Assembly (NCBI GenBank): GCA_030446715.1
Contig: JAUJMU010000004.1
Location: forward strand, 62,001-126,000
Origin: Cytophagales bacterium
GTDB taxonomy: Bacteria; Bacteroidota; Bacteroidia; Cytophagales; 172606-1
Direction of reading: 5' to 3'
Length of the DNA stretch: 64,000 nt
Below the pieces are notes generated by a model, which saw only the letters and a program-made list of their open reading frames with translations, was not told where the DNA came from and did not search any database. A program made the position numbers and the translations under genes. This document shows positions 1 through 64,000 of the stretch, one piece after another. The number at the start of each line of letters is the position of its first letter. The stretch's first letter is position 1.

Positions 1-126
1 GCAGATGAATCGCTGAAAAAGATTGCTTTTCAGGAATTGTATGACCAGGCGAGGGATCCGGATGAAATGATTAATCTGGTTAACGATAAGCCTTACCAAA
101 AGAAAGTGAGCGAATTTAAGTCTTAA
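1..126 (+). CDS. Sulfatase, C-terminal end (partial)
   Basis: The window opens inside a reading frame that ends at the TAA at 124-126. The 41 visible residues include ELYDQARDPDEMINLVNDK, which closely matches the conserved C-terminal ELYDL..DP.E..NL element of periplasmic type I sulfatases. These enzymes hydrolyse sulfate esters, in Bacteroidota usually on sulfated polysaccharides. The catalytic formylglycine region lies before the window, so substrate and completeness cannot be judged. A second, broken sulfatase follows 155 bp downstream on the same strand, so the two probably belonged to one locus. Confidence 0.7.
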   Translation, partial: ADESLKKIAFQELYDQARDPDEMINLVNDKPYQKKVSEFKS

Positions 127-281
127 TTAAGGAACATCAGGCAAATATCCTGAAGCAGTAAAAATTAAAGGCAACTTGTGGTCTTTCATTAGAATAGCAA
201 CTTAACGGAGGGTCGGAGGAGCACAACAGACACTCTGCTTGCTTCAATCATTTTTCAATCGAATTTAATCCCGGTACCCCT

Positions 282-1785
282 ATGGTTAGGAATGCGATCC
301 TGCTTTGTATGATTCTTTTTGTCTTTTGAGGGTTCCCTTGCCCAGAAAAGCCAGAAGCCCAACATCATCCTGATTTATACCGATCAGCACCGGTACGATG
401 CTCTGGGAGCGTACGGAAATAAAAGGATAAAAACGCCTAATCTTGATAAACTTGCTGCCTCTGGCGTATATTTTCCCGAAGCTTTTGTCACTTCTCCCGT
501 ATGTACGCCCTCCCGGTGGAGTTTACACAGCGGTATGTATACCACCAGCCATCAGAGTTATTCCAATCACCATCCCGGCGTGCAACCCCCAACCAACTTG
601 CCTTTAGAATTAAAGAACGCCGGGTACGCCAATGCGCTGATCGGAAAGAACCACAGCTTCGTAGGAGAACGGGAGTTTATGCTGATTCAGGATGTACCCC
701 GGAAGGAAAGTAAACGCATGGCAACGGAGGCGGCTCCCTGGTCTGTTGAAAATGACCCGATGCACCTTTAACCAATTACACGCTTAATTTTATGGCGGAT
801 AACGTCAAGCGTGAGCAACCCTTCTTCATCTGGCTTTCTTATTTGTACCCGCATACCCCCTACGAAGTCCCGGAGCCTTATTTCTCCCTGTACAAAGATG
901 TTACACTTCCGCCCTTGCGCGTAGAGAAAGAGGGGCTGATGGCTGCCAACAAACCGTTTCGTCAAGTATTTCACCAGGAAAATAATGACCGCCTGTTGCC
1001 TTTTGATGACAAGCAGGTGGATGCCATGCGAAAGACGTATTACGGTATGGTCACGTTAGTGGACGATGAGGTAAAAAGGATAACGGACTTTCTGCAGGCC
1101 AATCATCTGGCAGGTAACACCATTATCATCTTTACAAGCGACCATGGCGACTACCAGGGCGATCACGGAATGTTCACCAAAAGCCCGGCCCTTTACGACT
1201 GTCTGGTAAGGGTTCCCCTGATTTTCTCCTGGCCTGGCACAATAGCTGGAAATGTCCGCAGTGATCAATTGATTTCGCAGGTAGATATTATGCCTACTTT
1301 GTTATCCTTTGCCGGTGTACCGATTCCAAAACAGGTTCAGGGCGTTGATATTTCTGAGTATTTGCGCAAAGGAGCCACCCAAAAACCGCTACGACAAGAA
1401 GTATACGCCGAGTATGGTATTCCCGGAGCGCCTTTTGACCGGCCAGGCTGGAGAAGGTATTCCCGGACTATAAGGAGAATCCGATCACTTTTGCCGTGGG
1501 TATTCCATGGGAAGCCAACCCAGTGTCATTGGCCGGAAGATTCAGGATGATCCGCACGCACGACTGGAAATACATTCATAATCCGGGGAAAAGAATGAAC
1601 TCTACAACCTGAAAAAAGACCCCCATGAGTTGAAAAACCTAGCTGGACTAAAAAAGTACGCCCGCATCCAGCACCAACTCAACACCACATTAACGGCCTG
1701 GAAGGAGGATCTACCCGCAAGTGAAAGGGACCAGGAAAACCTTGTGGATGACTTTATCCAGAACTTTGCCATCAAAAGGAGGTAA
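282..1785 (+). pseudogene. Sulfatase, frameshifted
   Basis: The ATG at 282 opens a hydrophobic signal peptide (VRNAILLCMILFVF) that hits a TGA at about 327. One base over, the frame continues as GSLAQKSQKPNIILIYTDQHRYD, the metal-binding start of a type I sulfatase. The formylglycine motif C-T-P-S-R lies near 500-515. A stop at 769-771 is bypassed by a one-base shift into FFIWLSYLYPHTPY, followed by TSDHGDYQGDHGMF. Two further shifts, near 1450 and 1600, are needed to reach the C-terminal NELYNLKKDPHELKNL and the TAA at 1783-1785. All the pieces of a roughly 500-residue enzyme are present but in four or five frames. It would be a sulfate-ester hydrolase if intact; as read, it is a pseudogene or a cluster of base-calling errors. 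Confidence 0.8.
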
Positions 1786-1907
1786 AATGACTAAATATAT
1801 GCTGCTTTTTAATAGAATTTTACCGGAAAACGGGTAGCATCTCATTATAACATTAAGCAGCCTCGAATGAAAATCGAATGAGAATTATCAGCCTTTTAAA
1901 TCACTTA

Positions 1908-2855
1908 GAAGCTGTTTTAAAACCGGTAGGGGCTAAAAAAGGAAGTACTCAAAGTGGATAACTTTGCAAGAGCGAACAAACAGACAAATCCACCAGACAA
2001 ATCCCCGGTGAGTACTGCTCAAAAGAACCCAAAACGGAAGACATATCCAGGCGACATCAGCGAGAATGGCTGGAGGAAGTTGAAACCGTATCTACCTCAG
2101 GCAAAGTCAGGCCAAGGGAAGGCAGGTCGCAAAAGCATGGAATCAAGAGGAGTCATCAACGGGATTATGTACATAGTCAAAACGGGTTGTAGCTGGCGGA
2201 GTATGCCCCACGACCTACCCCATTGGTCAGCCGTCTATGGCTACTTCAGCAGGTGGAGTAAAAGCGGTTTATGGCAAATGATCCACGCGTTCTTGGTCAG
2301 GAAAGTGCGCCGGCAGATGAAAAGAGAGCCTACCCCAAGCGCTGCTTGTCCGGACTCGCAGAGTGTAAAGACGACTGCTTGCGGGGGAGCGCACCGGGGT
2401 TTTAATGCCGGCAAGCGCATTAAGGGCAGAAAACGCTCCATCTCACTGACTCACAAGGGCTAGTGCTAGCCGTCTGGATTTGCGCCGCCAGTATATCAGA
2501 AAGAAGGGTGCCATGCAACTACTGCGCTACCTCAGGCACAATCCGTACCTAAGGCAACTCTGCGGGCAGATCAAGTTTGTATGGGTAGACGGAGGCTACC
2601 GGGGAGATGACTTACTCAACTACGTCAAAAAGCTCTGGAACCGGACCTGGCAGGTCGTCTTGCGGACTGATGATCAGAAAGGCTTTGTGCTACTGCCCCG
2701 AAGATGGGTCGCAGAACGTACTTTCGCCTGGCTGCTTGACGCCAGACGCTTGAACAAAGACTACGAAAAGAACAGAAGAAATAGCCAGTCTACGGTTTAC
2801 CTGGCTATGCTTCCGGTTTTACTAAACCACCTCAATTAAATTTTAAAACAGCTTC
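1908..2855. mobile_element. IS5-family element (IS427-like), degenerate
   Basis: Terminal inverted repeats gaagctgttttaaaa are perfect at 1908-1922 and 2841-2855. Each is flanked by TA (1906-1907, 2856-2857), which fits the TA target duplication of the IS427 group. The match continues two bases beyond the TA on each side. The 948-bp length is typical for one-gene IS5-type elements. The transposase inside is broken, so this copy cannot move by itself. Sequence to its right (2860-3001) looks like the end of an interrupted gene. Confidence 0.75.
1954..2839 (+). pseudogene. IS5-family transposase, frameshifted
   Basis: The first part (1954-2463) has the DUF4096-like N-terminal domain (ISENGWRKLKPYLP, GCSWRSMP) and the first catalytic Asp in PDSQSVKT. 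The last part (2480-2839) has the second Asp in VWVDGGYRG and the Glu in RWVAERTFAWL. Between them, around 2440-2510, the conserved stretch DSQGLVLAVWICAASIS sits in the third frame, so two shifts are required. A programmed frameshift would need a single slip at an A or T run, and none is evident. The gene therefore looks dead. Confidence 0.8.
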
Positions 2856-2859
2856 TAAG

Positions 2860-3001
2860 GTTTTCGGGCTGGTTTTACAATACCCGGGGAAGAGATGAAA
2901 AACCTCTGGAGTTTAGAATCCACATGCTGGAAGTAAGGTATCAGTCACCGAAAAATACCAGAAGTGATGGATTTGGATTCAGACCAGCAAAAGACAAATA
3001 A
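2860..3001 (+). pseudogene. C-terminal gene remnant, possibly formylglycine-generating-enzyme-like
   Basis: Directly right of the IS5-type element an open frame ends at the TAA at 2999-3001. Its last residues, NTRSDGFGFRPAKDK, resemble the RSD.(V/I)GFR ending of the SUMF1/formylglycine-generating enzyme fold. That would make sense next to two sulfatases, since this enzyme family activates sulfatase cysteines. Only about 45 residues are visible and the match is short, so this is a suggestion. The matching upstream half is not recognisable left of the element. Confidence 0.35.
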
Positions 3002-3087
3002 AAACTACAGTTCCCAATGTATGGTTAACCCTCAAGCCTAATACGGCTTTTGTACTGAATGTTTGCCCGGTATAAGAAAATATAAAG

Positions 3088-3131
3088 AAGTGAAACAGGT
3101 TCCGTTCTTTCGGACAGGACCTGCTTCACTT
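3088..3131. repeat. Inverted repeat / hairpin
   Basis: Arms aagtgaaacaggt (3088-3100) and acctgcttcactt (3119-3131) pair with one mismatch around an 18-base loop that itself contains tccg/cgga. It could act as a terminator for the remnant upstream, but only a short T run follows. Confidence 0.4.
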
Positions 3132-3242
3132 TGAAAGCAACACTTGCATAATGGATGAGGTCTGATATTTTTTGTGTGCGGCAAAGATCACCTGCCCGGA
3201 CAACAGCCTCTTTTACGCGTCGTATTCAGATAGCACCAGGCA

Positions 3243-3797
3243 TTATTCCGTCAGCCCCAGCGGCGCAGGCAGGCCGTCGAGGCTCGTCAGGTTTTTCTGC
3301 TGCACGTATTCGGCCAGCCCCTTCTCCCCTTTCTTCTCGGCCCAGTCAAAATGGATGTCTCGTTCACCAACGTAATTGAACAGCGGCACGCCGAACCCGC
3401 AGGAGGTCTGCACCAGGTCAATGTCGGCCACGATCAGCTGGCGGGTGCTGGGGTAAAGGGTAAAATTGGGTGACAATGTTTCCCATTCTTCCGTGCCCGG
3501 CAGTACTGTGTAGCCTTTGCCGTACAGCCGGAGAATCAGCGGCGCCCCCTCAAAAGAACAGAACATAAAGGTAATACGGCCGTTTTCGAGGGTGTGGGCG
3601 GAAGTCTCGTTGCCGCTGCTGATCAGATCCATGTAGGCCACCCGGCTTTCGGACAACACCCGGAAGCAGTCAAGTCCCTTGGGCGACAGGTTTACGCGTC
3701 CCTCCGCACTCAGCGGGGCGGTGCTGACGAAAAAGATGTGCTGCTTTCCGATGAAGGCGCGGTGGGCCGGACTGATGGCGTCGTGCAGTTTTCCCAT
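3243..3797 (-). CDS. Pyridoxamine 5'-phosphate oxidase family protein
   Basis: A 184-residue protein beginning MGKLHDAISPAHRAFIGKQ with the segment FFVSTAPLSAEGRVNLSPKG, the hallmark of PNPOx-like split-barrel flavin proteins that are distinct from PdxH. These small cytoplasmic proteins bind FMN or F420-like cofactors and usually have unknown substrates. The C-terminal half (SCGFGVPLF, RDIHFDWAEKKG) is as in many Bacteroidota homologues. The length is normal for the family and the gene looks intact. It starts 4 bp after the stop of the YdeI-family gene on the same strand, so the two are probably cotranscribed. Confidence 0.8.
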   Translation of the reverse strand: MGKLHDAISPAHRAFIGKQHIFFVSTAPLSAEGRVNLSPKGLDCFRVLSESRVAYMDLISSGNETSAHTLENGRITFMFCSFEGAPLILRLYGKGYTVLPGTEEWETLSPNFTLYPSTRQLIVADIDLVQTSCGFGVPLFNYVGERDIHFDWAEKKGEKGLAEYVQQKNLTSLDGLPAPLGLTE

Positions 3798-3801
3798 TCT
3801 T

Positions 3802-4326
3802 TTACTTTTTCAGACTTGCGTTTTTTTCGGAGGCGGCCGCGGGGGCAGAAAACTTCTTTCCCTGCACAAGCCGGTCCATCATCTTCGCGATTCGTTCCGC
3901 TCTGGCATCCTCATCGCGGGCGTCGCCGATCCAGCCCAGGCAGGCCTGTTGCTCCTCTTCCGTCAACTGACGAAAGGTCTGGAGGGCTTCGGGTGGTTCA
4001 GTTTCGAAACAATCCATAATATCACCGGAAACTCCGGCCGGCATTTCATCCTGGAAAAGGATAATCCGGACGCGGTCACCGGCTTCCTTACCGATCTTCC
4101 TGCGGATTCCGGCCCGGACCGGCAGGAAAAGTACGCCTTTGCCCATGGGCATCAGCCGGTAACCCTTCAGTGGAAAGCCATCAATGCTGCCGCTTACCTT
4201 TACCCAGCCGAAATGGGCTTTCTTATTCTGCGGAATGTCCGGAATAAGGGCATACGTCCAGCCGCCCTTGCCGGGAAACTTCTCCAGCAGAAAGTCTTTG
4301 TCTACAAGTGGTGAATTTTCCTGCAT
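3802..4326 (-). CDS. YdeI/OmpD-associated family protein (DUF1905 + OmdA)
   Basis: I chose the ATG at 4326 (MQENSPLVDKDFLLEKFPGKGG) over an upstream in-frame ATG because homologues start near this point. The N-terminal half, GGWTYALIPDI...FGWVKVSGSIDGFPLKGYRLMPMGKGVLFLPVRAGIRRKIGKEAGD, is a DUF1905 domain. The C-terminal half (LTEEEQQACLGWIGDARDEDARAERIAKMMDRL) is the YdeI/OmdA-type bacteriocin-protection domain. The biochemical role is unknown. It forms a probable two-gene unit with the PNPOx-family gene immediately downstream. Confidence 0.8.
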   Translation of the reverse strand: MQENSPLVDKDFLLEKFPGKGGWTYALIPDIPQNKKAHFGWVKVSGSIDGFPLKGYRLMPMGKGVLFLPVRAGIRRKIGKEAGDRVRIILFQDEMPAGVSGDIMDCFETEPPEALQTFRQLTEEEQQACLGWIGDARDEDARAERIAKMMDRLVQGKKFSAPAAASEKNASLKK

Positions 4327-4376
4327 ATACGTAACGTAACAAGAATGATGCGGCAAGTAAAAAACCGGCGGTGTCT

Positions 4377-5615
4377 TTACCCTTTCAGGGCACTGTCTGC
4401 GGTCAGGTTTTCACCGCTCCAGATTCGTTTGGAAGTCCAGGGCCGGGCCGGGCCACTCCAAAAGAGATCAGAAGCCGGCAAACCCAGCGGCAGGAATACG
4501 GCTGAACACAGGTAAAGGCTTCCGGTAGAGATATACCCTTCGCCCAAAGCAGGCTGGGAGCCGTACAGCCCGATCTTCAGCCAGCCATTTTTATCAAAGG
4601 TACCCGGTGCGGCAAGTACTTTTTTTATGACGGCAGTCAGTCCGCTTCTTACCTGTGCCGGCTCAATGGAAGGCGGCAACTGTTGCCGCAGGGCCATCTG
4701 GGCCAGCAACTGAAAAGCGCCGAACCGGTAGGCAATGGAGCGGCCAATGGCCGGATAACTGCCATCCGGCGCAATCAGCCTTTCCTGAATGTCGGCGTAG
4801 CGCCGGGCAATCTTCAGCAGGCTGCTTTTAAAGTCGGTGTATTTACCCGTTTTTGCCGCTATCACATCCACAATATCCAGCAGAAAGGGCTGGATCACGA
4901 AGCTATTGTAGTAATCCCAGTGAAACTCTTCCCCGTCGCCGTAGGTGCCGTCACCCAGATACCATTCACCATGCTTTTTCAGGGACAGATCTACCCGCAT
5001 GGCATCCCACTCCTCCCCCACGGACAGAAAAAAAGCTTCGATCATCGCCGAAAAAAGGAGCCAGTTGTTGTAGCCCGGCGTAATCACCCTTGTGCTCCTC
5101 AGGGCAATGAGTAAATTTCTTTTGATATCAGCATCCAGCGGGTGATACAGCACGTCCGGCGCCTTAAGCAGCGCATGCGCCAGAAAGGCTGCGTCTACCA
5201 GCGGCTGGCTGCCTTTGGTAAAGTTCATGTAATCGGCAGCGTCCGGCGTAACGGCTTGTTGCATCGCCTGCCGTGACAGTCTGATGTATTTGTCCTGCAG
5301 TGCCTTTTCCTCCCCTGACACCTCTTTCAAAGCCAGCCAGGGGGCAATGCCGGTCAGCGTCCGGCCGAAAGCTTCCAGATACGTCACTTCTTTCCTGTCC
5401 GCTTCCTGTCCTTTGGCTGCTTCCACGGGCATTTCCTTTTTAAGAGTGCCTTTGGCAAGATGGTTCAGCACGGGAGAGGCAATCCGGTTCATCTCCGCAA
5501 GCCAGTAGCTCCGGTCATCCCGGGCGGGTATCGGGGCAGGCAAGGCGGCAGTGAAGGCAAAGGAGGTGCCGATTCCGAAGGAACCCGTTTTTTTGATAAA
5601 ATTTCTTCTGATCAT
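4377..5615 (-). CDS. DUF2264 domain-containing protein, exported
   Basis: A 412-residue protein whose N-terminus MIRRNFIKKTGSFGIGTSF is a twin-arginine-type export signal. The mature part matches DUF2264: YLEAFGRTLTGIAPWLAL, a long all-helical (alpha/alpha-toroid-like) region, GDGTYGDGEEFHWDYYNSF and AIGRSIAYRFGAF. DUF2264 proteins are found in polysaccharide-degradation loci and resemble glycoside hydrolases or lyases of toroid fold; the activity of this one is not known. The gene is uninterrupted and of normal length. It is separated by 50 bp from the YdeI-family gene and shares its strand. Confidence 0.8.
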   Translation of the reverse strand: MIRRNFIKKTGSFGIGTSFAFTAALPAPIPARDDRSYWLAEMNRIASPVLNHLAKGTLKKEMPVEAAKGQEADRKEVTYLEAFGRTLTGIAPWLALKEVSGEEKALQDKYIRLSRQAMQQAVTPDAADYMNFTKGSQPLVDAAFLAHALLKAPDVLYHPLDADIKRNLLIALRSTRVITPGYNNWLLFSAMIEAFFLSVGEEWDAMRVDLSLKKHGEWYLGDGTYGDGEEFHWDYYNSFVIQPFLLDIVDVIAAKTGKYTDFKSSLLKIARRYADIQERLIAPDGSYPAIGRSIAYRFGAFQLLAQMALRQQLPPSIEPAQVRSGLTAVIKKVLAAPGTFDKNGWLKIGLYGSQPALGEGYISTGSLYLCSAVFLPLGLPASDLFWSGPARPWTSKRIWSGENLTADSALKG

Positions 5616-6110
5616 GGGAAGAGATGGGTGCTGGCTGTACCTGAGGATGAATAAGCATTTGGGGTGCGCAACTGCTCCCTTTGCGTAACCCTTTTCTTCG
5701 GCTTCTCATGCCTGGTAACCTCCCGGAAATCCTGCCAAGGCAGCAAGTACATACTCAGGCATCACGTTGTAAAGTTTAGTTTGCTGCCCTACTCGTCTGG
5801 CTTTTCGGAAACGCCCCGTTTTTATAGTGGCAGCCGGACTCCACTCGTGGTTTTTGCCGGAACTTGTTGTGAAGTGAAGCCTGAGGTTTTCTTTCCGGAA
5901 GCCGGCACAGAAAAACCGTATTCCGGAAAGGATGGTATAACTGCCCCCGCTTCCCGAAAGCGGACTGTTTACAGCCGGCGACTAAAGGTAGCAGATTCGC
6001 CGGCGCGTTCAAAAAAATAAAGAAAACTACTTTGAATGGCTTACTGAACGGTGATCGCCTGAGCGGCCAGACGCCTGATCAGAAGACGCAGTGCCATCGG
6101 CGGCGGAAAA
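5616..6110. other. Intergenic, no gene supported
   Basis: About 495 bp upstream of the DUF2264 gene. Short open frames exist on both strands, but none has a recognisable domain or a good start. The promoter of the DUF2264 gene should lie near 5620-5700; I see no clear consensus box. Confidence 0.5.
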
Positions 6111-6111
6111 C

Positions 6112-6139
6112 AAAAAAGCCCGAAGCTTTACTCCGGGCT
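6112..6139 (-). terminator. Rho-independent terminator (minus strand)
   Basis: Read on the minus strand: stem AGCCCG / CGGGCT (6134-6139 with 6117-6122) around an 11-base loop, followed by a T run at 6117-6112. It closes the minus-strand gene ending at 6166. Confidence 0.75.
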
Positions 6140-6165
6140 ACGGGTATCCGTTAAAAATACCGGTG

Positions 6166-6650
6166 CTACCTCTTGCCCGCCTGCCGGATCAACGCGGTAA
6201 ACTCCGGAGAGTTGACAAATTTCTGCGCCGCTTCTTCCAGCGAAAGAGCCGTTATTTCTTTCAACCGGCCGGAGGCCACCATTCCTTTACCCGCCTTGAA
6301 GCAGGCAAGGTAAAAGCCGTCGGTGGTGACTTCCAGCACTACTCCACTGGTCGTATTGTCAAACACCAGCCACTTGATCTTCTGCTCGAAAAGAGGTAAA
6401 ACGGGTACGTGTAGGCGCCGTTTTTACTGGTGGACTTCAATACTTCGGCCCCGGGTGAAAACCGCTTGCTGCTGACACTGGCGTTTTTGAAAACGGTGTT
6501 CTGGCTTTGGGTGTAAATACTGCATTCTTTCAGCCTTACGGCTATGATGTCGGTTACTTCCTCCGGCGTATAATTGGTCACGTAATTGATAAAAGACACT
6601 TTTTTTAATTCCGCCTGCACAATCGGCTGGTGTTTTCTGCCATGAGCCAC
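6166..6650 (-). pseudogene. Unrecognised protein, one frameshift
   Basis: Two overlapping minus-strand frames fit end to end. The first ends ...TSKNGAYTYPFYLF. After a one-base shift at about 6400 the second continues FEQKIKWLVFDNTTSGVVLEV and ends FTALIRQAGKR at 6166. A good terminator follows, supporting a real gene of about 160 residues. I recognise no family. The start is uncertain: the only candidate in the first frame is a GTG at 6650, and the frame stays open somewhat further upstream, so an N-terminal part may be missing. Confidence 0.45.
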
Positions 6651-6888
6651 CGGAAGCAGCCCTGTTCTGATGCCCGCCGCAAAGCTCCGTGCTTCGGGGA
6701 GGTTACCTTTGACCGTCCGGATACTACGGCCATTGGTTTACCAGCGGCTGTCCCGACACCACCGCGAAAAGTAAAAAGACAGGTTCACTTCCTCTGGCCG
6801 GTACAAACAAACCCCTGTCAAAGCTTGTTGGATGAGTCAGGGTTGCCCGCTCACCGGGGGCCGCCTGCGCTGTAAACTACCTCCAGTC

Positions 6889-7023
6889 ATGACTGAACCT
6901 TCCGGAAAAAACCCCAGCGGAGCCGATATTGACCGCATCATCGAAATGGCTTGGGAAGACCGCACGCCGTCAGAGTGTGCAAAAACTGAGTTTGGAGATG
7001 GCAGGGTGGAGAAAGAGGTGTAA
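6889..7023 (+). pseudogene. DUF2805 (TIGR03643-like) remnant
   Basis: From the ATG at 6889, the residues DIDRIIEMAWEDRTPSE match the conserved start of the small DUF2805 proteins (RIIEMAWEDRTPFEAI.FQFGL). After that the sequence is garbled and stops at 7021-7023, 44 residues in total against roughly 80-90 for the family. The homologous C-terminal part is missing. This looks like a stump cut by the transposase-like sequence that begins 29 bp later. Confidence 0.55.
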
Positions 7024-7051
7024 CTTGAAGAGAGACTAAATCTTTGGGCTT

Positions 7052-8148
7052 ATGCCACATCTTGCAGGAGTTGACCGCAAAGAGAAGCTGAATGTATCAC
7101 CTGAGGAGTTGAATGTATCACTTGAGGAGTTGAATGTATCACTTGAGGAATTGATTGAAGCCGATAATCCGGTGCGGGTAGTGGATGCACTGGTAGTCTG
7201 GATCTTTCGGCACTGGGATTTGAGAAGGTGACTGCGGCAAAGGAGGGAAGACCGGCCTTTCCGCCTTCTGCCATGCTGAAGCTGTACGTGTACGGATACC
7301 TGAACCGGATAGGCTCCTCAGGGAGACTGGCTTCAGAGTGCTGCCGGAATCTGGAGGTACGCTGGCTGATCAGGGGCTGACGCCTTGCTATCATTCCATT
7401 GCTGATTTCAGGAAAGTACACGGAAAGGCACTGGAATCGGTTTTCAGGACCTTCACCGGATTCTTAAGGCAGGCGCAGCTGACGGGAGGAGAAGTAGTGG
7501 CCGTTGACGGCAGCAAGTTCAGGGCCGTAAACAGCAGGAAAACAACTGCAACCACAAAAAGCTGGAGCGGCAGCTTGCCTGCATTGACCGGAAGACCGGC
7601 CACTATGAGCAGCAGCTCAAAGCTGACGGGGAACCCGCAAATCCGGGAGCCGCGATGCAGCTGCAGCCGGAGCGGATGCAGTGCAGGCAGATACAGGGGA
7701 AGCAACTGCTGCTGAAAAGGAGAAGAGCCTGAAGGAGCTGCAAAAGCACAGGGCGCGGAAAGTATACTATGAGCAGCTGGCAAAGCAGGTAGCTGAGAGC
7801 AAAGACGGGCAGCTGTCCGCCACTGACCCGGAAAGCAGAGCTCTGATTCTGCACCGCAACATTGTGGAGGCAGGCTACAACGTGCAGACAGCCGTGGATG
7901 AGAAACACAAGCTGGTGGTGCATCTTTCAGCTACCAGCCGCAATGATGCCAGGGCCCTTGTATCAGCAGCCAAAGGGGCCAAAGCTGCTTTGGGCGCAAA
8001 AGGCAGGCTGGCCACGGTGCCGGCTTTGTGGCGCAGAATCAGAGCTCACAGCCGCTTGTGGTGGCGGGTTTGGTTTGCAGCCGCCGGAAAGCTGCTCTCT
8101 GGCAGGGCAGCCGGTAGCGGATTACAATGCTTTGAGGAGCGGCATTAA
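7052..8148 (+). pseudogene. IS1182-type transposase, degenerate
   Basis: The ATG at 7052 leads into EADNPVRVVDAL, then after a shift near 7200 DLSALGFEK...YVYGYLNRIGSSGRLASECCRNLEVRWLIRGL. After another shift near 7375 it continues TPCYHSIADFRKVHGKAL and GEVVAVDGSKFRAVNSRK. Further shifts lead to KDGQLSATDPESRALILHRN...GYNVQTAVDEKHKLVVH. This order is that of IS1182-family DDE transposases. At least four frame breaks and an abrupt end near 8148 make it non-functional. Terminal repeats were not identified. Confidence 0.75.
7088..7150 (+). repeat. Three tandem copies of a 21-bp unit
   Basis: Units at 7088-7108, 7109-7129 and 7130-7150 (core ttgaatgtatcacttgagga) differ at only a few positions. 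They encode a seven-residue repeat LNVS(P/L)EE near the transposase N-terminus. The unit length is a multiple of three, so the frame is kept. Confidence 0.9.
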
Positions 8149-8208
8149 ACACAAATTCCGGCAGTGTCTGAGTTTTTGCACATTCTGCCGTTGTGGGCAA
8201 TTGAAGAA

Positions 8209-8568
8209 ATGAAAAGAACAGCGTTGAATACAGTTTTGCTATGTACGCTTTTGGCAAGCTGTACTCCTAGTGTTCTACAATGCTATCTGACATTCAATGA
8301 TATAAATAAAACCTATGAATTTGCTTTTTCGAAACAAGAGTTAAAAAAGCGAATAGTTGACTCTTATTCCTATGATGAAAATCTTCTACTGAAAAATATG
8401 GGGAAGACAACCATTGAAAATTCAGCTATCAATACAGAGTATCGCAAAAGTATTGACATTTGGCTCGACAAAACCAACTGGGAGAAGTTTGCGTCAGAGA
8501 TAAGAAATAAAACTACTGATACCTTAAATATTATCATTGGAAAGCACCATAGCAGAAGAGCAATTGAT
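8209..8568 (+). pseudogene. Truncated lipoprotein gene
   Basis: The ATG at 8209 starts MKRTALNTVLLCTLLASC, a clear lipoprotein signal with a lipobox cysteine. It is followed by about 100 residues rich in Lys, Asn and Asp with no recognised domain (NLLLKNMGKTTIENSAINTEYRK). The sequence is noticeably A+T-richer than its surroundings. The coding sequence runs directly into the left end of the IS1-type element at 8569, and no continuation is recognisable beyond 9366. The family is unknown. Confidence 0.5.
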
Positions 8569-9366
8569 GGTAGTGGTAAAGATCAAACTGATTTGGTAAG
8601 GTTGTATCGGACAATGAAAAGCCGAAAGACCAGATCATTGTAAAAGTCAGACTTAGAAAAGAAAGTGTCTTTCGGGTTAACCTTCCAGGCCACTGACGAA
8701 TGGTATTGTTCCAGCGTTCCATATGGTTGGTCTGTCCTGATTCTTTACCTGCTTTCTGGTGCTGCCCCGTCTTTTGGCAGATAAAATTGCAGGCCTCCCA
8801 AAAGTCAGAAAAGCTGGTCTGATAACGGAATCTCTCAGGGATTCTCTGCCAAAGCATCTTACAGCTCTCCATACTGTGATCGCCAATGTAGCAGGCAATG
8901 ATTTTCCTGGTCTTTCTGCCAATCACTGTCCGGAGCCACCTTTTTTCGCTTTTTTGGACAAAGTGCTGCAGCTCGTCATATTCGGGCACATCCTGCCGGG
9001 TGGGCACATCCAGCGCAGACTCCAGGCCAGGATGCTTATCACCTTCCTCTTTGAGCCATTCTGCCAGTGTTTGACGGGCTATGCCAAACGTGCGGGCAAT
9101 GCCTCTCATACCGGGCCGCTCAAAGCAGGCTTTCAATATCTCCGGTTTCCGCTCTTTACTATAGCGGGGAACTGCATCCAAAGTACCGTACTTGTCACAG
9201 CTTTTACAATGGTATTTCTCTTTTCCATTCTTTACATCATGACCATTACTGACCAACTCTTCACTCCCACAGTGAGGACACGTTTTAATAATCACGATCA
9301 TACTTCCGGTTCGGCTTTTTCCCTGATTTACCCAACTCATCCCCCAGTTCCAACCTTACCACTACC
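8569..9366. mobile_element. IS1-family element
   Basis: Ends ggtagtggtaa (8569-8579) and ttaccactacc (9356-9366) are perfect 11-bp inverted repeats; the match becomes imperfect further in. At 798 bp it is close to the usual IS1 length. No 8-9 bp target duplication is visible (caattgat against tccttttt), which suggests the flanks were rearranged after insertion. It truncates the lipoprotein gene at 8209. Confidence 0.75.
8583..9301 (-). pseudogene. IS1-family transposase, late frameshift
   Basis: I chose the ATG at 9301 (MIVIIKTCPHCGSEELVSNGHDV), which starts directly with the InsA-type zinc finger C-x2-C...C-x2-C. An HTH (GMRGIARTFGIARQTLAEWLK) and the InsB catalytic part follow in one frame, with YDELQHFV, HMERWNNTIRQWPGRLTRKTLSF. 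A missing base near 8665 then throws off the final 25 residues. Adding one base restores SKSDFYNDLVFRLFIVRYNL and a stop at 8583-8585. Single-ORF IS1 relatives of this kind are common in Bacteroidota and cyanobacteria. Confidence 0.75.
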
Positions 9367-9596
9367 TCCTTTTTATTAATAAATCCACTGCTACTACCGG
9401 CTTGTAAAAGTTTGTAATGGAGACAAGGCAACGAAGCAGTACAGCCGCAAATGAATATAAAAGACGTTTGGCCGCGAAAAACAACGGCGTGAAGAGGTGA
9501 CGAAAGCCGACAGTCAACGAATGAATGATAAAGGAAAGGGTTTACCCATAACACTGGTCGCTGTTGCACAACGCAGTGTGAATAAAGGGCAGCTTC

Positions 9597-9627
9597 AAAG
9601 GAGCTGCCCTTCTTTTTCTCCGGTGCC
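9597..9627 (+). terminator. Rho-independent terminator
   Basis: Stem gggcagct (9597-9604) / agctgccc (9612-9619) with a 7-base loop, followed by ttcttttt. It sits just beyond the 3' end of the minus-strand IS1182-type remnant. On the minus strand it lacks an equally good T run, so it works best for plus-strand transcripts. Confidence 0.65.
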
Positions 9628-9629
9628 CG

Positions 9630-11160
9630 TCAGCGGAGGGAAAACGGGCAGGAAAACAGCGGAAAAAGCAGGGGCAGAGGCCCTGTTAGGGCCCTGGCAG
9701 CGGCCAGATCCGTCTTTCTGTTCCAGCGGAGGAGTTTTCTGAGGTTGAAGGCCATAGCCGAAAGCAGCATCACCTTGTGGGCAGAGGCCTGTCCTCTGGT
9801 GTTGATTCTGCGCAGGGCCAGAAAACTGATCAGTGTACCCAGTACAGGTTCTGCCCTGCTCTGGCGGAGCTTTTTCATGTACTCCCCTTTTTGCTGGTCT
9901 GTCTGGAGTAAGCCCTATGGCAGTGGGTGTGGAAGCAGGTCATGTCCAGCTTTTTCTCCCTTGCTTTTTACCGGGGCAGGCCTCCCTTACCGGACAGGTG
10001 TTGCAGTCTTTGCGGGAGGCGCGGTAAGACTTTTTCCAGTAGTACTCCCGGTCGACAAAGTGGCGCGTCATTGTCAGCAGCTTTCCCTGAGGGCAGGTAA
10101 AGGAGTCTTTCAGCTGATCATAGACAAAGCCTTCGCGCTGCTTCTGGAAAAGACCATGAACCGGTATAAACCGGTGATCTTTTCCTGTTCCGGCCAGGCG
10201 TAGTTTTCACCGCTGCTGTAACCGGCGTCAGCTGCTATCCGGCGTAGTTTCAAATCATGTCTGGCAAGCCGGCTGCGGGTATTCTCCACCAGACTCTGCA
10301 GGCAGACACTGTCCTTCTTACCGGCAAGATCGGCCTGAATGTGGGTGATGATCCCTTCAGCTGCATCAACTGCAATGCTGGCAAGGTAGCAGAGCTGTCG
10401 GGGCTTGCCGGGCTTGACGGCAATACGAGCCTCCGGATCAGTGGGGAGTAGTGGGTCATGTTGCTCAGGTAGCGGGCTCTCTCTACCTTGTCACCGGGTT
10501 TACGTTTCCGGGTCTGCTGCCAGTGCTGCTGACGGCTCCTGAGTTCGCCGAGCTGGAAATCCTGCGCTGACAGGGTCCGCTGGTCCATACTGCTGCCGTC
10601 AAACTTAGCCCTCCGTCTCGGCTCCTGATCAGATGGTTCCGGCTCTTTTTCCTCCGGCTCTTTTTCACTTGCTGTGTCTTGCTGAAAAGAGACCAGCTGG
10701 GGTCCCGGTCCGGGAAAGCTGCCATCAGGTTGTTTTCTTCCAGTGAGTCCAGCCAAGCATTGGCTTTGACAAAGGCTGAATCCATGCACTGCTTTTCCCC
10801 GGCAACCATTCCCTTTTCCACGCAATGAGCCGGCACCCGCTCAAAGAGTGCCTCAGATACTTCCTGTCCCGGCAGGTGCCTGGTGCGGGAAACGGTGCTG
10901 TGCCAGGGAAGATGATCATCAAGGTTAAAGCCAAGAAAATACAGGATATCCAGCCGCATCGGGCAATGCTCAATCAGTCTGCGGTCAGAGGCAATGTTTT
11001 CCAGGTACCCCACAAGGACCAGCTTGAAGAATACCACCGGATCAATGCTCTGATGACCGCACTTACCCTGGTAGGGCGCAGTGGACTGGTAGAGAAACTC
11101 CCAGTCCGGCAGATCTTTCAGCCGGCGGTAGAAGCTGGAGGCGGGGACCCGTTCAGACAA
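9630..11160 (-). pseudogene. Second IS1182-type transposase, degenerate
   Basis: The N-terminal part (11160-10483) reads SERVPASSFYRRLKDLPDWEFLY...GKCGHQSIDPVVFFKLVLVGYLENI and RLDILYFLGFNLDDHLPWHSTVSRTR, typical of the large IS1182-type transposases of Bacteroidota. It then breaks into several frames. Recognisable pieces include KRKPGDKVERARYLSNMTHYSPL and, at the end (9878-9630), INTRGQASAHKVMLLSAMAFNLRKLLRW, the conserved C-terminus. It is of a different subtype from the copy at 7052. No ORF could give a working enzyme. Confidence 0.75.
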
Positions 11161-11463
11161 ACGAAACTCAGACAGCGTCTTTTCCTCAAAGTGCTGGTGA
11201 CCTGTGCATGGCAGGTAAGCTTTGGTGGGTCTTTTCTTAACTCACCTGTCAGTCTTTTTTGTATACTTACCGGGGATATTTTACAGTTGTGCAACAAGCA
11301 CACCAGCCAAGCCTTCCAGCAGGCCGCCGAAGCGCATAGCCAGAACAGGAGGCCACGCCGTCGGTTGGCTTCGGTGCGTTGTGTGCCATGGGAATAAAAA
11401 ATAAACGGTTGACGAATAAAAAACGCGCTTGAATTTTGTTGTCTGATCAGATAACTTTGTTTT
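11161..11463. other. Intergenic remnant
   Basis: About 300 bp between the degenerate transposase and the toxin gene. The first 40 bp extend the transposase frame without a start codon. The stretch 11395-11463 is A+T-rich and probably carries the higBA promoter, but I see no confident boxes. Confidence 0.4.
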
Positions 11464-11811
11464 GTGAGTTACATAAGACAAGTTATTGCATTTAAGCCAT
11501 ATTTCCTGGATTTCTACTTAAACCAGTCTGACAAAGTACAGGAAAAGATAGAATGGACGCTTGAATTAATCAGGACTACCCAACAGGTACCTGAGAAATA
11601 CTTCAGGCATATGGAAGGAACCAAAGGACTTTACGAAGTGAGAGTAGAGCAGGGAGGAAATATTTACCGCATCTTCTCATTCTTTGATAAGGGCAATGTA
11701 GTGGTGCTTGGTAACGCTTTCCAGAAGAAAAGCCAGAAAACACCCAAACAAGAGATAGATAAAGCGCTAAAAATTATGGAGGAATACTTTGATGAAAAAG
11801 ACAGCAAATAA
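11464..11811 (+). CDS. higB: HigB-like toxin (RelE/ParE superfamily)
   Basis: A 115-residue protein. The start is a GTG at 11464; no ATG fits. It has YLNQSDKVQEKIEWTLELIRT, then KHMEGTKGLYEVRVE-like (FRHMEGTKGLYEVRVEQGGNIYRIFSFF) and VVLGNAFQKKSQKTPKQEIDKALKIMEEY, the signature of the phage-derived Gp49-like/HigB family (PF05973). Such toxins are ribosome-dependent mRNA interferases. The toxin precedes its antitoxin and overlaps it by 20 bp, the usual higBA order. The gene is intact and sits among dead mobile elements. Confidence 0.85.
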   Translation: MSYIRQVIAFKPYFLDFYLNQSDKVQEKIEWTLELIRTTQQVPEKYFRHMEGTKGLYEVRVEQGGNIYRIFSFFDKGNVVVLGNAFQKKSQKTPKQEIDKALKIMEEYFDEKDSK

Positions 11812-12100
11812 TAACATCACCACATTAGACGAGGTACTTGATGCAAAATATGGCAAAAAAGGCATGCCAAAGCGGGATAAGTGGGAGCAGGAGTTTGAAG
11901 CGTTCAAACTTGGTATATTGATAGAGGAGGCACGCAAAAAATTGAACATGACGCAGGAAGAACTTGCCGAGAAATGTGGGACAAACAAAGCATACATCTC
12001 CAGAATTGAGAACAATGCTTCCGATATCAGATTATCAACCTTGATGAGAATCATTCAACAGGGACTTGGTGGACATCTGAAGATAACCTTAGAACTGTAA
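11792..12100 (+). CDS. higA: HigA-like antitoxin, XRE family
   Basis: The ATG at 11792 lies about 9 bp after ggagga (11778-11783), a good ribosome site inside the toxin gene. The N-terminal 50 residues (LDAKYGKKGMPKRDKWEQEFEAFKLGILIEEARKK) are the usual toxin-binding part. The helix-turn-helix MTQEELAEKCGTNKAYISRIEN follows. It would neutralise HigB and repress the operon. The 102-residue length is normal. The ORF-less intron lies convergent 24 bp downstream. Confidence 0.88.
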   Translation: MKKTANNNITTLDEVLDAKYGKKGMPKRDKWEQEFEAFKLGILIEEARKKLNMTQEELAEKCGTNKAYISRIENNASDIRLSTLMRIIQQGLGGHLKITLEL

Positions 12101-12123
12101 TGAACAAATAAGCACGGCACACA

Positions 12124-12620
12124 ATCGAGTAGGTGGCCCCGCTACCAAACGATAGCGGGGTGCACCTCTCACACCACCCTGCGTACGGCTCCCGTACAGG
12201 GCGGTTCACCAGGCATAGGAGCGCCGCTCTTTACACCAGCATTCCCTCGATCCGGGTTTAAGAACAGGCTGGCAAACTATAACGTTTGAACCTCCTGATC
12301 GAATTCAGGACCACCTGGCGTTCGGCCCTTCGTCCCTTGGTGAGACCTCTGTCTAGTCTATCTATGACAGCCCGTGTCCGGGCTTACTATGGCTATGGAC
12401 CGATGAAGCCTAGCTTCAGGTCCACTAGCTGACTTCCTGCTCCTTTTGAGAGCAGCATCTCCCCGGGTAAGACACTTATCCTTCCGTTGATGAGTGCCGC
12501 ATCTACTCCATGTGGTTTGTTGGTCAGGGGCTTCACAAAGGTGGGGAGTGTACAGGGAACTGTGTCAGGGGAAATTGGAGTCCAGTTATCGCTCGTTTTT
12601 GCTACTGCAGTAACGTGCAC
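12124..12620 (-). ncRNA. Group IIC intron ribozyme, lacking its reverse transcriptase
   Basis: Read on the minus strand, the element starts GTGCAC at 12620 directly after the T6 tail of a terminator, the preferred insertion site of group IIC introns. Near the 3' end, domain V (12207-12173) begins GAACCGCC and ends AGGGTGGTG with a GTACGG/CCGTAC stem. Domain VI follows (CCCCGCTA...TAGCGGGG) and the element closes with CCTACTCGAT near 12124. The stretch CTTACCCGGGGAG (about 12475-12463), then GGAAGTCAGC, CATAGTA and GGGACGAAGGGCC resemble the Oceanobacillus iheyensis IIC intron as I remember it. At 497 nt there is no room for the maturase ORF in domain IV. The 5' part of domain I looks shortened or divergent, so splicing ability is unproven. 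Confidence 0.7.
12397..12423 (-). repeat. 27-bp GGACC...GGTCC palindrome inside the intron
   Basis: Minus strand: GGACC, then TGAAGC CTA-like loop GCTTCA, then TCGGTCC, ending before ATAG. It lies between GTCAGC and CATAGTA, which are nearly adjacent in the O. iheyensis intron as I recall it, so it looks like an insertion. It resembles the four 30-bp palindromes in the IS3-type copy at 50.0-50.7 kb. Confidence 0.6.
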
Positions 12621-12643
12621 AAAAAAGCCCGCCGGAAGCGGGC
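12621..12643 (-). terminator. Rho-independent terminator of susCD
   Basis: Minus strand: GCCCGC TTCCG GCGGGC followed by six T residues (12626-12621). It lies about 100 bp after the SusD stop, and the intron begins at the last T. Confidence 0.85.
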
Positions 12644-12745
12644 AAAAAGGGGGGGGTAAAACTGAGCACCTTTATTTTACTACAGTCACTGATGTTATCC
12701 GAACGCCCCGGACAAAACTTGCAACTATTCCGCTATTGCCAGTTT

Positions 12746-14143
12746 TTACCTGAAAGCCCACATATCCACATCGAGCAACTGACCACCCTGCCGCTCAATG
12801 GCAGATGTCAGATTCCCATTATTGGTGTTTACCTCCGTGATGGGGTACAGGTAACGCCGGGGAATAACGCGGCTGGGGTTAAAGCTGGTAGAAATACCCG
12901 CCGGAGGCGTAATCTCCGGAAAGCCCGTCCGGCGGTAATCCACCCAGACCTCATTGGTTCCCTGAGCATACAGGGCGATGTACTTCTGCGAAATAATCCG
13001 GCTCAGTTTTTCCTCAAAGGTGGTCAGTCCGTCCAAAGTACCGAACCTGTCCAGGTAAGCGGTATAGCTTGCCGGGGCAATGCCCAACTGGAGCATACTG
13101 GCTTCAATCCCTTCCCGCAAGGCATTGGCGGCCCGGGTTTCGTCGTTAGTCCGTAAGCTGGCTTCAGCTTCCAGAAACTTCAGTTCGGGCAGCGAGATGT
13201 AAGGCATCGGTGAATTGTTCTGACCCCAGTACAAATCAGTGTTGTTCGGCCGGTATACCCGGTAAAGATTGCTTACCAGTACGGCATACCGGGCAAGCCG
13301 GGGATCATTGTTACTGGTAAGTACACCGGCAAAAAAAGGAGACAGGGCAACCTGATTGGGCCGGTCCTGACCAAAATAAGCAATCGGGTGAGCTTCGATC
13401 AGGGAAGTGCCGAATGGAAACGTGGGCTGGTCCTGAAGGTTCTTAAATGCCTTTGGTATTTGTTCCAGTGCCCTGGCCGATGCCTGCGGATCACGTTTGG
13501 TCAGGTGCATATAGTAACGTGCTTTCAGAGCATAGGCGGTTGACGTCCATTTAGCCGGGTTCCCGCCAAAAATCAGATCATCAGAGGCCGGACTTTTCGG
13601 GGTTTTTGGTTTAGCCAGTTCCACAATGGCTTCATCCAGCAGTTGTTGGATGGAACCGTATACTGACTCCTGGGTATCATAGGCAGGTGTCAGATTTCCG
13701 ATACCGTTGAATGCCTCCGTATAAGGCACATCTCCCCAGTAAGTAGTAGCCACAGCGAGATTCAGCGCCATGAGGATTTTGCCGATGCCTACGTAGTGCG
13801 GCAGGTTTTGCTGCTGTCCGTCCTTGATCAGAATGTCGGCGTCCTTCATTGCCCCGGCGTATAATCCACTGGTCCAGAACTCATCCAGAATAGTAGCGTC
13901 GAGCAGGTAATCGGTATAACTGGCCGGTTGAAAATCAGTGCCCACCAGATGCTGCACCACGGTACCGGTAACTCTGGGGCCTATGGAGCCCATGTTGCGC
14001 GCAGTCTGGGCCTCGGCTGCGGGCAGAACAAATTTCAGCTCAACGTTCAGCTGCCGGGCGGGATCAATATTGGTATCTCCGAAATCGCAGGCGCCCAGCA
14101 GGGAAAGCAGGCCCAGCGTAAAGAGGTTTCTGTATCTTTTCAT
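12746..14143 (-). CDS. SusD/RagB-type outer-membrane nutrient-binding lipoprotein
   Basis: I chose the ATG at 14143 because it gives the lipoprotein signal MKRYRNLFTLGLLSLLGAC; an upstream in-frame start would bury it. The mature protein is surface-anchored and helical, with TPR-like motifs: LATTYWGDVPYTEAF, KWTSTAYALKARYYMHLTK, MPYISLPELKFLEAEASLR and the C-terminal NEVWVDYRRTGFPEI. It belongs to the SusD-like group without the classical starch-binding residues. It would capture a ligand and hand it to the SusC-type channel encoded 20 bp upstream on the same strand. At 465 residues it is complete. The ligand is unknown. Confidence 0.9.
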   Translation of the reverse strand: MKRYRNLFTLGLLSLLGACDFGDTNIDPARQLNVELKFVLPAAEAQTARNMGSIGPRVTGTVVQHLVGTDFQPASYTDYLLDATILDEFWTSGLYAGAMKDADILIKDGQQQNLPHYVGIGKILMALNLAVATTYWGDVPYTEAFNGIGNLTPAYDTQESVYGSIQQLLDEAIVELAKPKTPKSPASDDLIFGGNPAKWTSTAYALKARYYMHLTKRDPQASARALEQIPKAFKNLQDQPTFPFGTSLIEAHPIAYFGQDRPNQVALSPFFAGVLTSNNDPRLARYAVLVSNLYRVYRPNNTDLYWGQNNSPMPYISLPELKFLEAEASLRTNDETRAANALREGIEASMLQLGIAPASYTAYLDRFGTLDGLTTFEEKLSRIISQKYIALYAQGTNEVWVDYRRTGFPEITPPAGISTSFNPSRVIPRRYLYPITEVNTNNGNLTSAIERQGGQLLDVDMWAFR

Positions 14144-14163
14144 ATTTGAAATCGGAAGAGAAA

Positions 14164-17100
14164 TTATAAAGTGATTTGCAGGGAAGCGCCAAAACTCCGG
14201 GTATTCGGGAGGTTGAAGTAGTCCCACCCGACGGCATTGCTGTCACCCGACAGATTCGTTTCCGGATCAACGCCCTTGTAATTGGTGATCAGAAACACAT
14301 TGCGGCCGTACAGGGAAACCCGGGCTCCGCTGAAGGTTTTGCCCAGCAGGCCGGAGGGCAGGTTATAGGAAAGCGTCAGTTCACGGAGGCGTACCCAGGA
14401 GCCGTCTTCCACGTATTCTTCGGCCAGCCCCAGTGATCCGTACCGGCGCCACTTATTTGTATTGAGCGGATTGGCCGGATTGGCAAAATCAACCGGAGTG
14501 GTATTGACTACTTCAGTGGGTCTGCCATTCCGGTCGGCCACCACGCCGTCAAATACATAGCCGGTTACGTTGCGCAGGTCGCCCGACTCCTTTGAGGTAC
14601 CAAAGTTGCCCATTGAACCCCGGGTTCCGTTCCAGATGTCGCCTCCCCGGCGTATGTCCAGCAAACCTGACAGGCTGAAGCCTTTAAAGGAGAAAGTGTT
14701 CTGGAATCCGGCCAGCCAGTCGGGGTTCGGATCACCCACGATGCCCTGCACAGGATCAATCAGGGGCCAGCCGTCCGGACCGATTACCAGATTGCCACTG
14801 ACGTCACGCAGGTAGCGGGTGCCGCTCAGTACACCGTAGGGTTGCCCCTTGATGATCAGTGAAGAAAGGGCGCTGAACGTCTGCAGGGAAATGACGGGAA
14901 CCGGCAGGTCAGTAACGATTGTGCGGGCCCGGGTGAAGTTCAGGTTCATGTCCCAGGTAAAAGCAGCGGTCTGAACCGGGGTGGCACTCAGGGCAATCTC
15001 GATTCCGTTATTCTCGATAGTGCCCGCATTCCGGGTAATGCGGCTGAAGCCGGAAGCGCTGGAGATGGTAACGTCCACGATCTGGTCAGTAGTAACCGCA
15101 TTGTAATAAGTAATGTCCATGCCCACCCGCCCGCGCAGGAACTTGAAATCACCGCCTACCTCGAAAGTAGAGGTACGTTCGGCTTTCAGATCCGGATTGC
15201 CCAGGGTGCTGCTGCGTTCGAAGGCGTTGACCCCGAAAGCCGGAAACCGGTTGGAAGGCACCAGGTTGTCGCCACCGATTACCGCCGAACCGTAGTAGCT
15301 GTTGGTAGAATAGATGGCTGCATCGTTGCCTACCTGCCCGTAGGATACGCGTAATTTACCGTAGGGCAGCAGGTTTGAGTTGGTCAGACCTAAAAGCTCA
15401 GTAAACTCTATCCCCAGACTTGCCGTCGGATAGAAAAAGGAATTGTTGCCCCGGGTAAGGGTAGAAGACCAGTCGTTGCGGCCGGTCAGATTCAGGTGAA
15501 CAATATTGCGGTAGCTTAACTTCAGATCGGCAAATACTCCTACCAGTTTACGGCGGCTGTTGCTTTCGGAAGCCTGTACGGTAGCCGCATTGCTGATGTT
15601 GAAAAATCCGGGTGATGCCAGATTACGACCTTCCGCCGTCTGGTTGATAAACTGGGTAGAGAAGTAATTGTGGCCAAGCGTGGCATTCAGATTGATGGTT
15701 TCTGAAATATCCTTTTCAATCAGCAGCAGCAGATCTGAGTTCAGATCGTTGGAAAAGCGGGCTACCTGCTCTACCGCGCCGGTGATTTCGGAGGAGGAAT
15801 TGATATCCCAGCCAAAGTTGCGCCGGTCCGTAAAGTGGTCCAGGCCCAGTTTGTACCTCAGCCGGAGCCAGGGCAGAAAACGGTATTCAAGGTTGACGTT
15901 GCCGATGATCCGGTTTACATTGTCGCGGTAAGGTACTCTTTCCACCGACCAGAAGGGGTTGTCGTAGTTGCCGTTTCCCCGGTAGGCCCGCTGCGTGCCG
16001 TCGGGCAGCGCGTAAGTAGTAGGGTCATCGGCGGCATCCTGCCCGGTTTTCCCGTTGCCAATGTCAAAAGTAGGCGTATTGCGGAGCAGGCCTATCATTA
16101 CGCCCGATACATTGGAGCCCCGCTGTATACGGTTGCCGCCCGAATTGATAAACGTAGCGGACATTCCCGCCGACAGTTTGTCGGTAAGCTGCGTGTTGAT
16201 GGTGCTCTTGAAGGAGTAGCGGCCAAAGTCAGCGTTGGGAATGATACCCGTCTGATACAGGCGGCCGCCCGAGAAGTAGTAGGTGGTCCGTTCGCTTCCT
16301 CCCGATACGGAAAGATTATTGTCAAAAGTATGGCCGGTCACAAAAAAGGCCTCATAAGGATCGTAGGCCCGGGCGGCTACCCCATTGCCGGTGCCTGCGG
16401 GTACAAGGGCCCCGTTGCGGTCATATAGGTAGCTTGCGTCACCGTTGTATTCGAGCTCCGCTATGGGCGGTCCCCAGCTGTTGCTCTCCTCGGTTTCCGG
16501 CCCGCGGTAAACGTACATCCGGTTGCGGATAGAGCCCTGTGCATACTGCGACTGTCTTTCCGGCAGGCGGTTTACCCGCTCCATGGAGAAGGCGGAGTTA
16601 TAGGTAATGACCGGCTTTCCGGATTTTCCGCGTTTGGTAGTGATGATAACGGCCCCGTTGGCGGCCCGGATGCCGTACAGAGCTGTAGCGGCCGGCCCTT
16701 TCAGTATGGAAAGTGATTCAATGTCATTGGGATTGATATCCACGGCCCGGTTGGAATTGTCTACCCCGGCGGTACCATTGCCTGACGAGGAGTTATCAAT
16801 GGGAACTCCATCTACCACGAAAAGCGGGCTGTTATCCCCGTTGATGGACTTATTGCCCCGGATGCGGATATTTGCCGAGGCCCCCGGTGAACCCGAGGAA
16901 GAAACCACCTGCACCCCGGCTGCTTTGCCGCTGAGGGCACTGACTATGTTTGTTTCGCGGGCCCGCACCAGCTGCTCAGCCTTCACATCCTGAATAGAAT
17001 ACCCGAGTTGCCGCTTATTGGCCTCAATTCCCACGGCGGTTACCACGACTTCGTCCAGCTTCTGGTTATCTACCTCCAGTTGCACATTGATAACGGAATT

Positions 17101-17364
17101 GCTGCCCAGGGGAATTTCCTGCCGGACGAAGCCGATGTAGGAAAATACCAGCGTACCTTCATTGACGGGTACCTCAAGGGAATAATTGCCGGCCTCATTG
17201 GTAATGGTACCGGTAGACGTCCCTTTCAGCACGATGTTTACCCCTGGTATGCCCGTGCCGTTCTCGGAGGAAGTAACTTTGCCGGTTACGGTTCTTCCCT
17301 GCGCCAGCGCAGCATAGTTGATCAGCAGTAACAATCCTGCCGAAAAGAGTAGTAATCTCCTCAT
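14164..17364 (-). CDS. SusC/RagA-type TonB-linked outer-membrane transporter
   Basis: A 1066-residue protein. Signal peptide at about 1-22 (RRLLLFSAGLLLLINYAALAQ), then a carboxypeptidase-regulatory-like domain (about 24-105: GKVTSSENGTGIPGVNIVLKGT...GNYSLEVP) and the plug (about 115-235) with VRIRGNKSI-like NIRIRGNKSINGDNSPLFVVDGVPI and IKRG-type TTKRGKSGKP. The long beta-barrel ends in FGASLQITL with a terminal aromatic/hydrophobic strand. It imports a ligand with its SusD partner using TonB energy. The gene is intact, which is notable given the frameshifts elsewhere. The divergent neighbour is a secreted M14 peptidase, so the ligand may be peptide-linked, but this is only inferred. Confidence 0.95.
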   Translation of the reverse strand: MRRLLLFSAGLLLLINYAALAQGRTVTGKVTSSENGTGIPGVNIVLKGTSTGTITNEAGNYSLEVPVNEGTLVFSYIGFVRQEIPLGSNSVINVQLEVDNQKLDEVVVTAVGIEANKRQLGYSIQDVKAEQLVRARETNIVSALSGKAAGVQVVSSSGSPGASANIRIRGNKSINGDNSPLFVVDGVPIDNSSSGNGTAGVDNSNRAVDINPNDIESLSILKGPAATALYGIRAANGAVIITTKRGKSGKPVITYNSAFSMERVNRLPERQSQYAQGSIRNRMYVYRGPETEESNSWGPPIAELEYNGDASYLYDRNGALVPAGTGNGVAARAYDPYEAFFVTGHTFDNNLSVSGGSERTTYYFSGGRLYQTGIIPNADFGRYSFKSTINTQLTDKLSAGMSATFINSGGNRIQRGSNVSGVMIGLLRNTPTFDIGNGKTGQDAADDPTTYALPDGTQRAYRGNGNYDNPFWSVERVPYRDNVNRIIGNVNLEYRFLPWLRLRYKLGLDHFTDRRNFGWDINSSSEITGAVEQVARFSNDLNSDLLLLIEKDISETINLNATLGHNYFSTQFINQTAEGRNLASPGFFNISNAATVQASESNSRRKLVGVFADLKLSYRNIVHLNLTGRNDWSSTLTRGNNSFFYPTASLGIEFTELLGLTNSNLLPYGKLRVSYGQVGNDAAIYSTNSYYGSAVIGGDNLVPSNRFPAFGVNAFERSSTLGNPDLKAERTSTFEVGGDFKFLRGRVGMDITYYNAVTTDQIVDVTISSASGFSRITRNAGTIENNGIEIALSATPVQTAAFTWDMNLNFTRARTIVTDLPVPVISLQTFSALSSLIIKGQPYGVLSGTRYLRDVSGNLVIGPDGWPLIDPVQGIVGDPNPDWLAGFQNTFSFKGFSLSGLLDIRRGGDIWNGTRGSMGNFGTSKESGDLRNVTGYVFDGVVADRNGRPTEVVNTTPVDFANPANPLNTNKWRRYGSLGLAEEYVEDGSWVRLRELTLSYNLPSGLLGKTFSGARVSLYGRNVFLITNYKGVDPETNLSGDSNAVGWDYFNLPNTRSFGASLQITL

Positions 17365-17573
17365 GTTTGATAAGTGGTTAGATGAAGTAAAGGAAGAGTC
17401 CGGATTTGCAGGACAGCTTTATTCTTAGAACTAAATTTGGCCCGAAGGGGCAGTTTACCATTTTCCGGGATATTTTTATTAAAATTTAAAAAGTTATTTC
17501 CTCATCTTACCGGTATATCTTTCCGGGCAGAATAAATAAGAAAAGTCATTTTGGCCGCAATCCCGCTGGAGTC

Positions 17574-18824
17574 ATGCAAAAAAAGTTATTGATCAGTACC
17601 ATTTACCTGGGAGTTTTTCTGGCCGGATTTTCCGGGAAAGCCCAGAATCAGCCCGCACCGGGCAGTCAGCCCCTGTCGTACGATCCGCCTGGCTCTACCG
17701 ACACCCGGAGCAAGCCGATTGAACTACCGGTAAGGCGCACCTACTCGTTTGAGGGGAGTGGAGTCCGGGTCAGCACCGACTTTGAGGGCGCCCGGCTGAA
17801 CGAACTGACCCAACTGAACGACACGCTGTTTACGGCGGTAATCCGTCCCGAAAACGCGCCGATCAACATGAGTCCGTGGTACGCCTTCAAAGTATGGGCT
17901 GATTCAGCGCGGCCGGTTTACATCCGGATGACTTACCAGAACGGCCGTCACCGCTACTATCCCAAAATCAGCAGTGAGGGACAACGCTGGCAGCCGCTTG
18001 ACTCGGCAAGCTTTTTTCCCGGAGATAGTGTCGCCACAATGCGCCTTGCCGCCGGTCCGGATACGCTGTGGATAGCCGCGCAGGAGATGATATTGCTCCG
18101 GCACGTACAAGTCTGGGCGGATAGTCTTGACCGGCTGCCCTTTGTGAGCAAACAAACGGTGGGTTACAGTGCGCAGCAGCGTCCCATCATTGCCCTGTCC
18201 GTGGGCAAACCTGACAGCAAACGCGTGCTGGCCGTGATCAGCCGCCAGCACCCGCCGGAAGTGACCGGCTACCTTGCCATGCAGGCCTTTGTGGAAACCA
18301 TTGCCGGGGATAGCAAGCTTGCCCGGCGCTTCCGCCGGAAGTTTGAAACCATTGTGTTACCGATGATCAATCCCGACGGTGTGGCCAACGGACACTGGCG
18401 GCACAATACGGGCGGCATTGACCTGAACCGGGACTGGAAGTACTTCCGCCAGCCCGAAACTGCCGTCGTGCGGGATTTCCTGACCAAAGAAGTCAGCCGG
18501 CAGCAGGCCAGAGTATATTTCGGGCTGGATTTCCACTCTACCTGGAATGACATTTATTACGTGTTCGATGAAAAAACGACCCCCTATGCTACCTCCCTGA
18601 CGCAGCAGTGGCTGACTGGCGTGGAAGGCGTTATTCCCGGTTATAAGGCGAATCAGAGTGCCTCCGGCACAGAATCTCCCATCTCGAAGAACTGGTTTTT
18701 TACGCAGTTCGGCGCTGATGCCGTAACCTACGAAGTAGGCGACAATACGCCCCGTGATGATCTGCGGGTAAAAGGGCAGGTAGCTGCAGTGGAGATGATG
18801 AAACTTCTGCTCAAACAACGGTGA
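17574..18824 (+). CDS. M14-family zinc carboxypeptidase, secreted
   Basis: A 416-residue protein with signal peptide MQKKLLISTIYLGVFLAGFSGKAQ. Residues about 50-200 form a beta-sandwich as in cytosolic-carboxypeptidase-like (CCP) relatives. The catalytic domain has the zinc motif H226-P-P-E229, then NPDGVANGHWRHNTGGIDLNRDW, the third zinc ligand H321 in DFHSTW, and the catalytic Glu at about 387 in YEVGDN. All key residues are present. It removes C-terminal amino acids or side-chain peptides. It is divergent from susC across a 209-bp A+T-rich gap that must hold both promoters. Confidence 0.88.
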   Translation: MQKKLLISTIYLGVFLAGFSGKAQNQPAPGSQPLSYDPPGSTDTRSKPIELPVRRTYSFEGSGVRVSTDFEGARLNELTQLNDTLFTAVIRPENAPINMSPWYAFKVWADSARPVYIRMTYQNGRHRYYPKISSEGQRWQPLDSASFFPGDSVATMRLAAGPDTLWIAAQEMILLRHVQVWADSLDRLPFVSKQTVGYSAQQRPIIALSVGKPDSKRVLAVISRQHPPEVTGYLAMQAFVETIAGDSKLARRFRRKFETIVLPMINPDGVANGHWRHNTGGIDLNRDWKYFRQPETAVVRDFLTKEVSRQQARVYFGLDFHSTWNDIYYVFDEKTTPYATSLTQQWLTGVEGVIPGYKANQSASGTESPISKNWFFTQFGADAVTYEVGDNTPRDDLRVKGQVAAVEMMKLLLKQR

Positions 18825-19351
18825 GTTTTTACCTGACAGCCCTTTACTGATACTGGCAGTGAATCCTTCTGCATGATTGACAAACAGAATAAGCGCATCA
18901 GACTCAGCGTAAGCTTAGGTTCTTTGCCGGATGAATTCCGGAAAGACTGCCCGGATTGCTGTTCAGCGTGAGCAGTATCGTGGAGTCTGGACAAGATAAT
19001 TTTGCAATCCTTCCAGAGAAATTCAATTTGTTGTAAAGCAGGTGCACAGGGGGCGGAAAAAGTAAGTGGCAGCCGGGCTCTATAGCCTTTTGATTTACTG
19101 GACAGGCTTGATGGATCCGGTCGTTATCCAGCTCCTTGCCAAGGAGTGTGTCGTAATTCTTGGCAAGTTATGGGCATCAGGCAGGTACCGGTAAGAGCTT
19201 TTTTAGCCTTGCCTCCTCCCCTACCCTTTCCAGCCGGTCGCCTCTGGTACTGCATCTGTTCTGTCCGGATCGAAATCCGGTAAATCTGCCTGCCCCCGCC
19301 GTTACATACCAAACCTTATGTTAAACAGAGCCTTTTCTTCTCCCTTAACGA
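18825..19351. other. Intergenic, no gene supported
   Basis: About 525 bp between two convergent genes. No open frame with a recognisable product and no clear terminator with a T run. Confidence 0.5.
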
Positions 19352-19759
19352 CTACTTAGCGGGATGCTTCACCAAGTGCAGCCCATAAGCAGGTAAGTGA
19401 TCAAAGTCATTGTCTGTAGTGTGCAATTCAAAGTCGAAATACAAAGCAGTTGCCGCAATCCAGATATCATTCTTGCCCATATTTCGCGCTGAGAGGCCAG
19501 CAGGTAGTGGCTGTCCTTGTAGCTTGCCCTGGCTATAGGCATCAACCTGAGCGTACAGCTTGGTCAAACCACGAGTAACTTCCACCAAAGGATAGTAGTC
19601 CAAGATATACTGTAAGAAGGTCACTTTTTGGTAGCCCCAATCAGATTTGAGGGCAAAGGCTTCAAGTTCTCCGGCTACCACCATTGGTATAATGGCTTGT
19701 GCAGGCAGGTTCTTCTGCTGCCGAATATGCTGGATGATTAGGTTGGTGTCAAAGACCAT
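19352..19759 (-). CDS. vapC: VapC-like PIN-domain toxin
   Basis: A 135-residue PIN domain with its acidic active-site residues in order: Asp4 (VFDTN), Glu (VAGELEAF), Asp (GKNDIWIAATAL) and Asp (TTDNDFDHL). VapC toxins are Mg-dependent RNases acting on tRNA or rRNA. The start at 19759 overlaps the preceding antitoxin gene by 11 bp, the usual vapBC arrangement. The gene is intact. Confidence 0.88.
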   Translation of the reverse strand: MVFDTNLIIQHIRQQKNLPAQAIIPMVVAGELEAFALKSDWGYQKVTFLQYILDYYPLVEVTRGLTKLYAQVDAYSQGKLQGQPLPAGLSARNMGKNDIWIAATALYFDFELHTTDNDFDHLPAYGLHLVKHPAK

Positions 19760-19964
19760 TATCTTGCTGCTCTTCTTGCAATAGCTGATCCATCCGGCGG
19801 TTTTCTTCTGCCGTGAAACCTAAGTCGGGAATGTGAAGGGGCTCCTTAGGGGCAACTTCCTGCATGAAGCGTTCTACTCCCCAGCGCCTTATATCCTCAG
19901 GCTTGTAGGAATTGGCTCCCCGACGCATCGGAGGGATAGGCTCTTGTTTCTTTGTTGTTTCCAT
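19749..19964 (-). CDS. vapB: VapB-like antitoxin
   Basis: A 71-residue protein, METTKKQEPIPPMRRGANSYKPEDIRRW...FTAEENRRMDQLLQEEQQDNGL. It is recognised mainly by size and by overlapping the 5' end of the PIN toxin gene. The acidic C-terminus is suited to toxin binding. No clear AbrB or RHH motif is visible, so the DNA-binding type is uncertain. It lies 10 bp after the end of a plasmid-type Rep remnant. Confidence 0.7.
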   Translation of the reverse strand: METTKKQEPIPPMRRGANSYKPEDIRRWGVERFMQEVAPKEPLHIPDLGFTAEENRRMDQLLQEEQQDNGL

Positions 19965-19974
19965 CTCTTTTTTT

Positions 19975-20420
19975 TTAGCGGCTTATTGGCTCTGCTTCCT
20001 TCTCAGATTCTTTCCCCACCCGTACCCAAACGGCATTGCAGTACTTCTCCTTATGATCAATCTTACGGGAAGAACCCTCTTTTTCCTGCCATTCTTTCAA
20101 CAACTTTTTCGCCTTTTGGAATCCAATGGCCTTGGCATAGCGGGTAATGTTCTTTTCAGCCACTTTGAAGGGTTTTAAGCCTAGCAGCACTTTCTTATAC
20201 TCATCCAAATACGCGTACCACTCGGCCGGTATCTGAGCAGGTTCTATCTTGTTAAGGGTAAATTGTAAGCCAATAATAGGCTTTCTGCCCGTCCCCTTTT
20301 TATTCTGGTCATACGTGGTGTATACTCAAAGGTATACTTAGTCTTAGACAATTCTTCTATTGGCTCAGATAGAGTGTATTTGAGCACATCCCGTATAGAC
20401 TGCGTCACAACTTGTCGGAA
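19975..20420 (-). pseudogene. Rep_3-like replication initiator, C-terminal remnant
   Basis: Minus-strand reading gives FRQVVTQSIRDVLKYTLSEP and IEELSKTKYTFEYTP, then after a one-base shift near 20310 YDQNKKGTGRKPIIGLQFTLNKI and a long charged tail KPFKVAEKNITRYAKAIGFQKAKKLLKEW. The pattern of a winged-helix ending in a strand such as IGLQFTL followed by basic helices resembles the second half of plasmid Rep_3/RepB initiators. The N-terminal half is missing. With vapBC immediately downstream, this suggests a fragment of an integrated plasmid. The family assignment rests on pattern only. Confidence 0.5.
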
Positions 20421-20503
20421 AAGGGAATAGGATTATTTACAAAGACCTGATTCCAAATGTTGTCGATCCAGGACCTGGCGAAGGAGAGTTTACCAGAGCA
20501 TTC

Positions 20504-20743
20504 GGTTGGAACTATCGATTCGGGCCTAAAGTAAGACAGAAGCAGTAAAAGTATTATGGGTCAATTAGTTAAGTATATTTGTATCATGAAACGGTCGTTT
20601 TTTGATAATGGCGGATTTGTCTCATAAACTCATTCTAAACTGAGAAAAAGAGCGAAAAACAGTCATATTATCACTATTGGCGGCTAGTGATGACATTGTG
20701 AGACTGGCTATCTTACTTTAGGCCCGAATCGATAGTTCCAACC
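20504..20743. mobile_element. 240-bp element with Tn3-type inverted repeats (TIME-like)
   Basis: Perfect 33-bp inverted repeats at 20504-20536 and 20711-20743 begin GGTTGGAACTATCGATTCGG and end in AAAGTAAGA. They are a variant of the 37-bp repeats that bound the large Tn3-type transposon at 33,349-49,104, and the right copy continues TAGCC as those do. Only about 174 bp of non-coding sequence lies between, so this fits a Tn3-derived inverted-repeat miniature element. No 5-bp target duplication is visible (cattc against ctcct). It truncates the ABC permease on its right. Confidence 0.75.
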
Positions 20744-22033
20744 CTCCTCCTGCTTCCGCTGCTGCTGCCTCCCTATATTTTCACGGTTGCCTGGGTAGAT
20801 TTTCTGCTCGCCGTGGGCCTGCCCGGCTTGCACATATATGGTACTCCAACTGCCGTGCTCGTACTGATCCTTGTCCTCTCGCCGGTAAGTATGCTGGTAG
20901 TAGAAAGTGCTTTGGAACGCATCAGCTCCAACCTGGAGGCTGCCGCTTTACTGGCAGGACCTTACCCGGTAGTCCTGCGCCGGATTGTATTGCCGCTTAT
21001 CCGGCCCGCTATTCTTTCCTCCCTGCTGCTCACGTTTGTACTGGCCGTCTCCGAATTTACCGTACCCGCTTTCCTTTCGGTCAGGGTACTGACCACGGAG
21101 ATTTTTACCCGGTTTTCCGCCTTTTACGATTTTCCGGCAGCTATTTCCCAGGCTGCCTGGCTCGTAATGCTATGCGGAGCCGGACTATGGCTGGAGTCCC
21201 GCTGCCTGGCCAGTCAGCCCTTTACGGCAGTTTCCCTCAAAGACAATCACGCTCGTTTCGTCCCTCTGGCCCGGCACACGAACCGGCTGGCGGGGATAGT
21301 CACTTGTTACGTAGTGTTGACGGCTTTTCTGCCGCTCGGGGCTATGCTGGCTCAGGCTTTGAACAGAGGACCGGAAAATCTTTTCACCGCCTTTAGCCTG
21401 CTGCAAACCGAAATGCTTACTTCTTTTCAACTGGCTTTTGCCGGAGCTATACTGATCAGCCTGTCTGGATTAGCCCTTACCTATTTCAAAAACCGTACCT
21501 CAGCCCGTGTCCTTGATTTTACCCTGCTGCTCACCTTTGCCCTGCCTTCCATTGTAGCGGGACTGGCCCTTATCCGGTTTTATAATACACCTTACCTGAA
21601 CTTTATATACGCTACTCCGCTCATCCTGCTCCTGGCCTGGCTGATGCGGTACCTGTGGGTGGGCGAACGGATGTTGCATAACCGGTACATGCAGTTGCCC
21701 GTCGCTTTCGAGCAGGCTGCCGCACTTTCCGGAGCCAGGGACTGGACTACCTTCCGGGTAATAGTGCTCCCCCTGCTGGCTGATGCCTGGTTTGGTGCTT
21801 TCCTGGTGAGTTTTATTTTCTGCATCGGAGAGCTGGGGACGGCCATTATGGTGTATCCACCGGGTACATCGCTATTGCCCATTAAAATATTTACGCTCAT
21901 GGCCAACGCCCCGCAGGGTTTAACCAGTGCCTTGTGCCTGGCTACGCTGCTTTTTACGAGCCTGGTGCTGGCAGGCTGGCTAGGGGTATGGTCACTGATC
22001 CGAAAAGCTATTCCGGGGTATGAGCAAAGTTGA
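20744..22033 (+). pseudogene. Iron/thiamine-type ABC permease, N-terminus missing
   Basis: The frame is open from the right edge of the 240-bp element (LLLLPLLLLPPYIFTVAWVDF) to 22033, giving 430 residues. Two BPD_transp_1 modules are visible, each with an EAA-like loop: LEAAALLAGPYPVVLRRIVLPLIRPAI and FEQAAALSGARDWTTFRVIVLPLLADAW. This double-permease layout is that of FbpB/ThiP-type importers, normally about 500-560 residues. The first transmembrane helices are therefore lost. A GTG at 20813 could start a shorter product. It overlaps the ATPase gene by 14 bp. Confidence 0.75.
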
Positions 22034-22736
22034 ACTTACTGATATCACCAAATATTACGGGACCAGGAAAGTGCTGGGCGGGATGAGTCTGCAAGTGCCC
22101 CCCGGGAAACTCACCTGCCTGCTGGGTGCTTCCGGATCGGGCAAAACCACGGTGCTTAAATTAATAGCGGGTCTGGAGGTTCCCCAGTCCGGAGAGGTAA
22201 GCATTGGAGGAGAACCCGTGACAGTGGGCAAGAAACTGCTCCGGCCGCCCTACCAGCGGGGGGTAGGCTATATCTTTCAGGATTTAGCCCTCTGGCCCCA
22301 CATGACTGCCCGGGAAAACATTGCCTTTGGGCTAAAGGTGGGGAAAGCACCCGGTTACGGGCAAAGCGTAACCGCAATGGCGGAAAAGCTGCAGATCGGT
22401 GAATTACTCGGAAAGTACCCGGGTGAGCTCTCCGGGGGCCAGCAGCAACTGGTAGCCATCGCCCGCAGCCTTGTGCTCCAGCCTCGGGTGCTGTTGCTGG
22501 ACGAGCCTCTGGCCAATCTCGACGTGAAACTAAAAAAGAGAGTACTTCACCTGGTGCTGGAGGCAAAGGAGTCAGGAGGCATCACGCTCATCTACGTATC
22601 CCACGACCACCGGGAAGCCTTTGCCATTGCGGACTGGATCATTGTGCTCCAGGAGGGGCAGGTAGCTGCCGCCGGTACTGCTGAAGGGCTACAGAAAACG
22701 GATAATGCTTATTTAAAAAACTTTATTGAGTTATAA
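22020..22736 (+). CDS. ABC transporter ATP-binding protein
   Basis: 238 residues with Walker A GASGSGKTT, Q-loop YIFQDLALWPH, signature LSGGQQQLVAIARSL, Walker B VLLLDEPLANLD and the switch His in YVSHDHREA. It is of the PotA/FbpC type without the C-terminal TOBE regulatory domain. It would energise the permease encoded just upstream (overlap 14 bp). A periplasmic binding protein gene is not present in the visible neighbourhood and may have been lost with the permease N-terminus. Confidence 0.9.
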   Translation: MSKVELTDITKYYGTRKVLGGMSLQVPPGKLTCLLGASGSGKTTVLKLIAGLEVPQSGEVSIGGEPVTVGKKLLRPPYQRGVGYIFQDLALWPHMTARENIAFGLKVGKAPGYGQSVTAMAEKLQIGELLGKYPGELSGGQQQLVAIARSLVLQPRVLLLDEPLANLDVKLKKRVLHLVLEAKESGGITLIYVSHDHREAFAIADWIIVLQEGQVAAAGTAEGLQKTDNAYLKNFIEL

Positions 22737-22761
22737 TTAACCACAACTAACCACTTGAACC

Positions 22762-23505
22762 ATGAAAACCCTGCTTGTTTTTGCTTTTGCCGGATGGCTA
22801 TTATTAGGGTGCAACCAGCAAAAAGCTGCTCAGCTCCCCCAGGAGGACGCCCCGGCTCAGGAATCGGCTCCCTCTGGGGCAACCCCCAGGTCCGTTGCCA
22901 TTTCTTCACCCATTAGGTTTTCCTTTGAGGATGCGTCCGTAGGAAAGCTACCTGAGGGCTGGAAGATGTTTAAAACGGGCCCGGGCGGGAACATGCGTTG
23001 GGAGACAGTAAGTGACGGAGGCAATAAAGTACTGGCCCAATTACTCGATGAGAATCCCGGGGGGCACTTTAACATTGCCATTTATGAGCCTGTTATGGCC
23101 CAGAACGTATCCTTACAGACCCGTTTTAAATCGGTAAAAGGAAAAATAGACCAGGGAGGTGGGTTTGTGTGGCGTTTTCGGGATGCCGACAATTACTACA
23201 TCGTGCGGGCCAACTCGCTGGAAGATAATGTAGTACTTTATAAAGTAGAAAACGGAAAACGCACGGATTTGCCTCTTGTGGGCAAAGGAAAGACCTACGG
23301 GGCAGAGGCAAAAGTTCCGACTGCCTCCTGGCATACCCTGCAGTTGAACGCACAGGATAGCTTATTTACCGTCCGGATCAATGGAAAGGAGCTTTTCCGG
23401 GTAGTGGATAAAACCTTTACCGGCCAGGGAAAAGTGGGGTTCTGGTCCAAGGCGGATGCGGTCACCTATTTTGATGATTTTTTAGTAGAAATAAATGATA
23501 AATAA
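22762..23505 (+). CDS. Lipoprotein with DUF1080-like/concanavalin-type fold
   Basis: 247 residues. Signal MKTLLVFAFAGWLLLGC gives a lipobox Cys at residue 17, followed by a Pro/Ala/Gln-rich linker to about 50. The rest, SFEDASVGKLPEGWKMFKTG..., GGGFVWRFRDADNYYIVRANSLEDNVVLYKVENGK, WHTLQLNAQDSLFTVRINGKELF and KVGFWSKADAVTYFDDFLV, is a laminin-G/DUF1080-type jelly roll. Such domains bind or process sugars; DUF1080 members include 3-keto-glycoside hydrolases. Active residues cannot be assigned here. It is intact and lies 25 bp after the ABC ATPase gene. Confidence 0.65.
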   Translation: MKTLLVFAFAGWLLLGCNQQKAAQLPQEDAPAQESAPSGATPRSVAISSPIRFSFEDASVGKLPEGWKMFKTGPGGNMRWETVSDGGNKVLAQLLDENPGGHFNIAIYEPVMAQNVSLQTRFKSVKGKIDQGGGFVWRFRDADNYYIVRANSLEDNVVLYKVENGKRTDLPLVGKGKTYGAEAKVPTASWHTLQLNAQDSLFTVRINGKELFRVVDKTFTGQGKVGFWSKADAVTYFDDFLVEINDK

Positions 23506-23545
23506 CTCATAACATCGTCTTTCATCACCTAAACCTAACGTTAAT

Positions 23546-24568
23546 ATGCTTGATTCTTTTTTTTCCCGCCGGGCTTGGCTCAAGGCCAGCGCCCTGACAG
23601 GTGCCACCAGCTTGATTAGCCTGGAAAACAGCTTTTCTCATCCAAGCAAAGAAAAAACACCGGCTCTTACCCCCCAGGAAATTTCAGCCATTGAAAAGGC
23701 AATGGGGAAGAAGGGGACCTATAACCAAGACCAGGCCGTACACACCACGCCCCTGCCCCGTAATGATCTGAAGGTAACCATCAAGGGGGAGCCCGTACCC
23801 ATTCCGTTTGGCTTCGGAGGCTGGGCCTCCATCAAGAAAACTCTGGACGGTAAATCGGCCGTGCTGATGAGTGATACCGTGCTGCTGGAGGAAGAAGTGA
23901 ATCCACTGATCTCGGCCGCACACGCAAATGGACTGGAGATCAGCGCTATTCATAACCACTTCTTTTACGAGCAGCCGCGTATTTTCTACATGCACCTGCA
24001 CGGGATGGGGAGCCCGCAGGAACTGGCCACCAGGTTTGCCGCTGCCATTAAGGATTCAAAAATTGCTCCTGCCAACCAACCCCAGACGGCTACCAACTCC
24101 GCCGCTCAGACGGGGAACACGGGCACGGGAACAACCGCTCCCCCTACTGGAAAAGAACTCTTCGATCTACCCGCCTTAGATGCCATTGTTAAATACCAGG
24201 GGGTTGTCAATGGACCAACGTATAAATACACCGTTGGCAGGGATGACTTAAATGTGATGGCCATGGGCGCAGAAATGACAGCTGCCATTGGGCTGAACTC
24301 CTGGGCGGGTTTTGCTGGCACGAAAGACAATGCCCATGTGGCTGGAGACATAGCCATGCTGGAAGGGGAAGTAAACCCGGTGATTAAAGCATTACGGAGT
24401 AATAATTTGGAAGTAGTTGCCCTGCACCACCACATGCTGGGGGACAACCCCCGCATGGTCTTTCTCCACTACTACGGACGAGGACCAGCCACCACCCTTG
24501 CCCAAGGCTTCCGGGCTGCGCTGGATCAACTGGGCAAAGGCAAAACCGGTATGCAAATGAAACATTGA
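23546..24568 (+). CDS. DUF1259 (LppY/LpqO-like) protein, exported
   Basis: 340 residues with a Tat-like start FFSRRAWLKASALTGATSL. Two DUF1259 repeats are visible. The first (about 45-165) has FGFGGWASIKKT, EEEVNPLISAAHANGLEISAIHNHFFYEQPR and FYMHLHGMG. The second (about 205-330) has NSWAGFAGTKDNAHVAGDIAM, EGEVNPVIKALRSNNLEVVALHHHML and MVFLHYYGRG. The His-rich strands (HNHF, HHHM, MHLHG) suggest metal binding, though the function is unknown. A Thr/Gln/Asn-rich linker joins the repeats. It is likely cotranscribed with the lipoprotein upstream. Confidence 0.8.
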   Translation: MLDSFFSRRAWLKASALTGATSLISLENSFSHPSKEKTPALTPQEISAIEKAMGKKGTYNQDQAVHTTPLPRNDLKVTIKGEPVPIPFGFGGWASIKKTLDGKSAVLMSDTVLLEEEVNPLISAAHANGLEISAIHNHFFYEQPRIFYMHLHGMGSPQELATRFAAAIKDSKIAPANQPQTATNSAAQTGNTGTGTTAPPTGKELFDLPALDAIVKYQGVVNGPTYKYTVGRDDLNVMAMGAEMTAAIGLNSWAGFAGTKDNAHVAGDIAMLEGEVNPVIKALRSNNLEVVALHHHMLGDNPRMVFLHYYGRGPATTLAQGFRAALDQLGKGKTGMQMKH

Positions 24569-24604
24569 TATGCTTGGCGGGCCAGGCAACTGGCCGCTCA
24601 CCCG

Positions 24605-24641
24605 CCGGCTTTTACTATTCGCTGCGACAAGTAAAAGCCGG
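24605..24641. repeat. 12-bp inverted repeat after the DUF1259 gene
   Basis: Arms ccggcttttact (24605-24616) and agtaaaagccgg (24630-24641) pair perfectly around a 13-base loop, 36 bp after the stop codon. It is a likely transcript-end hairpin, though no T run follows. Confidence 0.55.
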
Positions 24642-24707
24642 ATGAACCGCCAGCTTTTGCTGGTTGAACCACTATACCTAAAGATTAATCACCTGTTATC
24701 CCTGCAA

Positions 24708-25450
24708 ATGAGATTCTTCCGCGTTGTATTCGTTTGTTTGCTTGTGCTTTCCCTTCCGGATAACTCACTGGCTTCCGGACCTGATCCGGCGCCCGAAGCG
24801 CGGCCAGGCCTAAAAATCCCCGATTCTGGGTAGTGAATTTTGGTACTGCCACCACGCTAGCCCCCGGAAAAATAGGTTTTGCGGCGGGTATTGGCGGGCA
24901 GGTGGTTTTGGTAGGCGATCCCCGGACAACGAGTGCCTTTTTTACCATTCCACACGCCGGCTTCCGGTTTGGCCTGGCTAAAACCCTGGACGCTGGCTTG
25001 CGTTTAGCACCCATTCCGCTGCCGTATTCAACTGTGGGGCCCGGCTTTGGCATCAACGCAGATGTCAAATACTGCCTGACCAAACCGGAGGATAAGGTTC
25101 AGTTTGGCGTGGTTATAGGTGCTGGCGGCGCCCACGTTTTGATTGAGAACAAGACGCGCTGGGCTTACAGTCCCAACCTGGCTGCGCTGACTACTTTTTC
25201 GCTTAATGAGAAAACGCAGCTTACTACCATGGGCCGATACGTGTTTTTGGGTATTCCTACGGCGCCCGGCGGGCGGAGCGAAAATTTCGTCAACATTTCG
25301 GGTATTTCCTTCGGTTTGAAGAAAAACCTGAGTCCGGCAGTTTCTCTTTTTCCGGAAGTCGGCGCTTACTGGTATCAGGGAAAAATTAGGAACGTGAAAG
25401 CCAATGGTCCGGGTTTTCAGTACGGAATAATGCTTGCTACAAGTTTCTAG
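24708..25450 (+). pseudogene. Outer-membrane beta-barrel protein, frameshift after the signal
   Basis: The ATG at 24708 gives the signal MRFFRVVFVCLLVLSLPDNSLA, but this frame stops at 24831-24833. One base over, the sequence runs on as PKNPRFWVVNFGTATTLAPGKIGFAAGIGG and continues in amphipathic strands (GFRFGLAKTLDAGLRLAPI, QFGVVIGAGGAHVLI, QYGIMLATSF) to 25450. The alternating pattern and terminal Phe indicate an eight-to-ten-strand barrel of about 240 residues. The TAG stop at 25448-25450 coincides with the left boundary of a MITE-like element, so the true C-terminus may once have been different. Confidence 0.6.
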
Positions 25451-25541
25451 TGGTCTTCCAACGATTATATGAGGGGTACGCCAGGTCATTTTCCCAAGTA
25501 TTTTTCACAATTTTAGCCCTCACTTTAACCTTGGGGACCAC
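25450..25541. mobile_element. 92-bp TA-flanked MITE-like element, copy 1
   Basis: A near-identical 93-bp copy lies at 36195-36287; the two differ by one G in a G run. Ends are imperfect inverted repeats (gtggtcttccaa / ttggggaccac) flanked by TA at 25448-25449 and 25542-25543, as CTAG on both sides. This is the pattern of IS630/mariner-related MITEs. It carries no ORF. Confidence 0.8.
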
Positions 25542-25610
25542 TAGCTACAAATTTGTAGCCGAAGCTGAAAAGGGAGTCCATCATTCCAGATATCACTACT
25601 GACAGCCTAA

Positions 25611-27805
25611 TTGAACCGTGTGAAAGCAACTGTTGACAATGGGCTCTGCGCCTGTCTGATTTTTTTCCTGAGCTGCACTTACACTTTTGCCCAGCATAGT
25701 TTACCCGATACGATTGTGCCTTTTTTGCCGAAAAGGAAATCAGGCTGGACGGGGTGCTGGACGAGCAGGTTTGGCAACAGGCCATGCACATTACCAACTT
25801 CACTCAGCGGGAACTGAATGTGAACCAGCCGGTTACTGAGAAAACCGAGGTAGCCCTGGTTTATACGGAAAAGAACCTCTTCATTGGCGTATGGTGCTAT
25901 GACTCTGAGCCGGACCGAATCATTGCCAAAGAATTCAAGCGTGATTTCTCTCATGGGCTGGAAGACAATTTTGAAGTGATTATCGACACCTACCACGACT
26001 TAAGGAACGGGTATTTGTTCATTATCAATCCGAATGGTGCCCGTAAGGACGCGCAGGTGCTCGATAATGGCAGCAGCTTTAACGTCCACTGGAATGGCGT
26101 CTGGAATGTAAAAACGTCCGTGACGAAAGGGGGATGGTTTGCGGAAATGGCCATTCCCCTCTCCACCCTAAAGTTCCGCTCCGGACTCGCCAAGCAGGTC
26201 TGGGGCATCAATTTCGAGCGCAACATCCGACGGAAGCGGGAGCAGGTGATGTGGCAGGGATGGTCCCGGGATTCCGAATTGGAATTTGTAAACCGGGCTG
26301 GCACGCTGGTGGGCTTAAATCAGATTACCAGTAAAGCTTTTGTGGAAGTAAAACCATACGGGATTGCCGGCCTGCAGCGGGCGTCCGGCAAAGACAAAGG
26401 TGTGTTTAATGCCGGGGGGGATATAAACTACCTGATTACCCCTACCTTACGGCTGAACCTGACGGCAAATACCGATTTTGCCCAGGTTGAAGCCGACCAG
26501 CAGCAAATCAACCTGACCAGGTTTCCCCTGTTCTTTCCCGAAAGGCGGGAGTTCTTCCTGGAGGGACAAGATTACTTCAGCATGGGTTTCAGTGGCCAGA
26601 TTATTCCTTTCTACAGCCGCCGGATTGGCTTGAACCAGAACCGGCAAACCGTACCCATTCTGGGTGGAGCCCGCCTGTTAGGCAAAATAAACCGTTCTAC
26701 CATTGGGGTGATGAGCCTCCAGACTGCCCCCCAGGAGGGTGTGGATGGGGAACAAGCCACGCCGGGGACGAATTATACCGTACTCAGCTGGCGGCAGGAC
26801 GTACTCAAGCAGTCTACCGTAGGCCTGATGTCCACCAATCAGTACGCCAATGGCCGGTTGCACAGTACGACCGGAGGATATGTCCGGTACAGCACCGATA
26901 AACTACTTGGCAACAAGAACTTAATCATCGGATCTTCTTACGCCCGCAACTACAATTCCGACAGTTCCGCCTCCGACCCGAGTGCCCACCGCATATTTAT
27001 TTCCTACCCCAATGACCGGGTACAATTTGACGCGGCCTGGAACCGGAGTGCCACTTCCTTTAACCCTGAAGTCGGTTTCCTGAGACGAAGCAATTTTCAG
27101 GAATTTTATTCCGAACTGGAGTTTAAGCCCCGACCAAAGCACTTTCTCAAATGGATCCGGCAGTTCAGTTTTAAGCCACTGGATATGAATTGGTTCATAT
27201 ACGACGACAGCAAGCGCCTGCAGAGCTTCTCCTACGAGATCCGCCCGCTGGGTTTTGAAACGCGTAGCGGTGAATTTTTCGAATTTAACATCCAGCGAAG
27301 GGCAGAAGGCTTGCAGGAGCCTTTTAACCTTAGGGACAGTATTCAGATAGCCCCGGGAAATTACTGGATGACGCGTTATGAAATTCAGGCCGAAACCTTT
27401 TCGAGCCGCTTGTTTTCAATAGAGACAGCCATTAACTGGGGTGAATTCTACAATGGCCGGATCACTTCAGGAGAATTGGATTTGAACTGGCGTGCCAGTC
27501 GCTACCTCAATGTGAACATGGGCTATGAGCACAACTGGGTGAATCTGCCGGAGGGAAAGTTTCAGACGCGTCTGGTCAACAACCGGATTGAGTACGCCAT
27601 CAGCCCGAACGTTTTCGGTTCCTTGTTTAGCCAATGGAACAATGAGGATGAGCAGATTCTGCTCAATTACCGGCTGCAAGTCATTCCCAAGATTGGCGCC
27701 GACTTCTTCTTTATCGTCAATCAGGTACTGGATACTTCGACCGCAAAATGGAGATTTTCCCAAACGGTAGTAATCGGAAAGCTGATCTGGCGGTTCGTAT
27801 TGTAA
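25611..27805 (+). pseudogene. DUF5916 protein with CBM9-like N-terminus, one frameshift
   Basis: A signal-like start (TTG at 25611 or GTG at 25620; GLCACLIFFLSCTYTFAQ) runs to the T6 run at about 25718-25724. One base over, the protein continues EKEIRLDGVLDEQVWQQA, the usual start of a carbohydrate-family-9-like domain (to about residue 230). DUF5916 follows: INFERNIRRKREQVMW, LNLTANTDFAQVEADQQQINLTRFPLFFPERREFFLEG, and a barrel-like C-terminus ending in VVIGKLIWRFVL. The total is about 730 residues. DUF5916 proteins are outer-membrane-associated, with no settled function. The break sits in a homopolymer, so an assembly error is possible. Confidence 0.75.
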
Positions 27806-28263
27806 CTGAAAGCAGATTATTGTGACACATATAGCTAATGCCCTTACCAGGCACGTTTGCACAGTTACTTCCCGTTCCTGGGTGGTTTTAGTGAAGCGCC
27901 CCTATCCTGGCAAATCATTGAAAATACCTAAAACCAGGTATTGAGATATATTCCCTCTTTCGTTAGGTTGCCATCGGATCAGGCTCCTGCTTTTTTAGAA
28001 ATTTTTCATTCTTCCGTTTTTCCTATCCGGAGCCAGGTCACGTGCTTATGCCAGTGGCAGTGGTAAAAGACTAAAATAGCTTAACATACAAGCCATTTTC
28101 TCATACCTGTCTACCCTTCTTTCTGGCAGGCAGGAGATGAACAGTTCCATTTACGCCCCGCTTCATGTGAGCCGAAACTAATCCCCTGCGAATAGCACAT
28201 GATCTTATAATCATTTAATGTTAAACGGATAAAACGAATCTACCCTTAAGAAAGGAGCTGTTT
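27806..28263. other. Intergenic, no gene supported
   Basis: About 460 bp. The last 20 bp carry gaaaggagc (around 28250-28258), a good ribosome-binding site for the following gene. No hairpin with a T run is obvious. Confidence 0.5.
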
Positions 28264-30870
28264 ATGCCCATTGATCTGCCAAAACTCAATCCCAACGCGG
28301 TCCAGCGCGTACGTACTCAGGACAGCACATTTTCCCGCGATGTGCTTGGCCGCTACATCTGCAACACCTTTGAAGAAGCTGAGCGCAGTACCCGCCAGGA
28401 GGCCCAGCCTGAGATCAACCGGGGTGAACGGCTTGATGCAAAGAAGTTCGACATCATAGTGCTTGGTGGCGGCACATTCGGAGCTGCGTTTGCCGAGCAC
28501 GTGTGGTTTCGCGATAAGGCCAAACATCACCGCATCCTGGTGCTTGAGGGTGGGCCATTCGTGCTGCCCGAGCACAATCAAAACCTGCCCATGGTTGGAC
28601 TCGGCGTGGCCGATGCTTCTTCAGTGGCTGAATACAACGCAATGGATGAGCAGCAGCGTCTCAACTGGCAAAAGGAGGTTTGGGGACTGGCCTGGCACTC
28701 CTCCGTGAAATTTCCGGGGCTTGCCTATTGCGTGGGCGGGCGTTCGCTTTACTGGGGCGGCTGGTCTCCGCAGTTGCTGCCAGCAGAGTTACCCACAAAT
28801 GGAGTGCCGCTGCCCTGGCCTCAGGCTGTGGTAGATGAACTCACAACCTTACCCTTCGAGGATGGATATTTCCGTCAGGCCAGCGTGCAGATCGGGGTGA
28901 ATGAATCCAACGACTTTATTTTCGGTGAGCTGCACGAAGTCCTTCGTCAGCAACTCTTCGACGGCTATGCCACGGTGCAAAATGCGGTGCCGCTTGACGA
29001 GTTGGACTTGCACCTGGACGTACCAGCCGACATGAGTGCCCAGGACAAAGACCGACTCAAGCTGGAGGCGCCACTGGCCGTGCAAGGCCGTGCGCCGCGC
29101 GCCGGCTTCTTTCCGTTCAATAAGTTCAGTGCCGTCCCGGTGCTGATGAAAGCCGCTCGTGCCGCCATACAGGAGGCAGATAACGACAACGTGCGACGAC
29201 GGCTGATGATTGTGCCCAACTGCCACGTCACGGGGTTGACTACTCAACCTTCCAATGGCAAGCAGAAAGTCACCCAGGTCCGGACAAACCTGGGAACAGT
29301 ACAACTTGCCGAGGGCGGCAATGTTGTTATCGCCCTGGCAACTATGGAAAGCACCCGGCTGGCGCTTAACTCTTTCCAGGGCATTCCCCATTACGGGCTG
29401 ATGGGCCGTAACCTCATGGCCCATCTTCGTTCCAATGTAGACATCCGCGTTCCCCGTGAGGCGATCAATGGGCTCGACCCTGCGCTCCAGGAACTCCAGA
29501 CTTCGGCACTATTCCTCAAGGGCCGCAAGACAATTGCCGGACGGGTGCGCCACTTTCACCTGCAAATCACCGCCTCAGGCCTCGGTAAGCTGGGAGCGAA
29601 TTCGGAAGCTGAGCTGTGGCAAAAGGTTCCCGACATTGATGGCTTTGAGCCGTTCAGGAACGTGACTGACACGCACGTGGTCATCACCATCCGCGGTATC
29701 GGTGAGATGGAGCCGTTTGATCCCGATAACCCCAACGCCCAAACCAATCTGGTCCGGCCAGACCCCGATCCGGACGAATTTGGCGTGCCACGTGCATTGG
29801 TTGAACTACAAGCCACCGCGAATGACGTGGCGTTGTGGACGGCCATGGACAAAGCTTCCGATGACGTGGCCAAACTTTTTGCCGGCGGCTTACCCTTCGA
29901 GGTTTTCACCCCGCAAGGAACCAAAACCGTTGGCCCGGGAGATGACTTGAGCCAAATCTTGTTTTACGCCCCGAAAGGCCATCCCGACCCCACCAAGCGG
30001 GGGCGGCGCGACGGCCTTGGTACGACGCATCACGAAACCGGTACCCTATGGATGGGAACTGACCCTGCCCGGTCAGTAACCAACCCGGATGCGCGTTTTC
30101 ACGGCGTTGAGAATGCGTACGTAGTTGGTCCGGCGGCGTTTCCTGGCGTGGGCTCACCCAATCCGATGCTTACCGGTATTGCCCTCGGGCGGCGCCTTGG
30201 TGACTTACTGGGCAAGCCGCGTCCCTTTGTCGCGGAAGCTGGCTTCACTGCACTCTTTAATGGATTTGACACCAGCAACTGGACCATGACAACGATTAAG
30301 AATCAGCCCGGTCGGGACAACCCGGGATCATTCCGGGTGCGTAACGCTGCGCTCGAATCCGTCGCGGGTAACGACCTTGGCATTTTCTGGTGTAAAATAC
30401 CCATGCCACCTGATTTCATTCTGCGGCTCGAGTGGCTGCGCTGGACCCATGATTCCAATTCAGGCGTTTACCTCCGCTTTCCTGACCCTGACAGCAAAGG
30501 CTACAACAACACTGCCTACGTGGCCGACGACTTCGGCTTCGAGGTGCAGATTGACGAGCTCGGCCAACCCGATGGCAGGGGAATCCACAAGACAGGTGCT
30601 ATCTACCGCAAAGATGGGCGTGAGGATAACGAGGTGCTTACCCAAAAGCCAGCGCTTCCCGCCGGGCAGTGGAACACTTTTGAGATTCGGGTTGAGGGTG
30701 CCCGGTTCACGGTGACTATGAATGATGATGTAGTGTGCGTTTTTGACAACCCCTATGCAGGGCGAGGGGTACCTTCCACTGCGCAAAGTCCAACCTTCAT
30801 TGGCTTACAGGCCTATCCGAATGCTGCATGGAGCGTGGCCTATCGCCATATTCGGTTTAAGGCGTTGTAG
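28264..30870 (+). CDS. GMC oxidoreductase fused to a DUF1080 (3-keto-glycoside hydrolase-like) domain
   Basis: 868 residues. Residues about 60-650 form a GMC-family FAD oxidoreductase: FAD motif GGGTFGAA at 68-75, CVGGRSLYWGGW near 158-170, and the C-terminal segment GLGTTHHETGTLWMG (about 580-595) with the catalytic His pair region, then NAYVVGPAAFPGVGSPNPMLTGIALGRRLGD. Residues about 660-868 are DUF1080: GFTALFNGFDTSNW, NSGVYLRF, GFEVQI, KTGAIYR, GQWNTFEI and FIGLQAYP...VAYRHIRFKAL. GMC enzymes oxidise sugar or alcohol hydroxyls, and DUF1080 enzymes act on 3-keto-sugars, so one chain may oxidise and then cleave. There is no signal peptide. The gene is intact and stands alone. Confidence 0.85.
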   Translation: MPIDLPKLNPNAVQRVRTQDSTFSRDVLGRYICNTFEEAERSTRQEAQPEINRGERLDAKKFDIIVLGGGTFGAAFAEHVWFRDKAKHHRILVLEGGPFVLPEHNQNLPMVGLGVADASSVAEYNAMDEQQRLNWQKEVWGLAWHSSVKFPGLAYCVGGRSLYWGGWSPQLLPAELPTNGVPLPWPQAVVDELTTLPFEDGYFRQASVQIGVNESNDFIFGELHEVLRQQLFDGYATVQNAVPLDELDLHLDVPADMSAQDKDRLKLEAPLAVQGRAPRAGFFPFNKFSAVPVLMKAARAAIQEADNDNVRRRLMIVPNCHVTGLTTQPSNGKQKVTQVRTNLGTVQLAEGGNVVIALATMESTRLALNSFQGIPHYGLMGRNLMAHLRSNVDIRVPREAINGLDPALQELQTSALFLKGRKTIAGRVRHFHLQITASGLGKLGANSEAELWQKVPDIDGFEPFRNVTDTHVVITIRGIGEMEPFDPDNPNAQTNLVRPDPDPDEFGVPRALVELQATANDVALWTAMDKASDDVAKLFAGGLPFEVFTPQGTKTVGPGDDLSQILFYAPKGHPDPTKRGRRDGLGTTHHETGTLWMGTDPARSVTNPDARFHGVENAYVVGPAAFPGVGSPNPMLTGIALGRRLGDLLGKPRPFVAEAGFTALFNGFDTSNWTMTTIKNQPGRDNPGSFRVRNAALESVAGNDLGIFWCKIPMPPDFILRLEWLRWTHDSNSGVYLRFPDPDSKGYNNTAYVADDFGFEVQIDELGQPDGRGIHKTGAIYRKDGREDNEVLTQKPALPAGQWNTFEIRVEGARFTVTMNDDVVCVFDNPYAGRGVPSTAQSPTFIGLQAYPNAAWSVAYRHIRFKAL

Positions 30871-30997
30871 TTTCTCAAGGCCAAGGGGTCTAGGCAGTAA
30901 ATGATTGATAAAGTACTCAGGTTTTAAAATCTACCCCTATCACGGAGGTTATCTGGCAGGCGGAGAGCGAGCCTATGAGTGAAAGGTCTGGATTCTA

Positions 30998-31450
30998 TCA
31001 CAGTTGCGGGCTCCAGGTGTGTTTCTCTGCTTGCACGTATTTGGCCCAAGCATACAAAGCATCGTACACCTTCATCCCCAGGGCGAGCTGCTCGTGATCA
31101 TCGGCAAAGTTGTAGGAAAGCCCTGCTGAAATAGCCCATAGTCCCGCCGCCTGGGGAGCCAGGTCAAAGCGATCCGTATCAGCTCCCCGCACAACGAGAG
31201 CCAGCTGCTGCAAAGCCGGATCTGTGAGCTGGTGCTTGTGGACAATGTAGTCGAAAGTGCATTCCTCCCCGTAGTGCGAGTATTCGGCACCCGGAATGTC
31301 GTAGGGAATAGCACCAAGTGCTTCAGCTCGGGCAAACACCTGTTCCTTGGGCACGTAGATAAATTCGGCATCCCGGTCCACAAAGTTCTTAATGAGCCAG
31401 GGACAGGCGATACGGTCAATTTTGGGTCTTTCGCGGGTAATCCATTTCAT
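30998..31450 (-). CDS. Chromate-resistance-type protein (ChrB C-terminal-like)
   Basis: I chose the ATG at 31450 (MKWITRERPKIDRIACPWLIKNFVDRDAEFIYVP) over a further in-frame start because homologues begin here. The 150 residues match the ChrB C-terminal/Chrome_Resist domain: DRIACPWLI, GAEYSHYGEECTFDYIVHKHQL, ALVVRGADTDRFDLAPQAAGLWAISAGL. These small proteins accompany chromate or heavy-metal efflux genes and may sense the metal. It follows the TolC-type gene on the same strand after a 63-bp gap. Confidence 0.8.
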   Translation of the reverse strand: MKWITRERPKIDRIACPWLIKNFVDRDAEFIYVPKEQVFARAEALGAIPYDIPGAEYSHYGEECTFDYIVHKHQLTDPALQQLALVVRGADTDRFDLAPQAAGLWAISAGLSYNFADDHEQLALGMKVYDALYAWAKYVQAEKHTWSPQL

Positions 31451-31513
31451 ACAAGGTGTAGGTTGAGAGTTGTATGTACGCAACAATAGGAGTTGGGGGT
31501 GCCGGCAGGTTAT

Positions 31514-32719
31514 CTACTGCAACTGGTACTTAAGCAGGCGGGCCGCGACCAGGTGATATTCCCGCTCCAGCCCCTGGTACTTTTCCCAGGAGGCGTACAG
31601 GAGGGCAAGCTCGGAAAAGTATTCAATCGTGGTGATCTGCCCGAGCCGGAGCGATTTGTCCAGCAGGGGTTTTGAGTCCAGGGCATCGAGCAGTTGCCGG
31701 TATTCGCTTAAGCCGGTCGCTAGCTGCTGGTACTGCGTATACAAAGCCAGCAACTGGTGATAATGTTCCAGCCGGTGCTCCTCCAGTTGCCGCCCGGCGA
31801 ATACCACCCGGGCCCGGGCCGCTGCCACCGTGTTTTTGTGTTCAAACAGCGGAATGGTGATCCCGGCGTGTATCCCCTGGTAGCGTTGCCCGAGAATGGA
31901 TTGGTAATGGTAGCCCACTTCCGGCCGGGGCAGGGATAAGGCCCGGTTGAGGCTTACCTGCCCCTTGCTGATCTGGAGTTGGTGCCGGATGGCCTTAAGG
32001 GCCGGGTCCTGCGCCTCCACGATGCTGTCTAACGCGGCAAACGGGGGAATGTCGGGAACCGAAGGGTAGAGGGTATCGGAAAGGGAGAGGACTTGCCCAC
32101 CGTTGAGTTCGGTGAGTTTCTGGGCAAGCAACACGCTTTCACTTTCGTTGCGCCGGACGTCCTGCTGCAAACTCACCAGTTGCAAGCGGGCTTTGTTCAC
32201 GTCAAGCACCGAAATGTCTGCCTGCGCCAGCCGCTGCCCGTAGGCGGCCAGCAACGCCTCGGTCTCTGCGAGCCGCTGAGCAAGCCACCTGCCGCGTTTG
32301 TTGTGGTAGATCAGATCCAGACAGTGCAGCCTGGCCTCCAGTAACAGATTCTGCCGTTCGGCCTGGGTCTCTAAATCCGCCTGCAGCGCCTGCCGGCGAA
32401 TTACTTGCTTGCGGTAGCCGTAAACCGATGGAAAATCAAAGGACTGCGTGATGGCAAACTCCTGCTGCGTGCCGGCCCCTTCGGGACGACCAGGCAGGTA
32501 ATCGTACTCCACGAAGGGGTTGGCCGGGTATTGACCGATCCGGCTTTCGAGCTTGCGGGCCTCGGCTGCTTGCCGTACGGTGGCCAGCGACCGGTTGTTT
32601 CGGGCAATCTGGGCCAGTACGCTATCCACGGAAGAACGCTGCGCCCAGGCAGGCAGCGAAAGCAGCACGGTGCCCAGCGCCAGAAGGGTACGGTTATATT
32701 TCTTTTGATTTAACTTCAT
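31514..32719 (-). CDS. TolC/CzcC-type outer-membrane efflux protein
   Basis: 401 residues with signal MKLNQKKYNRTLLALGTVLLSLPAWA. Two long alpha-helical coiled-coil repeats follow, typical of the OEP family: NNRSLATVRQAAEARKLESRIGQYPANPFVEYDYLPGRP, LDVNKARLQLVSLQQDVRRNESE, and the second repeat ending SELALLYASWEKYQGLEREY. It would form the outer-membrane duct of an RND metal pump. It overlaps the truncated RND gene by 26 bp, so they shared a transcript. It is slightly shorter than classical CzcC but looks complete. Confidence 0.85.
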   Translation of the reverse strand: MKLNQKKYNRTLLALGTVLLSLPAWAQRSSVDSVLAQIARNNRSLATVRQAAEARKLESRIGQYPANPFVEYDYLPGRPEGAGTQQEFAITQSFDFPSVYGYRKQVIRRQALQADLETQAERQNLLLEARLHCLDLIYHNKRGRWLAQRLAETEALLAAYGQRLAQADISVLDVNKARLQLVSLQQDVRRNESESVLLAQKLTELNGGQVLSLSDTLYPSVPDIPPFAALDSIVEAQDPALKAIRHQLQISKGQVSLNRALSLPRPEVGYHYQSILGQRYQGIHAGITIPLFEHKNTVAAARARVVFAGRQLEEHRLEHYHQLLALYTQYQQLATGLSEYRQLLDALDSKPLLDKSLRLGQITTIEYFSELALLYASWEKYQGLEREYHLVAARLLKYQLQ

Positions 32720-33348
32720 TTTTCTGGTGGGTCAGCCGGTAGATGGAGGGGACAATAAACAGGTTGAGCAGCGTGGAGGTGAGCAGCCCCCCGAGGATGA
32801 CCTTGGCCATCGGGCTCTGGATTTCGTTGCCCGGCTCATCCCCCGCCAGGGCCAGCGGAATCAGCGCCAGGGCCGCACACAAAGCCGTCATCAAAATAGG
32901 ACTCAGGCGATCCACGGAGCCTTTGATCACCGTTTCGGCTACCGGTAGCCCTTCCCCTTGCAAGGTCTGGTAATGGGAAATGAGCAGGATGCCGTTGCGG
33001 GTGGCAATGCCAAAGAGGGTAATAAAACCGATAATGGCCGGAATGCTCAAAATGCCCGAACTCAGGTATAAACTCATCACCCCGCCGATCAGGGCCAGGG
33101 GCAGGTTCAACAGAATGATGGCCGCCAGCCGGGTTTCGCGGAAAGCCTGGTGCAGGAGCAGGAAAATCACCCCAATGGCCAGTAGTGACGCAAACAGCAG
33201 CGTTTGGGAAGCTTCCGCTTCGGCCTCAAACTGCCCGCCGTACTCGATCCGGTAGCCTTCCGGCAAACGGACCGCCCGGTTCACCCGCGCTTGTATCTCT
33301 TCCACTACGCTCCGCTGGTCCCGACCCGATACGTTGGCCGAGACAATG
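32694..33348 (-). pseudogene. RND heavy-metal efflux pump (CusA/CzcA type), C-terminal fifth
   Basis: About 218 residues of a roughly 1040-residue pump remain: VSANVSGRDQRSVVEEIQARVN, LPEGYRIEYGGQFEAEAEASQTL, then transmembrane helices with NLPLALIGGVMSLYLS, GFITLFGIATRNGILLISHY and LFIVPSIYRLTHQK. The gene is cut at 33348/33349, exactly where the transposon repeat begins; the frame reads on into the repeat. No upstream part exists elsewhere in the window. The pump is dead, leaving only the duct gene and the chromate-type gene. Confidence 0.85.
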
Positions 33349-33385
33349 GGTTGCAACTCCCGATTCGGGCCAAAAGTAAGATAGC
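33349..33385 (+). repeat. Left terminal inverted repeat of the Tn3-type transposon
   Basis: Starts GGTTGCAACTCCCGATTCGG and ends AAAAGTAAGATAGC. It is the exact reverse complement of 49068-49104. Confidence 0.9.
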
Positions 33386-33648
33386 CTATCCCACGATCAA
33401 TCTCTTATTTGGGAATAGAAATATAGCCTTTATGTACGGTTGGTGCCCCTGAGCAATCAATGGTATGTAAAGCAGGAAAACCGCTTTTCGACGCTTTCCG
33501 CAGCCAAGGGACAAGGCGTTGTTGTACGGGACGTATACCACTGGCAAGCCTTTTGTGGCCAACAAACGCTCAGTCTTCTTGCCGGAACGGACCGAGAGCG
33601 GGTCTATTTTAACTTTGTCTATCAGCCCGAATCACAAAGGACAACCTG
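33386..33648. other. Transposon left margin, no gene supported
   Basis: About 260 bp between the left repeat and the 3' end of the patatin gene. Short frames exist on the plus strand, but their products resemble nothing I know and lack plausible starts. Confidence 0.4.
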
Positions 33649-34695
33649 CTACCGGGCGGCAAGGGCTGAAGGAAATAGGACCGGGTCAGGTCCGTTCTCG
33701 TAGAGCACCGTGGCAATCCGCTCCAGTTGGGCATCAAATTGCTGCGCGGTTTGGGTACCTGCTTGCACCAAGGCGTTGATATTGGCCGGCGAGGCATCAT
33801 CAATGGATGAGTCGGCCCCGCCCAAGTCTGCAGGCTGAATACGTACGTACTGGTTACTTTGGCCTCCGGCTGAGAACACCCTGGTTAGATGGTAATCGGT
33901 AGTTTCTGAAGCACCATCCATCATAATGTCAATGATGGGACGTACCCAGCCGGCAGATCCCCAGTTCTTAGCTGACTCGTACGGGTAGGACTTATTCTGA
34001 CTACCGGTTCCCAGTGAGACAAGAAACATGTCCTTAGCTGTGGGGTTCCCTTCCGCGTTGCGGACTTCAGCGTAGGCGCTTAACGCCGGGTTATTGGCAA
34101 AAACGCCACCGTCAATCAAAGGGTATAACTCATTACTGAATGATTTAACCAGGGCGGCTTCAAAGTAGGTAGGCGCCGCCGAAGTGGCCCGGCAGACGTC
34201 CCGCACTAGAAAATCGTGGCTGTCGCCCTTCATCTGGTAGTTGTGTTGGGCAAAATAATGAGCTCGCCGCTTTTCAATATCGTAGGCGGGAACAATACAG
34301 GGCTTGAGGAGCTCGCTCAGCCGCAGATCGCCGAAATAATTTTGCAGGGCTTTATTCAATTCGTCCACCTCGTACTTCTCATCCAGCACGCCATCCCCGG
34401 ATTGGAGCCTTTTGCGAAGGGAAACACTGAATATCTTGCCACCATTCTCTATGTACAAATTCACCGCCTCTCGGGCCGAGAACCGGGCCTTTTTCGGATC
34501 ACCTGCTGAAGGGCACAAGTAGATGCTGGTAAGAATACCGCCGGTGCTGGTGCCGGCAAAGAAATCGAAGAAATCAGCCAGCCGGGCTTCGGCGTTACCG
34601 GACTTGGCCTGTAGCTTTTGCTCCAAGGCAATGAGTACTTGCCCGGCAACGATTCCCCGGATGCCGCCGCCGTCAATGGATAAGATTCTTTTCAT
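33649..34695 (-). CDS. Patatin-like phospholipase
   Basis: 348 residues. MKRILSIDGGGIRGIVAGQVL supplies the glycine-rich oxyanion motif (DGGGIRG, about 8-14). FFDFFAGTSTGG holds the nucleophile Ser in G-T-S-T-G (about 50), and LIDGGVFANNPA carries the catalytic Asp in D-G-G (about 195). A complete cytoplasmic-type patatin (PF01734) that would hydrolyse acyl chains from phospholipids. There is no signal peptide. It is the leftmost cargo gene of the transposon, and no CBASS or other defence partner lies beside it. Confidence 0.88.
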   Translation of the reverse strand: MKRILSIDGGGIRGIVAGQVLIALEQKLQAKSGNAEARLADFFDFFAGTSTGGILTSIYLCPSAGDPKKARFSAREAVNLYIENGGKIFSVSLRKRLQSGDGVLDEKYEVDELNKALQNYFGDLRLSELLKPCIVPAYDIEKRRAHYFAQHNYQMKGDSHDFLVRDVCRATSAAPTYFEAALVKSFSNELYPLIDGGVFANNPALSAYAEVRNAEGNPTAKDMFLVSLGTGSQNKSYPYESAKNWGSAGWVRPIIDIMMDGASETTDYHLTRVFSAGGQSNQYVRIQPADLGGADSSIDDASPANINALVQAGTQTAQQFDAQLERIATVLYENGPDPVLFPSALAAR

Positions 34696-34816
34696 AGCTG
34701 GTAATCCTGTATTTATTCAACTCCTAGCGAAGCTTTCTGTTATTTACCAACTTTTCTATCCAAAGGTTGTCTTATTTGTTCTAAAAGATAAGTTTTGCCT
34801 AACTGCTACTAGTGCA

Positions 34817-35593
34817 TCAAGAACGAAAAGATCGGTAGTTTAAATTGTGCAGGGGTTTGTCTTTGACAAAGCCAACAAACTTCCACTTAAGTGGTTTTAC
34901 CAAGCAAGCATTAGCGTACTGGATGTATTGAGCAATTTTGGATTCGAGTTGCTCAATAGAGGTAAAGCTGGCTTTGGCAATTACGTGTCGTTGTAGTTTG
35001 GCAAAGTAGTTTTCAATTGGGTTAAGCCAGGAGCAGTGTTTAGGAGTATAGACAAAACGAATGCGATGCGACTCATCTTCCAGAAAAGCCATTCGGGTAA
35101 GTTGATTTTGCAATATGCCCCTGTGGCCTTTTTTACCTAAATCGCCAGCAAATCCGCTCATCTGAGCAACCCACTTGACTAAGCTTTCTGAGAGATGGGT
35201 ATTGAGTTGATCGGCCAGCAGAATCACTTCTGCCTCCGGGTCGGCTAGCAAGGGCTGGCAGGCTAGCTGGATGAATTCACAAAGTCTTCCTCGGTGCGGG
35301 TAGGGTTAAGTTGATGGTGGATTAGTTTTCCATCGGCAACGTTTACTGCTGCCATCAAGGTAGTCGTGCCGTGGCGGATGTATTCAAACTCCACTCGTTG
35401 AAAGTGACCTTTACTCAGAGGCGCTCTTTGCTCGAATCGCTCCAAAGCCTGAATGCCGGTTTTCTCATCAACACTAATCAGGTAACACTTGGGTGTAGCG
35501 CCTTTGAGCGTCTGGAGAATAAGTCGGCAAATCAGGGCTACCCTTAGCAGAAAAGCCGGCCAATCAGTGATTCTGGGGAAAAGCCAGTACTCA
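34817..35593 (-). pseudogene. IS630-family transposase, catalytic half (orfB), frameshifted
   Basis: Recognisable pieces in order: LISVDEKTGIQALERF (first Asp), RVEFEYIRHGTTTLMAAVNV, then after a lost base near 35273 LADPEAEVILLADQLNTHLS (second Asp), FVYTPKHCSWLNPIENYFAKLQRHV (Glu) and the C-terminus ending near 34840. The DDE triad is complete, but the frame is broken once inside and again relative to orfA. Confidence 0.75.
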
Positions 35594-35596
35594 TTT

Positions 35597-36127
35597 TTAT
35601 GCGGTTGCAGGGGCTGCCTTTTTTAAAATCGTCCCGATGTAACGCGACGAAATGCGGGGAACAATGCCTTCATGAATGGCTACCTGGGCCAGTAACGGGT
35701 GACTCCAGGCAGTAAAGGGCAAATTAAAATCGCTTGGCTTTCGGCACGCTAAAGCTACGATCTGCTGCTTTTGGGCAAGGCTGATGGTGTGAGGGCTACC
35801 ACTGCGGGGAGAATCCTTCAAAGTCAGTAACATGTGCCTGAGCAACTCACTATCACTTACCCCCTGTCCCTGTTGACCCTGCTCAAAAGCGATCAGACGG
35901 CCATAATTGTCATTCCAACGCTTGCGCCAAGTCTTTACCGTCTCCAGTGACAAGCCCAGTGCACGTTTGATCTCGGCATTGCTTTGCCCCTTACTGGCCC
36001 TGAGCAGGATGGCAATTCGTTGCTCATACTGGCGAAGCGTTGTACGTTTACGGCTCTCTGTCTCCAGCAGCCGCTGCTGCCTCTCACTCATTGCAATTGC
36101 CGCTGCTGGTGGTTTGCCTCTGCCCAT
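35597..36127 (-). CDS. IS630-family transposase, DNA-binding half (orfA)
   Basis: I chose the ATG at 36127 (MGRGKPPAAAIAMSERQQRLL); the longer upstream frame would run through the IS end. The protein has a basic N-terminus and the HTH RASKGQSNAEIKRALGLSLETVKTWRKRW. A second winged-helix-like region, SPHTISLAQKQQIVALACRKPSDF...ISSRYIGTILKKA, follows. It binds the element's ends. It stops at 35597, and the catalytic half follows in another frame, a two-ORF layout also seen in related elements. Confidence 0.75.
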   Translation of the reverse strand: MGRGKPPAAAIAMSERQQRLLETESRKRTTLRQYEQRIAILLRASKGQSNAEIKRALGLSLETVKTWRKRWNDNYGRLIAFEQGQQGQGVSDSELLRHMLLTLKDSPRSGSPHTISLAQKQQIVALACRKPSDFNLPFTAWSHPLLAQVAIHEGIVPRISSRYIGTILKKAAPATA

Positions 36128-36194
36128 ATTGCTACTGTTATGATGATAGGCTAAAGGTAAAAAAACTACCGATCTTTTCGTTCTTGATGCACTA

Positions 36195-36287
36195 GTGGTC
36201 TTCCAACGATTATATGAGGGGTACGCCAGGTCATTTTCCCAAGTATTTTTCACAATTTTAGCCCTCACTTTAACCTTGGGGGACCAC
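36195..36287. mobile_element. 93-bp TA-flanked MITE-like element, copy 2
   Basis: Matches 25450-25541 except for one extra G. It is flanked by TA at 36193-36194 (shared with the IS630 element) and 36288-36289. It ends 45 bp before the PhoD-type start codon, so it may affect that gene's promoter. Confidence 0.8.
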
Positions 36288-36332
36288 TAGTTACTCCCTT
36301 GACCTCCGTGTAAGTTTCCCCTTACCCTAACC

Positions 36333-37709
36333 ATGAAACCAATGAAAAACGCGATCGCTCTTGGCTTGATCCTAATCGCTGCGCTTACCGGAGGCTGTAG
36401 CCGGCTATGGCCCGTATCGGAAGATCGGGTAACGTTCGTACTGGCGGGAGCCGTTACGCCTCGTAGCGTTAGAATCAACTTTAAGACACTTCGGCCGGCT
36501 AGGGTACGGGTGCAGGTAAGCCCGAACCCGGTAACGTATGCCAACCCGCTCTACTCGCCTTACGGGCAAACGCAAGCCGGGCAAAATAATGTGAGCCACG
36601 CAGTAGTGGATGAGTTACATCCGGGTACTCAGTATTACTACCGCTTGGTAATAGATAATACTCCATCTACTAGTAAAGCACACGCCGGAAAGTTTACTAC
36701 CCCGAGAGCCGAACCGTTTTCTTTTAAAATGGCTTTTGCCTCCTGCGCGGTAACCGGTTCAAACAGCCGAATTTTTCAGCAAATTATGCAAGAAAAGCCT
36801 CTTTTCTACCTCAATACCGGTGATTTGCACTACGGAAATATAAGTAGTGACTGCTCGGACCGTTTTATCAAACACTACTACCGGGTATTTATGTCTCCCC
36901 GGCAGTCGGAACTTTACCGCAGCACCCCTTTCGTCTACATGTGGGATGATCACGATTACGCCAATAACGACAGCGACCGGAATGCTCCCTGTCAGCAGGC
37001 GGCTATTGCGCACTATAAACAGTTCATGCCCTATTATCCCCTGGCTTTTGACCAACCGGACGATCCGGTTTCGCAATCTTTCACCGTGGGGCGGGTTCGG
37101 TTCATCCTCACTGACCTACGCTCCCAGAAGCAGGAGCCTGAGTACCAGGACTGCCAACGGGTAAAGACGGGTTCCAATTTTGGGAGTGAGGCCCACCTGA
37201 ACTGGTTTACCCAACAGTTGCTGGCAGCGAAGGAAGCCGGCCAGTTAGCCGTGTGGGTTTCGGGTATTCCCTATATTAACCACCCGGGTGGTCCTAACTA
37301 CCAGTGCGATGAGCAGGATGACTGGGGCGGTTTTCCCCAGGAGCGGGAAGCGATTGCCAACCTGGTAAAACAGCACCAGATTCCCTTGTGTATTCTAGCT
37401 GGGGATGCCCATATGGTAGCAATTGATGACGGGACCAATAGTGACTATGCCAGCGGGGGCGGAGCGCCGGTTCCCGTGTTTCACGCGGGGCCGCTCAAAC
37501 GGTACGGTTCGTTCAAAGGAGGTCCCTACAGCCACGGTCACCGGAGCAAGAGCGGCCAGTACGGCGTGATGGAAATTGAAGACAACGGCGGCCGGGAAAT
37601 ATGCATAACCTGGACGGCAAAGAACCGACAGGGAAACGTAGTGCAGAACCGGGCAGGCAAAAAGATTACTTACCGGTTTTGCCGAATGCTGGGTTCTACC
37701 ACCCCTTAG
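36333..37709 (+). CDS. PhoD-like phosphodiesterase/alkaline phosphatase, lipoprotein
   Basis: 458 residues with lipoprotein signal MKPMKNAIALGLILIAALTGGC. An N-terminal Fn3-like PhoD domain (about 30-125; LHPGTQYYYRLVID) precedes the metallophosphatase domain: FKMAFASCAV, YLNTGDLHYGNI, YMWDDHDYANNDSD, WVSGIPYIN and LAGDAHMVAIDDG, which supply the Asp, Asn and His metal ligands. It would hydrolyse phosphodiesters or monoesters outside the cytoplasm. The gene is intact cargo of the transposon and the only plus-strand cargo gene besides the activator. Confidence 0.88.
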   Translation: MKPMKNAIALGLILIAALTGGCSRLWPVSEDRVTFVLAGAVTPRSVRINFKTLRPARVRVQVSPNPVTYANPLYSPYGQTQAGQNNVSHAVVDELHPGTQYYYRLVIDNTPSTSKAHAGKFTTPRAEPFSFKMAFASCAVTGSNSRIFQQIMQEKPLFYLNTGDLHYGNISSDCSDRFIKHYYRVFMSPRQSELYRSTPFVYMWDDHDYANNDSDRNAPCQQAAIAHYKQFMPYYPLAFDQPDDPVSQSFTVGRVRFILTDLRSQKQEPEYQDCQRVKTGSNFGSEAHLNWFTQQLLAAKEAGQLAVWVSGIPYINHPGGPNYQCDEQDDWGGFPQEREAIANLVKQHQIPLCILAGDAHMVAIDDGTNSDYASGGGAPVPVFHAGPLKRYGSFKGGPYSHGHRSKSGQYGVMEIEDNGGREICITWTAKNRQGNVVQNRAGKKITYRFCRMLGSTTP

Positions 37710-37915
37710 GCAAGGGTAAACTGGCTTGAATGAGCAGGGTGACCCCGTAGTTTTCCCGACTGATACCGCTACTCTATGGAAAGCGCCCCCTCGCCTACTG
37801 TACGAAACCTAGGGAAACCAGGAGTCGCTTCTCTGTCAAGGGTATTTTAATTTTGGCCCCGTTTAGTTGGATATGTAAGATAGAGAAATTAGATTAGGTA
37901 TTGATTATTAACTAC

Positions 37916-40900
37916 TTACCCTACTGACTCTTTAGCTTTTGGTGCATACTTCCATTGAAAAATGCGTTCCAAGTCAAACCGAAGCGGTTTATTATCCAGC
38001 AGTTTAATAGAGTCATATTCTCCCATCATATTCACATGCTGCCAGGTAACGGCGGTTCCATTCCGGATTACCGAGATCATTTCTTCCAGTACGGGCTGCG
38101 AATCTATCTTGGCAAGTAATTCCGATAAGTATAAGTAATTCCAAAGCACAATCGCATTCTGGATCAGCCGTCGGCACAGAATGATTTTTTCCTGCTCTTG
38201 CTTGGTGGCTACCTGAAATTCCTGATTCTGACCGAAGAATACGGCTTTGGCAAACCGGTTCATCATCTCTATGTGACTTAGCTGTTTCTCGACCGATTGC
38301 CGTAATTCCAGGTCGTCGTAATACCGAAGGATAAAGGCAGTCCGAATGATTTTGCCGAACTCTTTGAAAGCCTTCTGTAAGGGATTTTGTTTGGCATACG
38401 AGTTCATCCGTTTGAGTACCTGAAAAGCGGTGGTCTTGCCCAATTTGAGCGATACCATTACCCGGAGCATATCATCCCAATGTGTTTCGATAAGCTTTTC
38501 ATTGATGTAGTGGTCGGGCAGGAGTATGTATCCCTGCTCGGCGTATTGCTTCTGGGAAACAAAGCTGTAAAGTTCCAATGTGCCCAGGTCCTTAATACGG
38601 GGTGCGAAGAACACGCTTAAAAAATGCATCATGCCAAACATGACCTCGGTTCCTCCGTGGGAGTCTGTGGAATGCATGGTACTCTTCACCACTGGATTGC
38701 CTAAATGCATATCCGCTACGTTACCCGCTTCCCGGTCGGCAGCCGTGATAACGGTCGAATAGTAAGAAGCAAAGCGTTCATCAATCGCCGTATTAATGCT
38801 GGATGCTTTGGTAAAACCGGGATACTTGGCTGAGTAGGTAGCATTCAGCGAATCGCCCTTCACCAGAATCTTCTGCCCATCACTGGCCGTATGCAATTCG
38901 GTAGAAGACTTCCGGTGAATCTCTGGCAGCGCCAAGCTGTTTTTCAACCCGATGATTACATTGTTGGCATCCTGCAGAGCCTGTTCGGACAAATACCAAT
39001 CGGCCGTATGCTTCAGGCTAGCGGCCTGCACACCTTTGGAAATCCGGCCCATCCGGTCTACCCCGATATTGCATCCCATTGCCAGGATCGCTGCAAAGAA
39101 GGTTTCCTGGGAAGGGCGTTTCTTTTCGTCGGTTTTGCTCCCATGCCCAAACAGGTGCAGAAAGGAAGCAGCCTTCTCTACGTCTGACAATACGGAAAGA
39201 ATGGATACATACCGGGCCGGACGAAAATAGGCCGCTACCCGTTCCGTGTCGGGCTTCTCTACGGCGGGCGTAGCAATCAGGGGCCTTTTCTCCCGGTTAA
39301 AGGTAAAGTGAGGATTTGTGGATGCTTTGATATTTTCATTCGTCTGGCAGTAAAGGGTGTGCAAATGCTCCTTTAACTCAGTCATCACCTTATGGTAATC
39401 CGCAAAGTGAGCGAGCTCGGCATCTTCCAGCAACTGCTGCTTATGGGCTTTCCATTCGTTTTTGTCAATCAGGTATTCATCCAGGAACCGGTAGCGGTAG
39501 GAATGAAAGAAATTTACCGTGCCGGATCTGATCCCGTGGGCCAGGGCATCAAACAGAAACATTTTGTACAAGCGGGGCCGGAATTTTACTTTGTCTTCTT
39601 CCAGAACGTAAAGTTCATCCTGCTGGGCTGTTTCCAGCCAATCCAGGTTTTTAGCCGGGGTAGTAATCCGGCCCTTACGCGCCGCGTAGTGTTCAATGGC
39701 TTCCCTTAAAGCTGGATCTGTATTCTCGGTATCGGTCATCAGGTGCTGGAGAACCGCTCCGATGCGATTGGTCAACCAGGTACTTTTCTTTTCCCATAAG
39801 CCGTAAAAATCAAGTAACTGGTCCTGATTTACTTCCCGCTCCAGGGTCCCTGCGCTTCCTGCCCAGCCGAGAGGGAAACGTCTTCTTCTAATAACTCCTC
39901 TAATGCCCTTACTTTCTCTTCCGGCGGGAGGGCACTGGCCAGAATTGCTTTGACCGCCCGGAGCTGCTCAAAGTACCCCTTCCGGGATTCAATTAGGAGC
40001 CGGGTAGCGGCCGTACGTTGCTTCTGATTTGCAAAGTAATCCTCTTTTTGCAAACGCTTGGTAGCGTTTTCGGCGGACTTGACCCCATCCAATACAATAT
40101 CAATAAAGAAGTCGTGTCGCTTGGAACCTGATGAATCAGAAAGCAGAGCAAATGCAGGTATCGGTCCGAATGGGCGGCTATTTTGTCGGTATCGGCAATC
40201 GTCGTCCAGTAGGCGTGATAATCGATAATGGCATCGGAGAGAGCCAGCTGCTCGATGAGAACTTTCAGCCTTTCCAAACGGCTTTTTAACACGATAAATT
40301 GGGCAAGACTGCGGGCAATTTCTGAGGGTCTACTAGACTGGTTGATCGTTTTAAAGGCTACAATATCGGCATTCTGGTAGGTCGCTTTCTTATCGAGAAA
40401 TTCATCCAGCACGGCTTTGTGTTCCCCGGTCAAATGAGCCGCCAGCGTCTCGCTTAACTGTTTTCCTGCCGAAAGCAGCGTCTCGTTAATTACCCGCAGG
40501 TACTTATCATAGGCTGGGGATTCCATGCGGGATCGGAACAAAAAGGATTGTGCTTCAAATAACACCTTTCTAGGCATTAATTGCCTCTCGACCAGCCGCT
40601 GGATGTGTTTACGGAAGAAGGTTTCCTCAAAGGGTTGCCAACCAGAAAGCAGAAGGATGCGTTCCCGGTGATGGTAAGCCATTTGCTTGTTATAGTGCGC
40701 TTCAAAGGGCTCCCTTTCAGACCCTACCCCCAGTATTTTCCTCACGTACGTTTGGTCGGGCAAGCGGAGATCGGCTACATCAAAGAAACGGCCCACGGCT
40801 TTAAAATAGCCCCACTGTAAGAGATAACCTACCCGGGCCAGCGGATGCCGCAGCCGGCCTAATTCTTTTTCCAGGGCTTCATCCACGGAGAAAAAATACT

Positions 40901-40979
40901 GCTGTTCCTGCTGGTTGAATACGGGTGGAGAGTTAAATACCTTGATTTCGGCGGCTTGCAATAATTTAATTCTGCTCAT
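37916..40979 (-). pseudogene. tnpA: Tn3-family transposase TnpA, two frameshifts
   Basis: The first part (40979 to about 40125) is the N-terminal DUF4158 domain (MSRIKLLQAAEIKVFNSPP, RLRHPLARVGYLLQWGYFKA). After a one-base shift the frame gives RHDFFIDIVLDGVKSAENATKRL, and after a second shift near 39830 LEREVNQDQLLDFYGLWEKKS. The catalytic domain (39775-37916) then has ILVKGDSLNATYSAKYPG, STDSHGGTEVMFG and TAVTWQHVNMMGEYD, matching the DDE_Tnp_Tn3 blocks. The total of about 1020 residues is normal for the family. With two breaks it is probably inactive, unless these are sequence errors. Confidence 0.85.
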
Positions 40980-41501
40980 GGTTAGCTGTCCGTAATAAAG
41001 AAGGATACCTCTATTGTCGATTACAGTTACAGGAGTATCCTTCCGCGAAATATCTTTGTATTGCTATTTTTAGTTTAATATGTAAACCATTTATCTGCAT
41101 TGCAGGAACTCTTTCTGCAGAGAGGGCAGAAAATGGACTGCAGATTAAGATCGAACTTCGAATAACTTTGATCCGTCAGGTCTAGCTTAGGTCCATGGTA
41201 AGGATGTAAGGGGCAATAGTTTCAGAGTAGTCTTACTGTTAAAGTTACCTTTCTGCGGAAGCCTGTTTGTGTCCTGCTTTCACTCAAGAAAGCATCTTGC
41301 CGGAACAGAAAAGGCTCGGCGGTAAAAGTAAACCATACTGCTTTTCCACGGGTGGTGATACCCCAGCAAGGGTTCTTACCTAGTGCTGATCCGGCAAACG
41401 AACGCCGCTCTCCCGGCCCTGGCTAAATCAGAGTTAGTTGTAGGGCAGCAGGAGCACGGCCCACCTTAATAGTAGGGTTTGCTTTACGGATACGTTTTTC
41501 A
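40980..41501. other. Intergenic inside the transposon
   Basis: About 520 bp upstream of tnpA. It contains a hairpin, aaggatac (41002-41009) with gtatcctt (41036-41043), that could be a TnpA/TnpR operator. A degenerate GGACC-type palindrome lies at 41170-41194. No coding frame is supported. Confidence 0.4.
41170..41194 (-). repeat. Possible degenerate GGACC-type palindrome
   Basis: Minus strand GGACCTAAGCTAGACCTGAC then GGATC. It aligns with the 27-bp palindrome in the group II intron (shared GGACCT, AAGCTAG, ACGG), but its right end is eroded. Confidence 0.3.
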
Positions 41502-42347
41502 TTACCGGTACGCGTAAGGGGCATACTGTACGGTGTCGGCAAAAGCCGGATCGTGCTGTATCCAGACCTGGGCGCCTTGCTGTTGGACAAACTGCTCTAT
41601 GTCTTCAATAGATTCACGGCTCTGGTCCCGGTTGAAATTAAAGACCGGGACTCTCCGGTATTGCCGGTTTCGGGCATGGTGGTAGAGGTCACCCGAAATC
41701 AATACTGGTCCCCTTTCCGGCAGGCGTATGAATAGCGCCTGGTGGCCGGGGCTATGCCCCGGGGCTTTTTTAAGCACCACCGTCCCGTCTCCGAATACGT
41801 CGTAATCCCCGGTGAGCACCTTTCTCTTAGTCAACTGGTTATACAAACCCGGGGCAAATAAATACCGTTCCGGCTCCCGGCCAAAAGCCGCCTCGTATTC
41901 TTCCCGTTGAATCAACAGGGTAGCATTACGGAAATAATTAGCATTGCCGGCGTGGTCGGTGTGCAGGTGAGAGAGTGCCAGGTAGGTGACCTCTTGCGGC
42001 GGTACTCCCACAGCTTGCAGCTGTTCCAACAGCGGACGCTGGTGCTGCATGAGGGCAAAGGCTTCCCGTATTCCTTCCGGAAAGCGGGTCAGCGAGTCAG
42101 GATGACCCGTATCCCACATGAGCGTTCCCTTGGGATGCACAATCAGGAAACTAGGGTTTCCCAGGGTTATTACCCGGCCGCTGTCTACCCCGGGAGAGAG
42201 CACGGACGCATCAAAAGCGGTAATGCGTCCGGTGTCAAATACATACACCTGCATTTTTGGTTTGTCGGGCTCCTGGCAAGCCTTTAGCCCTAAGCTGCCT
42301 AGCAAAACCAGCAAAAGGAGCATAGATGGATATAGGGAATGAATCAT
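41502..42347 (-). CDS. Metallo-beta-lactamase-fold lactonase-like protein, exported
   Basis: 281 residues with a lipoprotein-like signal MIHSLYPSMLLLLVLLGSLGLKAC. The zinc motif SHLHTDHAGN (about 124-133) is the H-x-H-x-D-H of the fold. GHSPGHQ, SGDLYHH and a final IQHDP complete the ligand set in the pattern of the N-acyl-homoserine-lactonase-like MBL family. Substrate specificity cannot be read from sequence; quorum quenching is possible, as is another lactone. It is the last gene of the minus-strand set headed by the alpha/beta hydrolase, with a 155-bp gap before it. Confidence 0.75.
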   Translation of the reverse strand: MIHSLYPSMLLLLVLLGSLGLKACQEPDKPKMQVYVFDTGRITAFDASVLSPGVDSGRVITLGNPSFLIVHPKGTLMWDTGHPDSLTRFPEGIREAFALMQHQRPLLEQLQAVGVPPQEVTYLALSHLHTDHAGNANYFRNATLLIQREEYEAAFGREPERYLFAPGLYNQLTKRKVLTGDYDVFGDGTVVLKKAPGHSPGHQALFIRLPERGPVLISGDLYHHARNRQYRRVPVFNFNRDQSRESIEDIEQFVQQQGAQVWIQHDPAFADTVQYAPYAYR

Positions 42348-42502
42348 AGTAGTGATGAATGGCTGGGAAAAGACTTTGGCAGGGGGTTGCTTTCAGCCAA
42401 TGGGAAAAGTGGCCGGTTCATTTTTAGTCAACCCGCCAGCAAACACCCCATCGGTTAAGGCTTTGATCCGGTCAGGCGATAAGTACCCCACGAGATGATC
42501 CT

Positions 42503-42967
42503 TTATCGCTGCTCCACCATAGCGGGCAGGTTCGTATTGCCGGTCTGGTGACGGAAAGTAACGCGCAGCAGGGAGATTTTCCACCCTTCTTCCTGTTTTA
42601 CAAGCTCCGTCTCGCAGGTAGCGTACACCGTCCAAAGGTCGCCGCCCTGGGCGCCGGAAGCGTAGTGGATGGCCTGCTCGTAACAGAAGCATTGGGCCTG
42701 CTGCCCATCAATTTCCACTAGAAAATTGCTCAGCAGGTGCTGGGTAACCTGAAACTTGGGTAGAAACGCGGCCCAATTTTGCATCAGTTGAGCCGCTTTT
42801 ACCCGGCTGCCCGGCACGCCGGTAGAAGAAGAATAGTCAATGAAGGGGTCTTGGGTGAATAATTGCTGACAGTCATCCCAGCGGTGGGCGTCAGCGTACA
42901 CAAAGACGCGGGTTACTTGCTCGATGATCGGTTCCCGGTCAGTAGGGGTAGGGGTGGTAGTAAGCAT
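42503..42967 (-). CDS. NTF2/SnoaL-like protein
   Basis: I chose the ATG at 42967 (MLTTTPTPTDREPIIEQVTRVFVYADAHRWDDC), giving 154 residues. The fold is the cone-shaped NTF2-like domain: DAHRWDDCQQLFTQDPFIDYSS at the start, AAQLMQNWAAFLPKFQVTQHLLSNF and a final GWKISLLRVTFRHQTG. Such proteins are small isomerases, cyclases or ligand carriers. The start overlaps the end of the preceding frameshifted gene by 29 bp, supporting one transcript with the hydrolase and lactonase-like genes. Confidence 0.75.
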   Translation of the reverse strand: MLTTTPTPTDREPIIEQVTRVFVYADAHRWDDCQQLFTQDPFIDYSSSTGVPGSRVKAAQLMQNWAAFLPKFQVTQHLLSNFLVEIDGQQAQCFCYEQAIHYASGAQGGDLWTVYATCETELVKQEEGWKISLLRVTFRHQTGNTNLPAMVEQR

Positions 42968-43305
42968 GGTAGACGAATGAATGTGGTACGTTAAAGGGGG
43001 TTTCCCAGGCGTATTGCAGGTTTGCCCAGACAACCTTTCTGTTCCGGTAGGTAAAGGTGTAGTAGGCCCGAAAGCCCCCTAATGACCCACTCGGCGAGAC
43101 GCGCACCAGGACCCGGCTGCCGCCCTCCACCAGGGCGTGTTCCAATACCTTGTATTTGATTCACGCCGTCAAAGTAGGCCTGAGCTGCGGCCGGAACCGG
43201 GTCCTGCTGGGGAGAACTCTGCTGAGTCGTCATATCATTTTCGGGGTTAGCACAACTGCCAGCTGGAGCCAGCAAGGCTAGCAGCAGGAGGTAAAATGAT
43301 TTCAT
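42939..43305 (-). pseudogene. Small lipoprotein, one frameshift
   Basis: MKSFYLLLLALLAPAGSC is a lipoprotein signal. The frame continues to AAQAYFDGVNQIQ, and after a one-base shift near 43147 as VLEHALVEGGSRVLVRV...FRAYYTFTYRNRKVVWANLQYA to a stop at 42939. The total is about 120 residues. The strand pattern could be a second NTF2-like domain, but I do not recognise the family. It lies between the hydrolase and NTF2-like genes on the same strand. Confidence 0.5.
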
Positions 43306-43422
43306 GGTTACAGCTTATTTAAAGGAAATGCTTGCAGCAAGGAACAGGTACCGGCCGACCCAACACAGGTGGATCGGATCGGCCGGTAATGAGTATGGCT
43401 AGCATACTTCTAGGTCTTTTGC

Positions 43423-44352
43423 TCAGGCCAGGTGTTGTTTGAAAAACGCGTCTATTTGCGCCACCGATTCGTTTACATTCCGCTCGTTGTCGTAGAAGTC
43501 AAACTGATTGCCCTCCGTCCAGTAGAGTTCTTTGTGGGTATGGGGAATGTCACTGAAGAAACGTTTGGCGTAGTCGGGCAGTACCGCTTCATCGGAATGA
43601 ATCATCAGGGTTGGCAGTTGAATGTTTCTAGCAAGCGTAGTCGGATTGTAGGTGAGCCAATCCTCCCAGCTCATCACGTTAAAGCCCTTGTTCCACTGGG
43701 GTAACGCCCCCCGTTTGGGATTGAGGTAATAGTCAAACTCCCCGTACATAGCGGCCCGGGTGTCGGAGGTGCTGGCCAGGGGCACCAGGGTTATTTCACC
43801 CGTTTCGGCGTAGCGGTTTTTGGCTTCTTTAGCCGCCTGAATGCGTTGCTGAACGCCTTCTTCCCCGCCGTAGATGAGCTTAACGGCTTCGGCATCGTGA
43901 ATCCAGGCGGCAACCGTGGCCAGGGCTTTCACCCGCTTGTCTTCCGAAGCTACCCAGGATAGATACCCACCGCTGGCGCATACCCCCACCAGGGCCAGGC
44001 GGTTCTGGTCAACTTCGGGCAGGGATTCGAGAAATGTAATCGCGTTCTTGAAATCAGCTACCTTCCGGGCCGGAGATTCGTACTGGCGCGGCTCGCCTTC
44101 GCTTTCGCCAAAGCCCCTAAAGTCCAACCCCAAGACCCAATAGCCCCTTTCGGCAAGCTTTTGGGCGTAGGTACCGGCCATTTGTTCCTTTACGTTGGTC
44201 CAGGAGCCACCAATGAGAATAGTGGGATACATTTGGCCTGCTTGGTAAGTAGGCGGATAATACAGGTTGCCTACCAGTTTGCTTCCTTCGCTTTCGAAAG
44301 TAACTCTTCTTATGGTAGCCGCAGCAGCGGCAGGGGTGGTGGGGGCAGTCAT
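43423..44352 (-). CDS. Alpha/beta hydrolase
   Basis: 309 residues, no signal peptide beyond an Ala/Thr-rich N-terminus. Core elements: PTILIGGSWTNVKEQMAGTYAQKLAERGYWVLGLDFRGFGESEG (oxyanion strand and DFRGFGES), nucleophile Ser in GVCASGG (about 147), and near the C-terminus TLMIHSDEAVLPD for the acid and a His in HTHKELYW or downstream. It is similar to the dienelactone-hydrolase/acetyl-esterase-like group acting on small esters. It is the first gene behind the sigma-54-type promoter at 44416-44431, with a leader of about 50 nt. Confidence 0.8.
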   Translation of the reverse strand: MTAPTTPAAAAATIRRVTFESEGSKLVGNLYYPPTYQAGQMYPTILIGGSWTNVKEQMAGTYAQKLAERGYWVLGLDFRGFGESEGEPRQYESPARKVADFKNAITFLESLPEVDQNRLALVGVCASGGYLSWVASEDKRVKALATVAAWIHDAEAVKLIYGGEEGVQQRIQAAKEAKNRYAETGEITLVPLASTSDTRAAMYGEFDYYLNPKRGALPQWNKGFNVMSWEDWLTYNPTTLARNIQLPTLMIHSDEAVLPDYAKRFFSDIPHTHKELYWTEGNQFDFYDNERNVNESVAQIDAFFKQHLA

Positions 44353-44415
44353 AGTAATCGGTAAGGAGTAAGATGTAAATAGTGAATACGTTGAAACCGG
44401 TTTCGCGCTCTCTTT

Positions 44416-44431
44416 GTCAAGCCGCGTGCCA
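44416..44431 (-). promoter_or_regulatory. Sigma-54 (-24/-12) promoter
   Basis: Minus strand TGGCACGCGGCTTGAC fits the consensus TGGCACG-N4-TTGC at 10 of 11 fixed positions; the last is GA in place of GC. Spacing is exact. It lies 64 bp upstream of the hydrolase ATG. Confidence 0.75.
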
Positions 44432-44541
44432 GCAGTTAGCCGGGAATTGGAAACAGGCGTAAAAAGGCCACTGGACGTTTATAAGGACCAAAAAATAGAT
44501 GGACCCATGAATCGGATAAGAATTGCTAAACGTGGGTTGTC

Positions 44542-44558
44542 CCCCGAAAATTTCGGGG
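44542..44558. promoter_or_regulatory. Palindromic upstream activator site
   Basis: CCCCGAAAATTTCGGGG is a perfect 8-bp inverted repeat around one central A. It lies about 110 bp upstream of the -24 element and about 110 bp upstream of the activator's own start codon, where an enhancer-binding protein would sit. Confidence 0.6.
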
Positions 44559-44669
44559 AAATTACTGGAATGGCATCCTAAATATTCGGAAGTTGCCATC
44601 TGAAAGTACCAGTATCCGCCCCTATTGACCTAAAAATACGGTGGAATACTTTTGGCTGCCCCACTGCTT

Positions 44670-47600
44670 ATGACAACTCAGGAACTGCTTATACTCCTAC
44701 AAGTCAACCGAACCATCGCTGCTGTCCGGGAGCGGAAGGAACTCGCTGCCGTCCTATTCGAGCAAATCAGACTACACATACCCGTAGATGATATAGGTAT
44801 TTTAGTCCCGGACAAGACGGCCACCTACTGGCAGGACTGGTGCAAGGTGGAAAATGGTCCGGAGACGGAAGCAGCTACGGGCTGGCAGCAACCAAGCCCC
44901 GGCGGAGTCCAGCCCGTAGATTTTCCGTTAACAGAGGTGCTTAGTCACGCGGGCATGATGACTGTGGCCGATTTCCTGACCCGGTACCCGAACCATTCTT
45001 TCGGGCAAGCGTTGCAGGAGGCTGGTCTGCGGGAAATGATTTTTACGCCCCTGGTAACTGGTAACCAAAAGACAGGCGTCTTATTTTTGAGTGCCCAACA
45101 GGAAGGCAGTTACGCGGAACAGCACCTCCCGCTGATCCAAGCCATTGCTGAACAGGTAGCCGTCGCCGTAGCCACTATCCTGGCTAATGAGGAGATCCTG
45201 GAAAGGGAAAAGGAGAAAGACTTGCTACTTGGTATCAGTGAATCTATTGCTACCGTGCGTGACAAGCAGGACCTATTTCGCGTGATTAAGGAAACGGCTC
45301 AGCAGGCACTGCCCGTCTCGCCGGAGTTCTTCCACATTTACCTCTGGCACCCCGAGCGGAGCGAAGTTGAATTCTACCTGCAGCTCACTACCCCAGCGTA
45401 CGCCGCCGACCCGGTGGACCAGCGAGTACTGGCCCGGCGCTTTTTCCCAGTTACCCCGGGCGACCCCGTGGACCGCGTGTTGCAGGCGCCGGGTGCTCTC
45501 TCCATGCGCACTGCTGCCTACAGCCAAACTCATCCGGATTGGTGGGCCGCTGAACCTATTCTGCACTTTGGGCTTGATGAACTTATTGGTGCCCCGCTGC
45601 GGGTAAGCGGGCAGTTGCTGGGCTATGTCAATGTATTTGCTCCCCGGCAGGCTCCCTTCCCCCCGTCGCACCTGCCGCTGTTTCAGGCCATGGCCGACCA
45701 ACTGGCCGTAGCATTAGCCAACATTCTGGCCAACGAGGAGATTCTCCAGCAGAAGCAGGATATTGAAGAACGGGAACGGGGGAAGGCTACTTTGCTTTCT
45801 ATTAGCGGCGCAATCTCTTCGGCCCGCAATGCTGTGGAGTTACTCACTGTCATCCGGGAAAAAGCCCAAGAATTGATTCCCTTCTACGATACGGGTATTC
45901 TCATTGTTGAATCGGACGGGCAGTACCACTACGATCTAGCGGTGAATCTGCAAGGATGGGACCAATCGAAAACCAACCAGCAGTTATATGCCCAGGGCTT
46001 GCACCGGGTACCTCATCCAGGCTCGGCCATTGAAAGATCGATCAACGAAGTAGAAGCGGCTCAAAGCCCCATCATTCAGGACTACGAGCAGTTGTTTGAG
46101 CAGAATAACCACCCCTTTTTCCCCATACTAAAGGAAGCTGGTTATAAAGAGGGCTTGGCTACCCTGCTCCGGTCAGGTGGAAAAGTATTGGGCATGTTTT
46201 GGCTAAATTCTTTAACCAAAGATCACTTTCACCCCAAACAATTCGAAATCTTCCAGGCCATTGCCGATCAGGTATCCGTAGCCGTAGCCAATATCCTGGC
46301 CAATGAGGAGATTCTCCAGCAGAAGCAGGATATTGAAGAACGGGAACGGGAAAAAGCGTTACAGGTTTCCATCCACCAGGTACTCAGCGAGGAAAAGACC
46401 TGGGAGCGGAAATGGTTTAAAGTAACCATGCACCTGCAGCTGCTCATCCCTTTTGACTACATTATTATCGGAGCAGTATCGGCCAAGGGAGAAAAAGCGT
46501 ACAGTTTTGAGCGCATCGGCAAAGATGAGTACCGGACCATACTCCCCGAAACTTTTCTTTCCCTGAACCAGCTTAACTGGGATCAGTACCACAAATGGCG
46601 GGACGAGATACCCTACAACGGTCCGGCTATCTACAACGGGGAAGATTTTGAAAAGCTTTGCCAGCACTACCGGCTCAAGGCCCTGATTGCAAAAACTTTC
46701 AAAGTACAGTCGAGCCTGGTCTACCCCCTTCGGTTGAGTGAACACACTTTACTGATCCTTTCGATGTTTAGCCGGCAGGAGTCAGCTTTCCTGCCCAAAC
46801 ACGCCTCGCTGCTGGACCGGATCGCCCATACGCTAGCCCTGTCGGTGGAAAGACTACTCGTATACGAGGAAGTGGCCCAGCTGAACGAGAAGTTACAGTT
46901 GGAGAAGGGCTACCTGATGGAAGAGGTAAAGACCAATTACAATTTTGAGGAAATCATCGGCACCAGTCCCGCTTTACAAAAAGTACTCCAATCCATCCGG
47001 AAAGTAGCCCCCACGGAGACTACCGTACTAATCGAGGGAGAAACCGGTACGGGCAAGGAACTGGTTGCCCGGGCCATCCACTACCACTCTCCCCGTAAGG
47101 AGCATCCATTGATTAAAGTAAACTGCGCCGCCCTGCCACCGCAACTGATCGAAAGCGAGCTGTTCGGCCACGAACGCGGTGCTTTTACCGGTGCCACCGA
47201 AAGACGTATTGGTAAGTTTGAACTGGCCCACCAGGGGACCCTTTTCCTGGACGAGATCGGAGAACTTTCCCTGGAACTGCAACCCAAACTCCTGCGGGCC
47301 CTGCAGGAACGAGAAATTGAACGTCTCGGCGGCAAAGCTCCCGTTGCCTGTGATGTACGCATTGTCGCGGCTACCAACCGTAATCTACCGGTAGAAGTAG
47401 CCCAAGGCCGCTTCCGGGCGGATTTGTACTACCGGCTGGGGGTGTTTCCCATTGCTATGCCGGCGCTGCGGGAACGCACTGCGGACATTCCGCTGCTGGC
47501 TACCTATTTTGCCGCCAAGTTTTGCAAGAAGATGGGCAAAGCCTACCAGGGAATTTCGGAAGAATCTATGACCAACATGCTTGCCTACCCCTGGCCGGGC

Positions 47601-47942
47601 AACATCCGGGAGTTGCAGAATGTACTGGAGCAGGCGGTAGTTGTATCGGAAGGGAAGTATCTCAACTGTACTTCTTATTTCTTGAATCGGCCCGCTCCTG
47701 CTACCAAGCATCATTCCCCCGCAACCGTTATCTTGCCTAACACGGACCGCAAAACCTTGGCCGAGCTGGACGAATGGAAAGAGGAACTGGAACGGAAATA
47801 CATTCTGCAAGTACTGGAACAAGCTGGCGGTCGGGTGCGCGGCATTGGCGGAGCGGCCGATCTGCTCGATGTGCACCCCAACACGCTGGAATCCAGGATG
47901 AAGAAGCTAAACCTTACCCGTAAACACGTGGTGAAAGAATGA
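44670..47942 (+). CDS. Sigma-54-dependent activator with four GAF-type modules
   Basis: I chose the ATG at 44670 ([17 protein letters not shown]), giving about 1090 residues. Three GAF domains (about 5-185, 195-370, 385-560) are each followed by LANEEIL...EERER helical linkers; a fourth, less typical one spans about 575-745. The AAA+ domain (about 765-1000) has Walker [16 protein letters not shown], the sigma-54 contact loop GAFTGA, Walker [10 protein letters not shown] and the R-finger region [12 protein letters not shown] Fis-type HTH ([21 protein letters not shown]) ends it. GAF modules sense small molecules. It is divergent from the hydrolase set and is its likely regulator. Confidence 0.92.
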
Positions 47943-48189
47943 GTAACGGGTTTATTCTTATGCCAGCAGAACCTTGCTATTGCCGTGCTTGCCAATAACT
48001 AATAGAACATGGCCAGTCAATACGGTTTGCTTCGCTCTCCTTTGTTTTTTAACAGTATGGGCATGAGCAGATAATAAATATAAGCTAAACTGCTAACCGA
48101 TATATGGTCCGTGCTTATAGAGGGCTACGTAACCAGAACGATTCCCAAAAACGTGGGTTATCCGGTACAGGAAAAATAGGGAGGCAAAA

Positions 48190-48276
48190 GGGGCTAAAGT
48201 CGAAAATTACTTGTATCCGAAAGTTATACCCTGAATCAATGTACCCTATATTTGAAAAGACGACATAAAGGGTACA
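48190..48276. promoter_or_regulatory. Candidate res site of the transposon
   Basis: Immediately upstream of tnpR lie TGTACCCTATA (48240-48250) and its near inverse TAAAGGGTACA (48266-48276), 37 bp end to end. Two further half-site-like sequences, TGTATCC and TTATACCCT, lie just before them. Clustered inverted half-sites next to a serine resolvase gene are the layout of res. Confidence 0.45.
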
Positions 48277-48288
48277 AAATCGGGTAGT

Positions 48289-49034
48289 ATGAAAATTGGC
48301 TACGCAAGGGTTTCGACTCAGGAACAAATATTGGACCTTCAGCTGGATGCCCTGAAGAAAGCAGGGTGTGAAAAGATTTTCACCGATAAGGTATCAGGCA
48401 TAAAAGTCCATAAACCCGAGTTTGAGAAACTCCTGCTTTACGCCCGGGAAGGAGACACCATTGTTATTTGGGTAGTGCTACAAATAGGGTACTGATCCAA
48501 TTTTAGAAACACCCTTAATACCACATTGAACCAAGTTTTCAAATTCAGGTAGCACCCTATTTGTAGCACTACCGTTATTTGGAAGCTGGACCTGGTTGGG
48601 CAGGTCCACTAAGCAGTTGATTGAACTGGTGGAAATGCCTGGGAAGCGAGGGATCAATTTGATTTCTCTCAATGACCCGATTGATACCACTTCTCCCAGT
48701 GGCGTCTTAGTCTTTCAAATTTTTTGTGCCCTAGCCGAACACGAGCGGAATCTGATAGTGCAGCGTACCAAAGCCGGGTTACAATCAGCAAGGGCTCGGG
48801 GGAGAATGGGAGGACGTCCACAGGGATTAGCCGTAAAATATCAAAAGGTTGCCCCAGCCGTGAAAGACCTTTATGTAGCGGGGACAAAAGTCCACTACCG
48901 AGATCATGCAATATTTTAACATTGGGTCACGGAGAACTCTATACAAAGTATTACGATTTGCGGGTGTGGATATTAAATCATTCCAGAAAGAGAAAACGAG
49001 GTCAGTTACAGCAATCCCAGAACAAGTATCTTAA
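48289..49034 (+). pseudogene. tnpR: Serine resolvase TnpR, broken
   Basis: MKIGYARVSTQEQILDLQLDALKKAGCEKIF carries the catalytic Ser in ARVST and the usual Q-x2-L-x2-D-x-L pattern. At 48471 a 103-bp element interrupts IVIW|KLD. After it, an extra base near 48590 separates KLD from LGRSTKQLIELVEM. The core continues FQIFCALAEHERNLIVQRTKAGL and RARGRMGGRP. A shift near 48890 precedes the HTH TTEIMQYFNIGSRRTLYKVLR and the stop at 49032-49034. It would resolve cointegrates; as read, it cannot. The adjacent right repeat follows after 33 bp. Confidence 0.85.
48471..48573. mobile_element. 103-bp IS1-type MITE in tnpR
   Basis: Ends GGTAGTGCTACAAATAGGGT and its inverse (right end CCCTATTTGTAGCACTACC) match almost perfectly. 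It is flanked by an exact 8-bp direct repeat GTTATTTG at 48463-48470 and 48574-48581. The GGTAGTG termini and 8-bp duplication are those of IS1-family elements (compare ggtagtggtaa at 8569). No ORF. Confidence 0.88.
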
Positions 49035-49067
49035 TTTATTAAAAGTCTTCTAACCTTCCGCTTCAGT

Positions 49068-49104
49068 GCTATCTTACTTTTGGCCCGAATCGGGAGTTGC
49101 AACC
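49068..49104 (-). repeat. Right terminal inverted repeat of the Tn3-type transposon
   Basis: Exact reverse complement of 33349-33385. The bases beyond (aatac) differ from those left of the left repeat (caatg). Confidence 0.9.
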
Positions 49105-49608
49105 AATACCCAAACCAGCAGAGCCTGGATCAAAAAAGGTCAACAAAAGCATATCCCGGCTAATTCAGGCAGGAAACGGGTCAATATCAACGGAGCCGTC
49201 AATGCTCTTGATCCCTGTGAGGCAGTCGTAGTGGAAGCAGAAACCGTTAATGCCCAAAGCACTGTTACCCTTTATGAGAAACTGCTGGAGAAGAATCCGG
49301 GCAAAAAGCTGGTGCTGATCTGCGATAATGCCCGCTACTACCGCAGCCAGTTCTTACAGCAGTGGCTCAAAGGCCAGCCTTTGATTGAGCAGTGGTTTTT
49401 GCCCACTTACTCACCTAACCTCAACATCATCGAAAGGCTGTGGAGATTTATGAAAAAGCAGGCCATCGGTCTTTCATTTCACTCCACCTTCAAAGCCTTT
49501 AAAAAGAGTATCCTCCACTTCTTTGAGCACCTTCTGTTTGGACTTGCTAGCTTTGACTGGAGGAAAAAGCCAGGCAGATTTAACAGATTATTAAATCTGA
49601 CCACATGA
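49105..49608 (+). pseudogene. IS630-family transposase, C-terminal fragment
   Basis: The frame begins at the transposon edge with NTQTSRAWIKKGQQKHIPANSGRKRVNINGAV and continues through KLVLICDNARYYRSQFL (second Asp) and PTYSPNLNIIERLWRFMKKQ (Glu). The first catalytic Asp and the DNA-binding half are missing, cut off at 49104/49105. It differs from the IS630 at 34.8-36.2 kb and from the one at 50.9-51.6 kb. It ends at 49608, where the IS3-type copy starts. Confidence 0.8.
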
Positions 49609-50061
49609 AAAACAAGTGTTTGACCAGGCATTCAGGCAGATGGCAGCAGAGCTATCTCATGCCCGGGGATCAGTGAAAACAGCGGCTGCCGGGTCAGGGA
49701 TCGACCCGGGCAGAATCAGCAAATGGAGGCAGCATCAGAATGGTAGCCTGGCAGTAAGTGAGAAGCCAGGTCTTTCAGCCGGACAGGCAGAAATCAGACG
49801 CTTACAAAAGGAGTTGAAGGAGGCTCAGTCAGAGGGCGATATATTATGGAGGCCGGTCAGCATCTTTTCCAGGGGAGAGGGCAGATATTCCGGTTCATAA
49901 AGGAGCACCGGGAAGTATTTGCTGTTGAAAAGATGTGTAAGGTGATGAGAGTAAGTAAGCGGTTACTATTACTGGCTAAAACACCCTGTTGGTTCCAGAG
50001 TAATCAAAGAACAGGCGTTACTGGTTGACATGGATAGAATTTATAATGAGAGTAAAAGCGC

Positions 50062-50091
50062 GGACCCTAATCAGGGCCTGGTCTGAGGTCC
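50062..50091 (+). repeat. 30-bp GGACC...GGTCC palindrome A
   Basis: Interrupts the conserved IS3 motif KAR-YGSPRI: KAR, ten residues, then GSP. The frame is kept. Inner part contains ATCAGG and TCTGA. Confidence 0.8.
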
Positions 50092-50162
50092 ATGGCAGCC
50101 CCGGGATCACCAGTGAGTTGAAAGAACCCGGTATCCGGGCTTCTCCTCCACGGGTAGCCAGG

Positions 50163-50192
50163 CCGACCCGGTGCTCAGGCACGTGCAGGTCC
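50163..50192 (+). repeat. 30-bp palindrome B (left end CGACC)
   Basis: Interrupts RVAR-LM(R/K)KA: RVAR, ten residues, then MKKA, in frame. Ends CGACC...GGTCC with GTGC/GCAC inside. Confidence 0.7.
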
Positions 50193-50420
50193 ATGAAGAA
50201 AGCCAGTATCAAAAGTATTATCCGCAGGAAATACCGGGTGCAGACTACTGATTCTGACCACGAATACGCCATAGCTGAAAACCACCCCTGACCGGGACTT
50301 GTCAGCACAGGCCACCGGGCAGAAGCGGGTGTCCGGTCTGACTTATATCAGAACCCCGGAAGGATGGCTGTACCTGAGGGCTATCCTGGATCTGGCTGAC
50401 AGAAAGGTGGTTGGCTGGGC

Positions 50421-50450
50421 GGACCTCAGATGAGATCTGATCTCAGGTCC
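50421..50450 (+). repeat. 30-bp GGACC...GGTCC palindrome C
   Basis: Interrupts VVGWA-LSDTM. Reads GGACCTCAGAT...ATCTCAGGTCC; in reverse orientation it shares ATCAG and ATCTGAGGTCC with A and D. Confidence 0.8.
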
Positions 50451-50633
50451 ATGAGTGATACGATGAAAGCTTGTGACCCCAGGATAGCTGCCTGGAAAAT
50501 GGCGGTCAGAAACAGACCTGTAAAGCAGGATTTATTGTTCCATTCCGATAGAGGTATTCAATATGCCTGTACCGATTTTAAAGAACAGTTGAAAGGATTG
50601 CCTGTACAGCAAAGCATGAGCAGAAAAGGCAAT

Positions 50634-50663
50634 GGACCCCAAATCAGGCATGGTCTGAGGTCC
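50634..50663 (+). repeat. 30-bp GGACC...GGTCC palindrome D
   Basis: Interrupts the IS3 motif SRKGN-CWDNAVAESFF. Very close to A: both contain AATCAGG or AAATCAGG and end TGGTCTGAGGTCC. Confidence 0.8.
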
Positions 50664-50879
50664 GCTGGGATAACGCAGTAGCCGGAAGCTTTTTTAAAAC
50701 GCTGAAAACAGAGCTGGTTTACCATGAAGATTATCTGACAAAGCAACAGGCTGAACTCTCTGTTTCCGAATATATTGAGGGCTGGTATAACAAAAGAAGA
50801 CGCCATTCCGCACCGGGCAACACAAGTCCCCGACAGTACCAGCCTTATCTTGAACAGGAAAGATTAGCTGCCTGAAAAA

Positions 50880-51563
50880 TTCCTCCAGTAAACTGTTGCA
50901 ATTCCAATTGGTGCGTTCTCTTTTTTTTTTCGTTGGTGACTACCGTGGGCCGGGTATTCTTTTCGGCCCACCCGTAACAGGAGGTGGGCTTTTCACAGAC
51001 GGAGAATTCATCAAACTTGACTACTGCCGTTTTCTCATCGGCTGCCGGCAGGGTCTGTCTGAGTTGCCGGAGAAAAACCAGCTGCTCACCGGCTTTGGCA
51101 TTGCCGTAATCACAATGGGCCTTCTGATGGGTGAGCCCCGTACGGGCAAGCAAGTCGTAAATACCTGACTTATACTCCACCTGGCAGACCTGCTTCAAAT
51201 ACTGGCACATAAGCCTGCCCGTCCAGATGTTGCCCTGAAGACTAACTTCAAATGGGCGTTTGCTCAACAGAACCGCTCTGAAGGCAAGTGTACCGGCCTG
51301 AGTTAACTGACTGGCCTGGGGACGAAGGTGGGTTGGCAGAGTATCCTGAAGCCGCCTTCCTGATACACCTTCAGGTACAATCGCCGCTTTTGTGGTTTAT
51401 GCCCAGAAGATGGGCAATCTGGTTAATCTGCCGGCCTTGCCAGTACAAGTGAACACTCCGTAGTTTAGTGCGGATGTACTCGGCCTGGTTCTTTTGAAAG
51501 TAGCTTTGGTATTCCTCCTCATCAAAGCCTTTTTTGCTCAAATTTGTCTCGCTTATAACCCAT
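50880..51563 (-). pseudogene. IS630-family transposase, N-terminal part, frameshifted
   Basis: From an ATG at 51563, pieces in several frames read KKGFDEEEYQSYFQKNQAEYIRTKLRSVHLYWQG (HTH region), NQIAHLLGI, then RPFEVSLQGNIWTGRLMCQYLKQV, YKSGIYDLLARTGLTHQK and VVKFDEFSVCEKPTSCYGWAEKNTRP with the first catalytic Asp. The C-terminal half is cut by the IS3-type copy that ends at 50875. It overlaps in domain content with the fragment at 49105-49608, so the two are not halves of one element. Confidence 0.7.
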
Positions 51564-51623
51564 GCTCCAATTTACCAAAATATTAACCTGAAGGGAATAA
51601 AAATGAGGCACAATCTTCCGGTA

Positions 51624-51683
51624 AAGCCCCGGTAGCTAAAAATCATGCTTCCTGCTTCGTATCCGTAGTGCCTCCGGTTTTAC
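51624..51683. repeat. About 60-bp imperfect direct repeat, copy 1
   Basis: Resembles 52342-52402: shared ccggtagct, catgcttc, tatccgta and tgcctccgg in the same order (roughly 75% identical by eye). The two copies bracket the small membrane-protein gene. Confidence 0.5.
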
Positions 51684-51923
51684 CGGCCTTGGGCAATTTA
51701 AATGCGTGGCCGGAGTGTTTGTCAATAAAATCAGCAGAGCTGTCATTTCTCAAGCCAAAGGCTTGAGAACCAAAACCACGAAGTACGGTTCGGCGCTGTC
51801 GCGGACAGTTCGTGCCGGTGCGGTGCCGGTATAGTATCAACAAGAAATTTTGTAAACAATAACAGTAATTGTGTAAGCAACGAAGGAATAAACGATTTAA
51901 TTTTGACAAAAAAACCAACAATC

Positions 51924-52338
51924 ATGACTCCTCCTGACTTTGCTTTGCTGAACAGCGGCCTGTTTCTGTTATTTGGCATGATCACCGGCGCCTGGAAACA
52001 CCAGAAAATACTGCATTCTCCGCAGCGCCGGGCTCCCGTTTACGTTGACATTGCCCACCGGGCCAGCCTGATGTATAGTTTCGCTTACCCTGGTGATCTG
52101 GAAGCTGGCAGAAACGGCACCGTTTCCAGTGGCCATCACCTGGTTTGCAGTGGTGGCCCCGGTTGCTTTTTTCTGGGCCGCTACGGGCACCTACTCGTAT
52201 CTGGGTCTGGTCAACCGGACCCAAAATCAATTTTCCGGCGGAAGCTTCAGGTCGGTTTTCGGGATGTATTTACTGATCTTCTTCGAGATCAGCGGTGTAA
52301 TGCTGCTGCTGGCGGGTTTCCTTGTAAAACCGGGATGA
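51924..52338 (+). pseudogene. Small four-helix membrane protein, one frameshift
   Basis: The ATG at 51924 starts MTPPDFALLNSGLFLLFGMITGAWKHQKILHSPQRRAPVYVDIAHRASLMYSFA. An extra T at about 52086 must be removed to continue LVIWKLAETAPFPVAITWFAVVAPVAFFWAATGTYSYL and FGMYLLIFFEISGVMLLLAGFLV. The result is about 137 residues with four transmembrane helices and the conserved PYVDIAHR-like loop I associate with a family of small bacterial membrane proteins of unknown function. Apart from the single base it looks whole. Confidence 0.6.
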
Positions 52339-52341
52339 TTT

Positions 52342-52402
52342 CCGGTAGCTGAATACCATGCTTCTTATCTGGTATCCGTACTGCCTCCGGCGGCTTTGCC
52401 GG
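52342..52402. repeat. About 60-bp imperfect direct repeat, copy 2
   Basis: Partner of 51624-51683, just after the membrane-protein stop codon. It ends in a ccggcggctttgccgg hairpin. Confidence 0.5.
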
Positions 52403-52555
52403 AAAACGCTTCCGGAAGCCCGGGCCGCATTTGAGGCACTTTTGCCTTAAAATGCCTCATATCCGGTGCAATGCCCTGGTCTTCTACAGGAGTATCCGCC
52501 AGTTCATAACGATGATTCCAGGTATTTATTTAACAGACTATAAACACTGAATTTT

Positions 52556-53641
52556 ATGAAAAAGCACAAACTATTTCCTCTTGTACTGGCTGCCATTTTA
52601 ACCGGTGCAGGCGCTTGCAAAAAGACAGAAGAAGCCGGATTGCAAAATGTAAATTATGATGCAGTATACGTGGTAAACGGGGAGAGCAACACCATCTCGG
52701 TGATTGATCTGAACAGGGATGCAGTCGGCCACACTTTCCGGCTTGGCGAAACCTCTGCGGGCGGACATGGAGGGCATGGCGGTAATACGGCCACTATCTC
52801 CTGGCCGCATCACGTGGCACTGCACCCTTCCAAAGAGCAGTTAGCCATCGGTGTTCCGGGTATGGATCTGAGCAGAGGACACGGGAGCTCAACTGCCGGC
52901 ATGGCCGGTAAAGTAGCGCTTATGGACGCATCGACAGGGGCAGTACAGCAAACCCTCACACTCCCGGCAATGAACCACAACGCCATTTTCTCTCCCGACG
53001 GAAAAGAACTCTGGACTTCACAGATGGCAGAGCCGGGCAAAGTGCTGGTATACGATGCGGCTACCCTGGGCTTGAAAAATACAATAGCTGTCGGAAATGA
53101 GCCGGCCGAAATTACTTTCTCAGCTGATGGAAAGGTAGCCTTCGCAGCCAATGTAAAGGATAATACCGTAACGGCCATTGATCCGCAAAGCAAAGGGATA
53201 AAGGCAACCATTCCGGCAGGCGAAGATCCGGTTGGTGCATGGCCGGGCAGCGACAACCGCATGTACGTGGACAATGAACACGGAAAATCCATAACGGTTA
53301 TCAACGCTGCTACCCTACAGGTGGAAGAAACTATTCCTTTGGGTTTTACGCCTGCCTATGCCGCTTACCGCGAAGGCACCCCGCCCGAACTGTGGGTGTC
53401 TGACCCGGACAACGGGAAAGTACATTATTTCCATCACATGAACGGGGCATGGATGAATCACGGCAGTATTGCTACCGGTGCGGGTGCCCATGCGATTGTT
53501 TTCAGCCGTGATTTCCGCAAAGCATATATTACCAATCAAATGGCCGGTACAGTATCGGTGCTCAGTGTGCAGGAGAAGAAGAAGCTGAAAGACATACCTG
53601 TCGGGCAGAAGCCCAATGGTATTCTTATCCGCTATAGGTAA
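52556..53641 (+). CDS. YVTN-type beta-propeller lipoprotein
   Basis: 361 residues with lipoprotein signal MKKHKLFPLVLAAILTGAGAC. Repeated blades follow: AVYVVNGESNTISVIDLN, HHVALHPSKEQLAIGVPG, HNAIFSPDGKELWTSQM, EITFSADGKVAFAANVKDNTVTAIDP and AIVFSRDFRKAYITNQMAGTVSVLSV. This is the seven-bladed cytochrome-d1-like/YVTN propeller without haem ligands evident. A Gly/His-rich insert (GGHGGHGGN) near residue 70 could bind metal. The gene is intact; the role, perhaps extracellular binding, is unknown. Confidence 0.82.
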   Translation: MKKHKLFPLVLAAILTGAGACKKTEEAGLQNVNYDAVYVVNGESNTISVIDLNRDAVGHTFRLGETSAGGHGGHGGNTATISWPHHVALHPSKEQLAIGVPGMDLSRGHGSSTAGMAGKVALMDASTGAVQQTLTLPAMNHNAIFSPDGKELWTSQMAEPGKVLVYDAATLGLKNTIAVGNEPAEITFSADGKVAFAANVKDNTVTAIDPQSKGIKATIPAGEDPVGAWPGSDNRMYVDNEHGKSITVINAATLQVEETIPLGFTPAYAAYREGTPPELWVSDPDNGKVHYFHHMNGAWMNHGSIATGAGAHAIVFSRDFRKAYITNQMAGTVSVLSVQEKKKLKDIPVGQKPNGILIRYR

Positions 53642-53697
53642 ACAACATAAGCAGCTGTTAGTTGAATGGACAAACGAGATCCTTTCCTTCTGTCAAG

Positions 53698-53836
53698 GGT
53701 AGTTATTCAAAAGGTGTGGATGGCATTTGGTGAGTCAGGTAGACAGGCCAGCCAAAACGGTTCTTTTGGTCGGTCGGTCGTTACCCAGTTCCTGACTGAA
53801 CGTCTGTGTTGTCATCCACACCTTTCAAGAACTACC
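53698..53836. mobile_element. 139-bp IS1-type MITE candidate
   Basis: Left end GGTAGTTATTCAAAAGGTGT and right end (reversed) GGTAGTTCTTGAAAGGTGTG both continue into GGATG, giving an inverted repeat of about 24 bp with a few mismatches. The GGTAGT termini recall IS1-type ends. No direct repeat flanks it, and no ORF is inside. Confidence 0.55.
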
Positions 53837-54195
53837 AAAACATTCAACTTATTTATAGGATAAGCATAAGGGTAAAGTCTAAGTTGCCTGTCTCAGCATA
53901 AATGATACACTTGTGGTCCGTTCTGTCCGGCCCGTTACTTCGCTTTCCTCATCCATGCTGAATTCCAGTTCATTATTCATGTGTGGCTTTTCTGGAGTGG
54001 TTGCCGCCTTACCCCGGGTGGCCAGGCAGGCTCCCCGGCTGCTCCCACTGGCCTCCATTCACCTTAATCTGCCGTTCGGCAACGAAAATACGCTTTTCGT
54101 CCAGAAATTATATACCCTTCACGGGGCCGTAGTCTACATTTGCTTCAGTCAAGCCAACCTGACTATTTAATCAGCTACGTTTTACACAAAATCTC

Positions 54196-56577
54196 ATGAA
54201 AAGTTTTATCCGTTTAACTGCCGTGCTGACGTTCCTCCTGATGACCGCACCGGTCATACAGGCTCAGGACAAATTTACGGTCAGCGGCACGGTCAGGGAC
54301 GCCGCCAACGGCGAAGGCCTGATCGGGGCCATTGTGCAGGTGCAGGGTCAGACCACCGGCACCACCACCAATGAGTACGGCTTCTACTCCCTGACCCTGC
54401 CAAAGGGCAGACACACCCTCGTGTACAGCTACCTTGGCTACGTAAACCAGTTGCGCCCCGTCAACCTGCAGGCCCCGCAGAAGATTGACATTCAGCTTTC
54501 TGCGGAAGACGTACAGATCGAAGAAGTGGTGGTAACGTCCACCCGCCCCGACCAGAATGTGCGCAGCATGGAAATGGGTGTTGCCAGGCTGGAAATGAAA
54601 ACCATCAAATCGGTGCCACCCCTGCTGGGCGAGGTGGACGTGATCCGCGCCATTCAGCTGCTGCCGGGCGTGAGCACGGTAGGCGAGGGGGCCAGCGGCT
54701 TCAACGTACGCGGCGGCGGCGTGGACCAGAACCTGATCCTGCTCGACGAAGCGCCGGTGTACAATTCGAGTCACCTGCTGGGCTTCTTCTCAGTGTTCAA
54801 CCCCGACGCCGTCAAAGACGTCAAACTCATCAAGGGCGGCATTCCGGCCCAGTACGGCGGGCGGCTTTCTTCCATTCTGGATGTGAGAATGAAAGAGGGG
54901 AACTCCAAACGCTTTGCTGCTTCAGGCGGCATCGGTACCGTTTCCAGTCGCCTCACGCTGGAAGGTCCCATTCAGAAAGACAAAAGTTCTTTCATTATCG
55001 CCGGGCGGCGGTCGTACGGCGATTTGTTCCTGAAGCTTTCCCCGAATGATATCCAGCGGAATAATCAGTTGTACTTTTACGACCTGAGCACCAAGGTAAA
55101 CTTTACCCCCGGCCCCAAAGACCGCATTTACCTGTCGGGCTACTTTGGTAATGATGCTTTCCGCTTCGTGTCAGGCGACGGCGAAGACAGTTTCAAGATG
55201 CGCTGGGGCAACCGTACCGGTACAATCCGCTGGAACCACCTGTTCTCTGATAAGCTCTTTGCCAACTTTACCGGCATATACAGCGATTATGATTACATGC
55301 TGGGCGTACCCACCGGACCCCAGGCCTTTGAATGGACCTCCAGAATCTTCAATTACAGCGGCAAGGCTGATTTCTCGTACTACCTGAACGCCAACAATAC
55401 CATTACTTTCGGCGTCAGCGCGATCCGGTACCGGTTCCACCCGGGTGAAGCCCAGCCGCTGGGCAGCGAAACCATCTTTAACCGCTACGCCCTTGACCAC
55501 CAGCACGCCGTGGAGTACGCCGCCTACCTGGACAATGAGCAAAAGATTGGTGAGCGGCTGAGCTTTCAGTATGGTCTCCGTTTCTCGATGTATAATTTTC
55601 TTGGCTCTCAGACGGTGTACGAATACGTAGGCGAAGGAACGGACCGGAAAGTGCCTACCAACGGCCGCACCTATGGCAAGGGTGAAACCATTGCCAGCTA
55701 CACCAATCCGGAGCCGCGCTTTTCGCTGCGCTACGCCCTGAGTGAATCCAGCTCGGTCAAGGCCAGTTACAACCGCATGGCGCAGTACGTGCACCTGATT
55801 TCCAACACAACGGCGGCTTCACCGCTGGATGTGTGGTCGCCGACCACCAAAAACATCAAACCTGAACTGGCCGATCAGGTGGCGCTGGGTTACTTCCGCA
55901 ACTTCAAAGAGAACATGTTTGAGACGTCGGTGGAGGTATTCTACAAGGACATGCAGAACCAGATCGACTACATCCCCGGTGCCGAAACGCTGCTGAATCA
56001 GGAAATGGAGGCCGACCTGATTTACGGTGACGGCCGGGCTTACGGTGTGGAACTGTACGTGAAGAAGAACACCGGCCGGCTCACGGGCTGGGTCAGCTAC
56101 ACCCTCTCGCGCTCCGAACGGCTGTTTGAAGGGCTGAACCGCAACAAGTGGTATCCGGCCAAATATGACCGCCGCCACATTGGTTCCGTGGTAGGCATGT
56201 ATGACCTCAACAAGCGCTGGAGCTTCTCGGGCACTTTCTCCTACACCACCGGCGTAGCGACTACTTTTCCCAATGCCCGGTATGAGATTGACGGCGGGGC
56301 CATTACGGTACCGCACAATACAGATGAGTCACGCAACAATTTCCGCGTACCGCCCTACCACCGGCTCGACCTGTCGGCTACCCTGCAGGGCAGGAAGAAC
56401 GACCAGCGGCGCTGGAAAGGGGAATGGGTGTTTTCCATCTACAACGTATACGCCCGGCGGAACCCCTTCACGATTTACTTCCGCCAGAACAAAAACGACC
56501 CGACCAGAACCGAAGCCGTCAGGCTGTCCATCTTCGGCTCGATTCTGCCTTCAGTTACCTATAACTTCAAATTCTGA
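54196..56577 (+). CDS. TonB-dependent receptor
   Basis: 793 residues. Signal MKSFIRLTAVLTFLLMTAPVIQAQ, then a carboxypeptidase-regulatory-like domain (about 27-110; GTVRDAANGEGLIGAIVQVQGQTTGTTTNEYGFYSL) and a plug (about 115-235) with VDVIRAIQLLPGVSTVGEGASGFNVRGGGVDQNLILLDEAPVYN. A barrel ends in LPSVTYNFKF with the terminal Phe. It imports or binds an unknown ligand. The next gene is a DUF4249 lipoprotein, the usual partner of this receptor class in Bacteroidota. The gene is intact, and a 157-bp gap separates the two. Confidence 0.92.
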   Translation: MKSFIRLTAVLTFLLMTAPVIQAQDKFTVSGTVRDAANGEGLIGAIVQVQGQTTGTTTNEYGFYSLTLPKGRHTLVYSYLGYVNQLRPVNLQAPQKIDIQLSAEDVQIEEVVVTSTRPDQNVRSMEMGVARLEMKTIKSVPPLLGEVDVIRAIQLLPGVSTVGEGASGFNVRGGGVDQNLILLDEAPVYNSSHLLGFFSVFNPDAVKDVKLIKGGIPAQYGGRLSSILDVRMKEGNSKRFAASGGIGTVSSRLTLEGPIQKDKSSFIIAGRRSYGDLFLKLSPNDIQRNNQLYFYDLSTKVNFTPGPKDRIYLSGYFGNDAFRFVSGDGEDSFKMRWGNRTGTIRWNHLFSDKLFANFTGIYSDYDYMLGVPTGPQAFEWTSRIFNYSGKADFSYYLNANNTITFGVSAIRYRFHPGEAQPLGSETIFNRYALDHQHAVEYAAYLDNEQKIGERLSFQYGLRFSMYNFLGSQTVYEYVGEGTDRKVPTNGRTYGKGETIASYTNPEPRFSLRYALSESSSVKASYNRMAQYVHLISNTTAASPLDVWSPTTKNIKPELADQVALGYFRNFKENMFETSVEVFYKDMQNQIDYIPGAETLLNQEMEADLIYGDGRAYGVELYVKKNTGRLTGWVSYTLSRSERLFEGLNRNKWYPAKYDRRHIGSVVGMYDLNKRWSFSGTFSYTTGVATTFPNARYEIDGGAITVPHNTDESRNNFRVPPYHRLDLSATLQGRKNDQRRWKGEWVFSIYNVYARRNPFTIYFRQNKNDPTRTEAVRLSIFGSILPSVTYNFKF

Positions 56578-56733
56578 TTGCGCGGAAAGTATCAAGTATT
56601 GAGTATCAGGTATCAGAACATGAAGTATCGTGATTGCGTGATTGTCAGATCAGATAAAAATATCAGTACATTAATAAAACCCTGAAAACAAGGCTGACAG
56701 TTGACAAGCCGGTTTCCAAACGCCGATAAAACC

Positions 56734-57570
56734 ATGAAAAATATAAGCATTTCACAGAGACTATTCTTCCTGTTGCTGGTTCTTGCCGGACTCAGCAGCT
56801 GCGAAGACGTGGTGGACGTAAAACTCGACGAAGGGCAGACCCTGCTGGCCGTAGACGGCTGGGTCACCGACCAGCCCGGGCCCTACACCATCGGCCTCTC
56901 GACTACGGCACCGTACTTCAACAACCAGCCTGCGCCGGGAGCCCGCGGGGCCGAAGTCACCATTACAGATAATGAGGGTAACCGCGAAACGCTGCAGGAA
57001 GCCGAACCGGGCAAGTACCTGACCCAGACGCTGCGCGGCAAAACCGGCAACAGCTACACCCTGAATATCAAATGGAACGGTGAGGAATACACCGCCCGGA
57101 CCCGCATCAACCGCGTACCGGCCATTGATTCGCTGGGCATCCGGTTCAGAAAAGGCGGCGGATTTATGGACGAAGGCTACTACATCTATTACTTCGGACC
57201 AGAGCCGGCCGGCGTAGGCGACAATTACCGGTTCAAGGTTTATAAGAACGACACCCTGCTCAGCAAGCCTCAGAACCTGATCGTCGCCGAAGACAAGCTG
57301 GTGGATGGCAATTACATCGGGAATGTGCAGCTGAACTTTGAACCCTTCAAAGCAGGTGACAAAGTACGGGTGGAGAACTGGTCTATTACGGATGATACGT
57401 ACACGTTTTACACCGAGCTGCAGCAGCAGATACTCAACGGTGGTCTGTTTGCCAATCCGCCGGCCAACGTCCGCACCAACGTGTTCAACAGGAACGCCAG
57501 TGGACGTAAAGCAGTAGGCTGGTTTGGCGGTGCCGGAGTAGCTGCCCGGGAGGTGACTGTTACGGAGTAA
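56734..57570 (+). CDS. DUF4249 lipoprotein
   Basis: I chose the ATG at 56734, which yields the lipoprotein signal MKNISISQRLFFLLLVLAGLSSC. The 278 residues match DUF4249: CEDVVDVKLDEGQTLLAVDGWVTDQPGPYTIGLS, a Carboxypeptidase-like sandwich GAEVTITDNEGNRETLQ, and a C-terminal VFNRNASGRKAVGWFGGAGVA. DUF4249 proteins sit with TonB-dependent receptors, probably as surface lipoproteins that cap or feed the channel. It has the same strand and likely the same transcript as the receptor upstream. Confidence 0.88.
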   Translation: MKNISISQRLFFLLLVLAGLSSCEDVVDVKLDEGQTLLAVDGWVTDQPGPYTIGLSTTAPYFNNQPAPGARGAEVTITDNEGNRETLQEAEPGKYLTQTLRGKTGNSYTLNIKWNGEEYTARTRINRVPAIDSLGIRFRKGGGFMDEGYYIYYFGPEPAGVGDNYRFKVYKNDTLLSKPQNLIVAEDKLVDGNYIGNVQLNFEPFKAGDKVRVENWSITDDTYTFYTELQQQILNGGLFANPPANVRTNVFNRNASGRKAVGWFGGAGVAAREVTVTE

Positions 57571-57616
57571 AAAATAACTGCATGCAGTAAGTTTGTTAAA
57601 GATCAGCTACTGGAAG

Positions 57617-57641
57617 AAAAGGCTCCATCAGGGGCTTTTTT
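57617..57641 (+). terminator. Rho-independent terminator
   Basis: aaaaggctcc atca ggggcttttttg: the stem includes G-U pairs and ends in a T6 run, 47 bp after the DUF4249 stop. Confidence 0.75.
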
Positions 57642-57684
57642 GTTTTCCGTCGGGCGGTATGCAATGCAATAAGTGTACTGACAG

Positions 57685-57786
57685 GGAAGGTTATGGCTGT
57701 ATGGCCATATGACTGATTGACTGCTGAACCAACCAATGGTCATATAACCATACAGCCATTCAGCCACGTAGAATCATAACCTTCCT
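57685..57786. repeat. Nested inverted repeats
   Basis: Inner arms atggctgtatggccatatga (57693-) and its near inverse (to 57759) pair over 21 bp with one mismatch. An outer pair, ggaaggttatg / cataaccttcc, frames them. The right side overlaps the last codons of the GNAT gene. Possibly a bidirectional terminator or a small palindromic element. Confidence 0.55.
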
Positions 57787-58253
57787 TGTGAATACGGCTG
57801 ATTTAATCTCTTGCCGAAACAAATACTTTCCTCCTTCCCCACGTACGGACCGAAGTTGGAAATAATTCCGTAGCCGCAGCGGCCGTAGAGCGAAACGGCC
57901 TCCGGTTGCCCGTTGCCCGTTTCCAGTACCGCTTCCTGATAGCCTTCCGAAGCCGCCCAGATTTCGAGTTCGTGCAGGATGGTTTTGGCAACGCCCCGGC
58001 CCCGCCACTCCGGAAGTACAAACATCCGCTTGATTTCTGCTTTTCCCGCCTCTGCCATCGGCCGGTAGCAGCCGCAGCCAACCGGCTGCGTCCCGGCGTA
58101 AACAATTACTGCCCGGGCAGAAGGGTCTATTTTATTATGGGGCGAGTAGTATTCCTGCGCCGCACCGTAGCGGTTCAGCAGGTCCTGATCGAGCAGGGAC
58201 ACGAGTTTCTGAAAATCTTTATCTTCCGGGGTGGTTCGGGTTGCGTTGAGCAT
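57774..58253 (-). CDS. GNAT-family N-acetyltransferase
   Basis: 159 residues, MLNATRTTPEDKDFQKLVSLLDQDLLNRYG. The acetyl-CoA loop MFVLPEWRGRGVAKTILHELEIWA (R-G-x-G-V/I-A) lies near 92-115. The helix-strand AVLETGNGQPEAVSLYGRCGYG with the usual C-terminal Y is present, then NFGPYVGKEESICFGKRL. A small cytoplasmic acetyltransferase of unknown acceptor. The final ten residues lie inside an inverted repeat. There is no cotranscribed neighbour. Confidence 0.88.
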   Translation of the reverse strand: MLNATRTTPEDKDFQKLVSLLDQDLLNRYGAAQEYYSPHNKIDPSARAVIVYAGTQPVGCGCYRPMAEAGKAEIKRMFVLPEWRGRGVAKTILHELEIWAASEGYQEAVLETGNGQPEAVSLYGRCGYGIISNFGPYVGKEESICFGKRLNQPYSQGRL

Positions 58254-58348
58254 GGCAGTAAATTACGAATTACTTTTTCCCTGAATGCCTTTGACAGTCA
58301 TCCCGAAAGGATCTTCCCGGCGAAATTAACCGTGGGAAAGGGGACAAG

Positions 58349-58369
58349 AAAAACCGTCTGAACGGTTTT
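58349..58369. terminator. Bidirectional hairpin
   Basis: aaaaaccgt ctga acggtttt: eight paired bases with A/T runs on both sides, between the convergently spaced CheB-like and GNAT genes' region. It can act in either direction. Confidence 0.5.
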
Positions 58370-58398
58370 CTCAAAAGCCTTCCTTACTCAGACCAAGG

Positions 58399-58461
58399 GT
58401 GCAGGACAAGTTCTCAAAGACATTGATTATTTAGCTGCGGGAAACCAAACTTGTCCTGCAC
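58399..58461. repeat. 14-bp inverted repeat
   Basis: gtgcaggacaagtt (58399-58412) and aacttgtcctgcac (58448-58461) pair perfectly around a 35-base loop, 48 bp after the CheB-like stop. Confidence 0.6.
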
Positions 58462-58508
58462 CTCAAACCAGTTTACGGTACCAACCATTCAAAATTTAAA
58501 GTTATAAA

Positions 58509-59117
58509 TTACTGTGCATTGCCGGAGCCAAACCAATAGGGTGGTACCTTCAGGTGGCTCATCAGGGCGCGGGCCAGTTGATGCGGGGTAGTAATCACAT
58601 CCGGGTGATTCTGATTTACAATAGTGGCCGGCATGCCCGTAAACCGGGCTGTAGCCGGGTGCTGCACCATCACGATGCCGCCCTTGTTTTCAATTTCCCT
58701 GACACCTTCCAGTCCATCGCCGCCATTGCCGGAAAGAATGACGCCAATGGCCCGGTTTTCCGCATAATCAGCAAGGGACGAAAAGAAAATAGTAACGGAC
58801 CGGTTGATTTTCTCCTCCGGACTACGGTCGCGCAGGCAAAAGCCGTCTCTGCCGAGGGTGGCCATCTTGCCCGGCGGCAGTAAATACACGTGATCCGGCT
58901 GCAGGTGTCCGCCGTGTTCCATCCACGTCACGGGCATTGAGGTCCAGCCGGCCAGAATGGTATCCAGTTTGCTCCGGGCAGTGGCTTGCAAATGACTGAT
59001 AATCACGAAAGCAGCACCCGGGCCGGGAGGCAGGCAGGAAAGCATTTCCCTGAGAGGTTCCAGTCCACCGGCCGACAGGCCGACCCCGACCACATAAAAA
59101 TTATCCTTCTCGATCAT
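58509..59117 (-). CDS. CheB-type methylesterase domain protein
   Basis: 202 residues, a free-standing CheB catalytic domain: VVGVGLSAGGLEPLREML (Ser nucleophile), FVIISHLQATARSKLDTILAGWTSMPV (His), and VILSGNGGDGLEGVREI (Asp). No receiver domain precedes it, unlike CheB of classical chemotaxis. It would deamidate or demethylate a receptor-like protein. No CheR or receptor gene is nearby, and many Bacteroidota carry such orphan domains linked to hybrid kinases. The gene is intact. Confidence 0.85.
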   Translation of the reverse strand: MIEKDNFYVVGVGLSAGGLEPLREMLSCLPPGPGAAFVIISHLQATARSKLDTILAGWTSMPVTWMEHGGHLQPDHVYLLPPGKMATLGRDGFCLRDRSPEEKINRSVTIFFSSLADYAENRAIGVILSGNGGDGLEGVREIENKGGIVMVQHPATARFTGMPATIVNQNHPDVITTPHQLARALMSHLKVPPYWFGSGNAQ

Positions 59118-59316
59118 AGCCCCGGCAAATCAGGTAAAGCCAATAATGCTCAAATAATCCTCTCGCTACCGGATTGCTACGTAGAAAATTGCCGGGAGGT
59201 TAGTGACCCGGCAAAGGGGGCTTTCCCGGAAACTTACGCTGGCTGGGACAGAAGTTGGCAGTCAGCTTGCTATACTTGATGAATCCGCGCATTTTACATC
59301 TATTAGCCTGTTTCCC

Positions 59317-60675
59317 ATGACGCCACTACTTAACCGCCGGACTTTTGTAAAAAATAACCTGCTGGCCGGCACTGGCCTTGCATTGTCGCCAGTGATATCT
59401 CCGGCCTTCTCACCGGATAAACCCGGCACTAAGGCTCCCCGCAAAGCCCGGATCGGCTTTATCGGGGTAGGACTCCGGGGTACTAACCACCTGCAAAACC
59501 TGCTCTACCGCGACGATGCCGTAGTGCCCGCCATTTGTGATGTAGACCCGGCGCGGATCAGGATTGTCCAGGACCGGCTGGTCAAGGCTGGCCATAAGAA
59601 GGCCGAGGCCTATACGGATGGAGAACATGCTTACCTCAAAATGCTGCAGCGGGCTGACCTGGACGGAGTGATCATTGCTACGCCCTGGGAGTGGCATACG
59701 CCAATGGCAGTAGCAGTCATGAAGGCCGGAAAGTACGCCGGGGTGGAAGTATCAGCGGCCAATACAGTGGAAGAATGCTGGGACCTGGTGAATACGTCCG
59801 AAGCCACCGGAATGCCCTGCATGATTCTGGAAAACGTGTGCTACCGCCGCGATGTAATGGCCATTCTGAACATGGTGCGGCAGGGATTATTCGGCGAACT
59901 GGTGCATGGGCAGTGCGGCTACCAGCACGATTTGAGGGCTGTAAAGTTTGAGCCGGGAGCGGAATTCGGGCCGCAGGGCGTACATGAAGCCCGCTGGCGT
60001 ACGGCCCACTCCGTAAGCCGCAACGGTGATTTGTATCCCACCCACGGCATTGGCCCGATTGCCACTTACCTGGACATCAACCGCGGTAACCGCTTCGTTT
60101 CCCTCACTTCCACGGCCACCAAGGCCCGGGGGCTGCACGATTACGTGGTGGCCAAAGGCGGAGCAGACCATCCCAATGCAAAAGTAAGGTTTAAACTCGG
60201 CGACGTAGTGACAACCGTCATCCAGACGGCTAACGGAGAGTCGGTACTGATAACGCACGATACCAACCTGCCGCGGCCTTACTCCCTTGGTTTCCGGGTG
60301 CAGGGCACCAAAGGACTTTGGATGAACGACGGCAATACCATTTACATTGAAGGCAGGAGCAAACCCCACCAGTGGGAACCTTCAGAAGCATACCTGAAAG
60401 AATACGACCATCCCTTGTGGAAAAGGTACGAAGCTAAAGCCACCGGCTCGGGCCACGGCGGCATGGACTTTTTTGTGCTGCACGCTTTTGTGGAAGCCGT
60501 AAAGGCCAAAGCGCCCACGCCGCTGGATGCCTGCGATGCCGCCGCGTGGAGTGTGATCAGTCCGCTGTCGGAGATGTCGGTTGCGGCGGGAGGCGCCCCG
60601 CAAGCTTTTCCCGATTTCACCCGCGGCCGCTGGATGACGCGCAAGCCTGCCTTTGCGCTGAACGACGCGTATTAA
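59317..60675 (+). CDS. GH109-type glycosidase (Gfo/Idh/MocA fold), exported
   Basis: I chose the ATG at 59317, giving a Tat-type signal MTPLLNRRTFVKNNLLAGTG; an upstream frame extension lacks support. The 452 residues have the NAD-binding motif IGFIGVGLRGTNHL (G-x-G-x-x-G) and CDVDPARI. GH109-specific stretches follow: CYRRDVMAILNMVRQGLFGELVHGQCGYQHDLR, and WRTAHSVSRNGDLYPTHGIGP with the Tyr and His used in catalysis. GH109 enzymes remove alpha-N-acetylgalactosamine by an NAD-dependent 3-keto mechanism. It is intact and monocistronic. Confidence 0.87.
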   Translation: MTPLLNRRTFVKNNLLAGTGLALSPVISPAFSPDKPGTKAPRKARIGFIGVGLRGTNHLQNLLYRDDAVVPAICDVDPARIRIVQDRLVKAGHKKAEAYTDGEHAYLKMLQRADLDGVIIATPWEWHTPMAVAVMKAGKYAGVEVSAANTVEECWDLVNTSEATGMPCMILENVCYRRDVMAILNMVRQGLFGELVHGQCGYQHDLRAVKFEPGAEFGPQGVHEARWRTAHSVSRNGDLYPTHGIGPIATYLDINRGNRFVSLTSTATKARGLHDYVVAKGGADHPNAKVRFKLGDVVTTVIQTANGESVLITHDTNLPRPYSLGFRVQGTKGLWMNDGNTIYIEGRSKPHQWEPSEAYLKEYDHPLWKRYEAKATGSGHGGMDFFVLHAFVEAVKAKAPTPLDACDAAAWSVISPLSEMSVAAGGAPQAFPDFTRGRWMTRKPAFALNDAY

Positions 60676-60798
60676 ATGAGTGAAGACAGAAAAGTTGGGG
60701 ATAGCCCTGCCGGGAAAGGGCAGTGGAAGATGCCTGATAAAAGCAGGTTCTTTTGCACCCGGTAATTCTTATATTGTTGCCGATAAGCAAGTCTAGCT

Positions 60799-61524
60799 AT
60801 GGCGGTCCGGTTTTACCGGCCTTGCCCGGCGCTTCAGCCGTTTGTGAGCAACTACATGCTCATGCATATTCAACTGGACAAAGATCTGCCCCGGGTGGTC
60901 CGGCAAACCCTGCTACCGTTAATAGCTCATCACTACGCAATAGTTATAGTAGCTGACGGTTCGCCCGGAGATACCTTTGCTTATTTTTCAGACTTACCCG
61001 TTTTCTACCTGCGACACCCGGTCAACCTTGGGCAGGGTGCGGCCCTGCAAACCGGGATGGAGTTTGCCAAAAGGCAGGGAGCAACCTATGTAGTGCATTT
61101 TGATGCCGATGGGCAGCATCCGGCGGCTGGTTTGAGTCAGCTGCTGGCCCCGTTACGAAGGAACAGCTGATGGAGTACTTGGCTCACGCTTCCTGAGGAG
61201 AGAATAAAAGCAATATTCCCGCAATCAGAAAAGTAGTACTGATGGCTGCACACACTGTCAATGGTTTGTTTACCGGCATGTGGCTTAGCGACGCGCATAA
61301 TGGCTTACGGGCACTGAACCAGCAGGCTTTGGCAGTAATCCAGTTAACGGAAAACCGCCAGGCACACGCTACCGAAATTCTTTATCATGATCCGCCGCAA
61401 CGGGCTGCGGGCTGTTGAGGTGCCGTCCAGTGTGACCTACACTGTTTAAAGGAGTAAAGGTCAATCTTCCATGAATGCTTTCTCCGTTTTGGTGGATCTG
61501 ATCTTAAACAAACTGTTCAAATGA
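60799..61524 (+). pseudogene. Chimera: AraC-type N-terminus joined to a GT2 glycosyltransferase, broken
   Basis: From the ATG at 60799, the first 32 residues (MAVRFYRPCPALQPFVSNYML...LDKDLPR) match the start of AraC-family regulators with a DUF6597 domain. From VVRQTLLPLIAHHYAIVIVADGSPGDT onward the same frame is a GT2/dolichyl-phosphate-glucosyltransferase-like enzyme: LRHPVNLGQGAALQTGMEFA, YVVHFDADGQHP (D-x-D). It stops at 61170. After shifts, GSRFLR, RKVVLMAAHTVNGLFTG, WLSDAHNGLRALNQQAL and the final VDLILNKLFK at 61524 follow. Both genes were cut and joined at about 60892. Confidence 0.7.
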
Positions 61525-61630
61525 ATCTTATACAGCCCCTGCTGGTAGCCGGCTTATTGCTGATCGGTGTAGTTTACCTCAACCGTTTTCGTAGCCGGAT
61601 TATAGACACAATCATTATAGGGCTGATTCA
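61521..61630 (+). pseudogene. DUF2304 membrane protein, N-terminal stump
   Basis: The ATG at 61521 overlaps the glycosyltransferase stop (ATGA). MNLIQPLLVAGLLLIGVVYLNRFRSRIIDTIIIGLI matches the first helix of DUF2304 proteins, which are usually encoded right after such GT2 enzymes. After about 36 residues the sequence becomes the 3' end of the convergent permease gene, so the rest is lost. Confidence 0.55.
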
Positions 61631-61633
61631 TAC

Positions 61634-64000
61634 TCACTCCGACCGCAGCGACTCCACCGGGTTGGCAAGGGCAGCCCGGATGGCCTGGTAACTTACCGTC
61701 AGCAGCGCAATCAGCAGACTGAGGGCTCCGGCCACGGCGAATGTCCACCAGTGGATATCTGTCTTATAGGCAAAGTCCTGCAGCCACTGGTGCATGGCGT
61801 ACCACGCTACCGGCGTTGCCAGCACCAGTGCCACCAGCACCAGCCGGAGGAAGCTGCCCGAGAGCAGCGAAATCAGGCTGCCCACCGACGCCCCCAGCAC
61901 CTTGCGGATGCCGATTTCGCGGGTACGCTGCGCCATCACGAGTACCGCCATGGCAAAGAGGCCCATGCAGGAGATCAGGATGGCTAAGCCCGCCGCCGTG
62001 ATGAATATCCGCGACAGCCGCTCCTCGTCCTCGTACTGCCGGTTGGTGTTCTCGTCGAGGAAAGAGCCCCTGAATTCAGTTTTGGGTGCTACTTCCTTCC
62101 ATGCCTGCCGGAGCATATCCATGGTGGCCGGGAGGTTGTCGGGTCTGACTTTCACCAGAATGTAATGGACTGGCCAGTCCGGGTCCAGCACCAGCGTGAG
62201 GGAGTTGATGCTGCTGTGCAGCGACTGGAAGTGGAAATCTTTCATCACGCCGATTACCTGCAGCGGCGGCTTGCCGTCATCTACCGGCAGCAGGGTGCCA
62301 ATAGGCTCTTTTTCGCCCAGTTGCCTGGCCATGGCTTCGTTGATGATGACGCTTTGCGCCGAATCGGAGGGAAACGCCGGGGAGAAGTCGCGGCCCGCCA
62401 GCAGGGGAATGTCCATGGTGGCCAGAAAGTCGTAATCCACGCGGATCCAGTACGAACTCACCGACCGGTCCTTGTAGTCAAAGCCGATTACTGAGGTCAC
62501 CTGCGAATGGTCGAGGCCCAGACCAAAGTTGCGGTAAGTGCCGGTCACGTTCAGGACGCGGGGTTGCCGGGCCAGTTTGTCCCGCATCAGTTCCAGGGCT
62601 TTGGCTCCACTCAGCTCCTTGCCTACGGGAATACTGACCACCTGCTGCTCATTGAAACCCAACGGTTTGCTGCGCAGGTAACCCATCTGCTGCCAGGCCA
62701 CCAGCGTACAGCCGATCAGCAGCGTGGCAATGGCAAACTGGGTTGTCACCAGCACGTTGCGCAGCGGATTGCGCCGGCTGGTGCTTACCTTCCCCTTCAG
62801 CACCTGCACCGTCTGGTAGCGGGTCATCAGCCACGCCGGGTAACCGCCGGCCAGCAGGGTCACCAGCAGAAAGCCGGCCAGCAGCAGGACGAGGGTTGCC
62901 GGTTCGCGGAGAAGATCCAGCGAAAGGGAAAAACGGAAGGAAGCCTTGTATTCGGGCAGCACCATGTACGCCAACGAGCCGCCCACAATCAGGGCCAAAA
63001 GGCAGATGATAAATGCTTCGCCCCAGAATTGCCAGATGATCTGATTCCGCGAGGCTCCCAGCACTTTGCGCATGCCCACTTCCCGGGCCCGGGTCATGGA
63101 GCGGGCAACGGTGAGGTTCACGAAGTTGATGCCGGCAATGAGCAGGATAAAGAAGCTGATGGTCACCAGCATCACCGGGAAGGTACGGTTCACCGGCCCC
63201 ACGTTGTCGCCGCCGACTTCGGTATCGAAGTGCAGGTCGGGCAGGGAAACCAGGCGCAGGCTCATCAGTTCGCCGCGTTCATCGGGCACGGCCCCGTCGC
63301 GTTTCAGGTTCTGGATGCTGCCGGCGAAGTACTTTTTACTAAAGGCTTGCAGTTTCCTTTCGAATACTTCCACCTTTACGTTATCCTTCAGCTGCACGTA
63401 GGTAACGTGAAAGTGATTGTCCCAGCGGTCTTTGGAACTCTGATAACCGGGGTTGTTTTCAAAGCGGACCAGCACTGAGTACTGAATGCTGGATTGATCC
63501 GGGAAATCTTCCGCCACGCCCGAAACCGTAAAAGTCTGCCACTCGCCGGCAAACTTCATCTGCACCTGCCTGCCCACGGGATTCTCGTCCCCAAAAAGTT
63601 TCCTGGCCACTTTTTCGTTCAGCACCGTGCTGCTCAGGTCGGCCAGCACCGTCTGCGGATTGCCCTGCCGGAGCGGTAAGGAGAACATCCGGAAGAAGTC
63701 CGGGTCAGTGAATTTGATGGATTGGCTCAGTTCCTTGTCGCCGTACCGGATCAGGCAGTCGCCGCCGTTCTGCCGGACCACGTACTGCAGTTCCGGAAAC
63801 TCTTTCTCCAGCGCCGGCTTCAGCGGGGCGGGCATCATGCTGCTTTTTTCCACGCCCCGGGTGGTGTTGGTCTGGAAGTAAAGCCGGTGGATGCGGTCAC
63901 GGTTCTCGTGGAAAGCGTCGAAGCCAAACTCGTGCGCGGCGGTAAGAAACAGGAGCATACAACTGCCAAACGCCACCGACAGACCAACCGCGTTGATGGT
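61634..64000 (-). CDS. MacB/FtsX-type ABC permease (5' end beyond window)
   Basis: 788 residues are visible, open to the window edge. An N-terminal helix (NAVGLSVAFGSCMLLFLTAAHEF) precedes a MacB-type periplasmic core (FHENRDRIHRLYFQT...NEKVARKLFGDENPVGRQVQM). The first FtsX domain follows (FFILLIAGINFVNLTVARSMTRAREVGMRKVLGASRNQI), then a second core (IINEAMARQLGEKEPIGTLL) and a last FtsX domain (REIGIRKVLGASVGSLISLLS). This double-FtsX layout, with about 790-800 residues, is that of the Bacteroidota putative-ABC-transport-permease family. It acts with a separate ATPase, not in view, in efflux or envelope stress. Only the first few residues are missing. Confidence 0.9.
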   Translation of the reverse strand, partial: TINAVGLSVAFGSCMLLFLTAAHEFGFDAFHENRDRIHRLYFQTNTTRGVEKSSMMPAPLKPALEKEFPELQYVVRQNGGDCLIRYGDKELSQSIKFTDPDFFRMFSLPLRQGNPQTVLADLSSTVLNEKVARKLFGDENPVGRQVQMKFAGEWQTFTVSGVAEDFPDQSSIQYSVLVRFENNPGYQSSKDRWDNHFHVTYVQLKDNVKVEVFERKLQAFSKKYFAGSIQNLKRDGAVPDERGELMSLRLVSLPDLHFDTEVGGDNVGPVNRTFPVMLVTISFFILLIAGINFVNLTVARSMTRAREVGMRKVLGASRNQIIWQFWGEAFIICLLALIVGGSLAYMVLPEYKASFRFSLSLDLLREPATLVLLLAGFLLVTLLAGGYPAWLMTRYQTVQVLKGKVSTSRRNPLRNVLVTTQFAIATLLIGCTLVAWQQMGYLRSKPLGFNEQQVVSIPVGKELSGAKALELMRDKLARQPRVLNVTGTYRNFGLGLDHSQVTSVIGFDYKDRSVSSYWIRVDYDFLATMDIPLLAGRDFSPAFPSDSAQSVIINEAMARQLGEKEPIGTLLPVDDGKPPLQVIGVMKDFHFQSLHSSINSLTLVLDPDWPVHYILVKVRPDNLPATMDMLRQAWKEVAPKTEFRGSFLDENTNRQYEDEERLSRIFITAAGLAILISCMGLFAMAVLVMAQRTREIGIRKVLGASVGSLISLLSGSFLRLVLVALVLATPVAWYAMHQWLQDFAYKTDIHWWTFAVAGALSLLIALLTVSYQAIRAALANPVESLRSE

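Follow-up and report, generated by a model that had tools for sequence, protein, structure and literature searches.

Ciliate internal eliminated sequences and minimal introns are tiny, precise inserts in genes that do no harm if they are removed, a likeness to the elements described here. The translational bypassing elements (byps) of Magnusiomyces capitatus mitochondria reportedly form hairpins and are mobile, and Prevotella, which provides another point of comparison, belongs to the Bacteroidota. In the sections of one review relevant here (PMC5009743), the precedents for bypassing are T4 gene 60 and 81 inserts in Magnusiomyces mitochondria, and a single sentence reports a translational hop of 29 nt in a Prevotella loescheii adhesin gene and remarks that follow-up is lacking. 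Two groups of palindromes are also comparable: Rickettsia palindromic elements, mobile palindromes that enter reading frames, are about 150 bp long and often in frame in the portion cited (PMC10969869), and REP sequences, linked to REP-associated tyrosine transposases (RAYTs), are 20-40-nt palindromes in many copies, described as extragenic and as having GTAG or CGTC tags.

Here we describe a family of 27-33-nt elements concentrated in transposase genes of several unrelated insertion sequence (IS) families, with filled and empty sites, nesting, inversion, arm covariation in two classes and transposed carriers. Like byps, as characterised in the parts cited (PMC5009743, PMC8211752), they are short frame-breaking inserts at many positions in protein genes; unlike byps, they reside in bacterial chromosomes, almost only in transposase genes as sampled, and usually replace one base; the likeness is one of description, and bypass is putative here. 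The Prevotella loescheii hop spans a 29-nt untranslated stretch and the commonest net insertion here is +29, but that gene encodes an adhesin and not a transposase, and the case is taken here from that one review sentence (PMC5009743). The elements share entry into reading frames with the Rickettsia palindromic elements but are mostly frame-breaking, and share size and copy number with REPs but are intragenic with GGACC ends. By eye, no TA boundaries of the ciliate type and no splice signals were seen. A limited open-access literature search returned no title or abstract opening on short hairpins restricted to transposase genes.

The window, i.e. the whole stretch of 64,000 nucleotides analysed, contains the following features (fetched loci are given below as L numbers and genomes as G numbers):

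49539..50906, plus strand: IS3-type IS unit with four elements, its ends common to two more copies (blastn)
49860..50875 (start approximate), plus strand: orfB-like transposase remnant, from alignments to the hairpin-free copy L087
50062..50091, plus strand: element A, 30 nt, replacing one T of a tyrosine codon in the YGSPRI motif; site empty in L006, L087, L089 and L091
50164..50192, plus strand: element B, 29 nt, replacing TG in the R-L-M-K-K-A motif, net +27; site empty in L087, L088, L089 and L091
50421..50450, plus strand: element C, 30 nt, a near-perfect palindrome replacing one A in the VVGWA-MSDTM motif
50634..50663, plus strand: element D, 30 nt, replacing the T of a cysteine codon in KGN-CWDNA
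12397..12423, minus strand: 27-nt member GGACC-TGAAGC-TAG-GCTTCA-TC-GGTCC; matching site filled in the congener locus L122

Re-reading of the sequence bore out the preliminary description of A, C and D as 30-mers with GGACC...GGTCC ends at these positions, as well as its account of the flanks, of the similarity between A and D and of the likeness of C; its count of four exact 30-bp segments holds for these three but not for B, which has 29 nt (50164-50192). The counterpart of B in relatives begins with GGACC, and the window B with CGACC. Alignment to hairpin-free IS3 relatives, a step that the preliminary description had proposed, defined the insertion points (exchanged base between hyphens: GCGC-T-ATGG at A, GGGC-A-ATGAG at C and AAT-T-GCTGG at D, with TG lost at B), and no target duplication was seen at any of the four sites of the window copy. 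Because A, C and D each add net 29 nt, the frame is broken at all three. The earlier suggestion that both A and B are read in frame is right for B (29-2=27), which is read through, but wrong for A, which is net +29, follows a 1-nt deletion and meets a TGA when read in the upstream orfB frame (by eye). Besides its elements, the window orfB shows a 2-nt deletion, a 1-nt insertion and a 1-nt deletion before A when compared with L087; the intact relative L089 belongs to the IS3 family (NCBIfam NF033516). In a blastn search with window positions 46001-54000, L005 (99.05%) and the congener locus L086 (97.0%) each spanned exactly 49539 to 50906 and gave no other alignment, and the unit is present at three loci in two genomes. 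The window copy is a decayed member of an insert-carrying IS lineage. Its element C is identical at 30 of 30 positions in the IS copy L050, though the two insertion sequences are only 58.8% identical (blastn), and is also matched by the R1 model at G000:C7:112421-112450; element D is inverted in copies L006, L014 and L052. An Rfam search of window positions 49500-51000 with E up to 1 gave no match. A transposase-like open frame lies directly 5' of the IS3 copy, at 49066-49608, and resembles IS630 by eye, which makes this a stack of insertion sequences.

The family has an outer stem of GGACC/GGTCC, and other hairpin types measure 16-23 nt. A de-duplicated scan of the loci fetched to that point gave 120 distinct instances, a sample enriched for insertion sequences because many loci had been fetched with IS queries; a similarity scan had listed 41 elements in the window and the first 20 stretches, and a laxer scan of the window and the next 20 gave 26 rows, weak ones among them. 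In the 6.43-Mb genome the bare motif GGACC-N18-22-GGTCC shows hardly any enrichment (81 matches versus 71 in the reversed control); the inner sequence, rather than the bare end motif, defines the family. An inner hairpin with compensatory changes is clear in two classes, the 27-mers (consensus GGACC-TGAnnn-NNN-n'n'n'TCA-TC-GGTCC) and the C class (GGACC-TnAnAT-NNN-ATnTnA-TnTnA-GGTCC), and in many C-class rows the loop equals the 3' bulge (by eye). Among the ten hand-picked 27-mer and C-class rows used for the model, all 110 of 110 pair cells were standard and five of 11 pairs varied on both sides, and none of 500 shuffles reached the covariation score of these rows; 53 paired cases among the collected instances had been selected for pairing. 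Outer stems also vary as pairs (AGACC/GGTCT in L059, GGATC/GATCC in L102 and L099). When 85 distinct inner sequences were folded, 32 exceeded 95% of shuffles in stability, with a mean z of -1.70; the inner part is a strong hairpin in some members, not in every one. Template-switch correction could contribute to the matching arms. Further hairpin types occur in the same genes (TTGACC/GGTCAA, CGGATG/CATCCG, CTGAGC/GCTCAG, GACTGA/TCAGTC, GGAGC/GCTCC and GGATC/GATCC). At a neighbouring IS3 site, L006 and L050 (T2 site) and L088 have 16-17-nt GGATC...GATCC hairpins that lack the inner part, and related ones were observed at other loci.

Hairpin-free copies defining the sites were available for IS3 (L087, L089, L091), IS1182 (L150, L159, L170) and IS21 (L052). 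A 30-mer usually substitutes for exactly one base (net +29), which breaks the reading frame. The net gain was the element length minus one at IS3 sites A, C, D and T, at IS21 codons 237 and 358 and at IS1182 codons 102 and 289 (L149, L173), minus two at B, and minus three in some J and C variants (by eye); the 27-mers at IS1182 codon 382 also gave net +29, and most examined sites showed +29, +28 or +31. Element lengths at one site differ modulo 3, and in several elements the entering frame runs into a stop. Target site duplication was absent where an empty counterpart was compared, one base, sometimes two or three, being replaced by 30-mers; the 27-mer of L064 has GT on both sides as read by eye from the filled copy alone. 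Diverged copies use the same sites, at times with a different or inverted element: the A site is occupied by another subtype in L088, two unrelated hairpins lie near IS1182 codon 248 in different copies, and both orientations relative to the gene occur (IS1182 codons 352 and 382). The arms of the elements at IS1182 codon 102 (L149, L165, L168, L151) stay matched through paired differences. Nesting is seen in L177, where a 30-mer replaces one T of an older element (compared with L151), and in one IS1182 copy (L160:1689-3052), where six sites hold nested elements and the outer part is degenerate at one of them. Some of the nested pairs of L160 combine unrelated hairpin types. At L015:10185-10492 one site's left flank is fused to a different site's right flank, as would result from recombination between two elements of one IS3 copy.

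A mobile element is recognised by homologous copies in unrelated places and by corresponding empty sites, and both are present here. The preliminary description had raised the idea of a mobile 30-bp palindrome family, and the search of the genome and its relatives supports it: relatives by inner sequence recur elsewhere in the genome and in related genomes in many copies, with empty and filled sites and with different or inverted elements at one site. It had also regarded the same four segments at the same places in intact, active IS3 relatives as a refutation. Such sharing does occur in the same genome, the congener and Rhodocytophaga, and some interrupted copies of other families are otherwise intact, yet empty copies exist, so the shared positions show recurrent site use and not ordinary transposase sequence. 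The elements also travel with their carriers. An IS1182 with three hairpins is present in four full copies of 1566 bp with 100% match, two with clean 4-bp direct repeats (GGGT, GGGC) and two without; insert-bearing insertion sequences moved after acquiring their elements.

Contrary to the extragenic position of REPs, 112 of the 120 instances lie in or beside transposase genes by tblastn or Pfam: 105 have a tblastn match to transposases found here within 450 nt on each side, and seven more were assigned through Pfam frames. The remainder comprises one instance that is IS3 orfA-like by eye (L014:16046), six in genes not assigned to transposase (one in L078, one in L121, four in L122), a class that includes window position 12397, and one probable chance match. 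Of the 29 loci fetched by the structure model, a less biased set, 26 are transposase loci, 21 by tblastn and five by Pfam (L117, L118, L126, L138 and L142, the last via the corresponding place in L072); of the other three, L121 and L122 are without transposase assignment and L120 (G001), a weak model match inside a gene that is ferritin-like by eye, was taken as chance. Carriers belong to IS3, IS21, IS66, IS110, IS1182, ISL3, DDE_Tnp_1 and DDE_3 (NCBIfam or Pfam), the DDE_3 carriers being presumably of IS630 type. The surrounding frames tried for the gene around window positions 12397-12423 gave no Pfam or NCBIfam match. The congener locus L122 carries four elements close by, apparently within the same gene, for which tblastn matches were limited to two Adhaeribacter plasmids.

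In this sample the elements are carried by the window genome and by related Cytophagales near Rhodocytophaga. A model search of 24 genomes with E up to 1 gave 41 matches in G000, 25 in G002, 28 in G004, 18 in G006 and two weak strand-matches in G001, and none in the other 19, three of which are of the same family. Under stricter filters (E up to 0.005), matches among 296 Bacteroidota genomes were confined to the window's own, with none in the 295 others. A widened pattern for one element class found only Rhodocytophaga aerolata and the Cytophagales MAG YX2bin28 in genome_contigs, a scan that may omit records very near the window genome. Together with a neighbouring protein whose end looks T9SS-like by eye, this places the window in the Bacteroidota, among the Cytophagales and close to Rhodocytophaga. 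The exact pattern, limited to element C, had no match in genome_contigs or viral_contigs, the widened pattern had no viral match, and plasmid searches gave no useful match. In a third genus of the family, L154 (G005) shows by eye degenerate elements in an IS3-like gene, which the model missed.

The interrupted genes differ in condition. The IS1182 copy L168 has eight inserts and, over 477 alignable codons, no other indel or frameshift and no stop; two of these inserts, at codons 289 and 434, show weak or different folding. Together, six full-length IS1182 copies of the Rhodocytophaga type hold 20 inserts (L149 three, L156 two, L162 three, L165 two, L168 eight, L171 two), with no other frameshift and a single stop (L156 codon 94). 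Apparent stops at codons 310 and 382 were border artefacts of one alignment and were gone in another. Over 36 pairs of IS1182 copies dN/dS was 0.070-0.175, alike with and without inserts. For IS21, L013 (three hairpins, no stops; a 24-nt insert that does not fold was left out of this count) compared with the hairpin-free L052 gave dS 0.72 and dN/dS 0.092 over 403 codons, and 0.04-0.18 in each of five segments. L007 and L015, which share an identical element, gave 0.095 over the 228 codons upstream of it and 0.073 over the 210 codons downstream, with no stops and no gaps in the aligned part shown; L007 ends early at its 3' end. Apart from its three inserts the IS3 copy L088 is free of lesions over codons 3-307, L102 shows no further lesion from codon 3 to codon 185, where its sequence ends, and an IS21 frame of 448 codons in L012 is open across two elements. 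Further lesions are found in the window IS3 copy, L005, L086, L050, L099, L104, L106 and L114, the IS1182 copies L173, L174, L176 and L177 (truncated) and both G002 copies (L151, L160) are decayed, and the IS21 loci L057, L129, L011 and L012 show stops and gaps in an alignment at 65-68% identity. Closely related copies with several elements in common fall into two sets, the decayed one of the window, L005 and L086 and the identical one of the L149 group.

We tentatively favour, at slightly less than an even chance, the reading that these are mobile micro-hairpins which reside in transposase genes and are probably skipped when the genes are expressed. Frame-breaking inserts stand in otherwise intact genes with low dN/dS; synonymous sites between IS1182 copies are far diverged or saturated, and the selection may predate the insertions. 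Insert content is untied to relatedness (L170 has none, its nearest relatives L171 two and L168 eight), which may mean recent insertions and an older signal of selection.

This last point also suits a different explanation, to which we give a substantial chance that is nonetheless less than even: an active process would strike preferred transposase sites and kill the genes, the interrupted copies being recently dead, some having moved in trans, under selection that predates the insertions. Broken frames and the lost base fit inactivation, as do the many decayed copies and the acceptance of different elements by one site (the A site in L088; IS1182 near codon 248), and intact hairpin-free relatives with similar inverted repeats (L150, L159, L170) could move interrupted copies in trans. 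Inserts would, however, have to outnumber ordinary lesions, as in the six IS1182 copies with 20 inserts against one stop and no frameshift, and inactivation so frequent and recent that ordinary decay is yet to set in needs transposase genes to take up insertions at a rate far higher than that of ordinary disabling mutations. Eight inserts in one copy also count against inactivation, although only the first would matter, as do arms kept matching by paired differences at IS1182 codon 102 (L149, L165, L168, L151). Clean genes with several interruptions, and paired changes at fixed positions, speak against simple death.

A dedicated host system that recognises transposase genes and writes several hairpins into each copy to silence the insertion sequence would account for the concentration in transposase genes of several unrelated families, for several inserts per copy and for the recurrent positions; we regard it as unlikely, given that insert-bearing insertion sequences have moved and that the protein codons remain conserved. 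Still less probable are in-frame peptide insertions translated within the transposase, the analogy with Rickettsia palindromic elements drawn in the preliminary description. Element B (net +27, read through) and the IS21 frame of L012, open over 448 codons across two elements, are compatible with it, but net lengths are mostly +29, +28 or +31, several elements bring a stop in the entering frame, lengths at the same site differ modulo 3, and 27-33 nt compares with about 150 bp, so the analogy is unsupported for most sites. Chance palindromes, local template-switch mutations or assembly artefacts deserve hardly any credence, despite the lack of enrichment of the bare GGACC...GGTCC motif and the fact that template-switch correction could match arms without selection, and are refuted for the family as a whole by exact filled and empty sites and by the recurrence of homologous inner sequences at dozens of unrelated positions across several separate genome records, one of them a single contig.

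Under the skipping reading, a 27-33-nt element would enter a recurrent reading-frame position, 30-mers usually in exchange for one base, would then move along with its insertion sequence and may itself receive further elements. Several genes with multiple interruptions retain codons under purifying selection, from which we infer that the inserts are probably skipped at expression, which could occur through ribosomal bypassing or removal from the RNA; skipped inserts would cost little to the insertion sequence by which they spread. That full transposases are made despite up to eight frame-breaking hairpins, each skipped or removed, so that hairpins parasitising parasites form a bacterial counterpart of massive mitochondrial bypassing, is a proposal we make with reserve, as a plausible one that falls somewhat below even odds. 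Skipping would need a new activity in these cells. Excision of the whole element would leave the replaced base unrestored, and a leftover C at A, D and IS1182 codons 102 and 289 would change Tyr or Cys to His or Arg. No matching take-off and landing codons were seen at the sites read by eye, and no rule emerged when target duplications and matched codons were sought by eye; according to the part of the review cited, such matches are imperfect also in mitochondria (PMC5009743). Simple bypass is made less likely by the unrestored base, by elements lying in either orientation and by the lack of matching codons at the sites read by eye; both orientations suit a DNA-level role at least as well as skipping.

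If the interrupted genes work, these cells would have a general way to ignore inserts in messages, so far known mainly from T4 gene 60 and the mitochondria of one yeast, and insert skipping would be directly testable in Rhodocytophaga. If the genes are dead, a process repeatedly writes hairpins at fixed transposase positions, which would be a novel type of mutation or an anti-transposon activity. Either way, there is a second layer of selfish or defensive DNA within insertion sequences, in genes that gene finders likely report as simple pseudogenes.
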